Origin: an uncultured Acidobacteriota bacterium
Lineage (GTDB): Bacteria > Acidobacteriota > UBA6911 > CAINFC01
NCBI GenBank assembly: GCA_903847975.1
Contig: CAINFC010000160.1
Span: forward strand, 1-52,693
Direction of reading: 5' to 3'
Length of the DNA stretch: 52,693 bases
This document shows positions 1 through 52,693 of this stretch, one piece after another; position 1 is the first letter of the stretch; each line of letters begins with the position of its first letter. Made by a program: the position numbers and the translations under genes. The notes below the pieces were generated by a model that was not told the origin of the DNA, did no database searches, and saw only the letters and a list, made by a program, of their open reading frames with translations.

Positions 1-222
1 AGCGCAGCCCCAGGTACGCAGTCAGGTTAACCATAAGGGCGGAAAGCCCGATACATTCTTCCGGCCTATTCCCCAAGGAAGGTCCCGGATAAAAACCGTT
101 GTAAAGGATCGATCCCGGAGGATGGGTCTCAGGCTTTCCGCCCTTCGTACGTAAGGCAAACCGACCTGGGGCTCCGCTGCGCTCCACCCCGGGCTATTAT
201 GTCCGCGGGCCTTCCGCCCGCC
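1..222. repeat. Nested inverted-repeat block at the window edge
   Basis: No gene is seen in positions 1-460. Positions 1-16 pair with 163-182 (CCCCAGGT / ACCTGGGG plus AGCGCAG / CTGCGCT). Inside this, positions 35-48 (AAGGGCGGAAAGCC) pair perfectly with 132-145. Downstream, about 197-222, is another hairpin (GCGGGC / GCCCGC). This is the style of REP/BIME-type intergenic repeats. The block may extend left of the window. The rest of the gap, to 460, holds two copies of the dispersed GACTTTTTGC motif and no convincing promoter. Confidence 0.6.
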
Positions 223-299
223 TTGCTGAATACAAATCCTTGACGGTCCACACGTTCTCCCGCGGAGACAGAAAGGCCTCTTCCGGAAGGCACCAGTCC

Positions 300-351
300 G
301 ATTTCTTGCGAAGCCATCCTGGTTGCGTAAGCGACTTTTTGCCGGGTTATC
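300..351 (+). repeat. Two copies of dispersed GACTTTTTGC motif
   Basis: Positions 300-318 read GATTTCTTGCGAAGCCATC and positions 333-351 read GACTTTTTGCCGGGTTATC. The same about 18-bp motif recurs at many intergenic sites in this window, in either orientation, often at the edge of a hairpin-rich element. Here both copies face the same way and the second ends about 110 bp before flhB. No transposase is nearby. Confidence 0.6.
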
Positions 352-460
352 CTTTCGGATTTTTCCTCACCGGAACGTTCCGTGAGCCGTTTCCGGCCCT
401 AGGATTGCTTTCCCATTCCACGTCGGGGACAAGTGGAAACGCGGAGGCAATAGAAGAGAT

Positions 461-1525
461 ATGCCGGATAAAGAACAGCGAACAGAAGATCCAACTGGAC
501 GACGATTAGCCAAGGAGCGGGAGCAGGGCAACCTGTTCCGCAACCGGGATATCGTCATTGCCGGGCTTTTCCTGGCGGAGATCATGCTTCTCAAGTCTGT
601 CCTTTCCAACGGGTACCATGAGTACAAGAGCTACATGCAGGATCTTTTTCGGGCTCCCGTTCCCTCGGAATTCACTCTGGAATATACCCAGGGTCTGATC
701 AATGCCATTCTGATCCTGGTTACAAAAATTGTGGGACCCCTGATCGTCCTGGTCCTGGTGCTAACTTTCGTGGGACTGTTTGCCCAGGGGGGCTGGAATT
801 TTACCTTTGAGCCACTGGGATTCAAGCTGGACCGCATTCTTCCCAAGAACAACTTCCTGAAAATCTTCTCCAAGTCGGGCCTGGTTCGTCTGGCGAAGGA
901 GGCGCTGCTCTTTGCGGTGATTGCCATATTCTCCTACAACCTGATCACCGATGTGTGGGCTCAGCTGCCGGTCTGGGGCAAGGTTTCCCCTGAAATCAGC
1001 ATGTTCAAGGCTCTTTCCTTCAGCTACGGTCTTGCCTGGAACGTCGGGGTCACCTACCTCGGCATCTCGATCCTCCTCTTTCTGTTTGAAAAGCATCAGT
1101 TCAAAACCGGGCTGAAAATGACCAAGCAGGAAGTGAAGGACGAAGTCAAGGATCAGGAAGGGAATCCCCAGATCAGGGGCAAAATACGCAGCCTGCAGAT
1201 TCAGGCCGCCCGCCGGCGGATGATGAAAGCCGTTCCGGAAGCGACGATGGTGGTCACCAACCCGACGCACTATGCCGTAGCGCTCAAGTATGATCCGAAA
1301 TCCATGCCGGCCCCGACAGTCGTCGCTAAGGGTAAGAACCTGATTGCCCAGAAGATCAAGGCCATAGCGCAGGAGCACAAGGTCCCGGTGGTGGAAAACA
1401 AGCCGCTGGCTCAGCTGTTGTACAAGAAGGTGGAAATCGGCGAAATAATCCCGGTGGAACTCTATCGCATCGTCGCGGAAATGCTGGCTTATGTCATGCG
1501 TCTGCGGGAAAAAGCCTATCACTAA
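461..1525 (+). CDS. flhB: Flagellar export switch protein FlhB
   Basis: FlhB is the substrate-specificity switch of the flagellar type III export gate in the inner membrane. The 354-residue length is normal. The N-terminus starts with the charged EDPTGRRLAKEREQGN segment typical of FlhB, followed by four hydrophobic segments between about residues 27 and 215. The cytoplasmic domain carries the self-cleavage site NPTH at residues 267-270 (cut expected between N267 and P268), then VAKGKNLIAQKIKAIA and VVENKPLAQLLY, both hallmark FlhB blocks. The start at 461 follows a purine-rich AGAAGAG. flhA follows after 43 bp. The missing fliP, fliQ and fliR would be expected upstream or elsewhere. A non-flagellar type III homologue is unlikely because the neighbours are all flagellar. 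Confidence 0.97.
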   Translation: MPDKEQRTEDPTGRRLAKEREQGNLFRNRDIVIAGLFLAEIMLLKSVLSNGYHEYKSYMQDLFRAPVPSEFTLEYTQGLINAILILVTKIVGPLIVLVLVLTFVGLFAQGGWNFTFEPLGFKLDRILPKNNFLKIFSKSGLVRLAKEALLFAVIAIFSYNLITDVWAQLPVWGKVSPEISMFKALSFSYGLAWNVGVTYLGISILLFLFEKHQFKTGLKMTKQEVKDEVKDQEGNPQIRGKIRSLQIQAARRRMMKAVPEATMVVTNPTHYAVALKYDPKSMPAPTVVAKGKNLIAQKIKAIAQEHKVPVVENKPLAQLLYKKVEIGEIIPVELYRIVAEMLAYVMRLREKAYH

Positions 1526-1568
1526 CCGCTTTCGTCGCGCCGGATTTCTCCCCGGAGTGGCATGAATA

Positions 1569-3686
1569 TTGCTCCAAAAGTCAGCGGATAAAAATATTAT
1601 GGCAGCCACGGAATCCGCAACCATCAACCAGACCCTGTTTGGAGAAAAGTCCCATCTCGTCGTTCCGGTCGCAATCATCGCCGTCCTGTTTATCATCGTG
1701 GTCCCTCTGCCAACGCTGATCATGGACCTTCTGATCGCCACCAACCTGACGCTCTCGTTCCTGCTGCTGATGGTTTCCATCTACGTGGCCCGCACGCTGG
1801 ACCTGTCGGTTTATCCCTCTCTGCTGCTTCTGCTCACCCTGTTTCGCCTGGCTCTCAATATCGCCTCCACCCGACTGATCCTGCTGCACGGAGAGGAGGG
1901 AACCCAGGCCGCCGGCGAAATCATTCAGGCCTTCGGGCAGTTCGTGGTCGGCGGCAACTTTATCGTCGGCATCATCATTTTCCTGGTGATCATAGTGGTG
2001 CAGTACATGGTCATCAACACCGGTTCCAGCCGGATTTCCGAAGTCACCGCGCGCTTTACCCTGGACGCCATGCCCGGCAAGCAGATGGCTATCGATGCCG
2101 ATCTGAACGCCGGCTTTATCGACGAAAAGGAGGCTCGTTCCCGGCGCGAAAAGATCGCTCAGGAAGCCGATTTTTACGGCTCCATGGACGGGGCCATCAA
2201 ATTCGTCCAGAAGGATGCCGTGGCGGGGATCATCATAATCCTGATCAACGTCATCGGCGGCTTTCTCATCGGCGTCCTGCAGAAAGGGATGACCCTGAGC
2301 AGCGCACTGGAAGTGTATACAATCCTGACGGTAGGTGACGGTTTGGTGACAGCGCTTCCCTCCCTGCTGGTTTCCATATCCGGAGGCATGCTGACCACTC
2401 GCGCCTCCACCCAGGACCGCACCCTGGGAGAAGCCGTCAGCGTTCAGCTGTTCGGCATGAGCTCGCCGCTGTCGCTGGCCGCCGGCCTGATCGGCCTGGT
2501 CGGGTTGATTCCCGGCTTTCCGAAGCTGGCCTTCTTTCTGCTTTCTGCCGCCGCCGGGTTTATGGCCTACACTTTGAACAAGACCAAGGCCGCGCGGGAA
2601 AAGGCCCAGGCCGCCGCCAAGGACGGGCCGGGAGCGGAATCCGCCCCTGCGCCTGTGGAAAAAGTGGAGTCCCTGCTCCGATTGGATCCTCTTTCGGTTG
2701 AAATCGGATTCGGACTGATCAACATGGTGGACCCGGCGCAGGGCGGCGATTTTCTGCAGCGAGTCAAGATTATCCGGCGGCAGCTGGCCCAGGAGCTGGG
2801 AATCATCGTGCCGCCCATCCACGTGGTGGACAATTTACAGCTGAATCCGCGGGAGTACTCCATCCTGCTGCGGGGCGTGCAGATCGCCAAGGGCGAGCTT
2901 TTGCAAAACCAGCTGCTGGCGGTCAACTCCGGAACCGCCCAGGAGGGGCTGGGCGGGATCGATACCAAAGACCCGGCTTTCCATATGGAAGCAAAATGGA
3001 TCCAGCCGGCCGAAAAGGAGCGGGCCATCGTTCTGGGATACGCGGTGGTCGATGCTCCCACCGTCCTGGCAACCCACCTGACGGAAACCATCAAGGCTTA
3101 CTCCCCCGACCTGCTCGGACGGCAGGAAGTGAAAACCCTGATCGACTCGGTCAACGAAACCCATCCGAAGGTGGTGGAGGAGCTGATACCCAAATTAATG
3201 TCGATCGGCGACGTGCAGAAGATTTTGCAAAACCTGTTGCGGGAGAGTGTGCCGATCCGGGACCTGGTAAGTGTTCTGGAAACCCTGGCCGACTATGCTC
3301 CCATGACCAAAAACCCGGTTCTGCTTACCGAATATGTCCGTCAAAGCCTGTCGCGGAGCATCTGCAACAACTACGTCAACGAAAACGGCGAGCTGCTGGC
3401 CTTTACCTTGAGTCCGGAACTGGATCAGGCCATTTCTCAATCCGTTACCCACAACGAGCTTCTTTCCGTTTGGAATCCGGACCCGCGGTTTGCCAAGGAA
3501 CTTCTGGCCAAAATCCGCAATATGGTATCCCCCGGGGCCGATGCCTCCGGGGTTCTGATCTGCAGCAGCAATTCACGGCCGCATATCCGGCAGCTTGTGG
3601 CTCCCTACATGCCCAAGCTGGCCATACTGTCCCATAACGAAATTCCCATGACCATCCGTTTCATCTCCCTGGGTATGGTGAAATAA
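1569..3686 (+). CDS. flhA: Flagellar export gate protein FlhA
   Basis: FlhA is the large export-gate protein of the flagellar type III apparatus. It has eight predicted membrane helices in the first about 330 residues and a cytoplasmic substrate-docking domain after that. The FHIPEP-family signature is plain at about residues 157-200 (RFTLDAMPGKQMAIDADLNA, then the FIDEKEARSRR block). The linker at about 338-362 is Ala/Pro rich. The TTG at 1569 has a well-spaced GGAGTGG, giving 705 residues. An in-frame ATG at 1599 would shorten it by 10 residues and cannot be excluded. The C-terminal part is complete and ends with SLGMVK. The gene sits between flhB and flhF, as in many polar-flagellate genomes. 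Confidence 0.97.
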   Translation: MLQKSADKNIMAATESATINQTLFGEKSHLVVPVAIIAVLFIIVVPLPTLIMDLLIATNLTLSFLLLMVSIYVARTLDLSVYPSLLLLLTLFRLALNIASTRLILLHGEEGTQAAGEIIQAFGQFVVGGNFIVGIIIFLVIIVVQYMVINTGSSRISEVTARFTLDAMPGKQMAIDADLNAGFIDEKEARSRREKIAQEADFYGSMDGAIKFVQKDAVAGIIIILINVIGGFLIGVLQKGMTLSSALEVYTILTVGDGLVTALPSLLVSISGGMLTTRASTQDRTLGEAVSVQLFGMSSPLSLAAGLIGLVGLIPGFPKLAFFLLSAAAGFMAYTLNKTKAAREKAQAAAKDGPGAESAPAPVEKVESLLRLDPLSVEIGFGLINMVDPAQGGDFLQRVKIIRRQLAQELGIIVPPIHVVDNLQLNPREYSILLRGVQIAKGELLQNQLLAVNSGTAQEGLGGIDTKDPAFHMEAKWIQPAEKERAIVLGYAVVDAPTVLATHLTETIKAYSPDLLGRQEVKTLIDSVNETHPKVVEELIPKLMSIGDVQKILQNLLRESVPIRDLVSVLETLADYAPMTKNPVLLTEYVRQSLSRSICNNYVNENGELLAFTLSPELDQAISQSVTHNELLSVWNPDPRFAKELLAKIRNMVSPGADASGVLICSSNSRPHIRQLVAPYMPKLAILSHNEIPMTIRFISLGMVK

Positions 3687-3709
3687 TCCTTTCTGATTGG
3701 TGAGTAACT

Positions 3710-5092
3710 ATGAAAATAAAGACTTTTAATGCCGCTCAGCTGTCCGAAGCGATCGCCGAAATCAAGAAAGAGCTCGGCGAGGATGCTCTGATCCTTTCCA
3801 CCAAGGAAGTGGAATTCCGCAAGGAGCCCAACCAGCCGCCGGTTAAAGGTTATGAAGTAGTGGCCGCCGGAGATCCCGCGCAAACGGCGGTCAAGGAAGA
3901 ACCCAGGGAAGCGCGGCGGCCGGTTTCGACACCGGCCGCTCTGGCCGCCAGGAAAGCCTACCAGGCGGCTCCCCCGGCTCCGCCTGCGCCGGTGGCACCA
4001 CTCCGGGCTTTCCCTCCCTCCCGAGCGGCGGCCGGCCCGATTCTCCCTCCGGCCCTGACCGACCTTCTGGAGTCCGCTGCTGTCAGAAAGATGCCGGCCA
4101 GGCCGGCGGCCGTGGAAAAAGTCGCTGCCCGGGAGACCGAAGAGCCGGAGAAACCGGCGAACCCCGCACCGCCTCCCGCTGCCGCCGGAAAAACACCCGA
4201 TTCCATCGCCCGTGAAATGATAGAATTAAAGCGGCTCATTCGCTGGTCGGCCCAGTCGGTGGTTTCTTCCCGTTTTCAGTCGGTAGATCCCGATGCCGAT
4301 GCCCTTTTCATCGACCTGATTGCGAATGACATGGATGAATCAATTGCCAGAAAGATCGTTACGGAAGCGCGCAAACGCATGGAAAAAAGCCGCCAGGAAA
4401 TCGGCATCGACAGTGCAGCACGGGAAGTGTTCCGCGAAATGGTGCAGATTGTTCCCATCGACGAGCGGTTTTCTTCCCGGACGGTAGCCATTTTCCTTGG
4501 TCCGACCGGAGTGGGCAAAACTACCACCATCGCCAAGCTGGCCTCCCGGTTCGCGCTGGAGCTGGGGCGCAAAACCCTGCTGATCACGCTGGATACCTAT
4601 CGCATCGGGGCCGCCGAGCAGTTGCGGATTTATGCCGACCTGATCGGCATTCCGCTGCTGGTGGCCAACAGCGTCCGTGAACTGGACCGCCAGCTCCGGG
4701 AGCATACCGAGGCCGAGGTGATTCTCATCGATACCGTGGGAAGGGCGCACGGGCGCCTTTTTCAGCTGGCCGACCTGGCTGAGTATGTCAAGGACAAGGA
4801 CTGGATTGAAAAGCACCTGGTCCTCAGCCTGACCACCAAGCCGCTGGACCTCCGGGAGACGATCGAGGCCTATGAAATGTTCGGCACCAACAAGCTGCTT
4901 TTCACCAAGCTGGATGAGACCATTACCAACGGTACGGCAGCCAACGAGCTGATCCGCACCCAGAAACCGCTGGCCTATATGACCAACGGCCAGAACGTTC
5001 CCCAGGACATCCAGATTCCCACCCCGGGCTCTTTTGCGGAATTCATCATCAGCCGGGAACAGCAGGAAGATCTAAGGATGGCATATGCATGA
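3710..5092 (+). CDS. flhF: Signal-recognition-type GTPase FlhF
   Basis: FlhF is the SRP-family GTPase that sets the site of flagellar assembly, usually a pole. Residues 1-50 form the small basic N-terminal part. Residues about 60-165 are a variable Ala/Pro/Glu-rich B-type linker. Residues about 180-455 are the NG domain, with the P-loop GPTGVGKT at 264-271, the DTYRIGAAEQL block at 295-305 and TKLDE at 399-403. The G3 motif reads DTVGR instead of the usual DTAGR, a mild change. The length of 460 is ordinary. The gene starts 23 bp after flhA and overlaps flhG by 8 bp, so FlhF and FlhG are probably made in linked amounts, in line with their known antagonism. Confidence 0.96.
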   Translation: MKIKTFNAAQLSEAIAEIKKELGEDALILSTKEVEFRKEPNQPPVKGYEVVAAGDPAQTAVKEEPREARRPVSTPAALAARKAYQAAPPAPPAPVAPLRAFPPSRAAAGPILPPALTDLLESAAVRKMPARPAAVEKVAARETEEPEKPANPAPPPAAAGKTPDSIAREMIELKRLIRWSAQSVVSSRFQSVDPDADALFIDLIANDMDESIARKIVTEARKRMEKSRQEIGIDSAAREVFREMVQIVPIDERFSSRTVAIFLGPTGVGKTTTIAKLASRFALELGRKTLLITLDTYRIGAAEQLRIYADLIGIPLLVANSVRELDRQLREHTEAEVILIDTVGRAHGRLFQLADLAEYVKDKDWIEKHLVLSLTTKPLDLRETIEAYEMFGTNKLLFTKLDETITNGTAANELIRTQKPLAYMTNGQNVPQDIQIPTPGSFAEFIISREQQEDLRMAYA

Positions 5093-5951
5093 CCAGGCAA
5101 CCACTCTGAGAGAAAAAATTCGTATGCGCCAAACACAAACCATTTTGGGTCTTAAGCCGGGGGCGGAGTCACTGGGCGGTCCGGAGTCGGTGCAGACGCA
5201 CGTCATTGCCGTAACCAGCGGGAAGGGGGGGGTGGGTAAAACCAACACGGTGGTGAACCTGGCGGCGGCGCTGAACCTCCGGGGAAAAAAAGTCCTGATC
5301 CTGGACGCCGATTTTGGCCTGGCCAATATCGATGTGCTGCTCGGCCTGGCTCCGCAGCACCACCTGGGTGATTTCCTGAGCGGGGAGAAGACACTCCGCG
5401 AAATCATCGTCTCCACTCCCCAGGGGATTGCCATCATTCCTGCGGCTCCGGGAATCCAGACCCTCAGCCACCTGGACGAGTCGCAGACCCAGCGGCTGTT
5501 TCTGGCCCTGGATGACCTGATCAAGGACTACGAATATTTTTTTATCGACACCTCAGCCGGCATTTCCGACAATGTGACCCGCCTCTTGATTGCCTCCCAG
5601 CAGATTATCGTGGTCAGCTCGCCGGACCCCACCGCCATTGTCGATGCCTACGCCCTTATCAAAATTGTCCTGCAGCTGGACCCCTCGCGGCAGCTGAGCA
5701 TCCTGATCAACTCCGTTACCGGGAGCCAGGAGGCGGAGCAGATCTTCGCCCAGCTTTCCCGGGTAACCCAGCGGTTTCTGGCCCGTGAGCTGCGCTACCT
5801 GGGATATGTGCAGTTCGACGACAAACTGAGCGGTGCGGTGCGGGCGCAGCGCGCCGTCGTCCTGGAGTTTCCCTTCAGCCCCTCCAGCCGCTGCTTCCGA
5901 AACCTGGCCAAGGCGCTGATTCCCCCGGAGGCCGGCGAGACCGGATCCTGA
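5085..5951 (+). CDS. flhG: MinD-like ATPase FlhG (flagellar number regulator)
   Basis: This is a ParA/MinD-family ATPase of 288 residues that limits flagellar number and stimulates FlhF. The deviant Walker A motif KGGVGKT lies at residues 47-53, and the LDADFGLANIDVLLGL block follows at about 73-88. The N-terminus reads HDQATTLRE, matching the DQAxxLR activator motif known to switch on FlhF GTPase activity. This separates it from plain MinD. The C-terminus lacks an obvious long amphipathic helix, although the segment around SRCFRNLAKAL is basic and amphipathic. The start at 5085 overlaps flhF and is preceded by AAGGATGG. The gene lies directly before the sigma-28-type gene, the classic flhF-flhG-fliA order. 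Confidence 0.95.
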   Translation: MHDQATTLREKIRMRQTQTILGLKPGAESLGGPESVQTHVIAVTSGKGGVGKTNTVVNLAAALNLRGKKVLILDADFGLANIDVLLGLAPQHHLGDFLSGEKTLREIIVSTPQGIAIIPAAPGIQTLSHLDESQTQRLFLALDDLIKDYEYFFIDTSAGISDNVTRLLIASQQIIVVSSPDPTAIVDAYALIKIVLQLDPSRQLSILINSVTGSQEAEQIFAQLSRVTQRFLARELRYLGYVQFDDKLSGAVRAQRAVVLEFPFSPSSRCFRNLAKALIPPEAGETGS

Positions 5952-5976
5952 AGGGATCGCCGGGAAAGCAGGGGCT

Positions 5977-6744
5977 ATGCTCAAGCAGCTGAAGAACTTT
6001 CTGGACCGCGGCGATGCCGGGACGGCCCTGCCCGAACGGGAACAGATTATCCTTGAGCATCTGCCCCAGATCAAGTATATTGCCCATCGGATCCATGCCC
6101 GGGTTCCCAAGGGAGTGGAGCTGGACGACCTGATTGGCGCGGGAATCGTCGGGCTGATGGATGCGATCGCCAAATTTGAGCCGGAAAAGGGGGTCAAGTT
6201 CAAAACCTACGCGGAAGTGCGGATCCGCGGCGCCATTCTCGACAGCCTCCGTGCCCTGGACTGGGCTCCCCGCAAGCTGCGGCAGAAAAGCCGGGAGCTG
6301 GAAGCGGTCATGCACCGGCTGGCGCAAAGAGAGCAACGGCCGGCCACCGACCAGGAGATTGCCGATGAGCTGAAAATCTCCCTGGTGGAATTTTACGAGC
6401 TGCTCAATGAGCTGAAAAGCGTGAACCTGGGGGGCTTCCACACCATGGCGTCTTCGGCAGATTACGACGCCGAGGAATCGGAGGTGCGCTATTTCCCTTT
6501 TGCCCCGGTGCCGAGTCCCTATCATGTCTTTCAGAAAGAGGAGGTCATCGAGCGGCTGTCGGAAGCCATCCAGAATCTTCCGGTTCGGGAGCAGGAAGTA
6601 CTGTCATTATATTATCTGGAAGAGCTGACCATGAAGGAGATCGGCGAAGTGATGGGAATTACCGAGTCCCGGGTATGCCAGATCCACTCCCGGGCGGTGC
6701 TGCGGCTGCGGGGCATGCTGATGGAAGCCGCTTCACCGCTGTGA
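5977..6744 (+). CDS. fliA: Flagellar RNA polymerase sigma factor FliA (sigma-28 family)
   Basis: This 255-residue FliA/WhiG-type sigma factor would direct transcription of late flagellar and chemotaxis genes. Region 2 is clear: GVELDDLIGAGIVGLMDAI, FKTYAEVRIRGAILDSLR and DWAPRKLRQKSRELE. Region 3 follows (TDQEIADELKISLVEFYELL). Region 4 has the helix-turn-helix block LPVREQEVLSLYYLEELTMK, then IGITESRVCQIHSRA. The length and lack of region 1 fit FliA. No FlgM anti-sigma gene is visible in this window. I searched the gaps before cheX and the other plus-strand genes for the TAAA-N15-GCCGATAA type of promoter and found no good match. Confidence 0.96.
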   Translation: MLKQLKNFLDRGDAGTALPEREQIILEHLPQIKYIAHRIHARVPKGVELDDLIGAGIVGLMDAIAKFEPEKGVKFKTYAEVRIRGAILDSLRALDWAPRKLRQKSRELEAVMHRLAQREQRPATDQEIADELKISLVEFYELLNELKSVNLGGFHTMASSADYDAEESEVRYFPFAPVPSPYHVFQKEEVIERLSEAIQNLPVREQEVLSLYYLEELTMKEIGEVMGITESRVCQIHSRAVLRLRGMLMEAASPL

Positions 6745-6795
6745 GGGGTGGCCGGTGACGGATGTAAGGTCTAAGGAAAGGAAGCAGGGCGCATC

Positions 6796-7806
6796 ATGGC
6801 AAAAAAACGTGGCGATAAGATCCTCAGTCAGGAAGAGATCGATGCTCTATTCAAAGCCATGCAGGAGGGGAAGAGCGAAACGGAGCCTTCCTCCACCGTT
6901 CCTGCGGCTCCGGCCAAGAAGGTTCTCAAGTACGATATTCGCAAGCCGGACCGCATTTCCAAGGACCAGATCCGCTCCCTGCACCTGATTCACAATTATT
7001 TTCAGCGGAGCTTCTCCTCGTCCCTGTCCGCCTACCTGCGCGCCTTCGTGGAAATCAAGCTGGTTTCCATCGAGCAGATTACCTACAGCGAGTTCCTGGA
7101 GTATATTGCCGAACCCACCTGCTACAACTCCATCAATATGAGCCCGATGGAGGGTAACATGGTGATGGAGCTCAGTTATCCGGTGGTGTTTCCCATGCTG
7201 GACCTGCTGCTGGGGGGGACCGGATTGCCGCCCAAGGAGGAGCGGGCCATCACCGATATCGAGTGGAGCATCATCGATGGCGTCATTCAGCTGGCCATGA
7301 AAGACCTGAAGGAGGCCTGGAAGCCGGTGGTCGACCTGCAGCTGAACGTCACGGCCCGCGAGTCCAAGCCGCAGCTGCTGCAGTTTGTATCTCTATCCGA
7401 GCCGGTGGTGGCCGTCGGGCTGGAAGTGCGCATCGGCTCCAATACCGGGTCCATGAATCTGGGCATCCCGTCCATTATTCTGAAGCTGATCCGGCACAAG
7501 TTCGAACAGCAGCAGTGGGCCATGCGACGCAAGGAGGATATCGCCAGGGACCAGGCCCGGCTGTATGGCGCCCTGCCATCGATTCCTGTGGACCTCAGCG
7601 CCGAAATCCGGGGAACGACCATCAGCATCCGCGATTTTCTGGACCTCAGCGTGGGAGACGTTCTGACCCTGGATCACTACGCCGAGAAACCCATCCAGGT
7701 GGCGATCGAAGGAAGGCCCTATTACCTGGGGCACATTGTCAACTTCCAGGAGCGCAAGGGCGTATACCTGGAGTCCGCGGCCACGGAAAAGGAAATTTAC
7801 CTTTAA
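6796..7806 (+). CDS. fliM: Flagellar motor switch protein FliM
   Basis: FliM (336 residues) is the C-ring protein that binds phospho-CheY and reverses the motor. The N-terminus ILSQEEIDALFKAM at about residues 9-22 is the EIDALL-type CheY-binding peptide. A linker of about 25 residues follows. Next comes the CheC-like middle domain with DQIRSLHLIHNYFQRSFSSS and LGGTG. The C-terminal SpoA (FliN-like) domain covers about residues 260-330 (RDFLDLSVGDVLTLD). A strong Shine-Dalgarno stretch (AGGAAAGGAAG) precedes the ATG. The binding peptide means the CheY encoded 3.4 kb downstream could act on this motor directly. Confidence 0.97.
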   Translation: MAKKRGDKILSQEEIDALFKAMQEGKSETEPSSTVPAAPAKKVLKYDIRKPDRISKDQIRSLHLIHNYFQRSFSSSLSAYLRAFVEIKLVSIEQITYSEFLEYIAEPTCYNSINMSPMEGNMVMELSYPVVFPMLDLLLGGTGLPPKEERAITDIEWSIIDGVIQLAMKDLKEAWKPVVDLQLNVTARESKPQLLQFVSLSEPVVAVGLEVRIGSNTGSMNLGIPSIILKLIRHKFEQQQWAMRRKEDIARDQARLYGALPSIPVDLSAEIRGTTISIRDFLDLSVGDVLTLDHYAEKPIQVAIEGRPYYLGHIVNFQERKGVYLESAATEKEIYL

Positions 7807-7849
7807 GGAATGGTTTCGTTTTACGGACCGGCCGACCTAGGAAGCGATT

Positions 7850-8725
7850 ATGGTAGACACGATTAAAAAAATCCCCAACCCGGAAGAGATCATCGACCTG
7901 TGGGTCACGATCTGCAAGCAGGCTTTCAACCAGGCAGTGGATGCCAAAGGAGCCGTGGAGCTGGCGGATGTACAGGTGAACGAGACCGGGCCGGCCGAAT
8001 ATGTCAAACCGGGATGTATCTTTCTGCGGATCGACAAGGGCGGCCAGGGAGGATTTGTGGTTGCCGGAACCGAGCCGGGTTTCGCCTCCGACCAGATCCT
8101 CCAGACGGCAGGGAAGGAAGCCGGCTCGCTTTTCCCCCTGTTTATGGAGGAGATCGTCCGGGTTTGCCAGAACGCCTTTGGTCCCTTCATGCAGTGCACC
8201 CAGGCTCCGGCGGATTCGGCCCGGGGAGCGGTGCTGAAAGAAGAGGGTCTGGGCTACTATCTCGTTCTGGCGGCGACCACCTCCAACAAGTCCAACTATA
8301 ACGTTGAATTTTACTTTTCCCCTGACCTCTGCCTGATGCTGGAGGAAAACAGCAAGCCGCCCGCCGTCAAGCCCGCGGCCCCACCGAAACCTCCTGCCCC
8401 GCCTCCGCCCCCGCCCCCGCCGCGGGAGGATGCCCGCTCCGCCGCGGCCAGGGGAGGGTATTCCAAGAACATCGAGCGGATCATGGACATCGATCTGCCC
8501 CTGACGGTCAGCTTTGGCCGCACGCGAATGCTTTTGAAGGACGTGATGAAGCTCGGTACGGGATCGATCATCGAACTGGACCGGACGGCCGACGATCCGG
8601 TGGATTTGTGGGTGAACGATAAGAAGGTGGCCCGCGGAGAAGTGGTGATCGTCGGCGGCAATTACGGGGTGCGGATTACCGAAATCGAGAACGTGGCGGA
8701 AAGGATCAATACCCTGCGAGACTGA
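7850..8725 (+). CDS. fliN: FliN-family switch protein with extra N-terminal domain
   Basis: Residues about 208-286 are a clear FliN/SpoA domain (IMDIDLPLTVSFGRTRMLLK, LGTGSIIELDR, GEVVIVGGNYGVRITEI), which forms the lower C-ring and binds export cargo. Classical FliN is about 100-140 residues; this protein has 291. Residues 1-168 form a separate domain I do not recognise by motif. It starts NPEEIIDLWVTICKQAFNQA and carries LFPLFMEEIVRVCQNAFGPF. Its position matches the CheC-like part of FliY, but I see no ExxN phosphatase motif. Residues 169-200 are a proline-rich hinge with a run of nine or more prolines. SD-like TAGGAAG precedes the start, 43 bp after fliM. The FliN call is firm; the front domain is undefined. 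Confidence 0.9.
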   Translation: MVDTIKKIPNPEEIIDLWVTICKQAFNQAVDAKGAVELADVQVNETGPAEYVKPGCIFLRIDKGGQGGFVVAGTEPGFASDQILQTAGKEAGSLFPLFMEEIVRVCQNAFGPFMQCTQAPADSARGAVLKEEGLGYYLVLAATTSNKSNYNVEFYFSPDLCLMLEENSKPPAVKPAAPPKPPAPPPPPPPPREDARSAAARGGYSKNIERIMDIDLPLTVSFGRTRMLLKDVMKLGTGSIIELDRTADDPVDLWVNDKKVARGEVVIVGGNYGVRITEIENVAERINTLRD

Positions 8726-8801
8726 GCCGATTCGACCGAATCCCGCCGTCCGCAACCGTTTGGGCCGGCTGAGGCGCAGGCTTTCCTGAAATAAGGAACC
8801 T

Positions 8802-9263
8802 ATGGACATGCTCTCCCTGATTCTGGGCCTCATTCTTGCCCTGCTGTGCGGGTGCGTGGCTGCCTGCGTCCGGATCTATTTCCGCCAACAGGAATCGGAA
8901 AAAGAGATCCGCCAGCTCAAGGAGGTTCTGCAGGCCTTTTTGTCCATCCAGGAGCGCAATATCGCCGAGATTCGCGCCGAGCTGCAGTCGGCACCGGCGC
9001 CTCCGGCCAAAAAGACGAGCGGCCCGGGACCGGGGAGTGCCGCGGAAAAGAAAAACCTGGCGGAAGAGCCGGGACCGGGAGATCTTCTTTACGCCGAATC
9101 CCAGGAGAAAGCGCAGCGCAGGCGCTACGTATGGGAGCTGGCGGATCAGGGGCTGAGCGTCGAGGAAATTGCCCGCCGCACCCAGCTTCCTCTGGGGCAG
9201 ATCGATGTCATTCTGAACATGCGCGGCATAAGCCAGGAAGGGAGCAAACCGCCATGGCGCTGA
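8802..9263 (+). CDS. Small membrane-anchored coiled-coil protein of the flagellar operon
   Basis: The 153-residue protein has one N-terminal membrane helix (residues about 4-26, ILGLILALLCGCVAACVRIY). A charged coiled coil of about 45 residues follows (ESEKEIRQLKEVLQ to RAELQ), then a flexible Pro/Ala/Gly-rich stretch. The conserved C-terminal block is about 108-145 (YVWELADQGLSVEEIARRTQ, then LPLGQIDVILNM). This layout, with a helix-turn-helix-like tail, matches the DUF2802/DUF6115-type proteins often found at the end of flhF-flhG-fliA operons. Their function is unknown to me. A membrane or motor-linked accessory role is only inferred from position. AAGGA precedes the start. Its stop overlaps the next reading frame. 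Confidence 0.75.
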   Translation: MDMLSLILGLILALLCGCVAACVRIYFRQQESEKEIRQLKEVLQAFLSIQERNIAEIRAELQSAPAPPAKKTSGPGPGSAAEKKNLAEEPGPGDLLYAESQEKAQRRRYVWELADQGLSVEEIARRTQLPLGQIDVILNMRGISQEGSKPPWR

Positions 9264-10108
9264 TGCGCCGGTTTTCGGCTTATCGCTGCGCCAATCCGCG
9301 ATGTCATCGGCACGTTTCCGCACTCCGCCAGTGGCTTTTTCGCCCCCGGTCCTATGCCCTGAACGGGAGTCCCTATTGCAGCGAGAACTGCCTCCGCCCG
9401 CAGCTGCAGTCGGTTCTGAACCATTTTATTTTTCGCGGAAACCTTTCCGCCGGCCCGCTGCACCGGAGTACGATCGGGCTGATCCTGCTGGATTTCAACC
9501 TCATCACCCTGCCGCAGCTCAACGAAGTTCTGGCCCGCCAGCGGGACGGAGACCGCCGTTTTTTCGGGGAAATCGTCATCTCTCTGGGGTTTATCTCGGA
9601 GAAGCAGATCACCCTGGCGCTGAGCAGGCAGGAAGGCCTCCCCTGGCTGGACCTGGACCGCAGAAGGGTGGACCCGGCCGCCCTGCAAAAGGTTCCGCCC
9701 GAACTGGCCTTCTGTTCTCTGATCATGCCGCTGGATTTTGACCTGGGGCTTGCCGAGCTGAACGTGGTGGCCGCCGCGCCCGTGGACCGGATGGCGCTGA
9801 CCGCATTGCAGCAGATGAACCGGTGCCGGGTCAACTGCTTTATCGGACCGGAGAGCAAAGTGAAGCAGCTGCTGGCCGAAAACTACGGCCAGGAATCCGC
9901 CTCCAGGCGACTGGAGCGAAAATCGGTCCCGAAGCCGGAGGATGTTTACGCGCTGCGCGAGGAGCTGATGTACCAGTACCGCATCGCATCCGGCGTAGGG
10001 ATGGAGGTGGCTCCCTACCATAAGTCCCTCTGGATGCGAATTCACACCCCTATGGGAACCAGGGACTTTTTCTATTCGATATCTTCGGAGGAGGAGGCTC
10101 CGGCCTGA
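9254..10108 (+). CDS. Stand-alone MshEN (GspE N-terminal) domain protein with Cys cluster
   Basis: Residues about 70-212 match the MshEN/T2SSE N-terminal domain seen at the front of secretion and pilus ATPases. There are two tandem L/I-rich motifs (GLILLDFNLITLPQLNEVL.RQ, then FGEIVISLGFISEKQITLAL.RQ) separated by five residues. The usual second half follows (VPPELAFCSLIMPLDFDLGL to KVKQLLAENYG). No ATPase domain follows. In MshE this tandem motif binds cyclic di-GMP; here several consensus positions differ (N82 for the second Gly of motif 1, displaced Arg), so binding is unproven. The front carries C12-x4-C17 and C42-x3-C46, a possible zinc site. ATG 9254 follows AGGAAGGGAG; ATG 9263 is an alternative. 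The protein has 284 residues and ends the flagellar operon. Confidence 0.8.
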   Translation: MALMRRFSAYRCANPRCHRHVSALRQWLFRPRSYALNGSPYCSENCLRPQLQSVLNHFIFRGNLSAGPLHRSTIGLILLDFNLITLPQLNEVLARQRDGDRRFFGEIVISLGFISEKQITLALSRQEGLPWLDLDRRRVDPAALQKVPPELAFCSLIMPLDFDLGLAELNVVAAAPVDRMALTALQQMNRCRVNCFIGPESKVKQLLAENYGQESASRRLERKSVPKPEDVYALREELMYQYRIASGVGMEVAPYHKSLWMRIHTPMGTRDFFYSISSEEEAPA

Positions 10109-10239
10109 AGTGCGCCCTGAAGTGCGCCGGGACTGCCCTTCCGGCTCCGAGCTCAACCGTCCTGTGCCGGCTTGGGGGAAATTTTATTGCACTTTCATCT
10201 TCCGGGACAAACCGGTAGGAGGTCGCCATCTCCTTTCGG

Positions 10240-10379
10240 CAAGCACTTCCGCCTTTCTTCCCGCTCTTCCTTTCTTCCTGTGAGTCCTTTCTTTTCACAG
10301 GAAGAAGGGAAGATCAGGAAGGAAGAAAGAAGCCGTCCGTATATTTTGAGAGGGAAGAGCGACTTTTTGCGAGGTTATC
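10240..10379 (+). repeat. Polypurine inverted-repeat element, copy 1
   Basis: An imperfect palindrome of about 90 bp: the left arm at 10251-10283 (GCCTTTCTTCCCGCTCTTCC...CCTGTGA) pairs with the right arm at 10294-10332 (TCACAGGAAGAAGGGAAGAT...). It is followed by GCCGTCCGTATATTTT and a GACTTTTTGC motif at 10361-10379. Copies occur near 22.9, 28.4, 36.7 and 41.1 kb. The gap 10109-10624 (516 bp) holds this element, a short direct repeat (TGAAGTGCGCC, twice from 10106) and the cheX promoter. I see no gene in it. Confidence 0.75.
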
Positions 10380-10556
10380 TTCATTTGACGGAGCGGCAGT
10401 GAGTGCTGCTCCGCGTGGGCAATGCCGGACGGCTTCCTCGCCCCTTGCGGATCTTTCGGCGAGCCCTTTCCCGGTCAACCCCTCCTGCCTTTTTTGAGTA
10501 ATCCGGAAGAAAAGATTGAGGCAAGCCTACTTTCCGGGATGAGTTTGTGTAAAAAT

Positions 10557-10585
10557 CAGACAGATTTTAGGCATTGTTTGATAAT
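10557..10585 (+). promoter_or_regulatory. Possible sigma-70-type promoter for cheX-cheY-cheX
   Basis: A CAGACA box (10557-10562) and a GATAAT box (10580-10585) are 17 bp apart. A transcript would begin near 10592, about 33 bp before the first cheX, whose AAGGAGA lies at 10614-10620. No flagellar sigma-28 or sigma-54 pattern fits as well. This is a pattern match only. Confidence 0.4.
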
Positions 10586-10624
10586 CCCTATTTAGCGGCA
10601 GAATGCTCGAATGAAGGAGATGCA

Positions 10625-11086
10625 ATGACAACCCAGATTACCAAGAATGATTTATTGACGATCGTACAGCAGGTTTTTGAGTCCATGATGGGACTCCAGG
10701 TCGAAGATGACAGCCAGGCAGCGGCCGATTTGAGCGTTGGCGAAGTAAGCATGGCTACCATCTGCATCTCCGGCGGATGGAATGGAATTATTATATTTCA
10801 GAGCACCCGCAAGCTGGCTTCCAAGATTGCCCAGGGCATGTTTCAGCTGGACGAGGAGAGCATTTCCGCGGAAGAAACCAAAGATGCTTTTGGGGAAGTC
10901 ATTAACATGGTGGGGGGCAATCTCAAGGCCCTGCTGCCGGGGCCTTCCTCGCTGTCTCTGCCCAATGTGGTGCTCGGCACGGATTGCTCCTGGGATGTCC
11001 CCGGGGGGACGACGGTGCTGGTTTCTCTGTTCCGTTCCGTGGGCGAACCGATGAGCTGGTCGGTCATCGAAGAACAAAAAAAATAG
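10625..11086 (+). CDS. cheX: CheX-family phosphatase-like protein (first copy)
   Basis: This 153-residue CheX/CheC-type protein would be expected to remove phosphate from CheY. The family signature is present: WNGIIIFQS at about 52-60, then DAFGEVINMVGGN, in which E91 and N94 form the ExxN catalytic pair. LPGPSSLSLPNVVLG follows. The ATG at 10625 was chosen because AAGGAGA precedes it at ideal spacing; the open frame runs 17 codons further upstream without a ribosome site. It lies 94 bp before cheY, and a paralogue lies after cheY. It probably acts on the adjacent CheY, dimer-type as in known CheX. This is inferred from motif and neighbourhood. Confidence 0.88.
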   Translation: MTTQITKNDLLTIVQQVFESMMGLQVEDDSQAAADLSVGEVSMATICISGGWNGIIIFQSTRKLASKIAQGMFQLDEESISAEETKDAFGEVINMVGGNLKALLPGPSSLSLPNVVLGTDCSWDVPGGTTVLVSLFRSVGEPMSWSVIEEQKK

Positions 11087-11180
11087 CCTTATGGTATTAT
11101 AAATTAGCCTAAATGCAGAAGGGAAAGGTCGGGAGAAAAAGCAGCCGGACCTTTACACCATTACAGAAAGGTAACCGTCC

Positions 11181-11543
11181 ATGAAAGTATTAGTTGTCGA
11201 TGATTCTAAGGTGATGAGGGTTATTCTCTCCCGCATACTCAAAGAGATGGGCCACGAAGTGGTTGAGGCGGGCGACGGGCAGGATGCCCTGAAAAAGGTA
11301 GAAGAAAGCGGCGGCGTGGGGTTGGCTCTGGTCGATTGGAACATGCCCGTCATGAACGGCCTCGACTTTGTCAAGGCCCTGCGGGCCGATACCCGCTTCT
11401 GGCAGATTCCGGTGATGATGGTGACCACCGAAACGGAAATGGGCCAGGTCCAGCTTGCCTTGCAGGCCGGGGCCAACAATTATGTGACCAAGCCGTTCAC
11501 CCCGGATGTCATTCAGGAAAAATTGAAAAGTATGGGATTTTGA
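11181..11543 (+). CDS. cheY: CheY-type single-domain response regulator
   Basis: This 120-residue receiver has all the catalytic residues: D7 and D8 in the acidic pocket, D52 as phosphoacceptor (ALVDWNMPVM), T82 or T83 as the switch residue and K104 in YVTKPF. There is no output domain, so it must act by binding a partner. FliM in the upstream operon carries a matching EIDALF peptide. It is flanked on both sides by CheX-type phosphatase genes, an arrangement that points to fast signal removal. No CheA, CheW or chemoreceptor is encoded in this window, so the kinase that phosphorylates it is elsewhere. A good AGAAAGGTAA precedes the start. Confidence 0.93.
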   Translation: MKVLVVDDSKVMRVILSRILKEMGHEVVEAGDGQDALKKVEESGGVGLALVDWNMPVMNGLDFVKALRADTRFWQIPVMMVTTETEMGQVQLALQAGANNYVTKPFTPDVIQEKLKSMGF

Positions 11544-11612
11544 TTCGCCGCGGTTCCTGCTTTTTATCCAAACATTCCATTTTTGCCTGCAAACCGAACA
11601 GAGATACGGTTC

Positions 11613-12080
11613 ATGAGTGCCGAAAATTTTATTACCGAAGAAATGCTCTACCCCATTCTGGAAGATGTTTTTTCCACAATGTTCGGGATGCCGATGGAAG
11701 CCAGGGGACGGGTTTCCGAGGTTCACATTGACGGACGGGCCTGCCTCTGCAGCATCAGTATCACCGGCACCTGGAACGGCATCGTTCTGGTGCAATGCAG
11801 CGATGCCCTGGCGAAGGAAATCGGCACGGTCATGTTCTCCACCGATGCCGAAGCGATTTCCAAAGCCGAAATAAAGGACGCCATGGGGGAAATCACCAAC
11901 ATGGTGGGGGGAAACCTCAAACGGATTCTGCCGGGCCCCTCGGCCCTTTCCCTGCCGAATGTGATGTTCGGCAGTGACTTGAGCTGGAAAGTACCCGGGC
12001 CGGCCGATATCTGTATCTTTTGTGTCCTGATCTCGGGAATGCTGCTGGTGGTAACGATCGTACGAAGAGCCCAGAACTGA
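11613..12080 (+). CDS. cheX: CheX-family phosphatase-like protein (second copy)
   Basis: A paralogue of the gene before cheY. The 155-residue product shares the core WNGI...DAMGEITNMVGGNLK, with E93 and N96 as the ExxN pair, and the LPGPSALSLPNVMFGSDLSW stretch. The last about 25 residues differ sharply from the first copy: they are hydrophobic (ICIFCVLISGMLLVVTIV) where the first copy ends in a polar tail. The two copies may therefore differ in partner or location. The ATG at 11613 is preferred; a TTG at 11583 would add ten residues. The upstream AGAGA is weak. The two CheX proteins could form a heterodimer or serve different CheY proteins; the sequence cannot decide. Confidence 0.85.
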   Translation: MSAENFITEEMLYPILEDVFSTMFGMPMEARGRVSEVHIDGRACLCSISITGTWNGIVLVQCSDALAKEIGTVMFSTDAEAISKAEIKDAMGEITNMVGGNLKRILPGPSALSLPNVMFGSDLSWKVPGPADICIFCVLISGMLLVVTIVRRAQN

Positions 12081-12097
12081 AACCGGAAGCGGGGCGG

Positions 12098-12133
12098 CGG
12101 CCTGCCCGCAGGCCAGCGTGCCGGGCAGGCACG
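12098..12133 (+). terminator. Two short GC-rich hairpins between cheX and accD
   Basis: GCCTGC (12100-12105) pairs with GCAGGC (12108-12113), and GTGCC (12118-12122) pairs with GGCAC (12128-12132). No T-run follows, so a rho-independent terminator is doubtful. They may separate the chemotaxis unit from accD-folC, or act in the accD leader. Confidence 0.3.
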
Positions 12134-12167
12134 GGTTGGCTCTCCACTCATACGGCTTGGAAAACAT

Positions 12168-13019
12168 ATGGCTTGGTTTAAAAAGGAAAAACAACCGATT
12201 GCTCCCACCCCGGAAGAAGCCCGGGTGGTCCGGACCGAGGGGCTCTTTACCAAGTGTCCGCAGTGCAGCCGGGCGCTATGGAAAAAGGACCTGGAAGACA
12301 ACCTGGGGGTCTGCACCAAGTGCAGCTACCACTTCCGGATCAGCGCCCGTCGGCGTCTGGAACTGCTTTTCGATGAAGGGCGCTATACGGAATACGGCAG
12401 CGATCTGTTTTCCCCGGATCCGCTCGGGTTCCACGACAAGCGGGCCTACGCGGACCGGCTGCAGGAAGCCCGCCGCACCACCGGGTTGAACGATGCGGTC
12501 ATCAATGCCGCCGGGCAGCTCTCGGGCCGAAAGGTGCTGGTCTGTGCCATGGAGAGCAACTTCATCAGCGGCAGCATGGGCTGCGTGGTAGGAGAGATGA
12601 TCACCTTGGCGGTTGAAAAAGCCGTGGAAGACCAGACTCCGCTGGTTATTATTTCTGCTTCCGGCGGTGCCCGCATGCACGAGGGAACTTTCTCCCTGAT
12701 GCAAATGGCCAAGATCTGCTCCGCCTTGGCGCGGCTGGACCGACTGCGCATTCCTTACGTATCCATCCTGACCGACCCGACTACGGGCGGAGTAACCGCC
12801 AGCTTCGCCATGCTCGGGGATCTGAATATCGCCGAGCCAGGGGCCCTGATCGGTTTTGCCGGACCCCGGGTCATTGAACAGACCATCCGCCAAAAGCTGC
12901 CGAAAGGCTTTCAGCGGTCCGAGTTCCTCATGGAGAGAGGGATGCTCGATGCCATCGTGGATCGCCGCCAGATCAAGGATTTCCTGACCCGCAGCCTCTG
13001 CTTTTTTTGCGACCGATAG
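12168..13019 (+). CDS. accD: Acetyl-CoA carboxylase carboxyltransferase subunit beta
   Basis: AccD is the beta half of the carboxyltransferase that makes malonyl-CoA, the first committed step of fatty-acid synthesis. The 283-residue length is standard. The N-terminal zinc ribbon uses C30, C33, C49 and C52 (KCPQCSRALW...VCTKCSYHF). The crotonase-like core has VCAMESNFISGSMGCVVGE, ISASGGARMHEGTFSLMQM and DPTTGGVTASFAMLGD. The ATG at 12168 follows the chemotaxis genes by 88 bp and folC starts 3 bp after the stop. The accD-folC pair is common in bacteria. The accA, accB and accC genes are not in the window. Confidence 0.97.
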   Translation: MAWFKKEKQPIAPTPEEARVVRTEGLFTKCPQCSRALWKKDLEDNLGVCTKCSYHFRISARRRLELLFDEGRYTEYGSDLFSPDPLGFHDKRAYADRLQEARRTTGLNDAVINAAGQLSGRKVLVCAMESNFISGSMGCVVGEMITLAVEKAVEDQTPLVIISASGGARMHEGTFSLMQMAKICSALARLDRLRIPYVSILTDPTTGGVTASFAMLGDLNIAEPGALIGFAGPRVIEQTIRQKLPKGFQRSEFLMERGMLDAIVDRRQIKDFLTRSLCFFCDR

Positions 13020-13022
13020 GCA

Positions 13023-14348
13023 ATGAATTATTCCGAGGCCCTTCCGTACCTGAGGCAGCTTGGGAGGGAAGCACCCTCGGCAAAATTCAGCCTGAAAACC
13101 ATCCGCCGGCTCTGCCGGGCATTTGAAAATCCGCAAAATCGGTTTTCCTCCGTCCTGATTGCCGGAACCAACGGCAAGGGGTCGACGGCTGCGACCCTTT
13201 ATGCCATACTTCTTCAGACCGGCATTCCGGTCGGCTGCTACATCTCTCCGCATCTGGTACATCCGCGGGAAAGAATCCGGGTTCATCGCAGTTGCATTTC
13301 CGAGGAGGATTTCGCCCGCTGCCTCACGGAAGTGCGGGACAAGGTCCAATGGCTCAATGCCCGGCGCGACTTCCCGATCCGTCCCTCCTTTTTCGAAGTT
13401 CTGACCATGGCCGCTTTCATCCACTTTGCGCGCAGCGGCGTTCGCCTGGCGGTACTGGAGGTCGGTCTGGGGGGGCGTCTGGACGCTACCAATCTGTGCC
13501 AGCCGGAAGTGGTGGCCCTGACCGGCATTTCCCGGGATCACCAGCAGTACCTGGGAAACTCCCTGATGGCCATCGCCCGGGAGAAAACCGGGACCTTTCG
13601 CACGGGAATCCCGGCCGTAGTCGGGGATCTTCCCCCGCGCATTATGCGTTGGGTGGCACGCCGTGCCGGGCAGATCGGAGCTCCGGTCTGGTTCCTTTCG
13701 CGGGATAGCTTGCGGAAAGGGATCCAAGGCGAGGCAGGCAGGTATCGGTTCGAGATGCGAACCAGGGTAAGGAATTATCCGCAGCTGGCCCCCTCCCTGC
13801 GGGGACGGCACCAGGTCCACAATGCAGGATTGGCGGTTTTGCTGGCAGAAAGGCTATCCGAAAAGGGCTGGCCGATCGATGCCGACCACATCCGCCGCGG
13901 CCTTTCCGGCACCATCTGGCCCGGACGGCTCCAGTGGATCGATGGGGAGCCTGCCGTTCTTCTGGACGGAGCGCATAACCCGGAAGGAGCCGCCGGGCTG
14001 GCCTCCTTTCTGGAATCCGCCTATCCCCGCAGGCGCCGCATCCTGGTTTTCGGAGCCATGCGCGATAAAAATTATGGCGCCATGGCCCGGTTGCTTTTCC
14101 CGCGGGCGGAAAAAATCGTTCTGACCCGGCCGCGGAGCCCGCGGGCGGTCTCCTTGAAGGACCTGATGGCCTTGCCGGCAGCCCGCTGTCACCCCGGCTG
14201 GTTAGCGGCAGACGATCCGGCCCGCGCTTTGCAGGAGGCGATCCGACTGGCGCGGCCGGAGGACCTGCTGGTGGTAACCGGCTCGCTGTTCCTGGTTGGC
14301 GAAATCCTCTCCTCGCTCGGTTACGATACCCTGCAGCCATTTCCGTAA
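13023..14348 (+). CDS. folC: Folylpolyglutamate synthase / dihydrofolate synthase
   Basis: FolC adds glutamate to dihydropteroate and to folates using ATP. The 441-residue protein shows the P-loop GTNGKGST at residues 48-55, the folate-binding YISPHLVHPRERI segment, the ARDFPIRPSFFEVLTMAAF region and the Mur-ligase-type LEVGLGGRLDATN block. DGAHNPEGAAGL follows later, with a C-terminal domain ending near VTGSLFLVGE. It starts 3 bp after accD, so the two are one transcript. The stop is followed at once by repeat DNA up to udk on the other strand. I cannot tell from sequence whether it is mono- or bifunctional. Confidence 0.95.
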   Translation: MNYSEALPYLRQLGREAPSAKFSLKTIRRLCRAFENPQNRFSSVLIAGTNGKGSTAATLYAILLQTGIPVGCYISPHLVHPRERIRVHRSCISEEDFARCLTEVRDKVQWLNARRDFPIRPSFFEVLTMAAFIHFARSGVRLAVLEVGLGGRLDATNLCQPEVVALTGISRDHQQYLGNSLMAIAREKTGTFRTGIPAVVGDLPPRIMRWVARRAGQIGAPVWFLSRDSLRKGIQGEAGRYRFEMRTRVRNYPQLAPSLRGRHQVHNAGLAVLLAERLSEKGWPIDADHIRRGLSGTIWPGRLQWIDGEPAVLLDGAHNPEGAAGLASFLESAYPRRRRILVFGAMRDKNYGAMARLLFPRAEKIVLTRPRSPRAVSLKDLMALPAARCHPGWLAADDPARALQEAIRLARPEDLLVVTGSLFLVGEILSSLGYDTLQPFP

Positions 14349-14362
14349 AGGGCCCAGGGAAC

Positions 14363-14656
14363 GGTGGACGCGTAAAAAGCAGCAGGAACCCCGAAAGGGG
14401 TTCCGGAACACAGCCCGGGATTGCGCCGCATAGGCGCTACCCCGGGTAGGCGGAATTGTTTAAAACCCAGCCCGGAAAGGGCTGCGCAAACACATGGCAT
14501 GGCTGAATTTTGCGCAACCCTTTCCGGGTTGTTGCCCACAGGTGCCCCTACCCGGGGTAGGCGCGAAGCGCGCCAACCCCGGGCTGTGTTCCGAAGCCCT
14601 TGCAGGGCTTTCCCCAACGGAAATTCGAAGATGTGGGACTTTTTGCCGGGTCATCA
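14363..14656. repeat. Composite hairpin element bounded by inverted GACTTTTTGC-type ends
   Basis: The element contains stacked hairpins: GGAACCCC/GGGGTTCC around 14385, CAGCCCGGG...ACCCCGGG, CAGCCCGGAAAGGGCTG, and TACCCGGGGTA. Its right end is a GACTTTTTGCCGGGTCATC motif at 14637-14655. Its left end (about 14363-14381, GACGCGTAAAAAGC) resembles the inverted motif. A second, shorter copy lies at 52483-52693 with the same order of blocks (TAAAAAG, AGCAGGAACCCCGAAAGGGG-like, GTTTAAAACCCAGCCC). No coding potential is evident. Confidence 0.7.
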
Positions 14657-14659
14657 GGG

Positions 14660-14783
14660 AATGGTCGGCGCGCAAAAAGTGGCGAAAGTCTGAAAGGGCG
14701 AAATAATTCCAGCCCGGGGCTTTGCCCGGGCTGAGGATATGGGAGGCTTTCCGCCTCCTGCAAGACTTTTTGCCGGTTTGTCA
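14660..14783. repeat. Short hairpin element with inverted motif ends before udk
   Basis: The inverted motif at 14661-14680 (ending GCGCAAAAAGT) and a direct motif at 14764-14782 (GACTTTTTGCCGGTTTGTC) flank two hairpins: AGCCCGGG (14711-14718) with CCCGGGCT (14725-14732), and GGAGGC (14742-14747) with GCCTCC (14753-14758). The gap 14349-14780 between the convergent folC and udk genes is filled by this and the preceding element. The hairpins may also end transcription from both sides. The right end overlaps the udk stop codon by a few bases. Confidence 0.6.
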
Positions 14784-15434
14784 GGTGATGGTGGGCGTTA
14801 CCTCCGCCTCCTGGATGTTGTGCTGCCGAAACCAGCTCTGAATCCGGGAAATGACCATGTCCACGGCAATCCGGTTTTCCCCGCCTCCCGGGATGATGAC
14901 ATCCGCCAGATACTTGCTGGATTCTACAAATTGCAGGTGCATGGGGCGGACGGTCTCGGTGTACTGGTGAATCACCGATTCCAGGCTGCGGCCCCTCTCC
15001 CGGGTATCCCTCTGCAGCCGGCGGATAAAGCGGATGTCCGAGTCCGTATCCACGAAGAGCCGGATGTCCATACGGTTGCGCAGCTCTTCCTTTTCGAACA
15101 CCAGGATCCCCTCCACGATAATCAGGGGCTTGGATTCCAGCCGCTCCACGCTCGGCATCCGGGAGTGGGTATGAAAATTGTAGATCGGCTGTTCGATCGC
15201 CTGGCTCATCTGCAAATGCTTCAGATTTTCAATGAAAAGGTCCCAGTCGAACGCCTGAGGGTGGTCGAAGTTGCAGTGGTTGCGCTGATCCCGGGGGATA
15301 TGCTCCAGGTCCCGGTAGTAATGGTCCTGCTGCATGATCATGGCCCGGTCCTTGCCGATCCGGCCCAGGATCTTGTTGGCCACGGTCGTTTTACCCGATC
15401 CGGTACCTCCGCAGATTCCTATGGTTAAGGGCAT
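14781..15434 (-). CDS. udk: Uridine kinase
   Basis: Uridine kinase phosphorylates uridine and cytidine in pyrimidine salvage. The 217-residue protein has the P-loop GGTGSGKT at residues 9-16, the QQDHYYRDL segment, NFDHPQAFDWDLF (nucleoside site), PIYNFHTHSR and the lid with RFIRRLQRDTRERGRS. All are diagnostic of Udk rather than phosphoribulokinase. AAAGGAC precedes the start. It is divergent from the GWxTD gene and convergent with folC, so it is transcribed alone. Its 3' end touches the repeat block. Confidence 0.95.
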   Translation of the reverse strand: MPLTIGICGGTGSGKTTVANKILGRIGKDRAMIMQQDHYYRDLEHIPRDQRNHCNFDHPQAFDWDLFIENLKHLQMSQAIEQPIYNFHTHSRMPSVERLESKPLIIVEGILVFEKEELRNRMDIRLFVDTDSDIRFIRRLQRDTRERGRSLESVIHQYTETVRPMHLQFVESSKYLADVIIPGGGENRIAVDMVISRIQSWFRQHNIQEAEVTPTIT

Positions 15435-15576
15435 TTTGGGTGTCCTTTCATTTCGATGACGGATCTGATTCTTTCGGAAAAACCGCTTCCCAAGAGAACC
15501 GGGAAGAGGTATTATCCCGCCTTACAAATAATCCACGGCTTGATATTACCAAACCCTTTTGTTAACTTAAACGGTG

Positions 15577-15591
15577 CGGGAACATTTCCCG
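15577..15591. promoter_or_regulatory. Perfect inverted repeat CGGGAA-CAT-TTCCCG in the udk/GWxTD divergent gap
   Basis: CGGGAA (15577-15582) and TTCCCG (15586-15591) form a 6+3+6 perfect palindrome between the two divergent genes, 52 bp before the GWxTD start. It may be an operator for a dimeric regulator. No regulator gene is next to it. The rest of the gap 15435-15642 shows only weak promoter-like AT stretches. Confidence 0.35.
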
Positions 15592-15642
15592 TGCAGTTTC
15601 GTTTCAGCAGAGGTGAGATTGAATAATACTGGGATTAATCCT

Positions 15643-17211
15643 ATGAAAAGGAAAGCAATAGCTGTTTGGACGGTGCTCTGGACCTTATGTCTTGCCGCGG
15701 CCTTCTGGGCCCCGCTGGCGGCCCAGTCGGCTCCGCCTCCTCCCCGGAAAAACAAAAAGCAGGAATCGGAAGACAACCGCTATTTCAAGCGCTGGCTGGA
15801 TGAAGACGTTTTTTACATTATCACCCCGGAGGAAAAGAGCGTTTTTCAGAAGCTGACCACTCCGGAGGAGAAGGAAAAATTCATCGACGATTTCTGGAAG
15901 CGGCGGGATCCCTCTCCGGAATCGATCCAGAACGAATTCAAGGAAGAGCACTATCGCCGGATTGCCTACTCCAACGACCGCTTCGCTTCGGGCATCCCCG
16001 GATGGAAGACCGACCGGGGGAGGATTTACATCACTTTCGGAAAACCCGACCGCCAGGAGAGCAACCCGACCGGTACGCACCTGGTGCGCTCCGAGCTGGA
16101 GGGCGGGGACATGACCACCTTTCCTTTCGAAGTGTGGGAGTACCGTTACATCGAGGGAATCGGCACGGACATTACCATCGAGTTTGTGGACCAGAGCGGT
16201 ACGGGCGACTACAAGATCGCGCTGAACGATTACGATAAAGATGCGCTTTACAGCATCACCGGGTCCCGGGTCAGAAACCTGGGCAACGAGAACGAGCAGA
16301 TTCGCAGCTATAAAGATATGCCTTTCGAAAGGCTGCGGGTTTACTCCCAGCTGCAGCGCCCGCCGGAGATCAAGTTCAAGAAGCTGGAGTCGGCGGTCAC
16401 CGCACGGGTCATCTACAAACAGCTGCCGATCGAGGTCCAGGACAACTACATCCGTCTGACCGACGAATCCATCCTGGCGGCGGTGGCGCTGGAAATCGAA
16501 AACAAGAACCTTTCCTATGAGAACGTCGGGGAAGTGAATCAGGCCACCATCAACATTTTCGGGCGGGTCACGGACATCACCAAGAAAGTCTACGAGATTT
16601 TCGAGGACGTGGTCACCGCCACGGTGACCGACGAGGAGATCAAGTCCGGGATTCGCACCAAATCGGTCTATCAGAAAAAGATGTCCCTGCGGCCCGGCCG
16701 CTACATTCTCGACGGGGCGGTGGAAGACACCAAGAGCGGGCGTATGGCTTCCATTCAGCAGCTCCTGGTGGTTCCCAAAATGGACCCCGAGCAGGGGCTG
16801 CTGGGCAGCTCGCTGATCATGGCTTCGGTTCTCACCCCGGTGGTGGATGAAGCGGACCTGCGCAGCATGTTTGTCATCGGCAGCTCCCGGGTGATTCCCA
16901 ACATACGGCGGATTTACCGCAAGGGGGACCGGATCGCTTTCTACTTCCAGGCCTACCACCTGGAGCTGGATCAGTCCACGCAAAAGCCCACCGTGGAAAT
17001 TCAGGTGCTGGTCAAAAAGGGAAGCGGCGAGGTGGTTTCCACCCTGGCGGCCTCCGACGTGGTCTCCAAGTTTTCCGGACAGCAGTCCACGATCCTGGGC
17101 TCGGCGGACAGCTCCAAGCTGGATCCCGGCCCCTACCGCCTGGAAGTTCAGGTGGTCGACAAGATCGCCGGAAAAAATCTGTCCAAGATGCAGCCCTTTA
17201 CCCTGCAGTGA
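15643..17211 (+). CDS. Secreted GWxTD-domain protein
   Basis: The 522-residue protein begins with a signal peptide (KRKAIAVWTVLWTLCLAAAF, cleavage likely after residue 27-28, AAQS). A Pro/Lys-rich stretch follows, then a GWxTD domain at about residues 45-215 with the name-giving GWKTD at 120-124 and RGRIYITFGKPD just after. The rest, about 215-522, looks like beta-rich repeats ending in a segment such as LDPGPYRLEVQVVDK. GWxTD proteins are common in Acidobacteriota, Bacteroidota and relatives, but no biochemical role is known to me. The ATG at 15643 was chosen because it starts the signal peptide; an open frame extends 23 codons upstream. It is a single-gene unit, convergent with the next gene. 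Confidence 0.85.
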   Translation: MKRKAIAVWTVLWTLCLAAAFWAPLAAQSAPPPPRKNKKQESEDNRYFKRWLDEDVFYIITPEEKSVFQKLTTPEEKEKFIDDFWKRRDPSPESIQNEFKEEHYRRIAYSNDRFASGIPGWKTDRGRIYITFGKPDRQESNPTGTHLVRSELEGGDMTTFPFEVWEYRYIEGIGTDITIEFVDQSGTGDYKIALNDYDKDALYSITGSRVRNLGNENEQIRSYKDMPFERLRVYSQLQRPPEIKFKKLESAVTARVIYKQLPIEVQDNYIRLTDESILAAVALEIENKNLSYENVGEVNQATINIFGRVTDITKKVYEIFEDVVTATVTDEEIKSGIRTKSVYQKKMSLRPGRYILDGAVEDTKSGRMASIQQLLVVPKMDPEQGLLGSSLIMASVLTPVVDEADLRSMFVIGSSRVIPNIRRIYRKGDRIAFYFQAYHLELDQSTQKPTVEIQVLVKKGSGEVVSTLAASDVVSKFSGQQSTILGSADSSKLDPGPYRLEVQVVDKIAGKNLSKMQPFTLQ

Positions 17212-17231
17212 GAGCCGCGCGGGCGGCTCTC
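17210..17231. terminator. Bidirectional hairpin shared by two convergent stop codons
   Basis: GAGAGCCGC (17210-17218) pairs perfectly with GCGGCTCTC (17223-17231) around a 4-base loop. The stem includes part of the stop codon of the GWxTD gene (17209-17211) and of the minus-strand gene (17230-17232). There is no T-run. With only 18 bp between the genes it is well placed to stop transcription in both directions. Confidence 0.55.
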
Positions 17232-18345
17232 AACCCTCCGCGGATACGGCGGCGAGCAGGGCCTTGAGGTAGCCGAAAGAAAAGGCGAAAGCCTGGAGCC
17301 CGCCGCTGTCGCCGGCAATTTTGGGGACGTGATCCGGCATGAGCATGCCGTCATACCCGATTTCCCGGTAAACGCGCAAAACGCGGAGCATGTCGAGGTC
17401 GCCGTCGTCGAGAAAGGTTTCCTGGAAGTTCAGAAAGCCGCCCCGGATGTTGCGGAAATGGACATTGAAGATTTTTCCGCGGCTGCCGAACCAGCGGATC
17501 ACTTCGAAAATCTCTTCCCGCGGATTCCGGAGCATTTCCGTCACCGTCCCCTGGCAGAAGTTGAGCCCGTGGAATGCGGAAGGGTGCAGGCCGACGAACC
17601 GCTTCAGGCCGTCGATGCTGCCCAGGACGGTGTTCACTCCGCGATACCCCTTGTCCGCGGGCATCCCCGGATCGTGCGGATGGCAGGCCATCCTCACCTT
17701 GCACTCCTCGGCCACCGGGATCACCCGCTGCAGAAACCATTCGATCCTTTCCCAGTAAGCGTCGGCCCCGACCGGTCCCGCTTCCGTCAGGGGCGGCTCC
17801 TGGCGGGCCTGGTCGTAGACAAAGGTACTGTAGGCCGCCCCGCCGCGGCCGGGTGTCGTGCCGGTGCGCACCACGCCCAGGATGCTCATGTTGTACTTGA
17901 CTGCCGGAATACCGGCCTGCGAAGCGTTGCGGATCATCCGGCAGAGGGAGTCCACCTCCCTCTCCCTCTCCGGGGATTTCCCCAACAGAATGTTGGGATT
18001 TTCCGCCCGCGCGATGGGGCTGGAGCTGAGAGGCAGAGGGACCATTTCCAGGCGGATTCCAAAGGATTCGACCCGCTCGCGCAGCCGGAGCAGGCTTTCC
18101 ACCGACCAGCTCTCGTCCAGCCTGGGGGAGGGCAGAGAGCTGCAGATGTGGTTAACCCCGAAGGCGGCTAAAGTCCGCAGGATTTCGTCGGTGCTGCCGT
18201 GCTGGGTTCCGACTTTCATTTTAACGGCCGGAAGGGCGGCCTTCCCGCTTTTCTTCGACGGAGATGCGGCGGCCGCGGTTTCCGCGAAGCCCGCTCCGAA
18301 CGCTCCCGCCATTCCCAGGCGGCGGATGATTCCTCTTCGATTCAT
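17230..18345 (-). CDS. Mannonate dehydratase-like protein with Tat signal
   Basis: The 371-residue TIM-barrel protein resembles UxuA, which turns D-mannonate into 2-keto-3-deoxygluconate. UxuA-like blocks visible are [62 protein letters not shown] and [12 protein letters not shown]. Unlike cytosolic UxuA, it starts with a twin-arginine type leader ([20 protein letters not shown], then ETAAAA), suggesting export. Its ATG overlaps the stop of the MFS gene by 4 bp, so it is the last gene of the efflux operon. This is an odd partner, because no other hexuronate gene is near. Another sugar-acid dehydratase or isomerase activity in this barrel family is possible. Confidence 0.75.
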
Positions 18346-20003
18346 AAACCTTCCTCCCGTTCCATCCGGATATTCGTCCTCCCGACGGGAGGACGAATTA
18401 GAATTGAATGGGCGCCCTCTTGCGGAGGCCCGCTACGTTCCGTCCGCGGGCTTTTCATCAGCAGGACCAAGGGTAGCATCAGCAGGAAGAGGCCGCCCAG
18501 AATACGGAATACATCAATGAAGGAGAGCATGGCCGCCTGGCGCTGCACACCGTAAAATACCAGGGCGGCGGCGCGCCTGGCGGCCAGAACCGGATCGGCG
18601 CCGTAATGATGCATCATGCTGGCCTTCGCCTGGTTCATGGTTTGGGTGACGGCAATGCTGTAGGGGTGGATGTGCTCTCCCAGGTATTGGGTGTACATCT
18701 GGCGGTGTCGGGACAGCAGGGTAGTGGCCGCCGCGATTCCCATGCTGGCGCCGATGTTGCGCATCGAATTGAAAATACTGGCCGCGTTGCCCATCTCCTC
18801 CCGGGCGATGGGCCCCATGGTAATGGTGGTCAGCGGAACAAACAGGCAGCTCAGGGCAACCCCCTGGAGAAACTGCGGCCAGAAAAAGTCCCAGTAGCCG
18901 GCCTGCAGGTTCAGCTGGCCCAGCCAGAAGAGGGTAAAGGCGGCGGTCAGCAGCCCGAAGACCAGCAGCTTCCGCGCTCCGACCCGGGACAGCATCAGCC
19001 CGACCAGGGGCATGAAGAATAAAGACCCCAGGCCACGCGGGGCCGTCGCGATGCCGGCCTGCCAGGAAGGGTATCCCAGCAGGGTCTGCAGCAGGATGGG
19101 TACCAGCACCAGGCTGCCGTAGAGAACAAATCCGAGCGTGGTCATCATGATGACCCCGGTGGCATAGGTCCGGTTGAGAAACACCCGAAGGTGGACCACC
19201 GGGTGGGCGGTCCGCAGTTCGCGGAAAACGAAGAGAACAAAAGCCAGGGCGGAGAGGACGGCCAGAGTGGTCAGCAGGTGGGAGGCGAACCAGTCCTCCT
19301 GCTCGCCCTTATCCAGGAAGATCTGAAGGGACGCCATGCCGACGGCCAGGAGTCCGATGCCCCAGTAGTCCACTCCGCCGCTTCTTTTCCGCAGGTAGGC
19401 CGGATCGAAAACGAACAGCCGGGCCATGATAACCGAAACGATACCCACCGGAATGTTGATGTAAAAGACCCATCGCCAGCTGTAGTTGTCCGTCAGGAAG
19501 CCGCCGACCACCGGGCCGAGAATCGGGGCGGTTACGATGCAGAGCCCGAAAAGGGCCATCGCCTTGCCCCGCTCTTCGGGTGGGAACGCTTCCAGCATGA
19601 TCGCCTGGGAGAGGGGCTGCATGGTGCCCCCCGACAGGCCCTGGAACACGCGGCAAAGGATCAGAGTCTCCAGGTTGGGAGCCAGGCCGCAGAAGAAAGA
19701 GGAAATGGTAAAGCCGACCACGGCCATCATCAGCAGCTTTTTGCGCCCGAACCACCGGGCCAGCCATCCGGTCATCGGAAGGATGATGGCGTTGGCGACC
19801 AGGTAGGAGGTCAGAACCCAGGTGGCTTCCTCTACGGTGGAGGAAAGGCTGCCGCCGATATGCGGCAGGGATACATTCACTACGGTGGTGTCCAGCACCT
19901 CCATAAAAGTGGCGAAGACCACTGCCAGCGCCACCAGCCAGCGGTTGACATGGGGCACCTGCTCGGGCGCAGGGCCTGCGGTTTCCGGTGCACCGGCATT
20001 CAT
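18342..20003 (-). CDS. DHA2-family MFS multidrug efflux transporter (EmrB/QacA type)
   Basis: This 553-residue transporter has about 14 predicted membrane helices. TM1 carries [19 protein letters not shown]. The antiporter motif region [20 protein letters not shown], then NIPVGI, is typical of the DHA2/EmrB subfamily. [13 protein letters not shown] is motif A. With the HlyD/EmrA-like gene upstream and the TolC-like gene before that, it would form a proton-driven pump spanning both membranes. The operon runs TolC, HlyD, MFS, dehydratase. An 86-bp gap separates it from the HlyD gene. The substrate cannot be told; drugs, detergents or small acids are usual for this family. Confidence 0.93.
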
Positions 20004-20089
20004 AGGCGGGAGCGGGCCGCCGTCCGGCGGATGATGTTCCTGGTCTTTTCTTTGACTCCGTCGACCGGTTCCATGTTCCTGCTCGCCCT

Positions 20090-21394
20090 TTATGGTTGGG
20101 TGAAGATGGTGGGAATGACGGACATGCCCGGGCGCAGCAGGTGCTCCGGATCCTGCCCGGCTTCCAGCATGATTTTCACCGGGATGCGCTGCACTACTTT
20201 CACGTAATTGCCGCTGGCGTTTTCCGGGGGCAGCAGGCTGAACCGGGAACCGGTGGCTGCCGCCAGGCTTTCCACCCGGCCCTGGTAGACGCGCCCTCCA
20301 TAGGCGTCCACCGTAATTTTTACCGGCTGGCCGATCCGCAGATGGCGCAGCTGGTCCTCTTTGAAGTTGGCGGTCACCCAGACGTTTTCCAGCGGGACGA
20401 TGGCCATCACCAGCTGGTCCCGCTGCAGAACCTGCCCGACCTCTACTTTTTTCATGCTGACCGTCCCCGCCGCAGGGGCGAGGACGCGGGTGTATTCCAT
20501 GTCGAGCCGGGCGCGGTCCAGCGCCGCGCGGGCCTGCAGGACGCGGGCCCGGGCCTGGGCGGCGTTGGATTTGCTGATCGAAACCTGGTCCGGTGCGGCG
20601 CGCGTGGCCTGTGCCGCCGCCCGGGCTTCGGAGACGCCGGCCCGGGCCTGGTGGAGACGGGCCTCGGCGGCCACTACCGCATTTTCCGCCTCGGCGATGG
20701 AAGCCGCGGCGGCATCACAGGCGGCCCGGGTGGCATCCGCGGCGGCCTGGACGCCATCGAACTGCAGCCGGGATATTTCGTCCTTGGCCACCAGCGGCTG
20801 CATCCGCTCGAGATCCTGGGCCGCCTTGGTGCGCTGGGCTTCCGCTTCCCTCAGCCGGGCCTGCAGGGAAGCGATCCGGGCCCGGGCGGTTTCCACTTCA
20901 CGGACTGCGACTGTAACCCGGGCCTCCGCGCTCTGTTGCATCGCCCGGGCGCTTTCCACCTGGCTGGCGGTGGTGATGGAGGCAACGGAAACAGCGGTGT
21001 TCGCGGCTTCGGCGGCGGACTCCGCTGCGGCCAGCTCCGCCGCGGCCCGATCCAGGGCGATCTGGTAATCCCGCGGATCGATTTCCAGCAGCAGAGCTCC
21101 GGCATCGACCTTCTGGTTGTCCCGCACGTGAACCTTCCGAACCGGGCCGCCGACGCGGCAGGCGACCGGGTGAATGGTTCCGTCAATCTGGGCGTCATCG
21201 GTGGATTCGCGGAACCGCAGGTAGCTCCACATCCAAAGCGTCCCGGCTACGGCCAGAAGCAGAAGGATCAGCAGGATCAGGCCGGCTTTGCCCCGGTGGT
21301 TCTTTTTCTTGTTTCCGGCCCGCGGAGCGGTCGGCTCACCCGGACCGGCTGCCGCGCCCGACCTGTTTGCAGGGGCAGTGTTCTGGTCGGTCAT
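20090..21394 (-). CDS. HlyD/EmrA-family membrane fusion protein
   Basis: The 434-residue periplasmic adaptor links the MFS pump to the TolC channel. It has a basic N-terminus, one membrane helix at about residues 36-56 (AGLILLILLLLAVAGTLWMW), a STDDAQIDGTIHPVACRVGG biotinyl-lipoyl start and an unusually long Ala-rich coiled-coil hairpin at about 120-310. A second lipoyl half follows (DMEYTRVLAPAAGTVSMKKV), then beta-barrel segments (VWVTANFKEDQLRHLRIGQP), matching EmrA. The ATG overlaps the stop of the TolC-like gene by 4 bp (ATGA), so translation is coupled. Confidence 0.93.
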   Translation of the reverse strand: MTDQNTAPANRSGAAAGPGEPTAPRAGNKKKNHRGKAGLILLILLLLAVAGTLWMWSYLRFRESTDDAQIDGTIHPVACRVGGPVRKVHVRDNQKVDAGALLLEIDPRDYQIALDRAAAELAAAESAAEAANTAVSVASITTASQVESARAMQQSAEARVTVAVREVETARARIASLQARLREAEAQRTKAAQDLERMQPLVAKDEISRLQFDGVQAAADATRAACDAAAASIAEAENAVVAAEARLHQARAGVSEARAAAQATRAAPDQVSISKSNAAQARARVLQARAALDRARLDMEYTRVLAPAAGTVSMKKVEVGQVLQRDQLVMAIVPLENVWVTANFKEDQLRHLRIGQPVKITVDAYGGRVYQGRVESLAAATGSRFSLLPPENASGNYVKVVQRIPVKIMLEAGQDPEHLLRPGMSVIPTIFTQP

Positions 21395-22860
21395 TCGATT
21401 CCTCGCAAAAAGTTGAGAAAGGAAGCCTCTCCGGAGCCGAGGGTAAAAGCCAGTTTGCCTTTGGCGCTCTGGTGGGCGTAGAGACTGGATATGTAGGTTT
21501 CCGTAGTGGACGCCAGGGCTTCCTGCGCCTGGACGATGTCGATGTTTCCGGCCACTCCGGCGGCAAAGCGATCCTGGGCCTGCTGCAGCTGCTCCTGGGA
21601 CAGCCGGATGCTTTCGGAGGCCACCCGCACGCTCTGTTCGGCGGCCTGCAGGTTGAGCAGGGCCGTACGCACTTCGTAGAAGATCCGGCCGCGCAGATCT
21701 TCCGCTTCTGCCTGGCGCCGCTTCAGGGTGGCATCCGCCTCCCGAACCCGGGCCTGAACCCGGCCTCCCTGGAAAATGGGAATCTGCAGGCTGACTCCAG
21801 CCGAATAGCTGCCGTGGCTTTGCGCCGGGCCGGGCCCGTTCACTCCGTAATGGGCGGCGCCCTGCAGTGTGGGCAGGTGTTCGGCTTCCGCCGCTTTTCT
21901 GGCAGTTTCCGCAGCCCGTACCTCGCTCAGGGCGCGTTGGTAGTCGGCCCGGTCGCGATAGGCTGTTTTCGTCAGCTCCTCCGGAGCTTTCCCCGTCATG
22001 GGGGCGAATGAAAAATCGTCCGTCAGTTCGAAAGTCTGCCCCAGCGGCAGCCCGATAGCCCGCGCCAGGGCCAGCTTCTGTTTTTCAAATTCGTTCCGGG
22101 CCACAATCAGCCGCTGCTGTTGGGCCTGCCATTCCACCTGGGCCCGCAGGACCTCTATTCCCGCAACCACGCCGGCCTTGCTGCGATCCACCGCCAGGTC
22201 GTAAAGCGACCGGGCGGTTCCCACCTGCTTCTGGACGGCGGTGATCCGGTTGCGTCCGGCTGCCGCCTGAAGGTACAGATCGCCGCAGACCAGGGCCACC
22301 TGGTCGCGGATGCTGCGGGCGGAAAGCTCCGCCGAAGTCCGGTGTTCGGCCGCCGCCCGGTTTTCCCGCAGGGCGCGCAAATCCAGGATGGATTGCGTCA
22401 GGCTTAACCGGCTGTCAAACACCGCGAACGGCCCGACCATGTAAGGAATGTTGGGGAAGGAGCCGAAACCGAAAGCCCGCAGGTTGTTCTGCACCTGGGT
22501 TTCGGATATTCCGGCACTCAGGCTGGGCAGCAGCCGGCTTCTGGCAATGTCCTGCCAGGCCTCGGCCGACCGGATTCCTTCCTGACCCAGCAGATTGGCC
22601 AGGTTATACCTGGCACCCCTCTCGATGGCCTCCGCGAAAGACAGGGGAAGGGAGGTAGCAGCAGGCTGGCCGGTCGGTATGCCGCCAAAAACCGGTTCGC
22701 GGTAGATTCCCGTGCCGGCCGCGCCGGCCCCCTGGGCCTGAACCGCGCCAAAGGAAAGCCCGAGAACGCACAAACCCGAAACAGCAATCTTCCACATCTT
22801 CATCGATCGGTACATCCTTAATTTTTCCGCTTTCTTCCCGGTCCGGATGTTCGGCTTCAT
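21391..22860 (-). CDS. TolC-family outer membrane efflux protein
   Basis: This is the outer-membrane channel of the tripartite pump. It has two repeated OEP halves with long helices: YRDRADYQRALSEVRAAETA is a TolC-family hallmark, followed by PIFQGGRVQARVREADATLK and, near the C-terminus, QAQDRFAAGVAGNIDIVQAQ. The ATG at 22860 (489 residues) follows a strong GGAGGAG. It gives a long basic n-region before the signal-peptide core (WKIAVSGLCVLGLSFGAVQAQ); ATGs at 22815, 22803 or 22797 would give a more normal signal peptide but have poor ribosome sites. An open frame reaches 22896. It is the first gene of the efflux operon. Confidence 0.9.
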   Translation of the reverse strand: MKPNIRTGKKAEKLRMYRSMKMWKIAVSGLCVLGLSFGAVQAQGAGAAGTGIYREPVFGGIPTGQPAATSLPLSFAEAIERGARYNLANLLGQEGIRSAEAWQDIARSRLLPSLSAGISETQVQNNLRAFGFGSFPNIPYMVGPFAVFDSRLSLTQSILDLRALRENRAAAEHRTSAELSARSIRDQVALVCGDLYLQAAAGRNRITAVQKQVGTARSLYDLAVDRSKAGVVAGIEVLRAQVEWQAQQQRLIVARNEFEKQKLALARAIGLPLGQTFELTDDFSFAPMTGKAPEELTKTAYRDRADYQRALSEVRAAETARKAAEAEHLPTLQGAAHYGVNGPGPAQSHGSYSAGVSLQIPIFQGGRVQARVREADATLKRRQAEAEDLRGRIFYEVRTALLNLQAAEQSVRVASESIRLSQEQLQQAQDRFAAGVAGNIDIVQAQEALASTTETYISSLYAHQSAKGKLAFTLGSGEASFLNFLRGIE

Positions 22861-22928
22861 GCCGCTCCTCCGGGCAGGATCCGTTCCGGATAGCAAGGTA
22901 TAGTATGCCTTTCTTTCGATGCGGGTTT

Positions 22929-22998
22929 CAATTTCTTCCTGCTGAAAAAAATGGGCTCACAGGAAGAAAGGGAGAGCGGGAAGAAAAGCGAAAGGGCC
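22929..22998 (-). repeat. Polypurine inverted-repeat element, copy 2 (partial)
   Basis: TTTCTTCCTG (about 22932) and CTCACAGGAAGAAAGGGAGAGC (about 22956) followed by GGGAAGAAAAGCG match the core of the element in reverse orientation. The outer ends are missing or worn. It fills most of the gap between the first Ser/Thr kinase gene and the TolC-type gene. Confidence 0.6.
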
Positions 22999-23002
22999 GG
23001 GA

Positions 23003-25603
23003 TCAGCGGAAATTCTCGATCATGACCAGGTCCGATCCCTGGTTGATATCCAGCGCGTACAGGAAAAGCCTGCGGTCCGGGCTGACCGTGAATCCCCTGC
23101 CGATGGTTCCTTCGAGGCGCACTAAGGGCCGGCTGGTGCGGCTGGAAAAATCGTAAAACAGGAGGGGAGCCTTCCCCTCGCGGTCATAACTTCCGATATA
23201 GTAGATCCCGTCTTCCATGACTTCGAAATTGTTGCGAGCCACAAAATCCAGGACTTTCTGCTCGGGCCCGCCGGCCAGGGGCCGGGAATAAAGAGCGCGG
23301 TCGAATTTGGTGTAGAAAAGGGTTTTGCCGTCCGTCGATTCCACCGCTACGTTACCCATGTTATCGGTAAGACGCTGCACTGCGCCGGGGCCGTATGGAA
23401 TTCGATAGATCTCCATCCGGCCGCTGTGTTCGGAGGTGTAGTAAATCCACTGTCCGTCCCGCGACCACTGTGGCCATCCTTCGCCGCTTTTTCCCGAGGT
23501 GATCTGACGGGGCTTGCCGCCGTCGGCATGAATGGTGAAGACATGCGACATGCCATCCTTTCCCTGCGATTCGAACAGGATGGTTTTGCCGTCCGGCGAC
23601 CAGATGGGTTGGCCTTGCCCGTTGCCCAGATCACGGGTCAACTGGAAGGGGTGGGAGCCGTCCGCCCGGGACACCCAGATGTCGGTCACGTCTCCGAACC
23701 GGCTGGAGGTGTAGGCAATCCGGCTGCCGTCCGGCGAAAATTTCGGCTCAAAGTCATGAACGGTGGTGGCCAGGAACGGCTCCGGGGCATTTCCGGGAGT
23801 GAACTTCCAGATGTCCATCTGGGAGTTGTCGCGGGAGAAGACCAGCCGATCCATCTGCGGAGCGACCGAAGGGAAAAGGGACTCAAATCCTGCCATGGCC
23901 AGCCTTTCCGGCGGATTCCTGCCGTCCGCCCCGGTCCGCCAAAGGCAGGGCACCACCCCCCAGCTGGGCGATGCCCCGTAAATCAGCGACCGGCCGTCCC
24001 TGCTCCAGGCCAGGCCGTAAACCGAACTCCCCTGACGGGTAACCTGCCGGGGCGTTCCCTGCGGAAGGTAATCGGCATTCAGCGGCTGGATAAAAAGCTC
24101 GCAGGAAAAAAAAGTGGCGCAGCGGGCATAGGCCAGGAGTCGGCCGTCGGGAGAAAAAGCCGGGTTGGAGTGACTTTCCGGAGCCCGGGGATTGGTGATC
24201 ACCCGCGGTTCCCCGCCGTCGGAGGGCACCAGGAGAATGCCGTGCTCGATGGTCATCCCGTTCGGAAACAGCTTTTGACCTACCGCCAGCCACCGGCCGT
24301 CGGGCGACCAGGACATCTGGTGCGATACGCTGATGTCGGCAACTTTCCTTTCCTCACCCCCCAGCGGGGAAACCGTCCATATGCCGGTCCGGTCATTGGA
24401 CCCCAGACGCTGAAAGGCGATCCGCCTCCCGTTGGGAGACCAGGCGGGCATGATGTCCGAGGCGGGATCGGAGGTCAGCCGAAGCGCATGGGTTTCGCCG
24501 ACCATCTTGATGTAGATATCCAGGTTGTCTTTCTTTTCCCCGCTCCAGGTAAAGGCGACCTGGCGCCCGTCCGGCGAGAAAGACGGATACCTTTCCGAAC
24601 CGTCTTCGGAGGAAAGCGGGAAGAGGGCTGGCGGAGGGGATGCGCCTGGACGGCTCCACCAGAAAAGGAGCCCGACAAGCGCCAGAAGCAGAGCCGGCAG
24701 GGCGATCCATAGGAATCCTATTCGGCTCCGCCGAGGCCTGGACACCGTCATGGAAGGATGGGACTCGCTCTCCTCGATCAGCTCCAGCAGCGTCACGCGC
24801 AGGTCGGACATCGATTGCCAGCGCCGCTCCGGATCCTTGCGCAGGCAGCGGAGAATGGCCTTGCTTACCTCCGGCGGTATGTGGCCGGGGAGAGGATCCG
24901 GCTCTTTGCCGACCACTGACGACAGAGTGGAAATGGCGGAGCTCCCCGGGAAAGCCTTTTGCCCGCAGACCATCTCGTAAAGCACGGAACCGAAGCTGAA
25001 AATATCCGATCGGGCGTCCAGCTTCTTCCCCTCGGCCTGCTCCGGAGACATATAAGCCGCGGTGCCGACGACAGCTCCTTCGGCGGTTCCGGCGGTTCCT
25101 CCGAGCGTGGGCTGGTCTTCCGGATCGGCCGGTTCCATCAGTTTGGCCAGTCCGAAATCCACTACTTTTACCCGGCTGTTTTCCTCCACCATGATGTTGG
25201 CCGGCTTCAGGTCCCGGTGGAGGATGCCGGCGGAATGGGCCCGTGCCAGGGCATCGGCGGTCTGTACGGCAATCTTCAGCGCCTCGTTGAGCGGCATTCC
25301 CCGCACGGGAATCAGGTGGTCGAGCGATTTGCCGGCAATGTACTCCATGACGATGAAATCATGGCCGGAATCGGAAGACAGGTCATGCATGGTAACAATG
25401 TTGGGGTGGTTCAGCGCGGAAGCCGTCCTGGCCTCCTTCATGAATCGGGCCTGGCGTTCGGGATCGGCCGTCCTCTCCGGCGGCAGGATTTTGATGGCCA
25501 CATACCGGTCGAGCAGGGTGTCAAGCGATTTGTAGACCACTCCCATGCCGCCCTGGCCGATCTTTTCCAGAATCCGGTAGTGTCCCAGGGTTTGGCCGAT
25601 CAT
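23003..25603 (-). CDS. Ser/Thr protein kinase with TolB-type propeller sensor (first copy)
   Basis: The 866-residue receptor kinase has a Hanks-type kinase at residues about 8-270: glycine loop GQGGMGVVY, K38 in VAIK, HRDLKPAN at 129-136, DFG at 149-151 and GTAAYMSPEQ. A basic stretch and one membrane helix follow at about 298-318 (IGFLWIALPALLLALVGLLF). Outside is a TolB/WD40-like propeller with repeated SPDGR(Q/R)(I/L)AF units, ending DLVMIENFR. It would phosphorylate Ser/Thr targets in response to a periplasmic signal. This architecture is expanded in Acidobacteriota. The start overlaps the stop of the neighbouring paralogue by 4 bp. The targets are unknown; the efflux operon downstream on the same strand is one candidate. 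Confidence 0.93.
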   Translation of the reverse strand: MIGQTLGHYRILEKIGQGGMGVVYKSLDTLLDRYVAIKILPPERTADPERQARFMKEARTASALNHPNIVTMHDLSSDSGHDFIVMEYIAGKSLDHLIPVRGMPLNEALKIAVQTADALARAHSAGILHRDLKPANIMVEENSRVKVVDFGLAKLMEPADPEDQPTLGGTAGTAEGAVVGTAAYMSPEQAEGKKLDARSDIFSFGSVLYEMVCGQKAFPGSSAISTLSSVVGKEPDPLPGHIPPEVSKAILRCLRKDPERRWQSMSDLRVTLLELIEESESHPSMTVSRPRRSRIGFLWIALPALLLALVGLLFWWSRPGASPPPALFPLSSEDGSERYPSFSPDGRQVAFTWSGEKKDNLDIYIKMVGETHALRLTSDPASDIMPAWSPNGRRIAFQRLGSNDRTGIWTVSPLGGEERKVADISVSHQMSWSPDGRWLAVGQKLFPNGMTIEHGILLVPSDGGEPRVITNPRAPESHSNPAFSPDGRLLAYARCATFFSCELFIQPLNADYLPQGTPRQVTRQGSSVYGLAWSRDGRSLIYGASPSWGVVPCLWRTGADGRNPPERLAMAGFESLFPSVAPQMDRLVFSRDNSQMDIWKFTPGNAPEPFLATTVHDFEPKFSPDGSRIAYTSSRFGDVTDIWVSRADGSHPFQLTRDLGNGQGQPIWSPDGKTILFESQGKDGMSHVFTIHADGGKPRQITSGKSGEGWPQWSRDGQWIYYTSEHSGRMEIYRIPYGPGAVQRLTDNMGNVAVESTDGKTLFYTKFDRALYSRPLAGGPEQKVLDFVARNNFEVMEDGIYYIGSYDREGKAPLLFYDFSSRTSRPLVRLEGTIGRGFTVSPDRRLFLYALDINQGSDLVMIENFR

Positions 25604-28203
25604 CGGAAATTCTCGATCATCATCAGGTCCGCACCGGAAGTGGCGCTCCTGCTGAACAGGACGGTCCCGCGGTCGGGGCTGACGCTCAGCCCTCCCTGAA
25701 ACGGCCCATCCACCTGGGCCAGCAAATGGACGGCGCCCCGGGAAAAATCATAAAAATACAGGCCGGGCAGTTGGTCTTTGCCGGCTCTCTGCAGAAAGTA
25801 GATTCCCTCCTGGCACACAAAAAAGGTTACCACGGAAGATTCGTTCAGGATACGATTCTCGGGACCACCGCTCAGCGGTTTGGAGAATATTCCCGTTTCG
25901 CTGGCCTTGGTGTAGAAAAGAAGGCGGCCGTCGGCCGATTCCGCTGACTCCAGCCCGCCGGCGTCGGTGATCTGCTGCGGCTTGCCCTGTTCCGGCGAAG
26001 TCCTCCAGATTTCGTTTTGTCCGGTGCAGTCGGAAAAAAAGTAAATCCATCTGCCGTCGCGCGACCAGTTGGGAAGGAATTCGCTGTGTTCGCCCGTGGT
26101 GACCTGCCTGGGCCGCCCCCCTTCGGCAGAAATGGTGAAAATATGCGAAAGGCCGTCTTCTCCGGTGGAGTCGAAGGCGATCAGGCGGCCGTCGGGAGAC
26201 CATTTGGGCGTGCCCTGGCAGCGCCCCGGGCCTTTGGTCAGCCGGACAGGATGCGAGCCGTCGGCCTGGGCGACCCAGATTTCGTAGAGGTCGCCGGACC
26301 GGTCTGAGCCGAAGGCAATCCGGCTGCCGTCCGGGGAAAACTGGGGGCTCAGCTCCAGCAGGGAGGAGCGCAGGAATGGTTCGGTCGTTCCGCCGATTAT
26401 GTGACGCCAGATATCGAAGTTGTTTACCGTTTTTGAGAAGACAAGCCTGTCCCCCGAGGAGGCGAGGTGGGGGCTGTCGGCATTGAAGCCGGCGAGGTCC
26501 AGCCGCTCGGGGGATATAGGATTATTGGTCTGGATGCGCCACAGCCGGTAGCTCAGCCCCCAGGACAGAGATCCCCCATAGACAATCGACTGGCTGTCGC
26601 TGCTCCAGGAAAACCCCATGATCAGCAAGCCCTGCCGGGTAAGGCGGAATGGGTTTCCCTGCGGGGCGAAGTTGTCTTGCAGCGGCTGAGCGAACAGGTC
26701 GCAGGAGAAGCGCGATACGCAGGTGGCGTACGCCAGCATCCTTCCATCGGGAGAGAAAGCCGCCCCGAAATCCCACAGCGGCGATTTGGGGCTGGTGAAG
26801 CGGCGCGGCTCGCTCCCGTCTGCCGGAATCAGGTAGATCCCCCGCATTTCCTGTCCGGAATAGGAAAAAGCGTGGGAAACCGCCAGGACCTTCCCGTCCA
26901 CGGACCAGGACATCGGTCCTTCTATCGGCAAATCGGAAAGCTTCTGCTCCTCTCCCCCGAGCGGGGAGACCAGCCAGAGGAAGGAACTTTCGCGCTCGGT
27001 GCGCTGAAAAGCAATTCGTTTCCCGTCCGGAGACCAGGCCGGATAGGAATCCCGGGCCGGATCCGTTGTGAGCCGCAAGGCGGATGTTTCGCCAACGATT
27101 TTCACATAAATGTCGAAGTTGTCTCCTTTTTCCCCTCCCCAGCTGAAGGCTACCTGCCGGCCGTCGGGAGAAAAGCAGGGGGACAGTTCCGCCCCGGGAT
27201 GGGCCGTGATCTGCACCAGCGAGGGGGAGGGTGAGCCGGGAGCCGGATTTTTCTTCCAGACAAACCAGACGGCCAGCACCAGGGCCGGAAGGACCAGCAG
27301 GGCCGCTCCGAGCATGCGCCCTTTGCGTCCCTCCGGCTTTTTTCCCACGGTGGTATGACGGGAATCGCTCTCTTCCACCAGATCCCGCAAAGTGACCCGC
27401 AGATCGGACATCGATTGCCAGCGCCGCTCCGGATCTTTGCGCAGGCAGCGGTGGATCGTCTTGCCCAGTTCGGAAGGAATATCGTCCGGCAGAGGAGGCG
27501 GTTCGCGCTGCACCACAGCGCTGAGCGTACCGATCGTCGAATCGCCCTGGAAAGCCCGCTGTCCTGAAATCATCTCATACAGCACCGAGCCGAAGCTGAA
27601 GATATCCGATCGATGGTCCAGCCGTTTCCCTTCGGCCTGCTCCGGCGACATATAGGATGCCGTACCGATAATGACCCCGTCCGCGGTATTGGCCTGGACG
27701 TCCACGGTCTGGTCGTTTTCCAGGCAGCCTGTTTCCATCAGCTTGGCCAGCCCGAAGTCGACCACCTTCACCAGTCCGGTTTCGTCCACCATCAGGTTGG
27801 CCGGCTTGAGATCGCGGTGAACGATGCCGGCGGCGTGGGCGCAGCAGAGGGCGTCGGCTACCTGCACCGCAATTTTCAAAGCTTCGTTCAGCCGCATCCC
27901 CTTTCGGGGGATCAGCTGGTCGAGAGACCTGCCTTTTACCAGTTCCATGACAATAAAATCGCGCCCGGCATCGGAAGAAATCGCATGGATGGTAACGATG
28001 TTGGGATGATTCAGTGCGGAGGCTGCTTTGGCTTCCTGGATAAACCGCGACTTGCGCGCTCGGTCTGCCACCTTTTCCGGGGGGAGGACCTTGATGGCCA
28101 CCAGCCGGTCGAGATGAGTATCTCTCGATTTATACACCTCGCCCATGCCGCCCCGGCCGAGCAGTTCGAGTACTTCATAGTGTCCCAGAATTTCGCCGAT
28201 CAA
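25600..28203 (-). CDS. Ser/Thr protein kinase with TolB-type propeller sensor (second copy)
   Basis: This paralogue of the following gene has the same plan: kinase (GRGGMGEVY, VAIKVLPPEK, HRDLKPANLM, VVDFGLAKLM, GTASYMSPEQ), a membrane helix (LGAALLVLPALVLAVWFVW), then a propeller of SPDGRxxAF repeats ending DLMMIENFR. I chose TTG 28203 because the product then starts LIGEILGHYEVLELLG, aligning exactly with MIGQTLGHYRILEKIG of the paralogue. It gives 867 residues against 866, and GAGGATGGA precedes it. The open frame extends to an ATG at 28314 with no ribosome site. The pair arose by tandem duplication and is translationally coupled. Sensor domains differ more than kinase domains, which suggests distinct ligands. 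Confidence 0.92.
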   Translation of the reverse strand: MIGEILGHYEVLELLGRGGMGEVYKSRDTHLDRLVAIKVLPPEKVADRARKSRFIQEAKAASALNHPNIVTIHAISSDAGRDFIVMELVKGRSLDQLIPRKGMRLNEALKIAVQVADALCCAHAAGIVHRDLKPANLMVDETGLVKVVDFGLAKLMETGCLENDQTVDVQANTADGVIIGTASYMSPEQAEGKRLDHRSDIFSFGSVLYEMISGQRAFQGDSTIGTLSAVVQREPPPLPDDIPSELGKTIHRCLRKDPERRWQSMSDLRVTLRDLVEESDSRHTTVGKKPEGRKGRMLGAALLVLPALVLAVWFVWKKNPAPGSPSPSLVQITAHPGAELSPCFSPDGRQVAFSWGGEKGDNFDIYVKIVGETSALRLTTDPARDSYPAWSPDGKRIAFQRTERESSFLWLVSPLGGEEQKLSDLPIEGPMSWSVDGKVLAVSHAFSYSGQEMRGIYLIPADGSEPRRFTSPKSPLWDFGAAFSPDGRMLAYATCVSRFSCDLFAQPLQDNFAPQGNPFRLTRQGLLIMGFSWSSDSQSIVYGGSLSWGLSYRLWRIQTNNPISPERLDLAGFNADSPHLASSGDRLVFSKTVNNFDIWRHIIGGTTEPFLRSSLLELSPQFSPDGSRIAFGSDRSGDLYEIWVAQADGSHPVRLTKGPGRCQGTPKWSPDGRLIAFDSTGEDGLSHIFTISAEGGRPRQVTTGEHSEFLPNWSRDGRWIYFFSDCTGQNEIWRTSPEQGKPQQITDAGGLESAESADGRLLFYTKASETGIFSKPLSGGPENRILNESSVVTFFVCQEGIYFLQRAGKDQLPGLYFYDFSRGAVHLLAQVDGPFQGGLSVSPDRGTVLFSRSATSGADLMMIENFR

Positions 28204-28340
28204 AAGAAATCCATCCTCAACGCGTTCGAGAGACGGTCCCGGCCCCGGGAGAGCAGGATCGGGGGGCGCGTCGATCTGATAAAAATGCAATATTACCGGC
28301 GTCCTCGGAAGCATGTCAACAAGCCGGGGTCCGGTGTTGG

Positions 28341-28430
28341 ACGACTTCTTCCTTCCCGTCCTTCCCGTCCTGGTGTGAAAAAAGACAATACAGGAAGAAG
28401 AGGAAGGAGGGGAAGAAAAGCGAAAGCATA
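28341..28430 (-). repeat. Polypurine inverted-repeat element, copy 3 (diverged)
   Basis: GACTTCTTCCTTCCCGTCC (about 28344) and ACAGGAAGAAGAGGAAGG (about 28390) followed by GGGAAGAAAAGCGAAAGC form the same palindrome as the other copies, in reverse orientation with more changes. It lies in the divergent gap between the Ser/Thr kinase pair and the hybrid histidine kinase. Confidence 0.55.
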
Positions 28431-28472
28431 TATACGGCGAGATGCGTGGTGCTGCGCAGCGGCACTTTCCGT

Positions 28473-28491
28473 AATGAAGCGAAAAAAGTCC
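28473..28491 (-). repeat. Dispersed GACTTTTTGC-type motif (reverse)
   Basis: AATGAAGCGAAAAAAGTCC is the reverse complement of the motif found at other intergenic sites. It sits inside the upstream extension of the hybrid kinase reading frame. That supports the view that 28446-28820 is not protein-coding. Apart from this motif and repeat copy 3, I see nothing in 28315-28820. Confidence 0.5.
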
Positions 28492-28820
28492 GGAATCGGT
28501 CCGTAACCACCTCGCGAATAAAATCGCTTACCGATATCCGGTGTTCCACCCCGTGTGGCACGCGCGCAAGTCCCTGTCGGGGGATGGCAGGACAAAAGGA
28601 AACAAGGTCGGCCTCCTGGAATACAATGTATAATCTGGCGAAGCAGTACAAGCTCAGAAATGGACCCGGAATCCGGGGAAGCAAAACGTCTCACGAAAGG
28701 GCACTCGCAGCGGGATCCCGGCTGTTACGGCCACGGGCGGTAAGCCTTGCGGCGGGAAGCGGCTTATGGCGGCGAGACGGAGCCACGACCGCCGGAGAAG
28801 CACAGCAGGGAGACTACAGA

Positions 28821-31800
28821 TTGAATCATAATACCGCGGGCAAACGGAGAGACCGGAGATTGCCGAGGCGATTTCCGGTCCTGGGTGTGATCGCGCTGGC
28901 CTCGCTTCCGGCGGCGCTGCTTTCCCTAAGTTATTCCCTTCTTTTTTCCGGCTTTTCACGGCTGGAAGAAAGGGAAGTCGCCATCCAGCTGAAACGAGCC
29001 AGGGAAGCATTCCTTCAGGAGGAGAGGGACCTGGCCAAGCTGGCCGGCGACTGGGCCGTCTGGGATGACACCTATGCGTTCATGGCCCATCGGGACGAAA
29101 CCTACATACGCTCGAATATCGCCAATTCGACCTTTTCGAACCTGAACCTGAATTACCTGATCTATTTTGACACCCGGGGGAAAGTGTTCTGCGGATGGTC
29201 CTTTGAGCCGGAGGTGCGCCAGGTCGCTCCGATCACGGGAGAAATGATCCGCTTCCTGGAAGCCAACTCCAGACTCTTTCTCGTCGATTCTCCCGAAGGC
29301 CAGACGACCGGGGTGATGGTTCTGCATCAGCCGCAAAAGCAGGAGGAGGCAAAGGTGCCCCGCGCCCGGCCGTTCGATTCCCGCCCCTTTGCCCCCCAGA
29401 AGGAAACCGCTGTACTGGTTGCTGCCAAGCCGATTCTTACCAGCCAGGCAGAGGGTCCGTCACGGGGAACCGTGGTGATGTTTCGCTACCTGGACCGCAG
29501 CCGGATCGAGCAGCTGTCCTCGATGGTGCAGGCCCGCATCTCGCTGGTTCTGCCCGGTGAGCCGCTTCTGGGCGGACAGGTCCAGAACATCTTCGACCCG
29601 GACGGGAAGCCGATCCTGGCCTATCCGGCGGACCCCGACACCATGATTGCCTACGCCCCGCTGGAGGACCTTCGCAAGCTCTTTCCCCTCTACATCCAGA
29701 TTCGCCTTCCCCGGGAAATTTACGGATACGGCAGAAGCGTGGTTTTTCATTTCATTTTCTGGATCTCTGCCGTATGCCTCGCCTTTTCCATCAGCCTGGC
29801 ATTTTTATTCCTGCGGCTCAACCGGCACCGGATTCAGCGGGAGGAGGCCCTGTCGCGGCTGGCGGCCATTGTGCAGTCCTCCGATGACGCCATTATCGCC
29901 AAGGACCTGGACGGCAAGGTCACCAGCTGGAATGCGGCCGCGGTCCGCATGTTCGGCTTTTCGGAGGCGGAAGTGCGGGGGACGCCGGCCGGCAGCATCA
30001 TGCCCGCCGAGCAGAAGGAAGAGTGGGACCGGCGGATGGAGAAGGTGCTCTGCGGCGAGGCGATTACTCACTGGGAAACGGAATGCCTCCGCAAGGACGG
30101 CCAGCGGATCATGGTTTCCATGACGGTTTCCCCCACGCTGGACTCCCTCGGCGAAATCACCGGGTCTTCCGCTATTGTCCGGGACATCACGGAAAAGCGG
30201 CGCACCGAGAAAGCGTTCCTGGAGCAGAAGCAGCTGCTCAGCGAGGTCTTCGAAAACATTCACGAAGGGGTGGGGATCGTCGACGAACAGGAGAAGGTGA
30301 TTTTCTGCAATCCCGCCTATGCCGGTATTTTCGGCTGTTCCATGGAGCAGGTTCTGGGCCACAGCCTGCTCGAGTTTTTCGACCCGGAAAGCCAGAGGCT
30401 GATCCTGACCAACACGGCCCTGCGCAAGACCGGCCAGGTATCCACCTACGACCTGCCCCTTTCTCTGCCCGGGAAGCCGCGGCGCTGGATGCGGGCCAAG
30501 GTATCTCCCCGGACCGCCGCCGACGGAACCTACTGCGGCGCCTTCGGAGTTCTCACCGACATTACCGACCAGCAGGAAGTGGAGTCCGCGCTTAAAAAAT
30601 GGGGAGAAATCTTTCAGAACACCCGCATGGGGATCGCCATTTCCACTTCCGACGGCAGGCTCCTGGACCTGATGAATCCCGCCTATGCCGAAATGCACGG
30701 GTTCGAGGTGCCCGAGCTCAAGGGCCAGCCGGTGGAAATCGTGTATGACCCCGAGATCCGCGGCGAAATCCAGCAGGCGCTGCAGCTGGCCGACGGCCGG
30801 AACCATTATGTGTTTGAGGCGGAACACGTCCGCAAGGACGGCAGCCGCTTTCCGGCTCTCATCGACGCTACGGTCGTCCGGGACGAAGCCGGAGCGTTCC
30901 TTTACCGCATTGTCAATTTGCAGGACCTGACCGAAAGGCACAAGGCGGTAAAAGAAATCCGTAAGCTCTCCAGCGCACTGGAGCAGAGCCCGGTATCCAT
31001 CCTTATTACCGACCGGGACGGCATGATTGAGTACGTCAACCATCATTTCTGCCGCCATACCGGCTACCGCCCGGCGGAGGTCGTCGGCCGGAACCTGCAG
31101 GCGCTCAATCCCGACGACATGTCTGCGATGGAATATCAGGAGATGTGGGACACCGCACTGCGCGGGGGGAGCTGGCGGGGAGAATTCATCAATAAGAAAA
31201 AGGATGGAGAGCCTTATTGGGAGAGGATCGTCCTTTCCTCCATTTCCGACGATGAGAAAATAACCCACTTGCTGGTGGTCCGGGAGGATATTTCCGATCG
31301 CAAGCAGTCGGAGGAGGCGCTGATCAAGATACACGCCGATCTGGAACGGCGGATTCGCGAACGCACCTCGGAACTGGCGGGAGTGAACAGGAGCCTGCGA
31401 GCGGAGGTGGAGGAGCGGCGCAGGACGGAGGAAGAGCTGAAGCGGGCCAAGGAGGTGGCCGAAATGGCCAACCAGGCCAAGAGCCGGTTTCTGGCCAATG
31501 TCAGCCATGAAATCCGGACTCCGCTGAATGCCATCATCGGTTTCGCCGAGATCATCCAGGGGCTGCCCTCCAGCAGCCGGCACCCCTCCTATGCCGGCAT
31601 GATCGTTTCGGAATCCGAGCTGCTGCTGGACCTGATCAACGAACTGCTGGACATGTCCAAGGTGGAAGCCGGCAAATTCAAGCTGGAGGAGCTGCCTTTC
31701 GATCTCGCCGCAGTCATGAACGGGGTTCGAACCTCCATGGAAGTCCGTGCGCAGAAAAAAGGGATTCAGATCCGCTTCCGTCCGGAACCGGGTCTGCCGT

Positions 31801-33053
31801 ACCGGTTTGTGGGAGACCCGATCCGGCTTCGCCAGGTACTGAACAATCTGGTGGGCAACGCGGTGAAGTTTACCGAGAAAGGCTGGGTGGAGGTTCGCAT
31901 CCACAAGATCGTGGAGCGCAAGGGCACGATCGCTCTGCTGTTCGAAGTGGAAGACACCGGGATCGGCATCCCCCTCGACAAGCAGAGAACCATCTTCGAT
32001 CCCTTCGAGCAGGGGGACGACAGCACCACACGAAAGTATGGCGGCACCGGCCTGGGAACGGCCATTTCCAAGCGGCTGGTGGAAATGATGGGGGGAGGCA
32101 TCGGGGTGCGCAGCCGGCCGAACCTCGGCAGCACTTTCTGGTTTACCGTCGTGCTCAAGCTTCGCGACCCGCACCAGGAGGAGGCGTCCCTGGCGTATAT
32201 TCCGCCTGCGGTGACGGAGCCGGCCGCCGCAGCCCAGGAAGGAAGCGGTCCCCCGGCCGCAGGCCGATACCATGTTCTTCTGGTGGAAGATTACCCCCCC
32301 AACCAGGACATCGCCCGGTCGCATTTGAGCGCCATTGACTGCACCTCGGTATGTGTCTCCGACGGGCTGCAGGCTGTCGAGGAGGCCGCCCGGTCGGCCT
32401 TTGATCTCATTCTAATGGACGTGCAGATGCCCAATATGGACGGCTGGGAGGCATCCCGAAAGATACGCGGCGCAGGCAGGAACAGGGCCACCCCGATTCT
32501 GGCTATGACCGCCAGTGCCTATCCGGAAGATCTGCAGAAATGCATGGATGCCGGCATGAACGACATCCTGACCAAGCCGGTACGAAAGGCGCTGCTGCAG
32601 GAGGCGGTGCTGCGCTGGGCCGGGGCCCAGCAAGCGACGGCGTCTCCCTGGACTGTCCCATCAGCCGGCGTTCCAAAAGCGGAAGGCGACGAGCCGATTC
32701 GGCTTTCTCAGGCGCTGGAGGAATTTTCCGGCAAGCAGGAAGTGCTGAACCGGACCCTGCAGAAATTCATGGACCTCTGCCGGGGCCAGGTAGCCGCCAT
32801 GGAAAGGGCTATGGAAACGGGGGACTGGGAACCGATCGCCAAGGATGCCCATCGGATCAAAGGGGGCGCGGCCAACCTGACCGCAGATCCTCTCTCTCGC
32901 TCCGCGGCGGCTCTGGAGAAAGCAGCCCGGGAGAAGCAGCCGGAAGAAGTGCAATCGGCCTTCGAGGATCTGCAGAAGCAGTTCCGCCGGCTGACGGTGT
33001 TTCTGCAGCATGATGGCAGGTGGAAGAACGGTGGAGTAGAATGCGCTTCCTGA
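28821..33053 (+). CDS. Large hybrid histidine kinase, CHASE4-PAS4-HisKA-HATPase-REC-Hpt
   Basis: This membrane sensor starts at TTG 28821, chosen for its AGGGAGA site (1410 residues). The frame is open back to 28446, but that part is repeat-derived. Order: TM1 about 17-38, an extracytoplasmic CHASE4-like sensor about 45-290 (WAVWDDTYAFM is typical), TM2 about 306-331, and four PAS domains about 343-835. Then come a coiled coil, HisKA with H896 (NVSHEIRTPLNAI), and HATPase ([25 protein letters not shown]). Next are a REC domain with D1200 and an Hpt with H1344 (DAHRIKGGAANL). It can thus run a whole phosphorelay inside one chain. It overlaps the next gene by 13 bp, making that protein its likely partner. 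Confidence 0.92.
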   Translation: MNHNTAGKRRDRRLPRRFPVLGVIALASLPAALLSLSYSLLFSGFSRLEEREVAIQLKRAREAFLQEERDLAKLAGDWAVWDDTYAFMAHRDETYIRSNIANSTFSNLNLNYLIYFDTRGKVFCGWSFEPEVRQVAPITGEMIRFLEANSRLFLVDSPEGQTTGVMVLHQPQKQEEAKVPRARPFDSRPFAPQKETAVLVAAKPILTSQAEGPSRGTVVMFRYLDRSRIEQLSSMVQARISLVLPGEPLLGGQVQNIFDPDGKPILAYPADPDTMIAYAPLEDLRKLFPLYIQIRLPREIYGYGRSVVFHFIFWISAVCLAFSISLAFLFLRLNRHRIQREEALSRLAAIVQSSDDAIIAKDLDGKVTSWNAAAVRMFGFSEAEVRGTPAGSIMPAEQKEEWDRRMEKVLCGEAITHWETECLRKDGQRIMVSMTVSPTLDSLGEITGSSAIVRDITEKRRTEKAFLEQKQLLSEVFENIHEGVGIVDEQEKVIFCNPAYAGIFGCSMEQVLGHSLLEFFDPESQRLILTNTALRKTGQVSTYDLPLSLPGKPRRWMRAKVSPRTAADGTYCGAFGVLTDITDQQEVESALKKWGEIFQNTRMGIAISTSDGRLLDLMNPAYAEMHGFEVPELKGQPVEIVYDPEIRGEIQQALQLADGRNHYVFEAEHVRKDGSRFPALIDATVVRDEAGAFLYRIVNLQDLTERHKAVKEIRKLSSALEQSPVSILITDRDGMIEYVNHHFCRHTGYRPAEVVGRNLQALNPDDMSAMEYQEMWDTALRGGSWRGEFINKKKDGEPYWERIVLSSISDDEKITHLLVVREDISDRKQSEEALIKIHADLERRIRERTSELAGVNRSLRAEVEERRRTEEELKRAKEVAEMANQAKSRFLANVSHEIRTPLNAIIGFAEIIQGLPSSSRHPSYAGMIVSESELLLDLINELLDMSKVEAGKFKLEELPFDLAAVMNGVRTSMEVRAQKKGIQIRFRPEPGLPYRFVGDPIRLRQVLNNLVGNAVKFTEKGWVEVRIHKIVERKGTIALLFEVEDTGIGIPLDKQRTIFDPFEQGDDSTTRKYGGTGLGTAISKRLVEMMGGGIGVRSRPNLGSTFWFTVVLKLRDPHQEEASLAYIPPAVTEPAAAAQEGSGPPAAGRYHVLLVEDYPPNQDIARSHLSAIDCTSVCVSDGLQAVEEAARSAFDLILMDVQMPNMDGWEASRKIRGAGRNRATPILAMTASAYPEDLQKCMDAGMNDILTKPVRKALLQEAVLRWAGAQQATASPWTVPSAGVPKAEGDEPIRLSQALEEFSGKQEVLNRTLQKFMDLCRGQVAAMERAMETGDWEPIAKDAHRIKGGAANLTADPLSRSAAALEKAAREKQPEEVQSAFEDLQKQFRRLTVFLQHDGRWKNGGVECAS

Positions 33054-36000
33054 TAGTCGATGACGATCCCGTCTGCCTGGAAAAGCTGAACGCCATCCTT
33101 TCCGATGCCGGGGACTGCACGCTGGCCGGCTCGGGTGAGGAAGCCCTGCGACATCTGGACGAAGCGTTCCTGTCCGGCCACCCCTTTCACCTCATTACCC
33201 TGGACATAGAGCTTCCGGGCATCTCCGGCGTTCACCTGTTGAAGGACATCCGGGCTTTGGAAGCGTCCTGGGCCACCGGCCGGGAGAAGCCGGCCCGGAT
33301 CCTGATGGTGACCTCCTCGCACGAAGAGCATGACGTGATCACCTGCCTGCGCCAGGGCTGCGACGGTTTCATTTTAAAGCCGTTCAGCAAAAAGGTGATT
33401 TACGATGCCCTGGCCCGCTTCTGGCCCGACCAGCCGTCCTTCCGATTGCCGGAGCCGGCGCTGCCGCCCCGCGAGCCTGCCGCCCGGATGCAGGAATGCT
33501 TCCCGGCCCAGGCGGAGGCCCGGGAGCGCCGGGTTCTGATTGTAGATGACGACGAAGTCAGCCGGACGAAAATGGAATTGCTCCTGGAGGAATTCGGGCC
33601 GTGCGACACGGCCGAATCCGGGCTGGAGGGATTGGACAAGTTTTTCAAGGCGCTGCGGGCGGGGAGAGGCTACCTGCTGGTCACCCTGGATGTGGAAATG
33701 CCCGATATGCTGGGTCCGGAGGTTCTGGCCCGCATGCGCGAGGAGGAGAGCCGGCCAGCCAATGCCGGCCGGATCGCGCCCGCCCGGATCGTCATTGTCA
33801 CGGCCCACAGCGGGCAGCAGATCGTACAGGAGACGATCCGTTCCGGCTGTTCGGGATACCTCGTCAAACCGTTCGACAAGGCACAGATAGAAGCGCTCCT
33901 GGAGAAGCTCTTTCCCAATCCGGTGCCGGCGCCGGTTCGCAGGGGGGAGGGCGCCTGGGGCGAACCGGTTCCGGCGGGTCGTCACGACCAGGTTCTTTCG
34001 CTTCTGGACCGCCTGCTGCAGGAAACCGAATCGGAATCTTTCCGGTCCGTCATCGAAGCCCTGGAGAAATCCTTTCAGCCGTCCGACGTCTCGCTTTTTG
34101 TGAGCTATCTCAATCATGGCTCCTGCTGGGTGGCGGAAGGAGCCCTGGAAATCCTGGCCCGCTGCGCCGACCGGCAGGCATTTTCGGCGATCTGGCACCA
34201 TGTCCGGAAAAAAATCGAAGCCCTCGATTTTTCTCCGCTGGAATCCGAACCGTCCCTGGGCCGGACGGCCGCCCACCTGCATGCCTACCTGCAGCGTTTT
34301 CCGGAGCTGGCCGAAAACTGCTATCCGGAGCTGAAAAAAGCATGGCAGGCGGCCCATGACCCGATGCTGAAAAGGTACCTGGCGGAAATGCTGGCCCTGG
34401 CGCGGGATCCCCGGAGTGCCCAGGCGGCAAGGCTGAGGCAACTGCTGGAGCACGGGGCCCTGATCCCCGAAGAGGAGTTCCTCTCCACCGCTTCCGACCT
34501 GATCGCCGGGCTGGGCGAATCGGCCGACCGCATTCTGCAGCCGTTCCTGGAAGCAGCCCTGCCCGGGAACCGGCTGGTGATACGGGTCCTGAGCGTCCTT
34601 GGCCGCCGCCCGCAGGAAGGGCTGCTGCCTTCCATCCGGGCGGCCGCCGAACGGTCCAGCTTCCCCCTGGCCGTGCGCAAGCAGGCCGTGACGGCCCTTT
34701 CGATGATCGGCAATGAAAAGGCCCTGAACTGCCTTACGGCGCTGCAGGAGTCGGCCGGCAATTCGATTCTGGCACAGTTCATTCAGTCGGAAGTGCGCAA
34801 CCTGATGCAACGGTCTCCGGATCTGGCTCTGATTCCCAACTTTCTGCTGGGACAAAAGGATAGCAAGGCTTTCCAGGTGGCCTTGCGTCTGTTGAAGAAA
34901 AAGGTCAAGCCGCAGGACCTTCCGGTCTTCGTCGGCTATCTGAGCGAGTCGGAAGACCCGATGGTCCAGCTGGGTGCCTTTGAGCTGATTTGCGAGAAAG
35001 GAGGCGTTCGGGAGGAGCCCGAGGTCATCCGCTTTGCCCGGAAAAAGCTTGCGGAGTGCCTGGGCCAGCCTCCGGAATCCATGGAGCTGCCGGCGTCTCT
35101 GTTGATTCCATTGAACCGCTTTGCCGCTGACCACCCCTTTGTGGTTGTCAGTTTGGCCGCGGAGCTCCGCCAGGTATTCGAGGTCTGCCGCAGTGCGGCC
35201 GCCCGCCAGCTGCTGCTGCAAATACAGCTCAAAAACCCGCAGGGAAATTTTGCGGAAGAGGTGATGGAGCTTTTCCGGAACCGGCCGGAAATGCGCGCCC
35301 AGCTGGTGGAGCCCCTGGCCTTCCACCCGCAGGGAATGGCCTTTCTGATACAGTCCTGGGAGGAAGGAGGCTTCCTGCGGGAAAAAATCCTCAGCGCCCT
35401 TTTGCGCAATCCGGCGTCGGCGGAATATTTCCTCCGGAAAATTCCGGAGATGAACCGCGACCTGCTGCTGAGCCTGCTACGGAACATTCCCGCGGAAAAT
35501 TACCTTCTTTTCCGGCCGGCCGTCGCCCCCCTGCTGCTCTCGCCGGACGCGGAAGTGTGCCGCCAGGCGATGGAGCTGGTCGGGAATCATGCCGACTTTG
35601 CCACCGGCGAAATGCTACTGGCCCGGGAGCGGGAAAAGCGCTACTGGGAAATCGCCCCGGACTATCCGGCCACTCTGGCCCGCCTTTTTCCCGTGGAGGC
35701 CCTGGCGCGCTGCTTCGCCCGGGCAGCGGATGGCGGGCGGGAGTTTCTTTTTTCCAAGCCGCAGGCGAATGGCGTGCTCCGGCTCCTGGAGCTCGAGCCT
35801 GTCCTGCGGATCGACGGTCTGTCCCGGGCCGGCTTCCTCGGATTCTTCCGCTCCCTTCTCCATGCTCCGAGTCGCTCCGACTTTGTCGAACTCCTCCGCG
35901 TGATGCAGCGCTGGCGGTGCCTGGACCTGGAAACCCTCGGCGTTTTCCAGGAGGCCCTTTCTCTTTTTCAGCAGTTCCGGAATTCCAAATCGCCGCCGGA

Positions 36001-36607
36001 GGAAGTGCTGGAGGTCAAAAAATGTCGCGATCTATTTGCTGCCTGCTATGCGGAGATCAAAGGGATGAACGACGGGCTGAAAGAGCTGCAGATCCTGCTG
36101 CATACCGAGCCGCTGCCGGTGGATGCCCTGGAAAAAATCCTGGTCTTGCAGCCGCAGGCCGCCGCTCTGGGCCTACAGAAAATTCTGGGAAAATGGCGGG
36201 AGGCCGCGGGTCGGGGCCGCTCCCCGGAAGGCTGGGACCGGCTTGGCCGGCGATTTCCCGTGCTGGGTTTGCTGGCCGGCGGCCGGGAGGAGGAGGCGCT
36301 CACTTTCTGCATTTTCGTGGACAGCAAGGAATTGTATGCCGGACTCCGCGACCAGATCCGGCAGCTATTTCCCGGCTTTCGGGTGCGGGAAAGGGCCGAG
36401 CCGCGGCCGCAGGACATTCTGCTGGCGGACGGAAAGATTTTTGAGTCGATGGTCGCCGCCCGGAAATTGCCGGTGCACCGTGCGGTCGTTTTTCTGCAGA
36501 GCCCCGCCGAGTTTGCGGCACTGAAACATTACCAGCCCATTACTTTCTCCGCACCGGTCAGCCTGTATCGCGTGGTGCGCGGCCTGATGCAGGAATGGCT
36601 GAAATAG
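33041..36607 (+). CDS. Tandem-receiver protein with long HEAT-like helical array and C-terminal pseudo-receiver
   Basis: The ATG at 33041 follows GGTGGAG and gives 1188 residues. REC1 (about 1-128) has D7-D9, phosphoacceptor D55, T91 and K113. REC2 (about 163-292) has D169-D171, D217, T254 and K276. Both look active. Residues about 310-1080 are a long all-helical region with HEAT-like helix pairs (e.g. LPVFVGYLSESEDPMVQLGA, VRKQAVTALSMIGNEKAL). The last about 100 residues (LTFCIFVDSKELYAGLRDQI ... DILLAD ... AVVFLQS) read like a receiver fold lacking the conserved Lys, perhaps a pseudo-receiver. There is no DNA-binding or enzyme domain, so output is probably protein binding on the HEAT scaffold. 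It is translationally coupled to the hybrid kinase. The family is not one I can name. Confidence 0.85.
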   Translation: MRFLIVDDDPVCLEKLNAILSDAGDCTLAGSGEEALRHLDEAFLSGHPFHLITLDIELPGISGVHLLKDIRALEASWATGREKPARILMVTSSHEEHDVITCLRQGCDGFILKPFSKKVIYDALARFWPDQPSFRLPEPALPPREPAARMQECFPAQAEARERRVLIVDDDEVSRTKMELLLEEFGPCDTAESGLEGLDKFFKALRAGRGYLLVTLDVEMPDMLGPEVLARMREEESRPANAGRIAPARIVIVTAHSGQQIVQETIRSGCSGYLVKPFDKAQIEALLEKLFPNPVPAPVRRGEGAWGEPVPAGRHDQVLSLLDRLLQETESESFRSVIEALEKSFQPSDVSLFVSYLNHGSCWVAEGALEILARCADRQAFSAIWHHVRKKIEALDFSPLESEPSLGRTAAHLHAYLQRFPELAENCYPELKKAWQAAHDPMLKRYLAEMLALARDPRSAQAARLRQLLEHGALIPEEEFLSTASDLIAGLGESADRILQPFLEAALPGNRLVIRVLSVLGRRPQEGLLPSIRAAAERSSFPLAVRKQAVTALSMIGNEKALNCLTALQESAGNSILAQFIQSEVRNLMQRSPDLALIPNFLLGQKDSKAFQVALRLLKKKVKPQDLPVFVGYLSESEDPMVQLGAFELICEKGGVREEPEVIRFARKKLAECLGQPPESMELPASLLIPLNRFAADHPFVVVSLAAELRQVFEVCRSAAARQLLLQIQLKNPQGNFAEEVMELFRNRPEMRAQLVEPLAFHPQGMAFLIQSWEEGGFLREKILSALLRNPASAEYFLRKIPEMNRDLLLSLLRNIPAENYLLFRPAVAPLLLSPDAEVCRQAMELVGNHADFATGEMLLAREREKRYWEIAPDYPATLARLFPVEALARCFARAADGGREFLFSKPQANGVLRLLELEPVLRIDGLSRAGFLGFFRSLLHAPSRSDFVELLRVMQRWRCLDLETLGVFQEALSLFQQFRNSKSPPEEVLEVKKCRDLFAACYAEIKGMNDGLKELQILLHTEPLPVDALEKILVLQPQAAALGLQKILGKWREAAGRGRSPEGWDRLGRRFPVLGLLAGGREEEALTFCIFVDSKELYAGLRDQIRQLFPGFRVRERAEPRPQDILLADGKIFESMVAARKLPVHRAVVFLQSPAEFAALKHYQPITFSAPVSLYRVVRGLMQEWLK

Positions 36608-36611
36608 CGGG

Positions 36612-36780
36612 TCCGCCAGAAGCCGCTTTTCCCTTCCAGAATATTACGTGTGGCTTCTTTCTTCCTTCCTGATCTTCCCGTCTTTCTGTGAAAAGATGGG
36701 ACTCACAGGAAGAAAGGAAGAGCGGGAAGAAAGGCGTAAGGGTCTGTCACAGGGAGACGGTGATTTTTAAGGAATTTGCC
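36612..36780 (-). repeat. Polypurine inverted-repeat element, copy 4
   Basis: The core 36652-36735 (GGCTTCTTTCTTCCTTCCTG ... CTCACAGGAAGAAAGGAAGA ...) is the reverse complement of copy 1 with few changes. The right end, GATTTTTAAGGAATTTGCC at about 36762-36780, looks like a worn terminal motif. It overlaps the last codons and stop of the epimerase gene, so the element apparently supplies that gene's C-terminal RQIP and stop. It fills the gap between the convergent genes. Confidence 0.65.
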
Positions 36781-37822
36781 GACGAAGGGCCGGGCCACAA
36801 TCGTGTTGTCCCGGCACCTTCCCGTAAAATTCCAGGTACCAGTCGACGAAACGCCGGATGCCTTCCTCGACGGGTGTCGCCGGGCGGAATCCGACATCCT
36901 GCATCAGGTCGCTGACGTCGGCGCAGGTTTCCGGGACGTCCCCGGGCTGCATGGGGAGATAGATTTTTTCCGTGGTCGCTCCCAGCGAGGATTCCAGAAG
37001 TTCGATCACCCGCAGGACCTCCACCGGGCGATGGTTGCCGATATTATAGACGCGGTAGGGGGCGCGGCTGGTGGCGGCATCCGGCGCGTCCGGCTTCCAG
37101 TGGGCATTTCCCGAGGGAGGCCGGTCCATGACCCGCCGCACGCCCTCAATGATGTCGTCGATATAGGTGAAGTCGCGGCGGTGCCGACCGTGGTGAAAGA
37201 CTTCAATGGGCTTACCCTCCCGGATGGCTTTGGCGAAAATAAACATGGCCATGTCCGGCCGGCCCCAGGGTCCGTAAACCGTAAAGAAGCGCAAGCCGGT
37301 GCAGGGCAAACCGTAAAGGTGGGCGTAACTGTGGGCCATCAGCTCGTTGGCTTTCTTGCTGGCGGCGTAGAGGGAAACGGGATGGTCAACCGCGTCGTGC
37401 TCCGAGAACGGCATCTTCCCGTTGGCTCCGTAAACCGAACTGCTGGAGGCATAGACCAGGTGGCGGACGCCGGAATGGCGGCAGCCCTCCAGCACGTTCA
37501 GAAATCCGGAAAGGTTGGAGGCCATGTAGGCCCGGGGGTGGGTCAGCGAGTAGCGGACGCCCGCCTGGGCGGCCAGGTTCACGACCACTTCGAAGGAATG
37601 GTCGCGGAACAGCGCATCCATTCCCCGGGCGTCGTCCAGATCCAGGCGATGAAAGGAAAAATTGGAGTAGGAACGCAACTGCTCCAGCCGGGCTTCCTTC
37701 AGGCGGACATCATAGTAATCGTTTAAATTGTCCAGCCCGGTGACGGCATGCTTTTCCTCCGCCAGCCGCCTGGCCAGGTGGAATCCGATAAAGCCGGCGG
37801 CCCCCGTTACCAGTACGTTCAT
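36767..37822 (-). CDS. UDP-glucuronate 4-epimerase-like NAD-dependent epimerase
   Basis: This 351-residue extended short-chain dehydrogenase/reductase has GAAGFIG at residues 7-13 for NAD. The catalytic Tyr/Lys pair is Y152 and K156 (SLYAASKKANE), with Ser at about 127-129 (YASSSSVYG). The segments GLDNLNDYYDVRLKEARL and LRFFTVYGPWGRPDMA, then FHHGRHRRDFTYIDDI, are typical of UDP-glucuronate 4-epimerases that make UDP-galacturonate for capsule or LPS. The ATG at 37822 follows GGGAGGGG; the open frame reaches an upstream TTG at 37837. It stands alone among signalling genes with no glycosyltransferase nearby. Related UDP-glucose-type epimerases are an alternative. Its 3' end runs into a repeat element. 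Confidence 0.9.
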   Translation of the reverse strand: MNVLVTGAAGFIGFHLARRLAEEKHAVTGLDNLNDYYDVRLKEARLEQLRSYSNFSFHRLDLDDARGMDALFRDHSFEVVVNLAAQAGVRYSLTHPRAYMASNLSGFLNVLEGCRHSGVRHLVYASSSSVYGANGKMPFSEHDAVDHPVSLYAASKKANELMAHSYAHLYGLPCTGLRFFTVYGPWGRPDMAMFIFAKAIREGKPIEVFHHGRHRRDFTYIDDIIEGVRRVMDRPPSGNAHWKPDAPDAATSRAPYRVYNIGNHRPVEVLRVIELLESSLGATTEKIYLPMQPGDVPETCADVSDLMQDVGFRPATPVEEGIRRFVDWYLEFYGKVPGQHDCGPALRRQIP

Positions 37823-37906
37823 TACTTCCCCTCCCAATTTCTAAAAAATCGTTCCCAATCCGAGATCTGTAATCGAGCTCCTCCGCCGGCCGGATAACTT
37901 CTCCTA

Positions 37907-37936
37907 CTGGCATGCGGAGCTGTTTTCATGGATAAT
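37907..37936 (+). promoter_or_regulatory. Possible promoter of the PAS-GAF hybrid kinase
   Basis: CTGGCA (37907-37912) and GATAAT (37931-37936) are 18 bp apart. The -10 box lies only 8 bp before the ATG at 37945, so the transcript would have almost no leader. The -10 context TCATGGATAAT is identical to that before the acyl carrier protein gene at 48705. Confidence 0.45.
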
Positions 37937-37944
37937 AGCAGATT

Positions 37945-40900
37945 ATGAAGGAAGAAATCGCTCCGTTAAAGCAGAAAATTCAGGAATTGGAAGAGGCTCT
38001 CGAAGGCAGCCGCCGTTCGGAGGAAGCCCTGCAAAACCGTGTTTCTTTCCTGCAGATCATGGCCGATTCCGCGCAGGACGCCATTCTGATGATGGATCCC
38101 ACCGGGCGGATTTCCTTCTGGAATCCCGCCGCGGAAAAAATTCTGGGCTATTCCCGCGAGGAGGCTATAGGCAAGGATTTGCACGCTTTTCTCGCTCCAC
38201 CGCGATTTCACGCGGCGCATCAGGCCGCTTTTCCCGAATTCCGGCGCACCGGAAAAGGGAGTGCCGTCGGCCGCACGGTAGACCTTCAGGCCAGGAGGAA
38301 AGACGGAACCGAGGTGGCCGTACAGCTTTCCCTCTCCTCCTTTGTCGCCGGCGACCGGTGGCATGCCGTCGGCATCCTTCGCGACAACACCGAGCGCACC
38401 CGGGCGGAGCTCTACCGGGAACTGAGCCGGGAGGTGCTGCAAATCCTGAACGACCCGGCGGACCTGCACAGTTCCGCGCAGAGGATGCTGGACGCCATCG
38501 TGGAACGGACCGGATTTGATGCCGTGGGCATCCGGTTGCAAAGCGGGGAGGATTTTCCCTATTATGCACAGAAGGGTTTTCCGGAAGCATTTCTGGCCAC
38601 CGAAAACACTTTGATCCGGCGGGACGGCAGCGGCGGGGAATGCCGGGATTGCCATGGAAATGTTGAGCTGGATTGCCTGTGCGGGCTGATTCTTTCCGGC
38701 AGGGCTTTGGAAATCGGATTGCCGACCACCTCGGCGGGCAGCTTCTGGACCAACGACTCCTTTGCCGATCCGGGTATCCCTTCCGATGAGGACCGCCGGG
38801 TTTACCTGCGGAAAAAATGCATGCACCAGGGCTATGCTTCCCTGGCCCTGGTGCCGATTCGCAGCGGCGATCGGATGGTGGGCCTGATTCACATCGGCGA
38901 CCGCCGTCAGGGACGTCTCAATGCAGACACGGTGGGGCTTCTGGAAGGGATTGCCTCCTACATCCGCGCCGCCCTCATCCGGAAACAGGCGGAAGAGGAG
39001 CTGAGGCAGACCAACCGCCGCCTCGAGGAGGCCACCGCCCTGGCCAGAGACCTGGCGGTGCAGGCGGAAACAGCCAATGCCGCCAAGAGCGAATTTCTGG
39101 CCAACATGAGCCATGAAATCCGCACCCCGATGAACGGGATCATAGGCATGACCAGCCTTTTGCTGGACACCGACCTGAACGAGGAACAGCGCAAGTATGC
39201 CGAGACGGTGCGCAACAGCGGAGAATCCCTGCTGGCCATCCTCAACGACATCCTGGATTTTTCCAAAATCAGGGCCGGCAAGTTCGAGCTGGAAAGCATG
39301 GATTTCGACCTGCGCACCCTGGTGGACGATTTTGCGGCCCTGCTGGCCCTGCGCGCCTACAAGAAAGGGCTGGAGTTCATTTGCAGTGTGGATCCGGCCC
39401 TGCCGGGCTTTCTCCGTGGAGATCCCGGAAGGGTGCGCCAGGTTCTGACCAACCTGGCGGACAATGCAGTGAAATTCACTCACCAGGGCGAGATCGTCGT
39501 CCGTGCCGGCCCGGTCTGGGAAACCGACACCGAGGTCATGGTCAGGTTTTCCATCAAGGATTCGGGAATCGGAATTCCGCAGGACAAGCAGGAATATCTG
39601 TTTCAAAAGTTCACGCAGGCCGACGCCTCCATTACCCGCAAGTACGGAGGCACAGGTCTGGGACTGGCTATCTGCAAAGAGCTGGCCGAGCGGATGGGCG
39701 GAGAAATAGGAGTACGGAGCCAGGAGGGGCGCGGTTCGGAGTTCTGGTTCACCGTCCGCCTGCAAAAGCAGCCCGTTCAGCCGCGCACAATGGTTCTGCC
39801 TTCCAGGATTCGCGGTTCCCACATCCTGGTGGTCGACGATAATGACACCCAGCGGGAGTTTCTTGTCGCCCAGTGCCTGGCGTGGGGCATCCGGGCGTTA
39901 GGGGTACCGGATACCCGCGAGGCCTTGCCGATTTTATGCCAGGCGCGGGATCAGGGGGATCCCTTCCACGTGGCGATTCTGGATATGCAGCTTTCCGATG
40001 CCGACTTTCTGGAGCTGGCTCGGGTCTGTCGGGCAGAACGGACGCTGCAGGACATCCGGTTGATTCTTCTCACCGCCATCGGCTTGCGGGGAGACGCCCG
40101 GCAAATGGAGGAGATCGGCTTTGCCGCTTACATGACCAAGCCGCTGCGCCAGTCCGAGCTGTTTGACTGCCTCTGCGCCGTGCTGGGGGAAGAGCGGGAG
40201 GGAACCCGGAAGCCATCTCTGGTTACCCGGCATTCGATTCGCGAAATGCTACAGGGAGGGAAGAAGATCCTGTTGGTGGAGGACAACCTTACGAATCAGC
40301 AGGTGGCGGTGGGTATTGTGAAAAAGATGGGCCTGCTGGCGGAAGCGGTGTCCAACGGGGCGGAGGCGGTGAAAGCCCTGGAAAACCAGAGCTACGATCT
40401 GGTCCTGATGGATATCCAGATGCCGGTCATGGATGGGCTGGAAGCCACGCGGCAGATCCGGCACCCGCAGTCCGGCGTGAAAAACCGCCGGATTCCGATC
40501 ATTGCCATGACGGCTCATGCCATGCGCGGCGACCGGGAAAAATGCCTGGATGCCGGGATGGACGATTACCTCACCAAGCCGCTGATACCACAAGTCCTGG
40601 CGGAATGCCTGAACAAATGGCTCTACCAGGAAACCCCCGGGAGCAGGGAGGCTTCTGCAACCTCCGCCGAGAGCCCCCGGCCGTGGCCGCCCGATACGCC
40701 GGGGCAGGCGGTTTTTGACCGGGCGGGCCTGATGGATCGGCTGATGCAGGATGAGGACCTGGCCCGGATGGTGATCGAAGGATTTCTGGACGACATTCCC
40801 GCGCAGGTCGAAAAGCTGATGGCCTGCCTGGAAACGGGCAGTTTATCGGGTGCCGGGCGGCTGGCGCATTCGGTCAAGGGAGCTTCCGCCAATGTCGGCG

Positions 40901-41043
40901 GTGTGCGCTTGCGGGCCGTTGCCGCGCAGATCGAAGCCGGCTGCCGGAGCGGCAGTATGCCGGATGCGAATAAACTGGGGAGCGAGCTGCAGGAGGAGCT
41001 GCGGCGGCTGAAAGAGGCGCTGAAAGCAGAGCTGAACCGCTGA
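37945..41043 (+). CDS. Soluble hybrid histidine kinase, PAS-GAF-HisKA-HATPase-REC-REC-Hpt
   Basis: The 1032-residue kinase has no membrane helix. It has an N-terminal coiled coil, a PAS domain about 30-150 ([20 protein letters not shown]), and a GAF domain about 155-345 with a Cys/His-rich patch (GGECRDCHG ... DCLCG). HisKA follows with H390 ([13 protein letters not shown]), then HATPase ([25 protein letters not shown]). REC1 has D680 ([10 protein letters not shown]) and REC2 has D823 ([13 protein letters not shown]). The C-terminal Hpt has H975 ([14 protein letters not shown]). REC1 is more divergent than REC2, a common layout in BarA/GacS-like kinases. The Cys patch could bind metal or sense redox, but that is a guess. 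It is transcribed alone; a repeat element follows its stop. Confidence 0.93.
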
Positions 41044-41089
41044 CCGCCTGCCGCGCAGCGGGAGCATGGTGCGGTTGCAGAATTTCCCT

Positions 41090-41262
41090 GATAACCCGGC
41101 AAAAAGGAACCATCTTCTTTCGACCAGTCCTTTCGCCTTTCTTCCCGCTCTTCCTTTCTTCCTGTACGCCTTTTCTTTTCACAGGAAGACGGGAAGATCA
41201 GGAAGGAAGAAAGAAGCCGTCCGTATATTTCGGAAGGGAAGAGTGATTTTTTGCCGGATTGC
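41090..41262 (+). repeat. Polypurine inverted-repeat element, copy 5 (most complete, with inverted ends)
   Basis: The left end 41090-41107 (GATAACCCGGCAAAAAGG) is the inverted form of the right end 41245-41262 (GATTTTTTGCCGGATTGC). The interior carries the same palindrome as copy 1 (GCCTTTCTTCCCGCTCTTCC from 41135, TTTCACAGGAAGACGGGAAG from 41178) and the same GCCGTCCGTATATTT stretch. It is therefore about 173 bp with terminal inverted repeats, like a MITE. The gap 41044-41347 holds only this element, between convergent kinase genes. Confidence 0.75.
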
Positions 41263-41347
41263 CTCCCCCTGATGGCGCCGCAAAAAGACGGAGTTCTCGC
41301 GGTAGCTTGCGGATTGCTGTGCGCCCGACCCATTCAAGGGAGGTTCG

Positions 41348-42451
41348 CTACGGGAGGGGCAGGGTAAACCAGAAAGTGCTCCCCCGTCCCACTTCGCTCC
41401 GCACGGCCACCTCGCCGCCGTGCGCTTCTACGGCCAGTTTGCAGAAGGCCAGTCCCAGGCCGGTCCCCGACCGCTTCTGCCTGGTTTCCACCTGGCTGAA
41501 TTTTTCGAAAATTTTCTCCTGGAAGGAGGGCGGAATTCCCGGGCCGTTATCGATCACCGCAACGCGAACATGCCGGTCGGCGCGCTCCATCTGGACGATC
41601 ACTTCTCCCTCCTTCGGGGTGAACTTCAGGGCATTTCCAACCATGTTGTGAAGCACTCTCTGAATGAGGTCGGCATCGTAGGCGGCCCAGAGGGGACCAT
41701 CCGCTTCCAGGCGAACCTGCCGGCCTTCGCTGAACGTCCGGCTGGATTCCACCACGGTGCGCGCCAGGGCCACCAGGTCGCCCCGCGAGCGCTGCAGCGG
41801 CATCTCGCTTGCTTCCAGGCGGCTGATGTCCAGAAGGTTGTTGGCCATCTGGGTCAGCTGCCGGGCGCTCTGCCTGGCCAGGTTGACGATTTCCTGAAGC
41901 ACCGGATCCCGGGCCAGCATCTGGCCGTCGATGCTGTCGAGGGCCATCAGAAATACCGTCAGCGGGGCCCTCATGTCATGAACCACCATGTGCACCAGGC
42001 TGTCGCGGAGGCCCTCCAGGTTCTGCAGCTTTTCATAGCTGGATTGCAGCTCCTGCTTCTGTCGGCGCAGCTCCAGGTGGCATCGAACCCGGGCCTCGAC
42101 TTCCTCCAGCTGAAAGGGTTTGGTGATGTAGTCCACCGCCCCGATGCGAAAGGCACGTATTTTGTCCCAGGGTTCGTTCAGGGCGCTGAGGAAAAGCACC
42201 GGAATATGCTTGAGCTGCGGATCGGCTTTCAACCGGGTGCACACCTCATAACCGTCGATTCCAGGCATCAGGATATCGAGCAGGATCAGGTCCGGATTGT
42301 CCCGGGCTGCGGCGCGCAGAGCCATTTCCCCGCTGGGCAGGGCAAAAACCTGGTAGCCCTGATCGACCAGCATGGTTTCCAGCAGCCGCAGATTCTGCGG
42401 AGCATCGTCCACGATCAGGATTCTCCATTTCCGGTCCTGGCTTTCATTCAT
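41348..42451 (-). CDS. Receiver-histidine kinase fusion (REC-HisKA-HATPase)
   Basis: This 367-residue cytosolic protein has an N-terminal receiver with D15-D16, phosphoacceptor D59 (LILLDILMPGIDG) and K111 (YITKPF). A short coiled coil follows, then HisKA with H158 (HMVVHDMRAPLTV) and HATPase (NMVGNALKFTP, DNGPGIP, RSGTGLGLAF). Such REC-kinases often take phosphate from another kinase and pass the signal on. Its ATG overlaps the stop of the upstream PAS/GAF kinase by 8 bp, so the two are made together. The upstream kinase has no receiver of its own, so this receiver is its natural acceptor. Confidence 0.93.
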   Translation of the reverse strand: MNESQDRKWRILIVDDAPQNLRLLETMLVDQGYQVFALPSGEMALRAAARDNPDLILLDILMPGIDGYEVCTRLKADPQLKHIPVLFLSALNEPWDKIRAFRIGAVDYITKPFQLEEVEARVRCHLELRRQKQELQSSYEKLQNLEGLRDSLVHMVVHDMRAPLTVFLMALDSIDGQMLARDPVLQEIVNLARQSARQLTQMANNLLDISRLEASEMPLQRSRGDLVALARTVVESSRTFSEGRQVRLEADGPLWAAYDADLIQRVLHNMVGNALKFTPKEGEVIVQMERADRHVRVAVIDNGPGIPPSFQEKIFEKFSQVETRQKRSGTGLGLAFCKLAVEAHGGEVAVRSEVGRGSTFWFTLPLP

Positions 42452-45269
42452 GGCTGTCTTCTCCCGGCAGCAGAGCCTGCAGGATCGCTTCGTAGTTGTA
42501 ATTGTCTACCCATTCGCTCATTTGTCGGGCCAGCTCCGGATCCTCCCGGCTGACTTCTTCGAAAAGGAGCTGCCGGAGCCGGAACATATAACCGGTCTCG
42601 ACGGCTTCGCGAATTTTGGTGCGCAGTGCCGGAGAGAGCCGTCGGCCGTCAGCCGGTTCCGGTCTTTCCCTTTCCGAATCCGGGGGCGGAGCCCAGTAAG
42701 GGCGTCCGGCCGGCTGTCGCAGCGCAGGCTCCAAGAGGGGAGCCAGCTCCGCGTCGGCCAGCTCCGGGTCGAACAGGGCAACCGTCAGGGTGATCCGAAA
42801 GGTGCTGCCCGTACCGACCTCGCTGGTTACGGTGACATCGCCGCCCATCATGCGGGCCAGCTGCCTGCTGATGGGCAGTCCCAGGCCTGTGCCGCTGTTT
42901 AAACAGCGGCCGTTTTCGGATTGCTCGAATACCTCGAAAACCCGAGACAGGTCTTCTTCCCGGATTCCTACCCCGGTATCCGTCACGGCAATCGTCAGGC
43001 GGGAGGAGCGGGCCGGGCCCGAAGGGAACGGAATCATCTCCGCACCCACCCGCATGCGGATGCTCCCCCGGGTCGTAAAACAGAGGGCATTGCCCAGGAT
43101 GTTCAACAGCACCTGCCTTATTTTCCCGGCATCGGCATAGATCCGGGCGGGAATCCCCTCGGCATAGGACACTTCGAACTGCAGCCCTTTCTCCTCGGTC
43201 CGCACCCGGAAAATGGCCTCCATATCCTTGAGCAGGGCAGGAAAATCGCATTCCGCCGGAACCAGCAGCATACGGCCCGATTCGATTTTGGACATGTCCA
43301 GCACGTCGGTGATCAGCCGCAACAGGTGTTCGCCGCTGCGGTTGATGGTTTCCAGCTGCTGCTGCTGTCTGGGGGTGAGGTCGGGGTCCCGCCGCATCAG
43401 CTGGGCAAATCCGATGATGGCGTTGAGCGGGGTGCGGATTTCGTGGGACATGTTGGCCAGGAAACTGCTTTTGGAGCGGCTGGCCGAGTCCGCCGCTTCT
43501 TTGGCATTCTGGAGCTCCAGCTCCATCTGCTTGCGCTCTGCGATTTCCTGGCGAAGCTCCACAGTGCGCAGGATGACCTGGTCTTCCATTTCAATGTGCG
43601 CCTGCCGCAGTGCCGATTGGGCCTGCATGCGTTCGATGAAAACCTCCGTCTGGTGAGCGACGGATTCCAGCAGGTGGCGCAGGGAAATGGGAATCTCAAA
43701 TTCCAGATGGGAGGCCAGGTGCATGAGGACCATAAGCTTCCCTTCTTTCAGGATAGGGACCAGGGACACGGTACGGATCGTCTCTTCGCCGGACAAGGTC
43801 CCGGGAGACCATCCCAGCGTGTCGGCCCGGCCGTGAAAAGGCGTCCCGGACTGGGACTGGGCCCATCGTACCTGGGGAGAGTCGACACCCAGGCTGTAGG
43901 TGGTGTTGATGAAATCCCGGGAGAAGCCTTCCTGGAAAACGAGTTTCAGGCCGCCCGAGCTGTCCTGGAGATAGAGGCCTCCGGCTTCCATGGCCGAAAT
44001 GTGCAGGGCGGTGGAAATGCAAAAGTGCAACCCTTCCCGGAAATCGTCCACGGCCAGCAGACGCAGCCCCAGGTCGCTCTGCAGGCGCAACCTTTCTTCC
44101 GTCCGCCTCCGCTCGGTAATGTTGCGGACCACACAGGTTACCCCGCTCGGCTTTTCCGCTTCGGCCCGGAAAGGGCTGACGTGCAGATCGAACCACTCGC
44201 GGCTGCCGGAAATATCCATGTAATACTCCGTTTTGGCCGGCAGCTGGGTGTGGACGGTTTGCTGCAGGGCCTGGAGGATGTTGGAGAGTGCCGGTTCGGG
44301 CAATCCGATCTGCTCCAGTCGCTTCCCCACGAAAGGTTGGGGAGGAATAAGAAGCAAACCGGAGGCCGGTTGATAGTATTCTTCAAAAACCAGATCGTTG
44401 CTCAAGACGAAGACCAGGTCGCTTATGCTGGCCAGGAGCGATTTCATCCGCTGCTCGCTTTTTCGGAGGGCCTGCTCGGCCTCCTTTCTCTGGCGGATGT
44501 CGCGAATCACGCTGACCAGGATTTTCTTCCCTCCCAGTTCGGCAGCGTGAGAGCTGACCTCGACCGGAAGCTGCCTTCCGTCCCGGCAGCAGTGGACGGC
44601 TTCGAACCTCAGCCCGGCACGGGTTGTCTCGGCGAGCTGGTGGCGAACCAGCGAGATGTCTTCCGGAAGGCGGAGATCAAAGATCTTCCGGTCCAGCAAT
44701 TCTTCCCGGCTGTAGCCATAGGTCAGGCTGGCCGCCAGGTTGGCCTCCAGAATACGGCCGGTTTCCGGCTCCACGAAAAGGATGATGTCGCGAGCCTGGC
44801 TGGAGAGAAGCTGGTACTTTTCACTGATGGCCTCCGCCGCCTTCCGGGCGGTGATGTCCATGATGAAGCCTTCCAGGCAAAGCAGTTCCCCTTCCGGGCC
44901 GAAAATGCCCAGCCCCTGCTCCCATACCCAGCGGGTTTCTCCGGAAGCCGTGCGGATCCGGTAGGAATGCTGATACTTCTGGTGTCCGGCCAGGGCCGCC
45001 TGAACCCCGGACCAAACGGCTTCCCGGTCATCCGGAATAATGATCTGCCCGAAGCTGATTCTGGAATTGTTTATCAGATCGGCAGGGGCATAGCCGGTCA
45101 GCTCCCGGCATCCCTCGCTGACAAAAACCATGGTCCAGTCACGATCGTTCCGGCAGCGGTAAGCCATGCCGGGCAAATTGCCCAGAAGAGCAAACAGGCG
45201 AAGGTCGCTCTCCTGCAGCGGTCCCACTCTGGCATCTTGGCCGGGAAGGTTATCCGTAGTTTCTGCCAC
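42444..45269 (-). CDS. Soluble PAS-PAS-PAS-GAF histidine kinase with C-terminal helical tail
   Basis: I place the start at GTG 45269 (941 residues). The frame stays open to 46970, but that part is antisense to the next gene, and a sigma-70-type promoter sits directly before the GTG. Three PAS domains cover about 28-395 (GMAYRCRNDRDWTMVFVSEG; RDIILFVEPETGRILEANLA), a GAF domain about 405-570, HisKA with H609 ([13 protein letters not shown]), and HATPase (NILGNALCF, TDTGVGIR, NSGTGLGLP). The last about 90 residues (LSPALRTKIREAVETGYMFR ... DNYNYEAILQALL) are a helical tail usually found after receivers in hybrid kinases. Here no receiver precedes it. The downstream REC-kinase overlaps by 8 bp. 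Confidence 0.88.
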   Translation of the reverse strand: MAETTDNLPGQDARVGPLQESDLRLFALLGNLPGMAYRCRNDRDWTMVFVSEGCRELTGYAPADLINNSRISFGQIIIPDDREAVWSGVQAALAGHQKYQHSYRIRTASGETRWVWEQGLGIFGPEGELLCLEGFIMDITARKAAEAISEKYQLLSSQARDIILFVEPETGRILEANLAASLTYGYSREELLDRKIFDLRLPEDISLVRHQLAETTRAGLRFEAVHCCRDGRQLPVEVSSHAAELGGKKILVSVIRDIRQRKEAEQALRKSEQRMKSLLASISDLVFVLSNDLVFEEYYQPASGLLLIPPQPFVGKRLEQIGLPEPALSNILQALQQTVHTQLPAKTEYYMDISGSREWFDLHVSPFRAEAEKPSGVTCVVRNITERRRTEERLRLQSDLGLRLLAVDDFREGLHFCISTALHISAMEAGGLYLQDSSGGLKLVFQEGFSRDFINTTYSLGVDSPQVRWAQSQSGTPFHGRADTLGWSPGTLSGEETIRTVSLVPILKEGKLMVLMHLASHLEFEIPISLRHLLESVAHQTEVFIERMQAQSALRQAHIEMEDQVILRTVELRQEIAERKQMELELQNAKEAADSASRSKSSFLANMSHEIRTPLNAIIGFAQLMRRDPDLTPRQQQQLETINRSGEHLLRLITDVLDMSKIESGRMLLVPAECDFPALLKDMEAIFRVRTEEKGLQFEVSYAEGIPARIYADAGKIRQVLLNILGNALCFTTRGSIRMRVGAEMIPFPSGPARSSRLTIAVTDTGVGIREEDLSRVFEVFEQSENGRCLNSGTGLGLPISRQLARMMGGDVTVTSEVGTGSTFRITLTVALFDPELADAELAPLLEPALRQPAGRPYWAPPPDSERERPEPADGRRLSPALRTKIREAVETGYMFRLRQLLFEEVSREDPELARQMSEWVDNYNYEAILQALLPGEDSHE

Positions 45270-45304
45270 ATCGAAATAATATCGTGCGATTAAATTAGGA
45301 TCAA
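45267..45304 (-). promoter_or_regulatory. Strong sigma-70-type promoter giving a leaderless kinase mRNA
   Basis: Read on the minus strand: TTGATC (45304-45299), a 17-bp spacer, TATTAT (45281-45276), then six bases and the GTG start at 45269. Transcription would begin at or next to the start codon. There is no Shine-Dalgarno sequence upstream of the GTG, which fits a leaderless message. Confidence 0.6.
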
Positions 45305-45440
45305 GTTTATGCAGCTTTATGCTCGGACAAATCCACAGTACAATATGAAAGTCACAGAAAAGGTACGAATGGACGAGAACGGAAACGAGGTAAGGACCCG
45401 AATCGAAGGAACGGTCCTTCAGGGGAAACGGTTTATTTTT

Positions 45441-48377
45441 ATGAAAACAAAGATTCTGCCGTTGGTCGGACTTGGCTTCCTTTTGATCTGGACCGGCGCC
45501 CTGCCCGTTCTGGGGCAGTCGGTGCTGGTGGATATGGGAAGCGCCTGGGGTGCAGCGTCCGCGGTGGTTCAGGTGCCGCTGCTGGTCCAGTCTTCGGGCG
45601 GCGCCAGGCCGGTGGAACTGCGCCTGGATATCAGCTACAATCCGGCTCATTTGAGCTTTCGGCAGTCGCTGCCCGGACCGGCGGCCGTCCTGGCGGAAAA
45701 AACGGTAGTCACCGTTCAGTTCCCCACGGGAAGCCTTCATGTCACCGTATCCGGAACCGGGGACAAGGCGATCGGCGACGGAATCTTTGCCTACCTCGAA
45801 TTTCAGGTCAACTATGGCGGTCCGGTCGGCACCACTCCGCTGACCTACTATCAGACTGCGGTTCGGAATCTCCAGGGCCAGACGCTGCCGACAACAACCG
45901 GTCCCGGAATGGTGGTGCTCAACGGAGGGATCAGCAATCCCGGCGAGTTGTATTTCCCCCAGATCGCCGACGGCCTGGGATACCAGACCCGTTTCGTGCT
46001 GCTCAATCCCGGCAGTGCGGAAGTGTCCGTGCTCCTGGAACTTTTCCGGCAGAACGGCAAGGGCCTGGTTCTGAACCTTAACGGAGAATGGGATTCGGCT
46101 TTTCTGACGAAAATTCCGGCCAACGGAGCTCTGGTGCTGGAATCGGCGAATGGTCCGGAATTGCAGGTCGGCTGGGCCCGGGTGCGCAGCAGCGCGGCGA
46201 TCGGCGGCTCCATGATGTACAGCTACGCCGGCCGGTCCGCGGCGGAAGGGGCGGAAGAGGCTGGCATCGACCCTTCCGTGCCGGCCGACGGTTTTCTGCT
46301 GGCGGTGGATTCCCGTCAGCGTTTCCAGGCCGGACTGGCCGTCGCCAATCCCAACGCGGACGCAACGGTTCTGGAATTGAGCCTGTATGATGCCAAAGGA
46401 TCCCTGGTTGGCAGGAAAACACACGCCATTGCGGCTTACTGCCAGACGGCGGCCCTGGTCCAGGAGTTCTTTCCGGACCTGGTGCCGGATGATTTTTCCG
46501 GAATTCTCTATGTCACCGCAACCCCCGGCAAGGTGGTCAGCACCACCCTCCGGTTCAACAGCGACCTGACCGCTTTTGCCAGCGTGCCGGTGCTGCGCGC
46601 GGCTGTCGGTGCGGGGACCGACCGGCTCTATTTTCCGCAGATGGCCGACGGCGGTGGATATCGGACCACATTTCTGCTGACCAATCCCGGAACGGCTGAC
46701 CTGGACGCGGTGCTGGAAACCTTCGGAAAGGACGGCACCCCTCTGACTTTCACGCTGAACCAGACGACCAATAACCGGTTCAGCGTCCGGGTGCCTTCCA
46801 AAGGGCTGGCCGTGCTGGAATCGGGCAACCGGGATTCCGCCATTCGCGTGGGATGGGCTCGGGTAACGGCTTCTGCCCCCGTTGGCGGATCGATTGTCTA
46901 CGATGCCCTTTCCTCTTCCGCCCGGCTGCTTTCCGAGGCGGGAATCGACCCCGCTCCCCTGGGGGCCCACTTCTGCTATTCCGTGGATACCCGGGCCGGC
47001 TTCCTTTCCGGGCTGGCCGTGGCAAACCCGACGGGGGAAACCGCCTCTCTGGAGTTAAAGCTGTACAGTGCCGCCGGTGCCCTGCAGAGCACCCAGATCC
47101 GCACCATCCCCGGGCAGGGGCAGCTCGCGGAAATGGCCGGCGGCCTGTTTCCGGGAGTCAGCCTGGACCGCTTTACCGGGATCGTCAAGGTTCTGTCCAG
47201 CACCAGCGCCGTGGTGGGAACCACGCTGCGCTTCAGCAGCAGCCTGGCCACTTTTGCCAGCATTCCGGTGATTCCTCTGATTTCACAGCGCGGGGGCCTG
47301 GATACCCCGAAGGAAGGCGAAACCGTTTCCGGCACGGTGGCCGTCTCGGGTTGGGGCGTTTTGCTGAGCGGATCTTCGGGCCTTCTTCCGACCCAGATCA
47401 AAGTGCTGGTGGATGGAATCGAGAATACCCAGGTACAGATTACTCGCAACGTGGACCGTACCGATATGAAGGATGCTATGGCCCGTCAGGGATTTGTCAT
47501 CCCGGCGGAATCCGGCTTCCGTTTTACCTGGGACATCAGCAAGGTGGCGGCCGGCGCCCATACCCTTAGCATCCAGGCCCAGAATCCGACGGTAAGCTCC
47601 ACCCCGGTGGAGCTGGCCCGCCGCTCGGTCACCGTCATGCCGCCTATTTCCGGCAAGGGCGCCCTGGAATCCCCCCGCAACGGCGAAACCGTGTCCGGTA
47701 CCGTGACGGGAACAGGGTGGGGAGTCATCCTGATCGGGCAGACCGGATCTCTTCCAGCGGACGTGAAACTGATGGTGGACGGCAGGGAGGCCTCGCAGGT
47801 TCAGTTCACGCGAAAGATCGAGCGAACCGACATCCGCGATTCGCTGACCAATCAGGGGTATACGGTTCCGGTGGATCTGGGTTTCCGCTTCACATGGAAT
47901 AGCACCACGGTTTCCACCGGCTCCCACGTGCTGAGCATCCAGATTACCAACGAAACCGGTATTTCCGTGGCCTTTGAGGTGGCCCGGATCAGCGTCAGCG
48001 TGATTCCGCCCAAAACCATTCGGGGCAGCCTGGAAAACCCTAAAAGCGGGGATACGCTGTCGGGAACGGTTACCGGTTCGGGCTGGGCGGCGATCCTGAG
48101 CGGCCAGACGGGGACATTACCGGCCCAGATCAAGCTGCAGATCGACGGGAAAGATGCCACCTCGGTCACGATGACCCGGAATATCGCCCGCCAGGATGTG
48201 AAGGATGCGCTGGCCGCGGAAGGGATCACCGTTCCGGCGGATACCGGTTTCCGCTTCACCTGGGGTACGACTTCGGTCAGCGAAGGCGCCCATACGTTGA
48301 CGATCCTGGCGATCAACTCCTCGGGAACTCCGGCCAGCTTTGAGCTTGCCTCGATTCCGATTACCGTCAAGCGGTAA
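45441..48377 (+). CDS. Large secreted protein: cohesin-like domain, duplicated module, three Ig-like repeats
   Basis: The ATG at 45441 starts a clear signal peptide (KTKILPLVGLGFLLIWTGAL, cleavage after about residue 26); the open frame runs upstream to 45309. Product: 978 residues. About 29-165 resembles a cohesin-type beta sandwich (VDMGSAWGAASAVVQVPLLV, LRLDISYNPAHLSF). Two related modules follow at about 168-385 and 393-605, each starting LYFPQ(I/M)ADG and containing VGWARV, GGS, EAGIDP, GLAVANP and TTLRF. Three tandem repeats of about 122 residues begin at about 616, 739 and 862, each with (S/T)P(K/R).G(E/D)T(V/L)SGTV, a GWG/GWA motif and GFRFTW. The protein ends VKR without a sorting tail. 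It is probably a surface or matrix protein; its ligand is unknown. Confidence 0.85.
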   Translation: MKTKILPLVGLGFLLIWTGALPVLGQSVLVDMGSAWGAASAVVQVPLLVQSSGGARPVELRLDISYNPAHLSFRQSLPGPAAVLAEKTVVTVQFPTGSLHVTVSGTGDKAIGDGIFAYLEFQVNYGGPVGTTPLTYYQTAVRNLQGQTLPTTTGPGMVVLNGGISNPGELYFPQIADGLGYQTRFVLLNPGSAEVSVLLELFRQNGKGLVLNLNGEWDSAFLTKIPANGALVLESANGPELQVGWARVRSSAAIGGSMMYSYAGRSAAEGAEEAGIDPSVPADGFLLAVDSRQRFQAGLAVANPNADATVLELSLYDAKGSLVGRKTHAIAAYCQTAALVQEFFPDLVPDDFSGILYVTATPGKVVSTTLRFNSDLTAFASVPVLRAAVGAGTDRLYFPQMADGGGYRTTFLLTNPGTADLDAVLETFGKDGTPLTFTLNQTTNNRFSVRVPSKGLAVLESGNRDSAIRVGWARVTASAPVGGSIVYDALSSSARLLSEAGIDPAPLGAHFCYSVDTRAGFLSGLAVANPTGETASLELKLYSAAGALQSTQIRTIPGQGQLAEMAGGLFPGVSLDRFTGIVKVLSSTSAVVGTTLRFSSSLATFASIPVIPLISQRGGLDTPKEGETVSGTVAVSGWGVLLSGSSGLLPTQIKVLVDGIENTQVQITRNVDRTDMKDAMARQGFVIPAESGFRFTWDISKVAAGAHTLSIQAQNPTVSSTPVELARRSVTVMPPISGKGALESPRNGETVSGTVTGTGWGVILIGQTGSLPADVKLMVDGREASQVQFTRKIERTDIRDSLTNQGYTVPVDLGFRFTWNSTTVSTGSHVLSIQITNETGISVAFEVARISVSVIPPKTIRGSLENPKSGDTLSGTVTGSGWAAILSGQTGTLPAQIKLQIDGKDATSVTMTRNIARQDVKDALAAEGITVPADTGFRFTWGTTSVSEGAHTLTILAINSSGTPASFELASIPITVKR

Positions 48378-48669
48378 AAGCAAAGGGGAAGTCCGTCCGT
48401 CCGGGGAAACCCCGAAAACACCCGGCAACAAACTCACAAACGAAAGATGTTTTGAGTACAGCCTTTAGGCTGCGCGCTGCAAGCAGGATTCCGCTGGTGC
48501 CACGCGAGCTGAAGCTTGAACTCCAAACAGATTTCCTTTGGAAGATGGTTTCGGGTCGATTCCGGACTTTTTGCAGCTTCATCCGGAGGGCTTCGCCAAC
48601 GGTTTTCTACCGCTGCAGGAAAGATACCCGGTCGCTTCTTTCGCGCCGGATTTTTCGGACTCGTATTTT
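48378..48669. repeat. Repeat-rich gap before the lipid operon
   Basis: No gene is seen. The stretch holds GTACAGCCTTTAGGCTG (about 48457-48474), a hairpin (CAGCCT/AGGCTG) of a REP-like type, and a GACTTTTTGCAGCTTCATC motif at 48565-48583. A further motif copy (GACTTTTTACGAGTGTGTC, 48672-48690) begins just after the block and overlaps the next promoter. The start after the cohesin-like gene (GTCCGTCCGTCC, 48392 on) is a short tandem GTCC run. Confidence 0.5.
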
Positions 48670-48699
48670 TTGACTTTTTACGAGTGTGTCATGGATAAT
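48670..48699 (+). promoter_or_regulatory. Promoter of the acyl carrier/lipid operon, leaderless type
   Basis: TTGACT (48670-48675) and GATAAT (48694-48699) are 18 bp apart; the ATG is at 48705, 6 bases after the -10 box. The -35 box lies inside a copy of the dispersed motif (GACTTTTTACGAGTGTGTC). The -10 context TCATGGATAAT is the same as before the kinase gene at 37945. A leaderless first gene is implied, although GGAG lies directly before the ATG. Confidence 0.6.
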
Positions 48700-48704
48700 G
48701 GAGC

Positions 48705-48947
48705 ATGAAAACTCTGGAACAGGTAATTGAAGAAGTATTGCAGCTGGCCTCCCGGCACTGCAAGGTGTCGCGGGAGGATCTTTCCGCGGATGACGATTTT
48801 TTTCAGAAGCTTGGCATCGACAGCCTGCAGGCATTGGACCTGCTAACCCGGCTGGAAAACCATTTTCACATCGAGCTCCCGGATTACGAAATGCAGGGAG
48901 TGAGCGACTTCCGCCGCCTGGCGGAGCGGATCCAGGTTCGCCTCTGA
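48705..48947 (+). CDS. Acyl carrier protein
   Basis: The 80-residue carrier protein has the phosphopantetheine attachment motif [11 protein letters not shown], with S40 as the attachment serine. The protein is acidic and helical, as expected. It is not the housekeeping AcpP context: there are no fab genes, and the next gene is an AMP-forming ligase starting in a TGATG overlap. It therefore probably serves as a dedicated carrier for an acyl chain activated by that ligase. The C-terminal half ([20 protein letters not shown]) fits stand-alone carriers of lipid or polyene clusters. Confidence 0.93.
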
Positions 48948-50662
48948 TGCTGGATCTGCGCCGCTTCCCTTCAGTCGGTGCATCCCTGCAGGCCGCCATC
49001 GACCGGTGGCCGGACGAAGTCTGCCTGATCGAAGCGGACCGGGAGCGCGAAAACCACCGGCTGACTTACCGCCAGTTTGAGGGCCTGGCTCTGCCGCTGG
49101 CTTCTGCCTTGCAGGAAATGGGGATGCCGGAAGCATTCCGGGCGGCCATCATCATGACCAACCAGTCGAAGTGGCTGGTTTCGGCCTATGCCGTTTTTTA
49201 TGCCGGAGGGATTCTGATCCCGCTGGATTACAAGCTGACCGGCCGCGAGCACGTCGAACTGCTGACCCACAGCCGGACCCGGGTGCTGATCATCGAATAT
49301 CATCTCTGGCGGCAGTTACGGCAATCGGAGGGCTTCGACCGCCTGGCTCTGCCGCTGGTCCTGGTGACAGAAACCCCGGCGGGAGCCGACCTGTTAGGCG
49401 CGCAGCGCTGGGAGGAGTGCCGTCGGCCGGAGGCGCCCCGCTTCGTGGCGCGGCGGCGCACCGATACGGCCTGCATCGTCTATTCCTCCGGCACCGGCGG
49501 GCGCCCCAAGGGCTGCATGATGACCCATGACAACTACCTGGAGCAGTGCCGCTCCCTCACGGCGCTTTATCCATTCTGGCCGGGAGTCCGCTACCTGAGC
49601 ATCCTGCCCACCAACCACGCCATCGACTTCATGGTGGGCTTTTTCGGGCCTTTCATCTGCGGGGCGGCGGTCGTTCACCTGCGGACCCTTCGCCCGGAAT
49701 TCGTGCGCGATGCTTTCCCGCGCTACCAGATCACGTATGTCAGCCTGGTGCCTATGGTCCTGAAGAATCTGGAGCGCGGGCTGTGCACCCGGTTTGCCGG
49801 GCTCCCCCCGTTCAAACGCAGTCTCCTGGGGGCTTTGACCGCCATGAACCGCTCCTTGACCCGGCGGCGGCCCTGGCTGGGACTGAGCCGTCTGCTGCTG
49901 CGGGACGTGCATCGGGCTTTTGGCGGGAAGCTGCGCGCCATCTTTGTCGGCGGCGCGTTTACCGAGCCCTCCACGCTGCAGTTTTTTTATGACCTGGGCA
50001 TCCCGGTGGCCAACGGCTACGGGCTGACCGAGGCAGGGACGGCGGTCACCCTGAACGATTTCCGCCCCTTCCGCGCCGACACCGTCGGACGCCCTCTGCC
50101 CGGTATGGAAGTGCGCATTTCGGACCCGGACGGCGAAGGGATCGGGGAGGTCCTGGTGCGCAGCAAAACGGTCATGGCCGGATATCTGGATGATGCGGAG
50201 CTGACCGCGGAAACCATCGTCGATGGCTGGGTCCGGACCGGCGATCTCGGGCGGCTGGATGCCATGGGACACCTGCAGCTTTTCGGGCGCAAAAAGAACA
50301 TGATTGTCACCGAGGGAGGGAAAAATATCTATCCGGAAGACATCGAAAATGTCTTCGATTCCCTGGCCGTCAAGGAATTCTGCGTTTTCGCCCGCAACTA
50401 TCTCTGGCCGCAAAAGGGCCTGGGCAGGGAGGAGCTGGTTCTGGTGCTGCATCCCGATGCGGGAAAAACGGTGGATGCCGAGCTGCTGGAGGAGGTCCGG
50501 AGGAGAAACCGCCGGCTTCCGGATTTCAAGCGGATCCGCAGTTACCTTCCCTGGAGCAGCGATTTTCCGCGGACGGCATCGATGAAAATAAAACGGCCGG
50601 ACCTGGCCCGGCTGATCACCGAGGGGGCCGGCGAGGACGGCCTGCGCCCTTTGGCTGACTGA
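48947..50662 (+). CDS. AMP-forming acyl-CoA/acyl-ACP ligase
   Basis: This 571-residue member of the ANL adenylate-forming family activates a carboxylic acid with ATP and transfers it to CoA or a carrier protein. The P-loop reads [11 protein letters not shown], with G in place of the usual second T. The aromatic/GLTE motif is NGYGLTEAG, the ATP-ribose Asp lies in [12 protein letters not shown], and the hinge is [20 protein letters not shown]. The C-terminal Lys region is [11 protein letters not shown]. The direct overlap with the acyl carrier gene suggests loading onto that carrier. A long-chain fatty acid is the likely substrate given the lipid genes that follow, but aryl or other acids are possible. 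Confidence 0.92.
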
Positions 50663-50663
50663 A

Positions 50664-51593
50664 ATGGCTTCCGGAAACGATAGCCGCACCCCCCGCTTTC
50701 TGGCCGTGGTCAACCCTAATGCCGGCTCCGGCAGGTGTGGAAAACTGGCCGGTCCTGCCCTGGATCGGCTGCGGGCCGCAGGGGTGGCGTTTGACGTGGC
50801 CGAGACCCTGCGTCCCGGGGATGCCCAAGGTCTGGTGCGGGATGCGATCCGGAGAGGAATCCGGAACTTCATTGCCGTTGGCGGGGACGGGACTTCCTTC
50901 GAAATGGTCAACGGCTTTTTTTCGCCGGAGGAGGCCTTTCTGGACCCGCCCCCCGTGCTCGGTTTTCTCCCGTTGGGCACCGGCAACTCGTTCCTGCGCG
51001 ACTTTACCGACCAGGGACCGGAAGACGCCTTCCAGGCCATAGTCCAGGGGCGCGGCCGGCTCTGCGACGTTCTCTGCATGGAGCACAAGGACGGGACGCT
51101 GTACTACATCAACCTGCTGAGCATGGGGTTTCCTGCCGACGTGGCTGCCGTCACCAACCGCCGTTTCAAGCCATTCGGGCATTTCGGATACTGGCTGGGA
51201 CTGTTCACCTGCCTGGTGCGGCTGCGGCGCGAAGCCTTTCCCCTGCGGGTCGATAACGAAAAGCTGGTCGACCGCCGGCGCTGCCTGCTGCTGACTTTCA
51301 GCAACAGCAAGTATACCGGAGGCAAGATGATGCTGGCCCCTCGCGCCCGGACCGACGACGGGCGGATCGAGTATGTCCGCTGGGGTCCGGTCGGCCGCAT
51401 CGGAACCCTGACGCACCTTCCCGGACTGTACGACGGCACGCACATCCAGAGCCCCATGGCGGAATGCCGGGCGGTGCAGCGCATCGATTTTCACCTCGAC
51501 GAACCGGCGGACGTCATGGTCGACGGAGAAGTCCTGACCATTCACCCCAAGACTCTCCTGGTCCGCCCCGGGGCCCTGCAGGTGATGATATGA
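50664..51593 (+). CDS. Diacylglycerol kinase-family lipid kinase
   Basis: This 309-residue protein of the DgkB/YegS/sphingosine-kinase catalytic family has AVVNPNAGSG at about residues 14-23, the nucleotide motif GGDGT at 73-77, and LGFLPLGTGNSFLRDF. The C-terminal beta domain ends with FHLDEPADVMVDGEVLTI. It would phosphorylate a lipid alcohol such as diacylglycerol or a long-chain base. One base separates it from the ligase stop, and its own stop overlaps the acyltransferase start by 4 bp (ATGA). The family is soluble and peripheral to the inner membrane. Lipid substrate cannot be read from sequence. Confidence 0.92.
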   Translation: MASGNDSRTPRFLAVVNPNAGSGRCGKLAGPALDRLRAAGVAFDVAETLRPGDAQGLVRDAIRRGIRNFIAVGGDGTSFEMVNGFFSPEEAFLDPPPVLGFLPLGTGNSFLRDFTDQGPEDAFQAIVQGRGRLCDVLCMEHKDGTLYYINLLSMGFPADVAAVTNRRFKPFGHFGYWLGLFTCLVRLRREAFPLRVDNEKLVDRRRCLLLTFSNSKYTGGKMMLAPRARTDDGRIEYVRWGPVGRIGTLTHLPGLYDGTHIQSPMAECRAVQRIDFHLDEPADVMVDGEVLTIHPKTLLVRPGALQVMI

Positions 51594-52342
51594 ACCCTCT
51601 GCGCAAAGCATGGAGAATCGTTCGGAGCGCATTCCTCTGGGCGGTGAGTGTGCTGCACTTTTTTCCCATCTGTTCGGCGCTGGTGCTGCTCGGCGCGTTT
51701 GTCGATCCCCGGAAAAACGACTGGCCGCAGCGCTTCTTTTTTCGGAACATACTGCGCTTTGCCGGGGTGGGCTTTTCGGTGCGCCGCTCCCCGGGCTTCG
51801 ACCCGAAGCGCACCAGCCTGTTCATCTGCAACCACGTGAACCTTTTCGACGCCTTCGTCATTTACTCGGCCATCCCGCAGTTTGTGCGCGGGCTGGAGCT
51901 GGAGAGCCACTTCCGGATTCCGGCCTACGGTTGGATGATGGGCCGGTTCGGCAATATTCCGGTTCCGGAAAATCCGGGTCCGGCCGATTTCCTGAAGCTC
52001 CTGCGCCGGGTCAAAGCCGCGCTGGACGACGGCATCAGCCTGATCGTCTTTGCCGAGGGGAGCCGCACGCTCGACGGCCGGGTCGGCCCCTTCAAAAAGG
52101 GAGCCTTTATTCTGGCGGTGCAAAGCGGCTACCCGGTCGTCCCGATGAGCATCACCGGCTCATTCCAGTTCAACCGCAAGGATGACTGGATGCTCAATCC
52201 CTCGCACATCACCGTGCATCTCCACGACAACATCGAGACCAAGGGGCTGCGAAAAGGGGAAGTGGATGCCCTCATGGAACGGGTCCACGCCATCGTCTCC
52301 GCTCCGGTCGATGCCTACCAGGATGCCTGGGAAGCCCTGTGA
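51590..52342 (+). CDS. PlsC-family 1-acyl-glycerol-3-phosphate-type acyltransferase
   Basis: The 250-residue acyltransferase has a hydrophobic N-terminal membrane segment (about 14-37). Motif I is NHVNLFD with H82 and D87. Motif II/III is FAEGSRTLDGRVGPFKKGAF, with E156-G157, followed by the conserved VVPMSITGS. It would move an acyl group from acyl-ACP or acyl-CoA to a lysophospholipid or related acceptor. The ATG at 51590 overlaps the kinase stop; the frame is open further up but antisense-like. It is the last gene of the ACP-ligase-lipid kinase-acyltransferase operon, so the acyl donor may be the operon's own acyl carrier. Confidence 0.93.
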   Translation: MNPLRKAWRIVRSAFLWAVSVLHFFPICSALVLLGAFVDPRKNDWPQRFFFRNILRFAGVGFSVRRSPGFDPKRTSLFICNHVNLFDAFVIYSAIPQFVRGLELESHFRIPAYGWMMGRFGNIPVPENPGPADFLKLLRRVKAALDDGISLIVFAEGSRTLDGRVGPFKKGAFILAVQSGYPVVPMSITGSFQFNRKDDWMLNPSHITVHLHDNIETKGLRKGEVDALMERVHAIVSAPVDAYQDAWEAL

Positions 52343-52482
52343 TTCCGAGGTCATAGTCCCGTAAGGGACGGCGAGATTTTAGCCCGGCCTTTGATTGCCG
52401 GGTTGGCTCCAGCAAGGGGCAAGTCCTGATCGGGACGGCAGAGCCGGACGGAAAAACGATTTTTTGCGAAGCCATCAGGAAG
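52343..52482. repeat. Hairpin repeats after the lipid operon
   Basis: GTCCC...GGGAC (about 52355-52368) and CCCGGC...GCCGGG (about 52383-52404) are consecutive hairpins, followed by a GATTTTTTGCGAAGCCATC motif at 52458-52476. They may end the operon's transcription and are of the REP-like style seen elsewhere in the window. No gene is visible from 52343 to the end of the window. Confidence 0.5.
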
Positions 52483-52693
52483 GATGACCCGGTAAAAAGT
52501 AGCAGGAACCCGAAAGGGGTTCCGGTACACAGCCCGGGCTTGCGCCGCAGGCGCTACCCTGGGTATGCGGATTTGTTTAAAACCCAGCCCTGAAAGGGCT
52601 GCGCAAACACCTGGCATGGCTGGATTATGCGCAACCCTTTCAGGGCTCAACCCAACGGAAATCCACAGGTGGGGGGCTTTTGCGAAGCTATCA
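52483..52693. repeat. Composite hairpin element, second copy (may continue past the window)
   Basis: The left end 52483-52500 (GATGACCCGGTAAAAAGT) is the inverted form of the right end 52675-52693 (GGCTTTTGCGAAGCTATCA). Inside are the same blocks as at 14363-14656: AGCAGGAACCCGAAAGGGG, ACACAGCCCGGG..., GTTTAAAACCCAGCCC, AAAGGGCTGCGCAAACAC and GCGCAACCCTTTC. The part between the second and third hairpin of the 14.4-kb copy is missing. The element is about 210 bp here against about 290 bp there. Confidence 0.7.

Follow-up and report, generated by a model that had tools for sequence, protein, structure and literature searches.

Control of flagella by cyclic di-GMP (c-di-GMP) is known mainly via PilZ proteins, FleQ, and FliI. 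MshEN domains are also known as c-di-GMP receptors, and their occurrence outside of ATPases has been described as well (PMC5013675). In MshE of V. cholerae (PDB 5htl) and in the GSPIIB domain of PilF from T. thermophilus, MshEN precedes a P-loop ATPase and carries two tandem 24-residue motifs. When MshE is bound to c-di-GMP, the polar (hydrogen-bond) contacts to the nucleotide come from the backbone at G11 and G40 and from the side chains of Q32 and Q61, and changing charged residues, including Arg9, Asp12, and Gln32, seemingly shifted affinity no more than fivefold (PMC5013675). Some MshEN domains do not bind the nucleotide, among them those of XpsE, PilF GSPII-A, and the PilB of Xanthomonas (PMC5013675, PMC12002112, PMC10333796). 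Proteins such as NfrB, FrgA, PA3740, and Bd2402, and other non-pilus MshEN proteins, resemble the protein described here in having MshEN outside of a classical secretion ATPase, but they have other partner domains and are not described as fliN-operon genes. There is also a flagellar gene for a c-di-GMP protein, flgZ (PMC3913639).

The protein analyzed here is encoded in a window of 52,693 nucleotides, the whole stretch of DNA under analysis, from an uncultured Acidobacteriota bacterium. An earlier note had described 9254-10108 as a free-standing MshEN domain with a Cys cluster, located in an operon of flagellar switch proteins. This description was confirmed. The genes from flhB to fliN were found upstream on the same strand:

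461-3686, + strand: flhB (461-1525) and flhA (1569-3686), recognised from sequence, with same-order orthologues in relatives
3710-5951, + strand: flhF (3710-5092) and flhG (5085-5951), from SRP54 and ParA/MinD-type matches and synteny
5977-6744, + strand: fliA (sigma-28 type), from sigma-70 regions 2, 3, and 4 and synteny
6796-7806, + strand: fliM, PF02154 match at 6e-55
7850-8725, + strand: fliN (FliN/FliY C-terminal domain), PF01052 match at 4.6e-26
8802-9263, + strand: DUF6115/DUF2802-like small protein with an N-terminal hydrophobic helix, in a conserved partner position
9235-9244, + strand: Shine-Dalgarno-like AGGAAGGGAG, seen in the sequence itself, 9 nt ahead of the ATG
9254-10108, + strand: the whole MshEN gene, encoding a Cys4 finger, MshEN, and an N2-like tail in 284 aa

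The MshEN gene is the last in a same-strand order flhB-flhA-flhF-flhG-fliA-fliM-fliN-DUF6115-like-MshEN, and its start overlaps the DUF6115-like gene by 10 nt. The DUF6115-like protein (8802-9263) has an HTH-like C-terminus, its DUF6115/DUF2802 matches are weak, and several genomes that lack the MshEN gene still have this DUF6115-like gene behind fliN. In relatives, fliN and the DUF6115-like gene are separated by an inserted gene that looks HDOD-like by eye (L035 8359-9279; L031 11293-12249); the window has no such gene. Both flhF and flhG are present in the window and are missing between flhA and fliA in an Acidobacteriaceae-like group (f18: L039, L040, L053, L110-L114, L116-L122, and others). 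Downstream of the MshEN gene, a strong hairpin separates it from CheX and CheY genes:

10246-10332, + strand: hairpin with 38-nt arms, 82% complementary

The predicted folding of this region (window 10236-10345) was -51.6 kcal/mol (z = -7.1), with a near-perfect stem of ~20 bp plus an extension. The hairpin sits in a purine/pyrimidine-rich stretch with no T-run, and it is a possible operon end or attenuation point. A CheX - CheY-like receiver - CheX cassette follows the flagellar operon (window 10574-12080), and eight relatives (L039, L053, L114, L117, L120, L134, L137, and L144) likewise have CheY and CheX downstream of the MshEN gene.

The 284-aa protein has the following parts:

9287-9391, + strand: Cys4 cluster, residues 12-46 (C12-x4-C17-x24-C42-x3-C46)
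9470-9541, + strand: MshEN motif I, residues 73-96 (TIGLILLDFNLITLPQLNEVLARQ), with G75 and Q96 kept, T at position 1, and N at position 10
9560-9631, + strand: MshEN motif II, residues 103-126 (FFGEIVISLGFISEKQITLALSRQ), with G105, G112, and Q126 kept, and F rather than R/K at position 1
9635-9898, + strand: Pfam MshEN match (MshEN_C subdomain), residues 128-215
9923-10081, + strand: C-terminal alpha-beta-beta-beta segment, residues 224-276, which resembles the start of the PilB/GspE N2 domain

The MshEN profile match that the note had claimed was found with two libraries: Pfam PF05157 matched residues 128-215 (E = 7e-10, 39.2 bits, cut-off 23.1), and NCBIfam NF053729 (c-di-GMP_motif) matched residues 74-126 (40.8 bits, curated cut-off 38). 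The best whole-protein NCBIfam match was NfrB, and the sequence matches in the PDB were the MshEN domains of PilF, PilB, and MshE. The domain is indeed free-standing: the protein has no match to the Pfam T2SSE/ATPase domain, contains no P-loop (G-x4-GK[ST]), and ends at residue 284. It likewise had no Pfam match to PilZ. The AlphaFold2 model (11 sequences in the alignment) had a pLDDT of 81.7 and a pTM of 0.76, and in Foldseek searches it matched PilF and MshE domains, so that the MshEN fold is present in the model. The model fit c-di-GMP-bound MshE (5htl, TMt 0.81, rmsd 2.8) and PilF-GSPIIB (TMt 0.79) better than the non-binding XpsE (2d28, TMt 0.68).

In common with MshE and PilF-GSPIIB, the window protein has the fold, the tandem 24-residue motifs, each with Gly as its third and Gln as its last residue, and the Gly/Gln contacts. 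It differs from them in the absence of an ATPase, the additional Cys4 finger, the replacement of the Arg that starts each motif, and a linker of 6 residues between the two motifs. The top Foldseek match was the non-binding PilF-GSPIIA, which shares the loss of the motif-II Arg with the window copy. However, Arg (R62) and His (H33) replace the two Gln in GSPIIA, and both Gln are kept in the window protein (PMC12002112).

The sample of the phylum consisted of 396 genomes (the records among them that carry a name are Acidobacteria), which were searched with the protein and then with a 13-row profile. The profile search listed 49 family matches, 48 of them essentially end-to-end and one cut by a contig end. 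FliM was found in 101 of the 396 genomes. Among the matches listed, a family member was present in 49 of the 101 genomes with FliM versus none of the 295 without it (Fisher P about 1e-34, with relatedness ignored and only the best matches listed taken into account). Direct reading of the stretch behind fliM in 20 other FliM-containing genomes yielded three further divergent members; no MshEN gene was seen there in the remaining 17, some of which have short contigs. Roughly half of the flagellated Acidobacteriota in the sample have the gene, and by our own tally the family, whose breadth goes beyond the earlier note, covers about ten of the flagellated family-level groups, which number about nineteen. 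Linkage to flagellar genes was strong and conserved. In 47 of the 50 family loci the gene was directly downstream of fliN on the same strand, with or without the HDOD and DUF6115-like genes between, as had to be the case if the note's proposal of a flagellar role was to stand. Two of the other three loci were cut by contig ends. The one true exception (L043 9246-10070, genome G248) has the order secD-secF-hypothetical-MshEN-tatD in a non-flagellar locus, with FliM elsewhere in the genome; its motif pair is near-canonical (RLG...Q / KLG...Q).

The family is defined by the Cys4 cluster, MshEN, and the W/R tail directly downstream of fliN, all of which the window protein has. Because the whole architecture recurs at about 50 loci, the three-part protein is far beyond chance. 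In phylogenetic analysis a branch with support 97/91 separated the MshEN part of the family from the PilB/GspE ATPases found in this phylum, which argues for one origin of the family relative to those ATPases. A contig scan with the single protein gave no confirmed relative. An alignment scan found members only in Acidobacteria; Phycisphaerae, Sandaracinaceae, and Elusimicrobiales gave partial MshEN matches that had no Cys part. No description of a conserved flagellar-operon gene for a free-standing MshEN protein turned up in the open-licence literature, where this cytoplasmic family of Acidobacteriota flagellar operons is so far undescribed.

The Cys region was predicted to form a beta-hairpin followed by a helix that bears the last Cys. 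The note had pointed to a C-x4-C / C-x3-C pair, and this pair (C12-x4-C17 and C42-x3-C46) is conserved family-wide: in 41 divergent members C17, C42, and C46 were invariant and C12 was changed once, to Y. Pfam gave no zinc-finger name and no library match for this part, which from the model appears to be a treble-clef-like putative finger that probably holds zinc.

A conserved C-terminal segment that resembles the ATPase N2 domain was a further finding beyond the note. Residues 228-276 were modelled as helix-strand-strand-strand, and across the 41 members W260 was invariant and R262 changed once. In profile-profile comparison (hhalign), the family profile aligned collinearly with PilB/GspE past MshEN and into the start of N2, and the tail alone aligned with PilB/GspE at the exactly collinear N2 place (P = 0.0098). 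When the tail was modelled separately, EpsE (1p9r/1p9w) gave the top TMq among the matches listed (0.53-0.54; prob 0.92/0.84), with non-significant E values (0.64/0.93). These data are weak to moderate evidence that the tail is a truncated N2 domain. Because the profile alignment continues collinearly into N2 and the tail model matches EpsE, it is likely, though not proven, that the family descends from a pilus or secretion ATPase which lost its motor domain.

Conservation was analyzed in 41 members less than 80% identical to each other, with a median pairwise identity of 22%. The invariant residues included C17, C42, C46, G75, Q96, G105, Q126, and W260, with C12, P159, and R262 each altered once. 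Within the ligand-binding half (residues 73-126), G75, Q96, G105, and Q126 were the only invariant columns, and these correspond to G11, Q32, G40, and Q61 of MshE. Conservation at the six Leu-cluster positions likewise exceeded that of random columns (P = 0.003). Both Gln were kept in all 41 members versus 28 of 38 PilB/GspE ATPases from the same phylum, an approximate count. At 22% identity, no columns of MshEN_N are invariant other than those of the four polar contacts. Selection for nucleotide binding is the best explanation of this pattern, which is an argument that c-di-GMP binding persists in the family.

Among the members, the window copy is one of the most divergent, and the note's caution that changed consensus residues make binding uncertain was well founded. 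With T73 and N82 (position 10) in motif I and F103 in motif II, neither of its two motif copies agrees with the published relaxed motif. Arg (or R/K/P/N) at position 1, which is a feature of c-di-GMP binders and not of the fold, is missing from both motifs, and position 1 of motif II is R/K in 39 of the 41 members. In the context of PilF GSPII-A, a Ser at the site of the motif-II Arg abolished binding (PMC12002112). The window copy does keep R71, the equivalent of MshE R7, and every member has R/K at one or both of positions 71 and 73 (window 9464-9472). Members with the basic residue at 71 mostly have P/K/L/T at 73; those with it at 73 have P/A/S/H at 71. This looks like a shift of the basic residue ahead of motif I by two places. 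F103 could stack on guanine in place of the Arg. Because both motif-start arginines are lost (T73 and F103), binding by the window protein itself is uncertain: the residues put it at about even odds, and the copy may bind weakly or not at all. For typical family members the odds appear to be higher.

The c-di-GMP background of these genomes bears on the possible role. The window genome has 15 GGDEF genes and 11 PilZ matches, and the PilZ matches mean that other c-di-GMP inputs exist, a point against the adaptor explanation given below. Besides the gene described here, MshEN scored above cut-off in three other long frames of this genome (586, 615, and 777 aa), at least two of ATPase size. A 633-aa protein elsewhere in this genome (L174 158-2059, G000:C218) has several tandem MshEN_N-type motifs before a second uncharacterised domain. 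YcgR-N (PF07317) was not found in the window genome, nor in any genome of a set of 51. PilZNR (PF12945) was not found in the window genome and was present in 5 of 35 tested carriers, leaving 30 in which YcgR-type PilZ brakes were undetected. A plain replacement of PilZ brakes by this family is too simple a view, as PilZNR is present in five carriers and is also absent from many non-carriers.

The explanation that we favor, with roughly equal chances of being right or wrong, is that the family is a cytoplasmic flagellar adaptor that responds to c-di-GMP. The four-helix half of MshEN would bind c-di-GMP made by the cell's GGDEF enzymes, and binding would alter the docking of the putative zinc finger and the tail to a flagellar component; the FliM/FliN switch is the likeliest such partner, with the FlhA/FlhB export gate as the alternative. 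This change in docking would lower swimming or flagellar assembly at high c-di-GMP. The proposed job is like that done elsewhere by the PilZ flagellar brakes YcgR, FlgZ, and MotI, although the domain is unrelated. The note's proposal of a non-PilZ second-messenger input gains from the four polar contacts retained family-wide and from the lack of YcgR-type PilZ proteins in most tested carriers, and for the window copy it is weakened by the replacement of both motif-start Arg. Counting against an adaptor, many flagellated Acidobacteriota manage without the MshEN gene, one member lies outside of a flagellar locus, and operon position is silent on the target; the window copy's double failure of the relaxed motif, with the GSPII-A Ser precedent (PMC12002112), counts against it as well. 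That same failure, which is not confined to the window copy, since the relaxed motif is met twice in only 1 of 41 family members versus 10 of 38 ATPases, would suit an accessory protein of flagellar assembly or the C-ring in which MshEN is only a docking fold that no longer senses c-di-GMP. The tight fliN linkage and the MshEN domains already known not to bind (XpsE, PilF GSPII-A, and Xanthomonas PilB) would agree with such a protein, but a docking fold would not predict the four ligand contacts as the only invariant columns of MshEN_N, and the non-binding XpsE has lost G11, G40, and Q61, the equivalents of which are all kept in the family (PMC5013675). We regard this second explanation as rather unlikely.

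The two remaining explanations are less probable again. The protein could instead be a regulator of flagellar gene expression that is switched by MshEN and that binds, through its Cys4 cluster (conserved but for the one C12>Y), nucleic acid or a partner of RNA polymerase, for example FliA; fliA is within the operon and the strong hairpin is just downstream. This appears improbable, as the linkage is to fliN and not to fliA or transcription factors, no Pfam DNA-binding domain was found above cut-off in the family, and a single short finger of this type is often protein-binding or structural. The order of MshEN and N2-like tail, the same as in PilB/GspE, and the three other long-frame MshEN genes of the genome, at least two of ATPase size, would fit a PilB/GspE fragment that has no ATPase part and acts as a competitor of the N-terminal domain of the ATPase, modulates type IV pili or type II secretion, and coordinates swimming with twitching. 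Such a fragment would not be expected to be restricted to FliM-containing genomes, as the family is among the matches listed, when MshEN ATPases are near-universal in the phylum, and pil or gsp genes never adjoin the family gene in the loci that were read. We consider this explanation very improbable.

If the adaptor explanation is correct, this phylum-wide MshEN family of flagellar operons would give c-di-GMP a second type of protein through which to control flagella, and the sensor of a pilus ATPase would have been reused by the flagellum in evolution. More tentatively, and at somewhat below an even chance, the Acidobacteriota would have combined the sensory front half of a pilus or secretion ATPase with a zinc finger into a non-PilZ c-di-GMP receptor that serves the flagellar switch or the export apparatus, and this receptor would be the main c-di-GMP input to the flagellum in lineages without YcgR-type proteins. 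The about 50 orthologues, with their natural variants at the Arg positions, are a ready assay set for the ligand requirements of MshEN, and a testable role can now be assigned to a gene of about half of the sampled flagellated Acidobacteriota.
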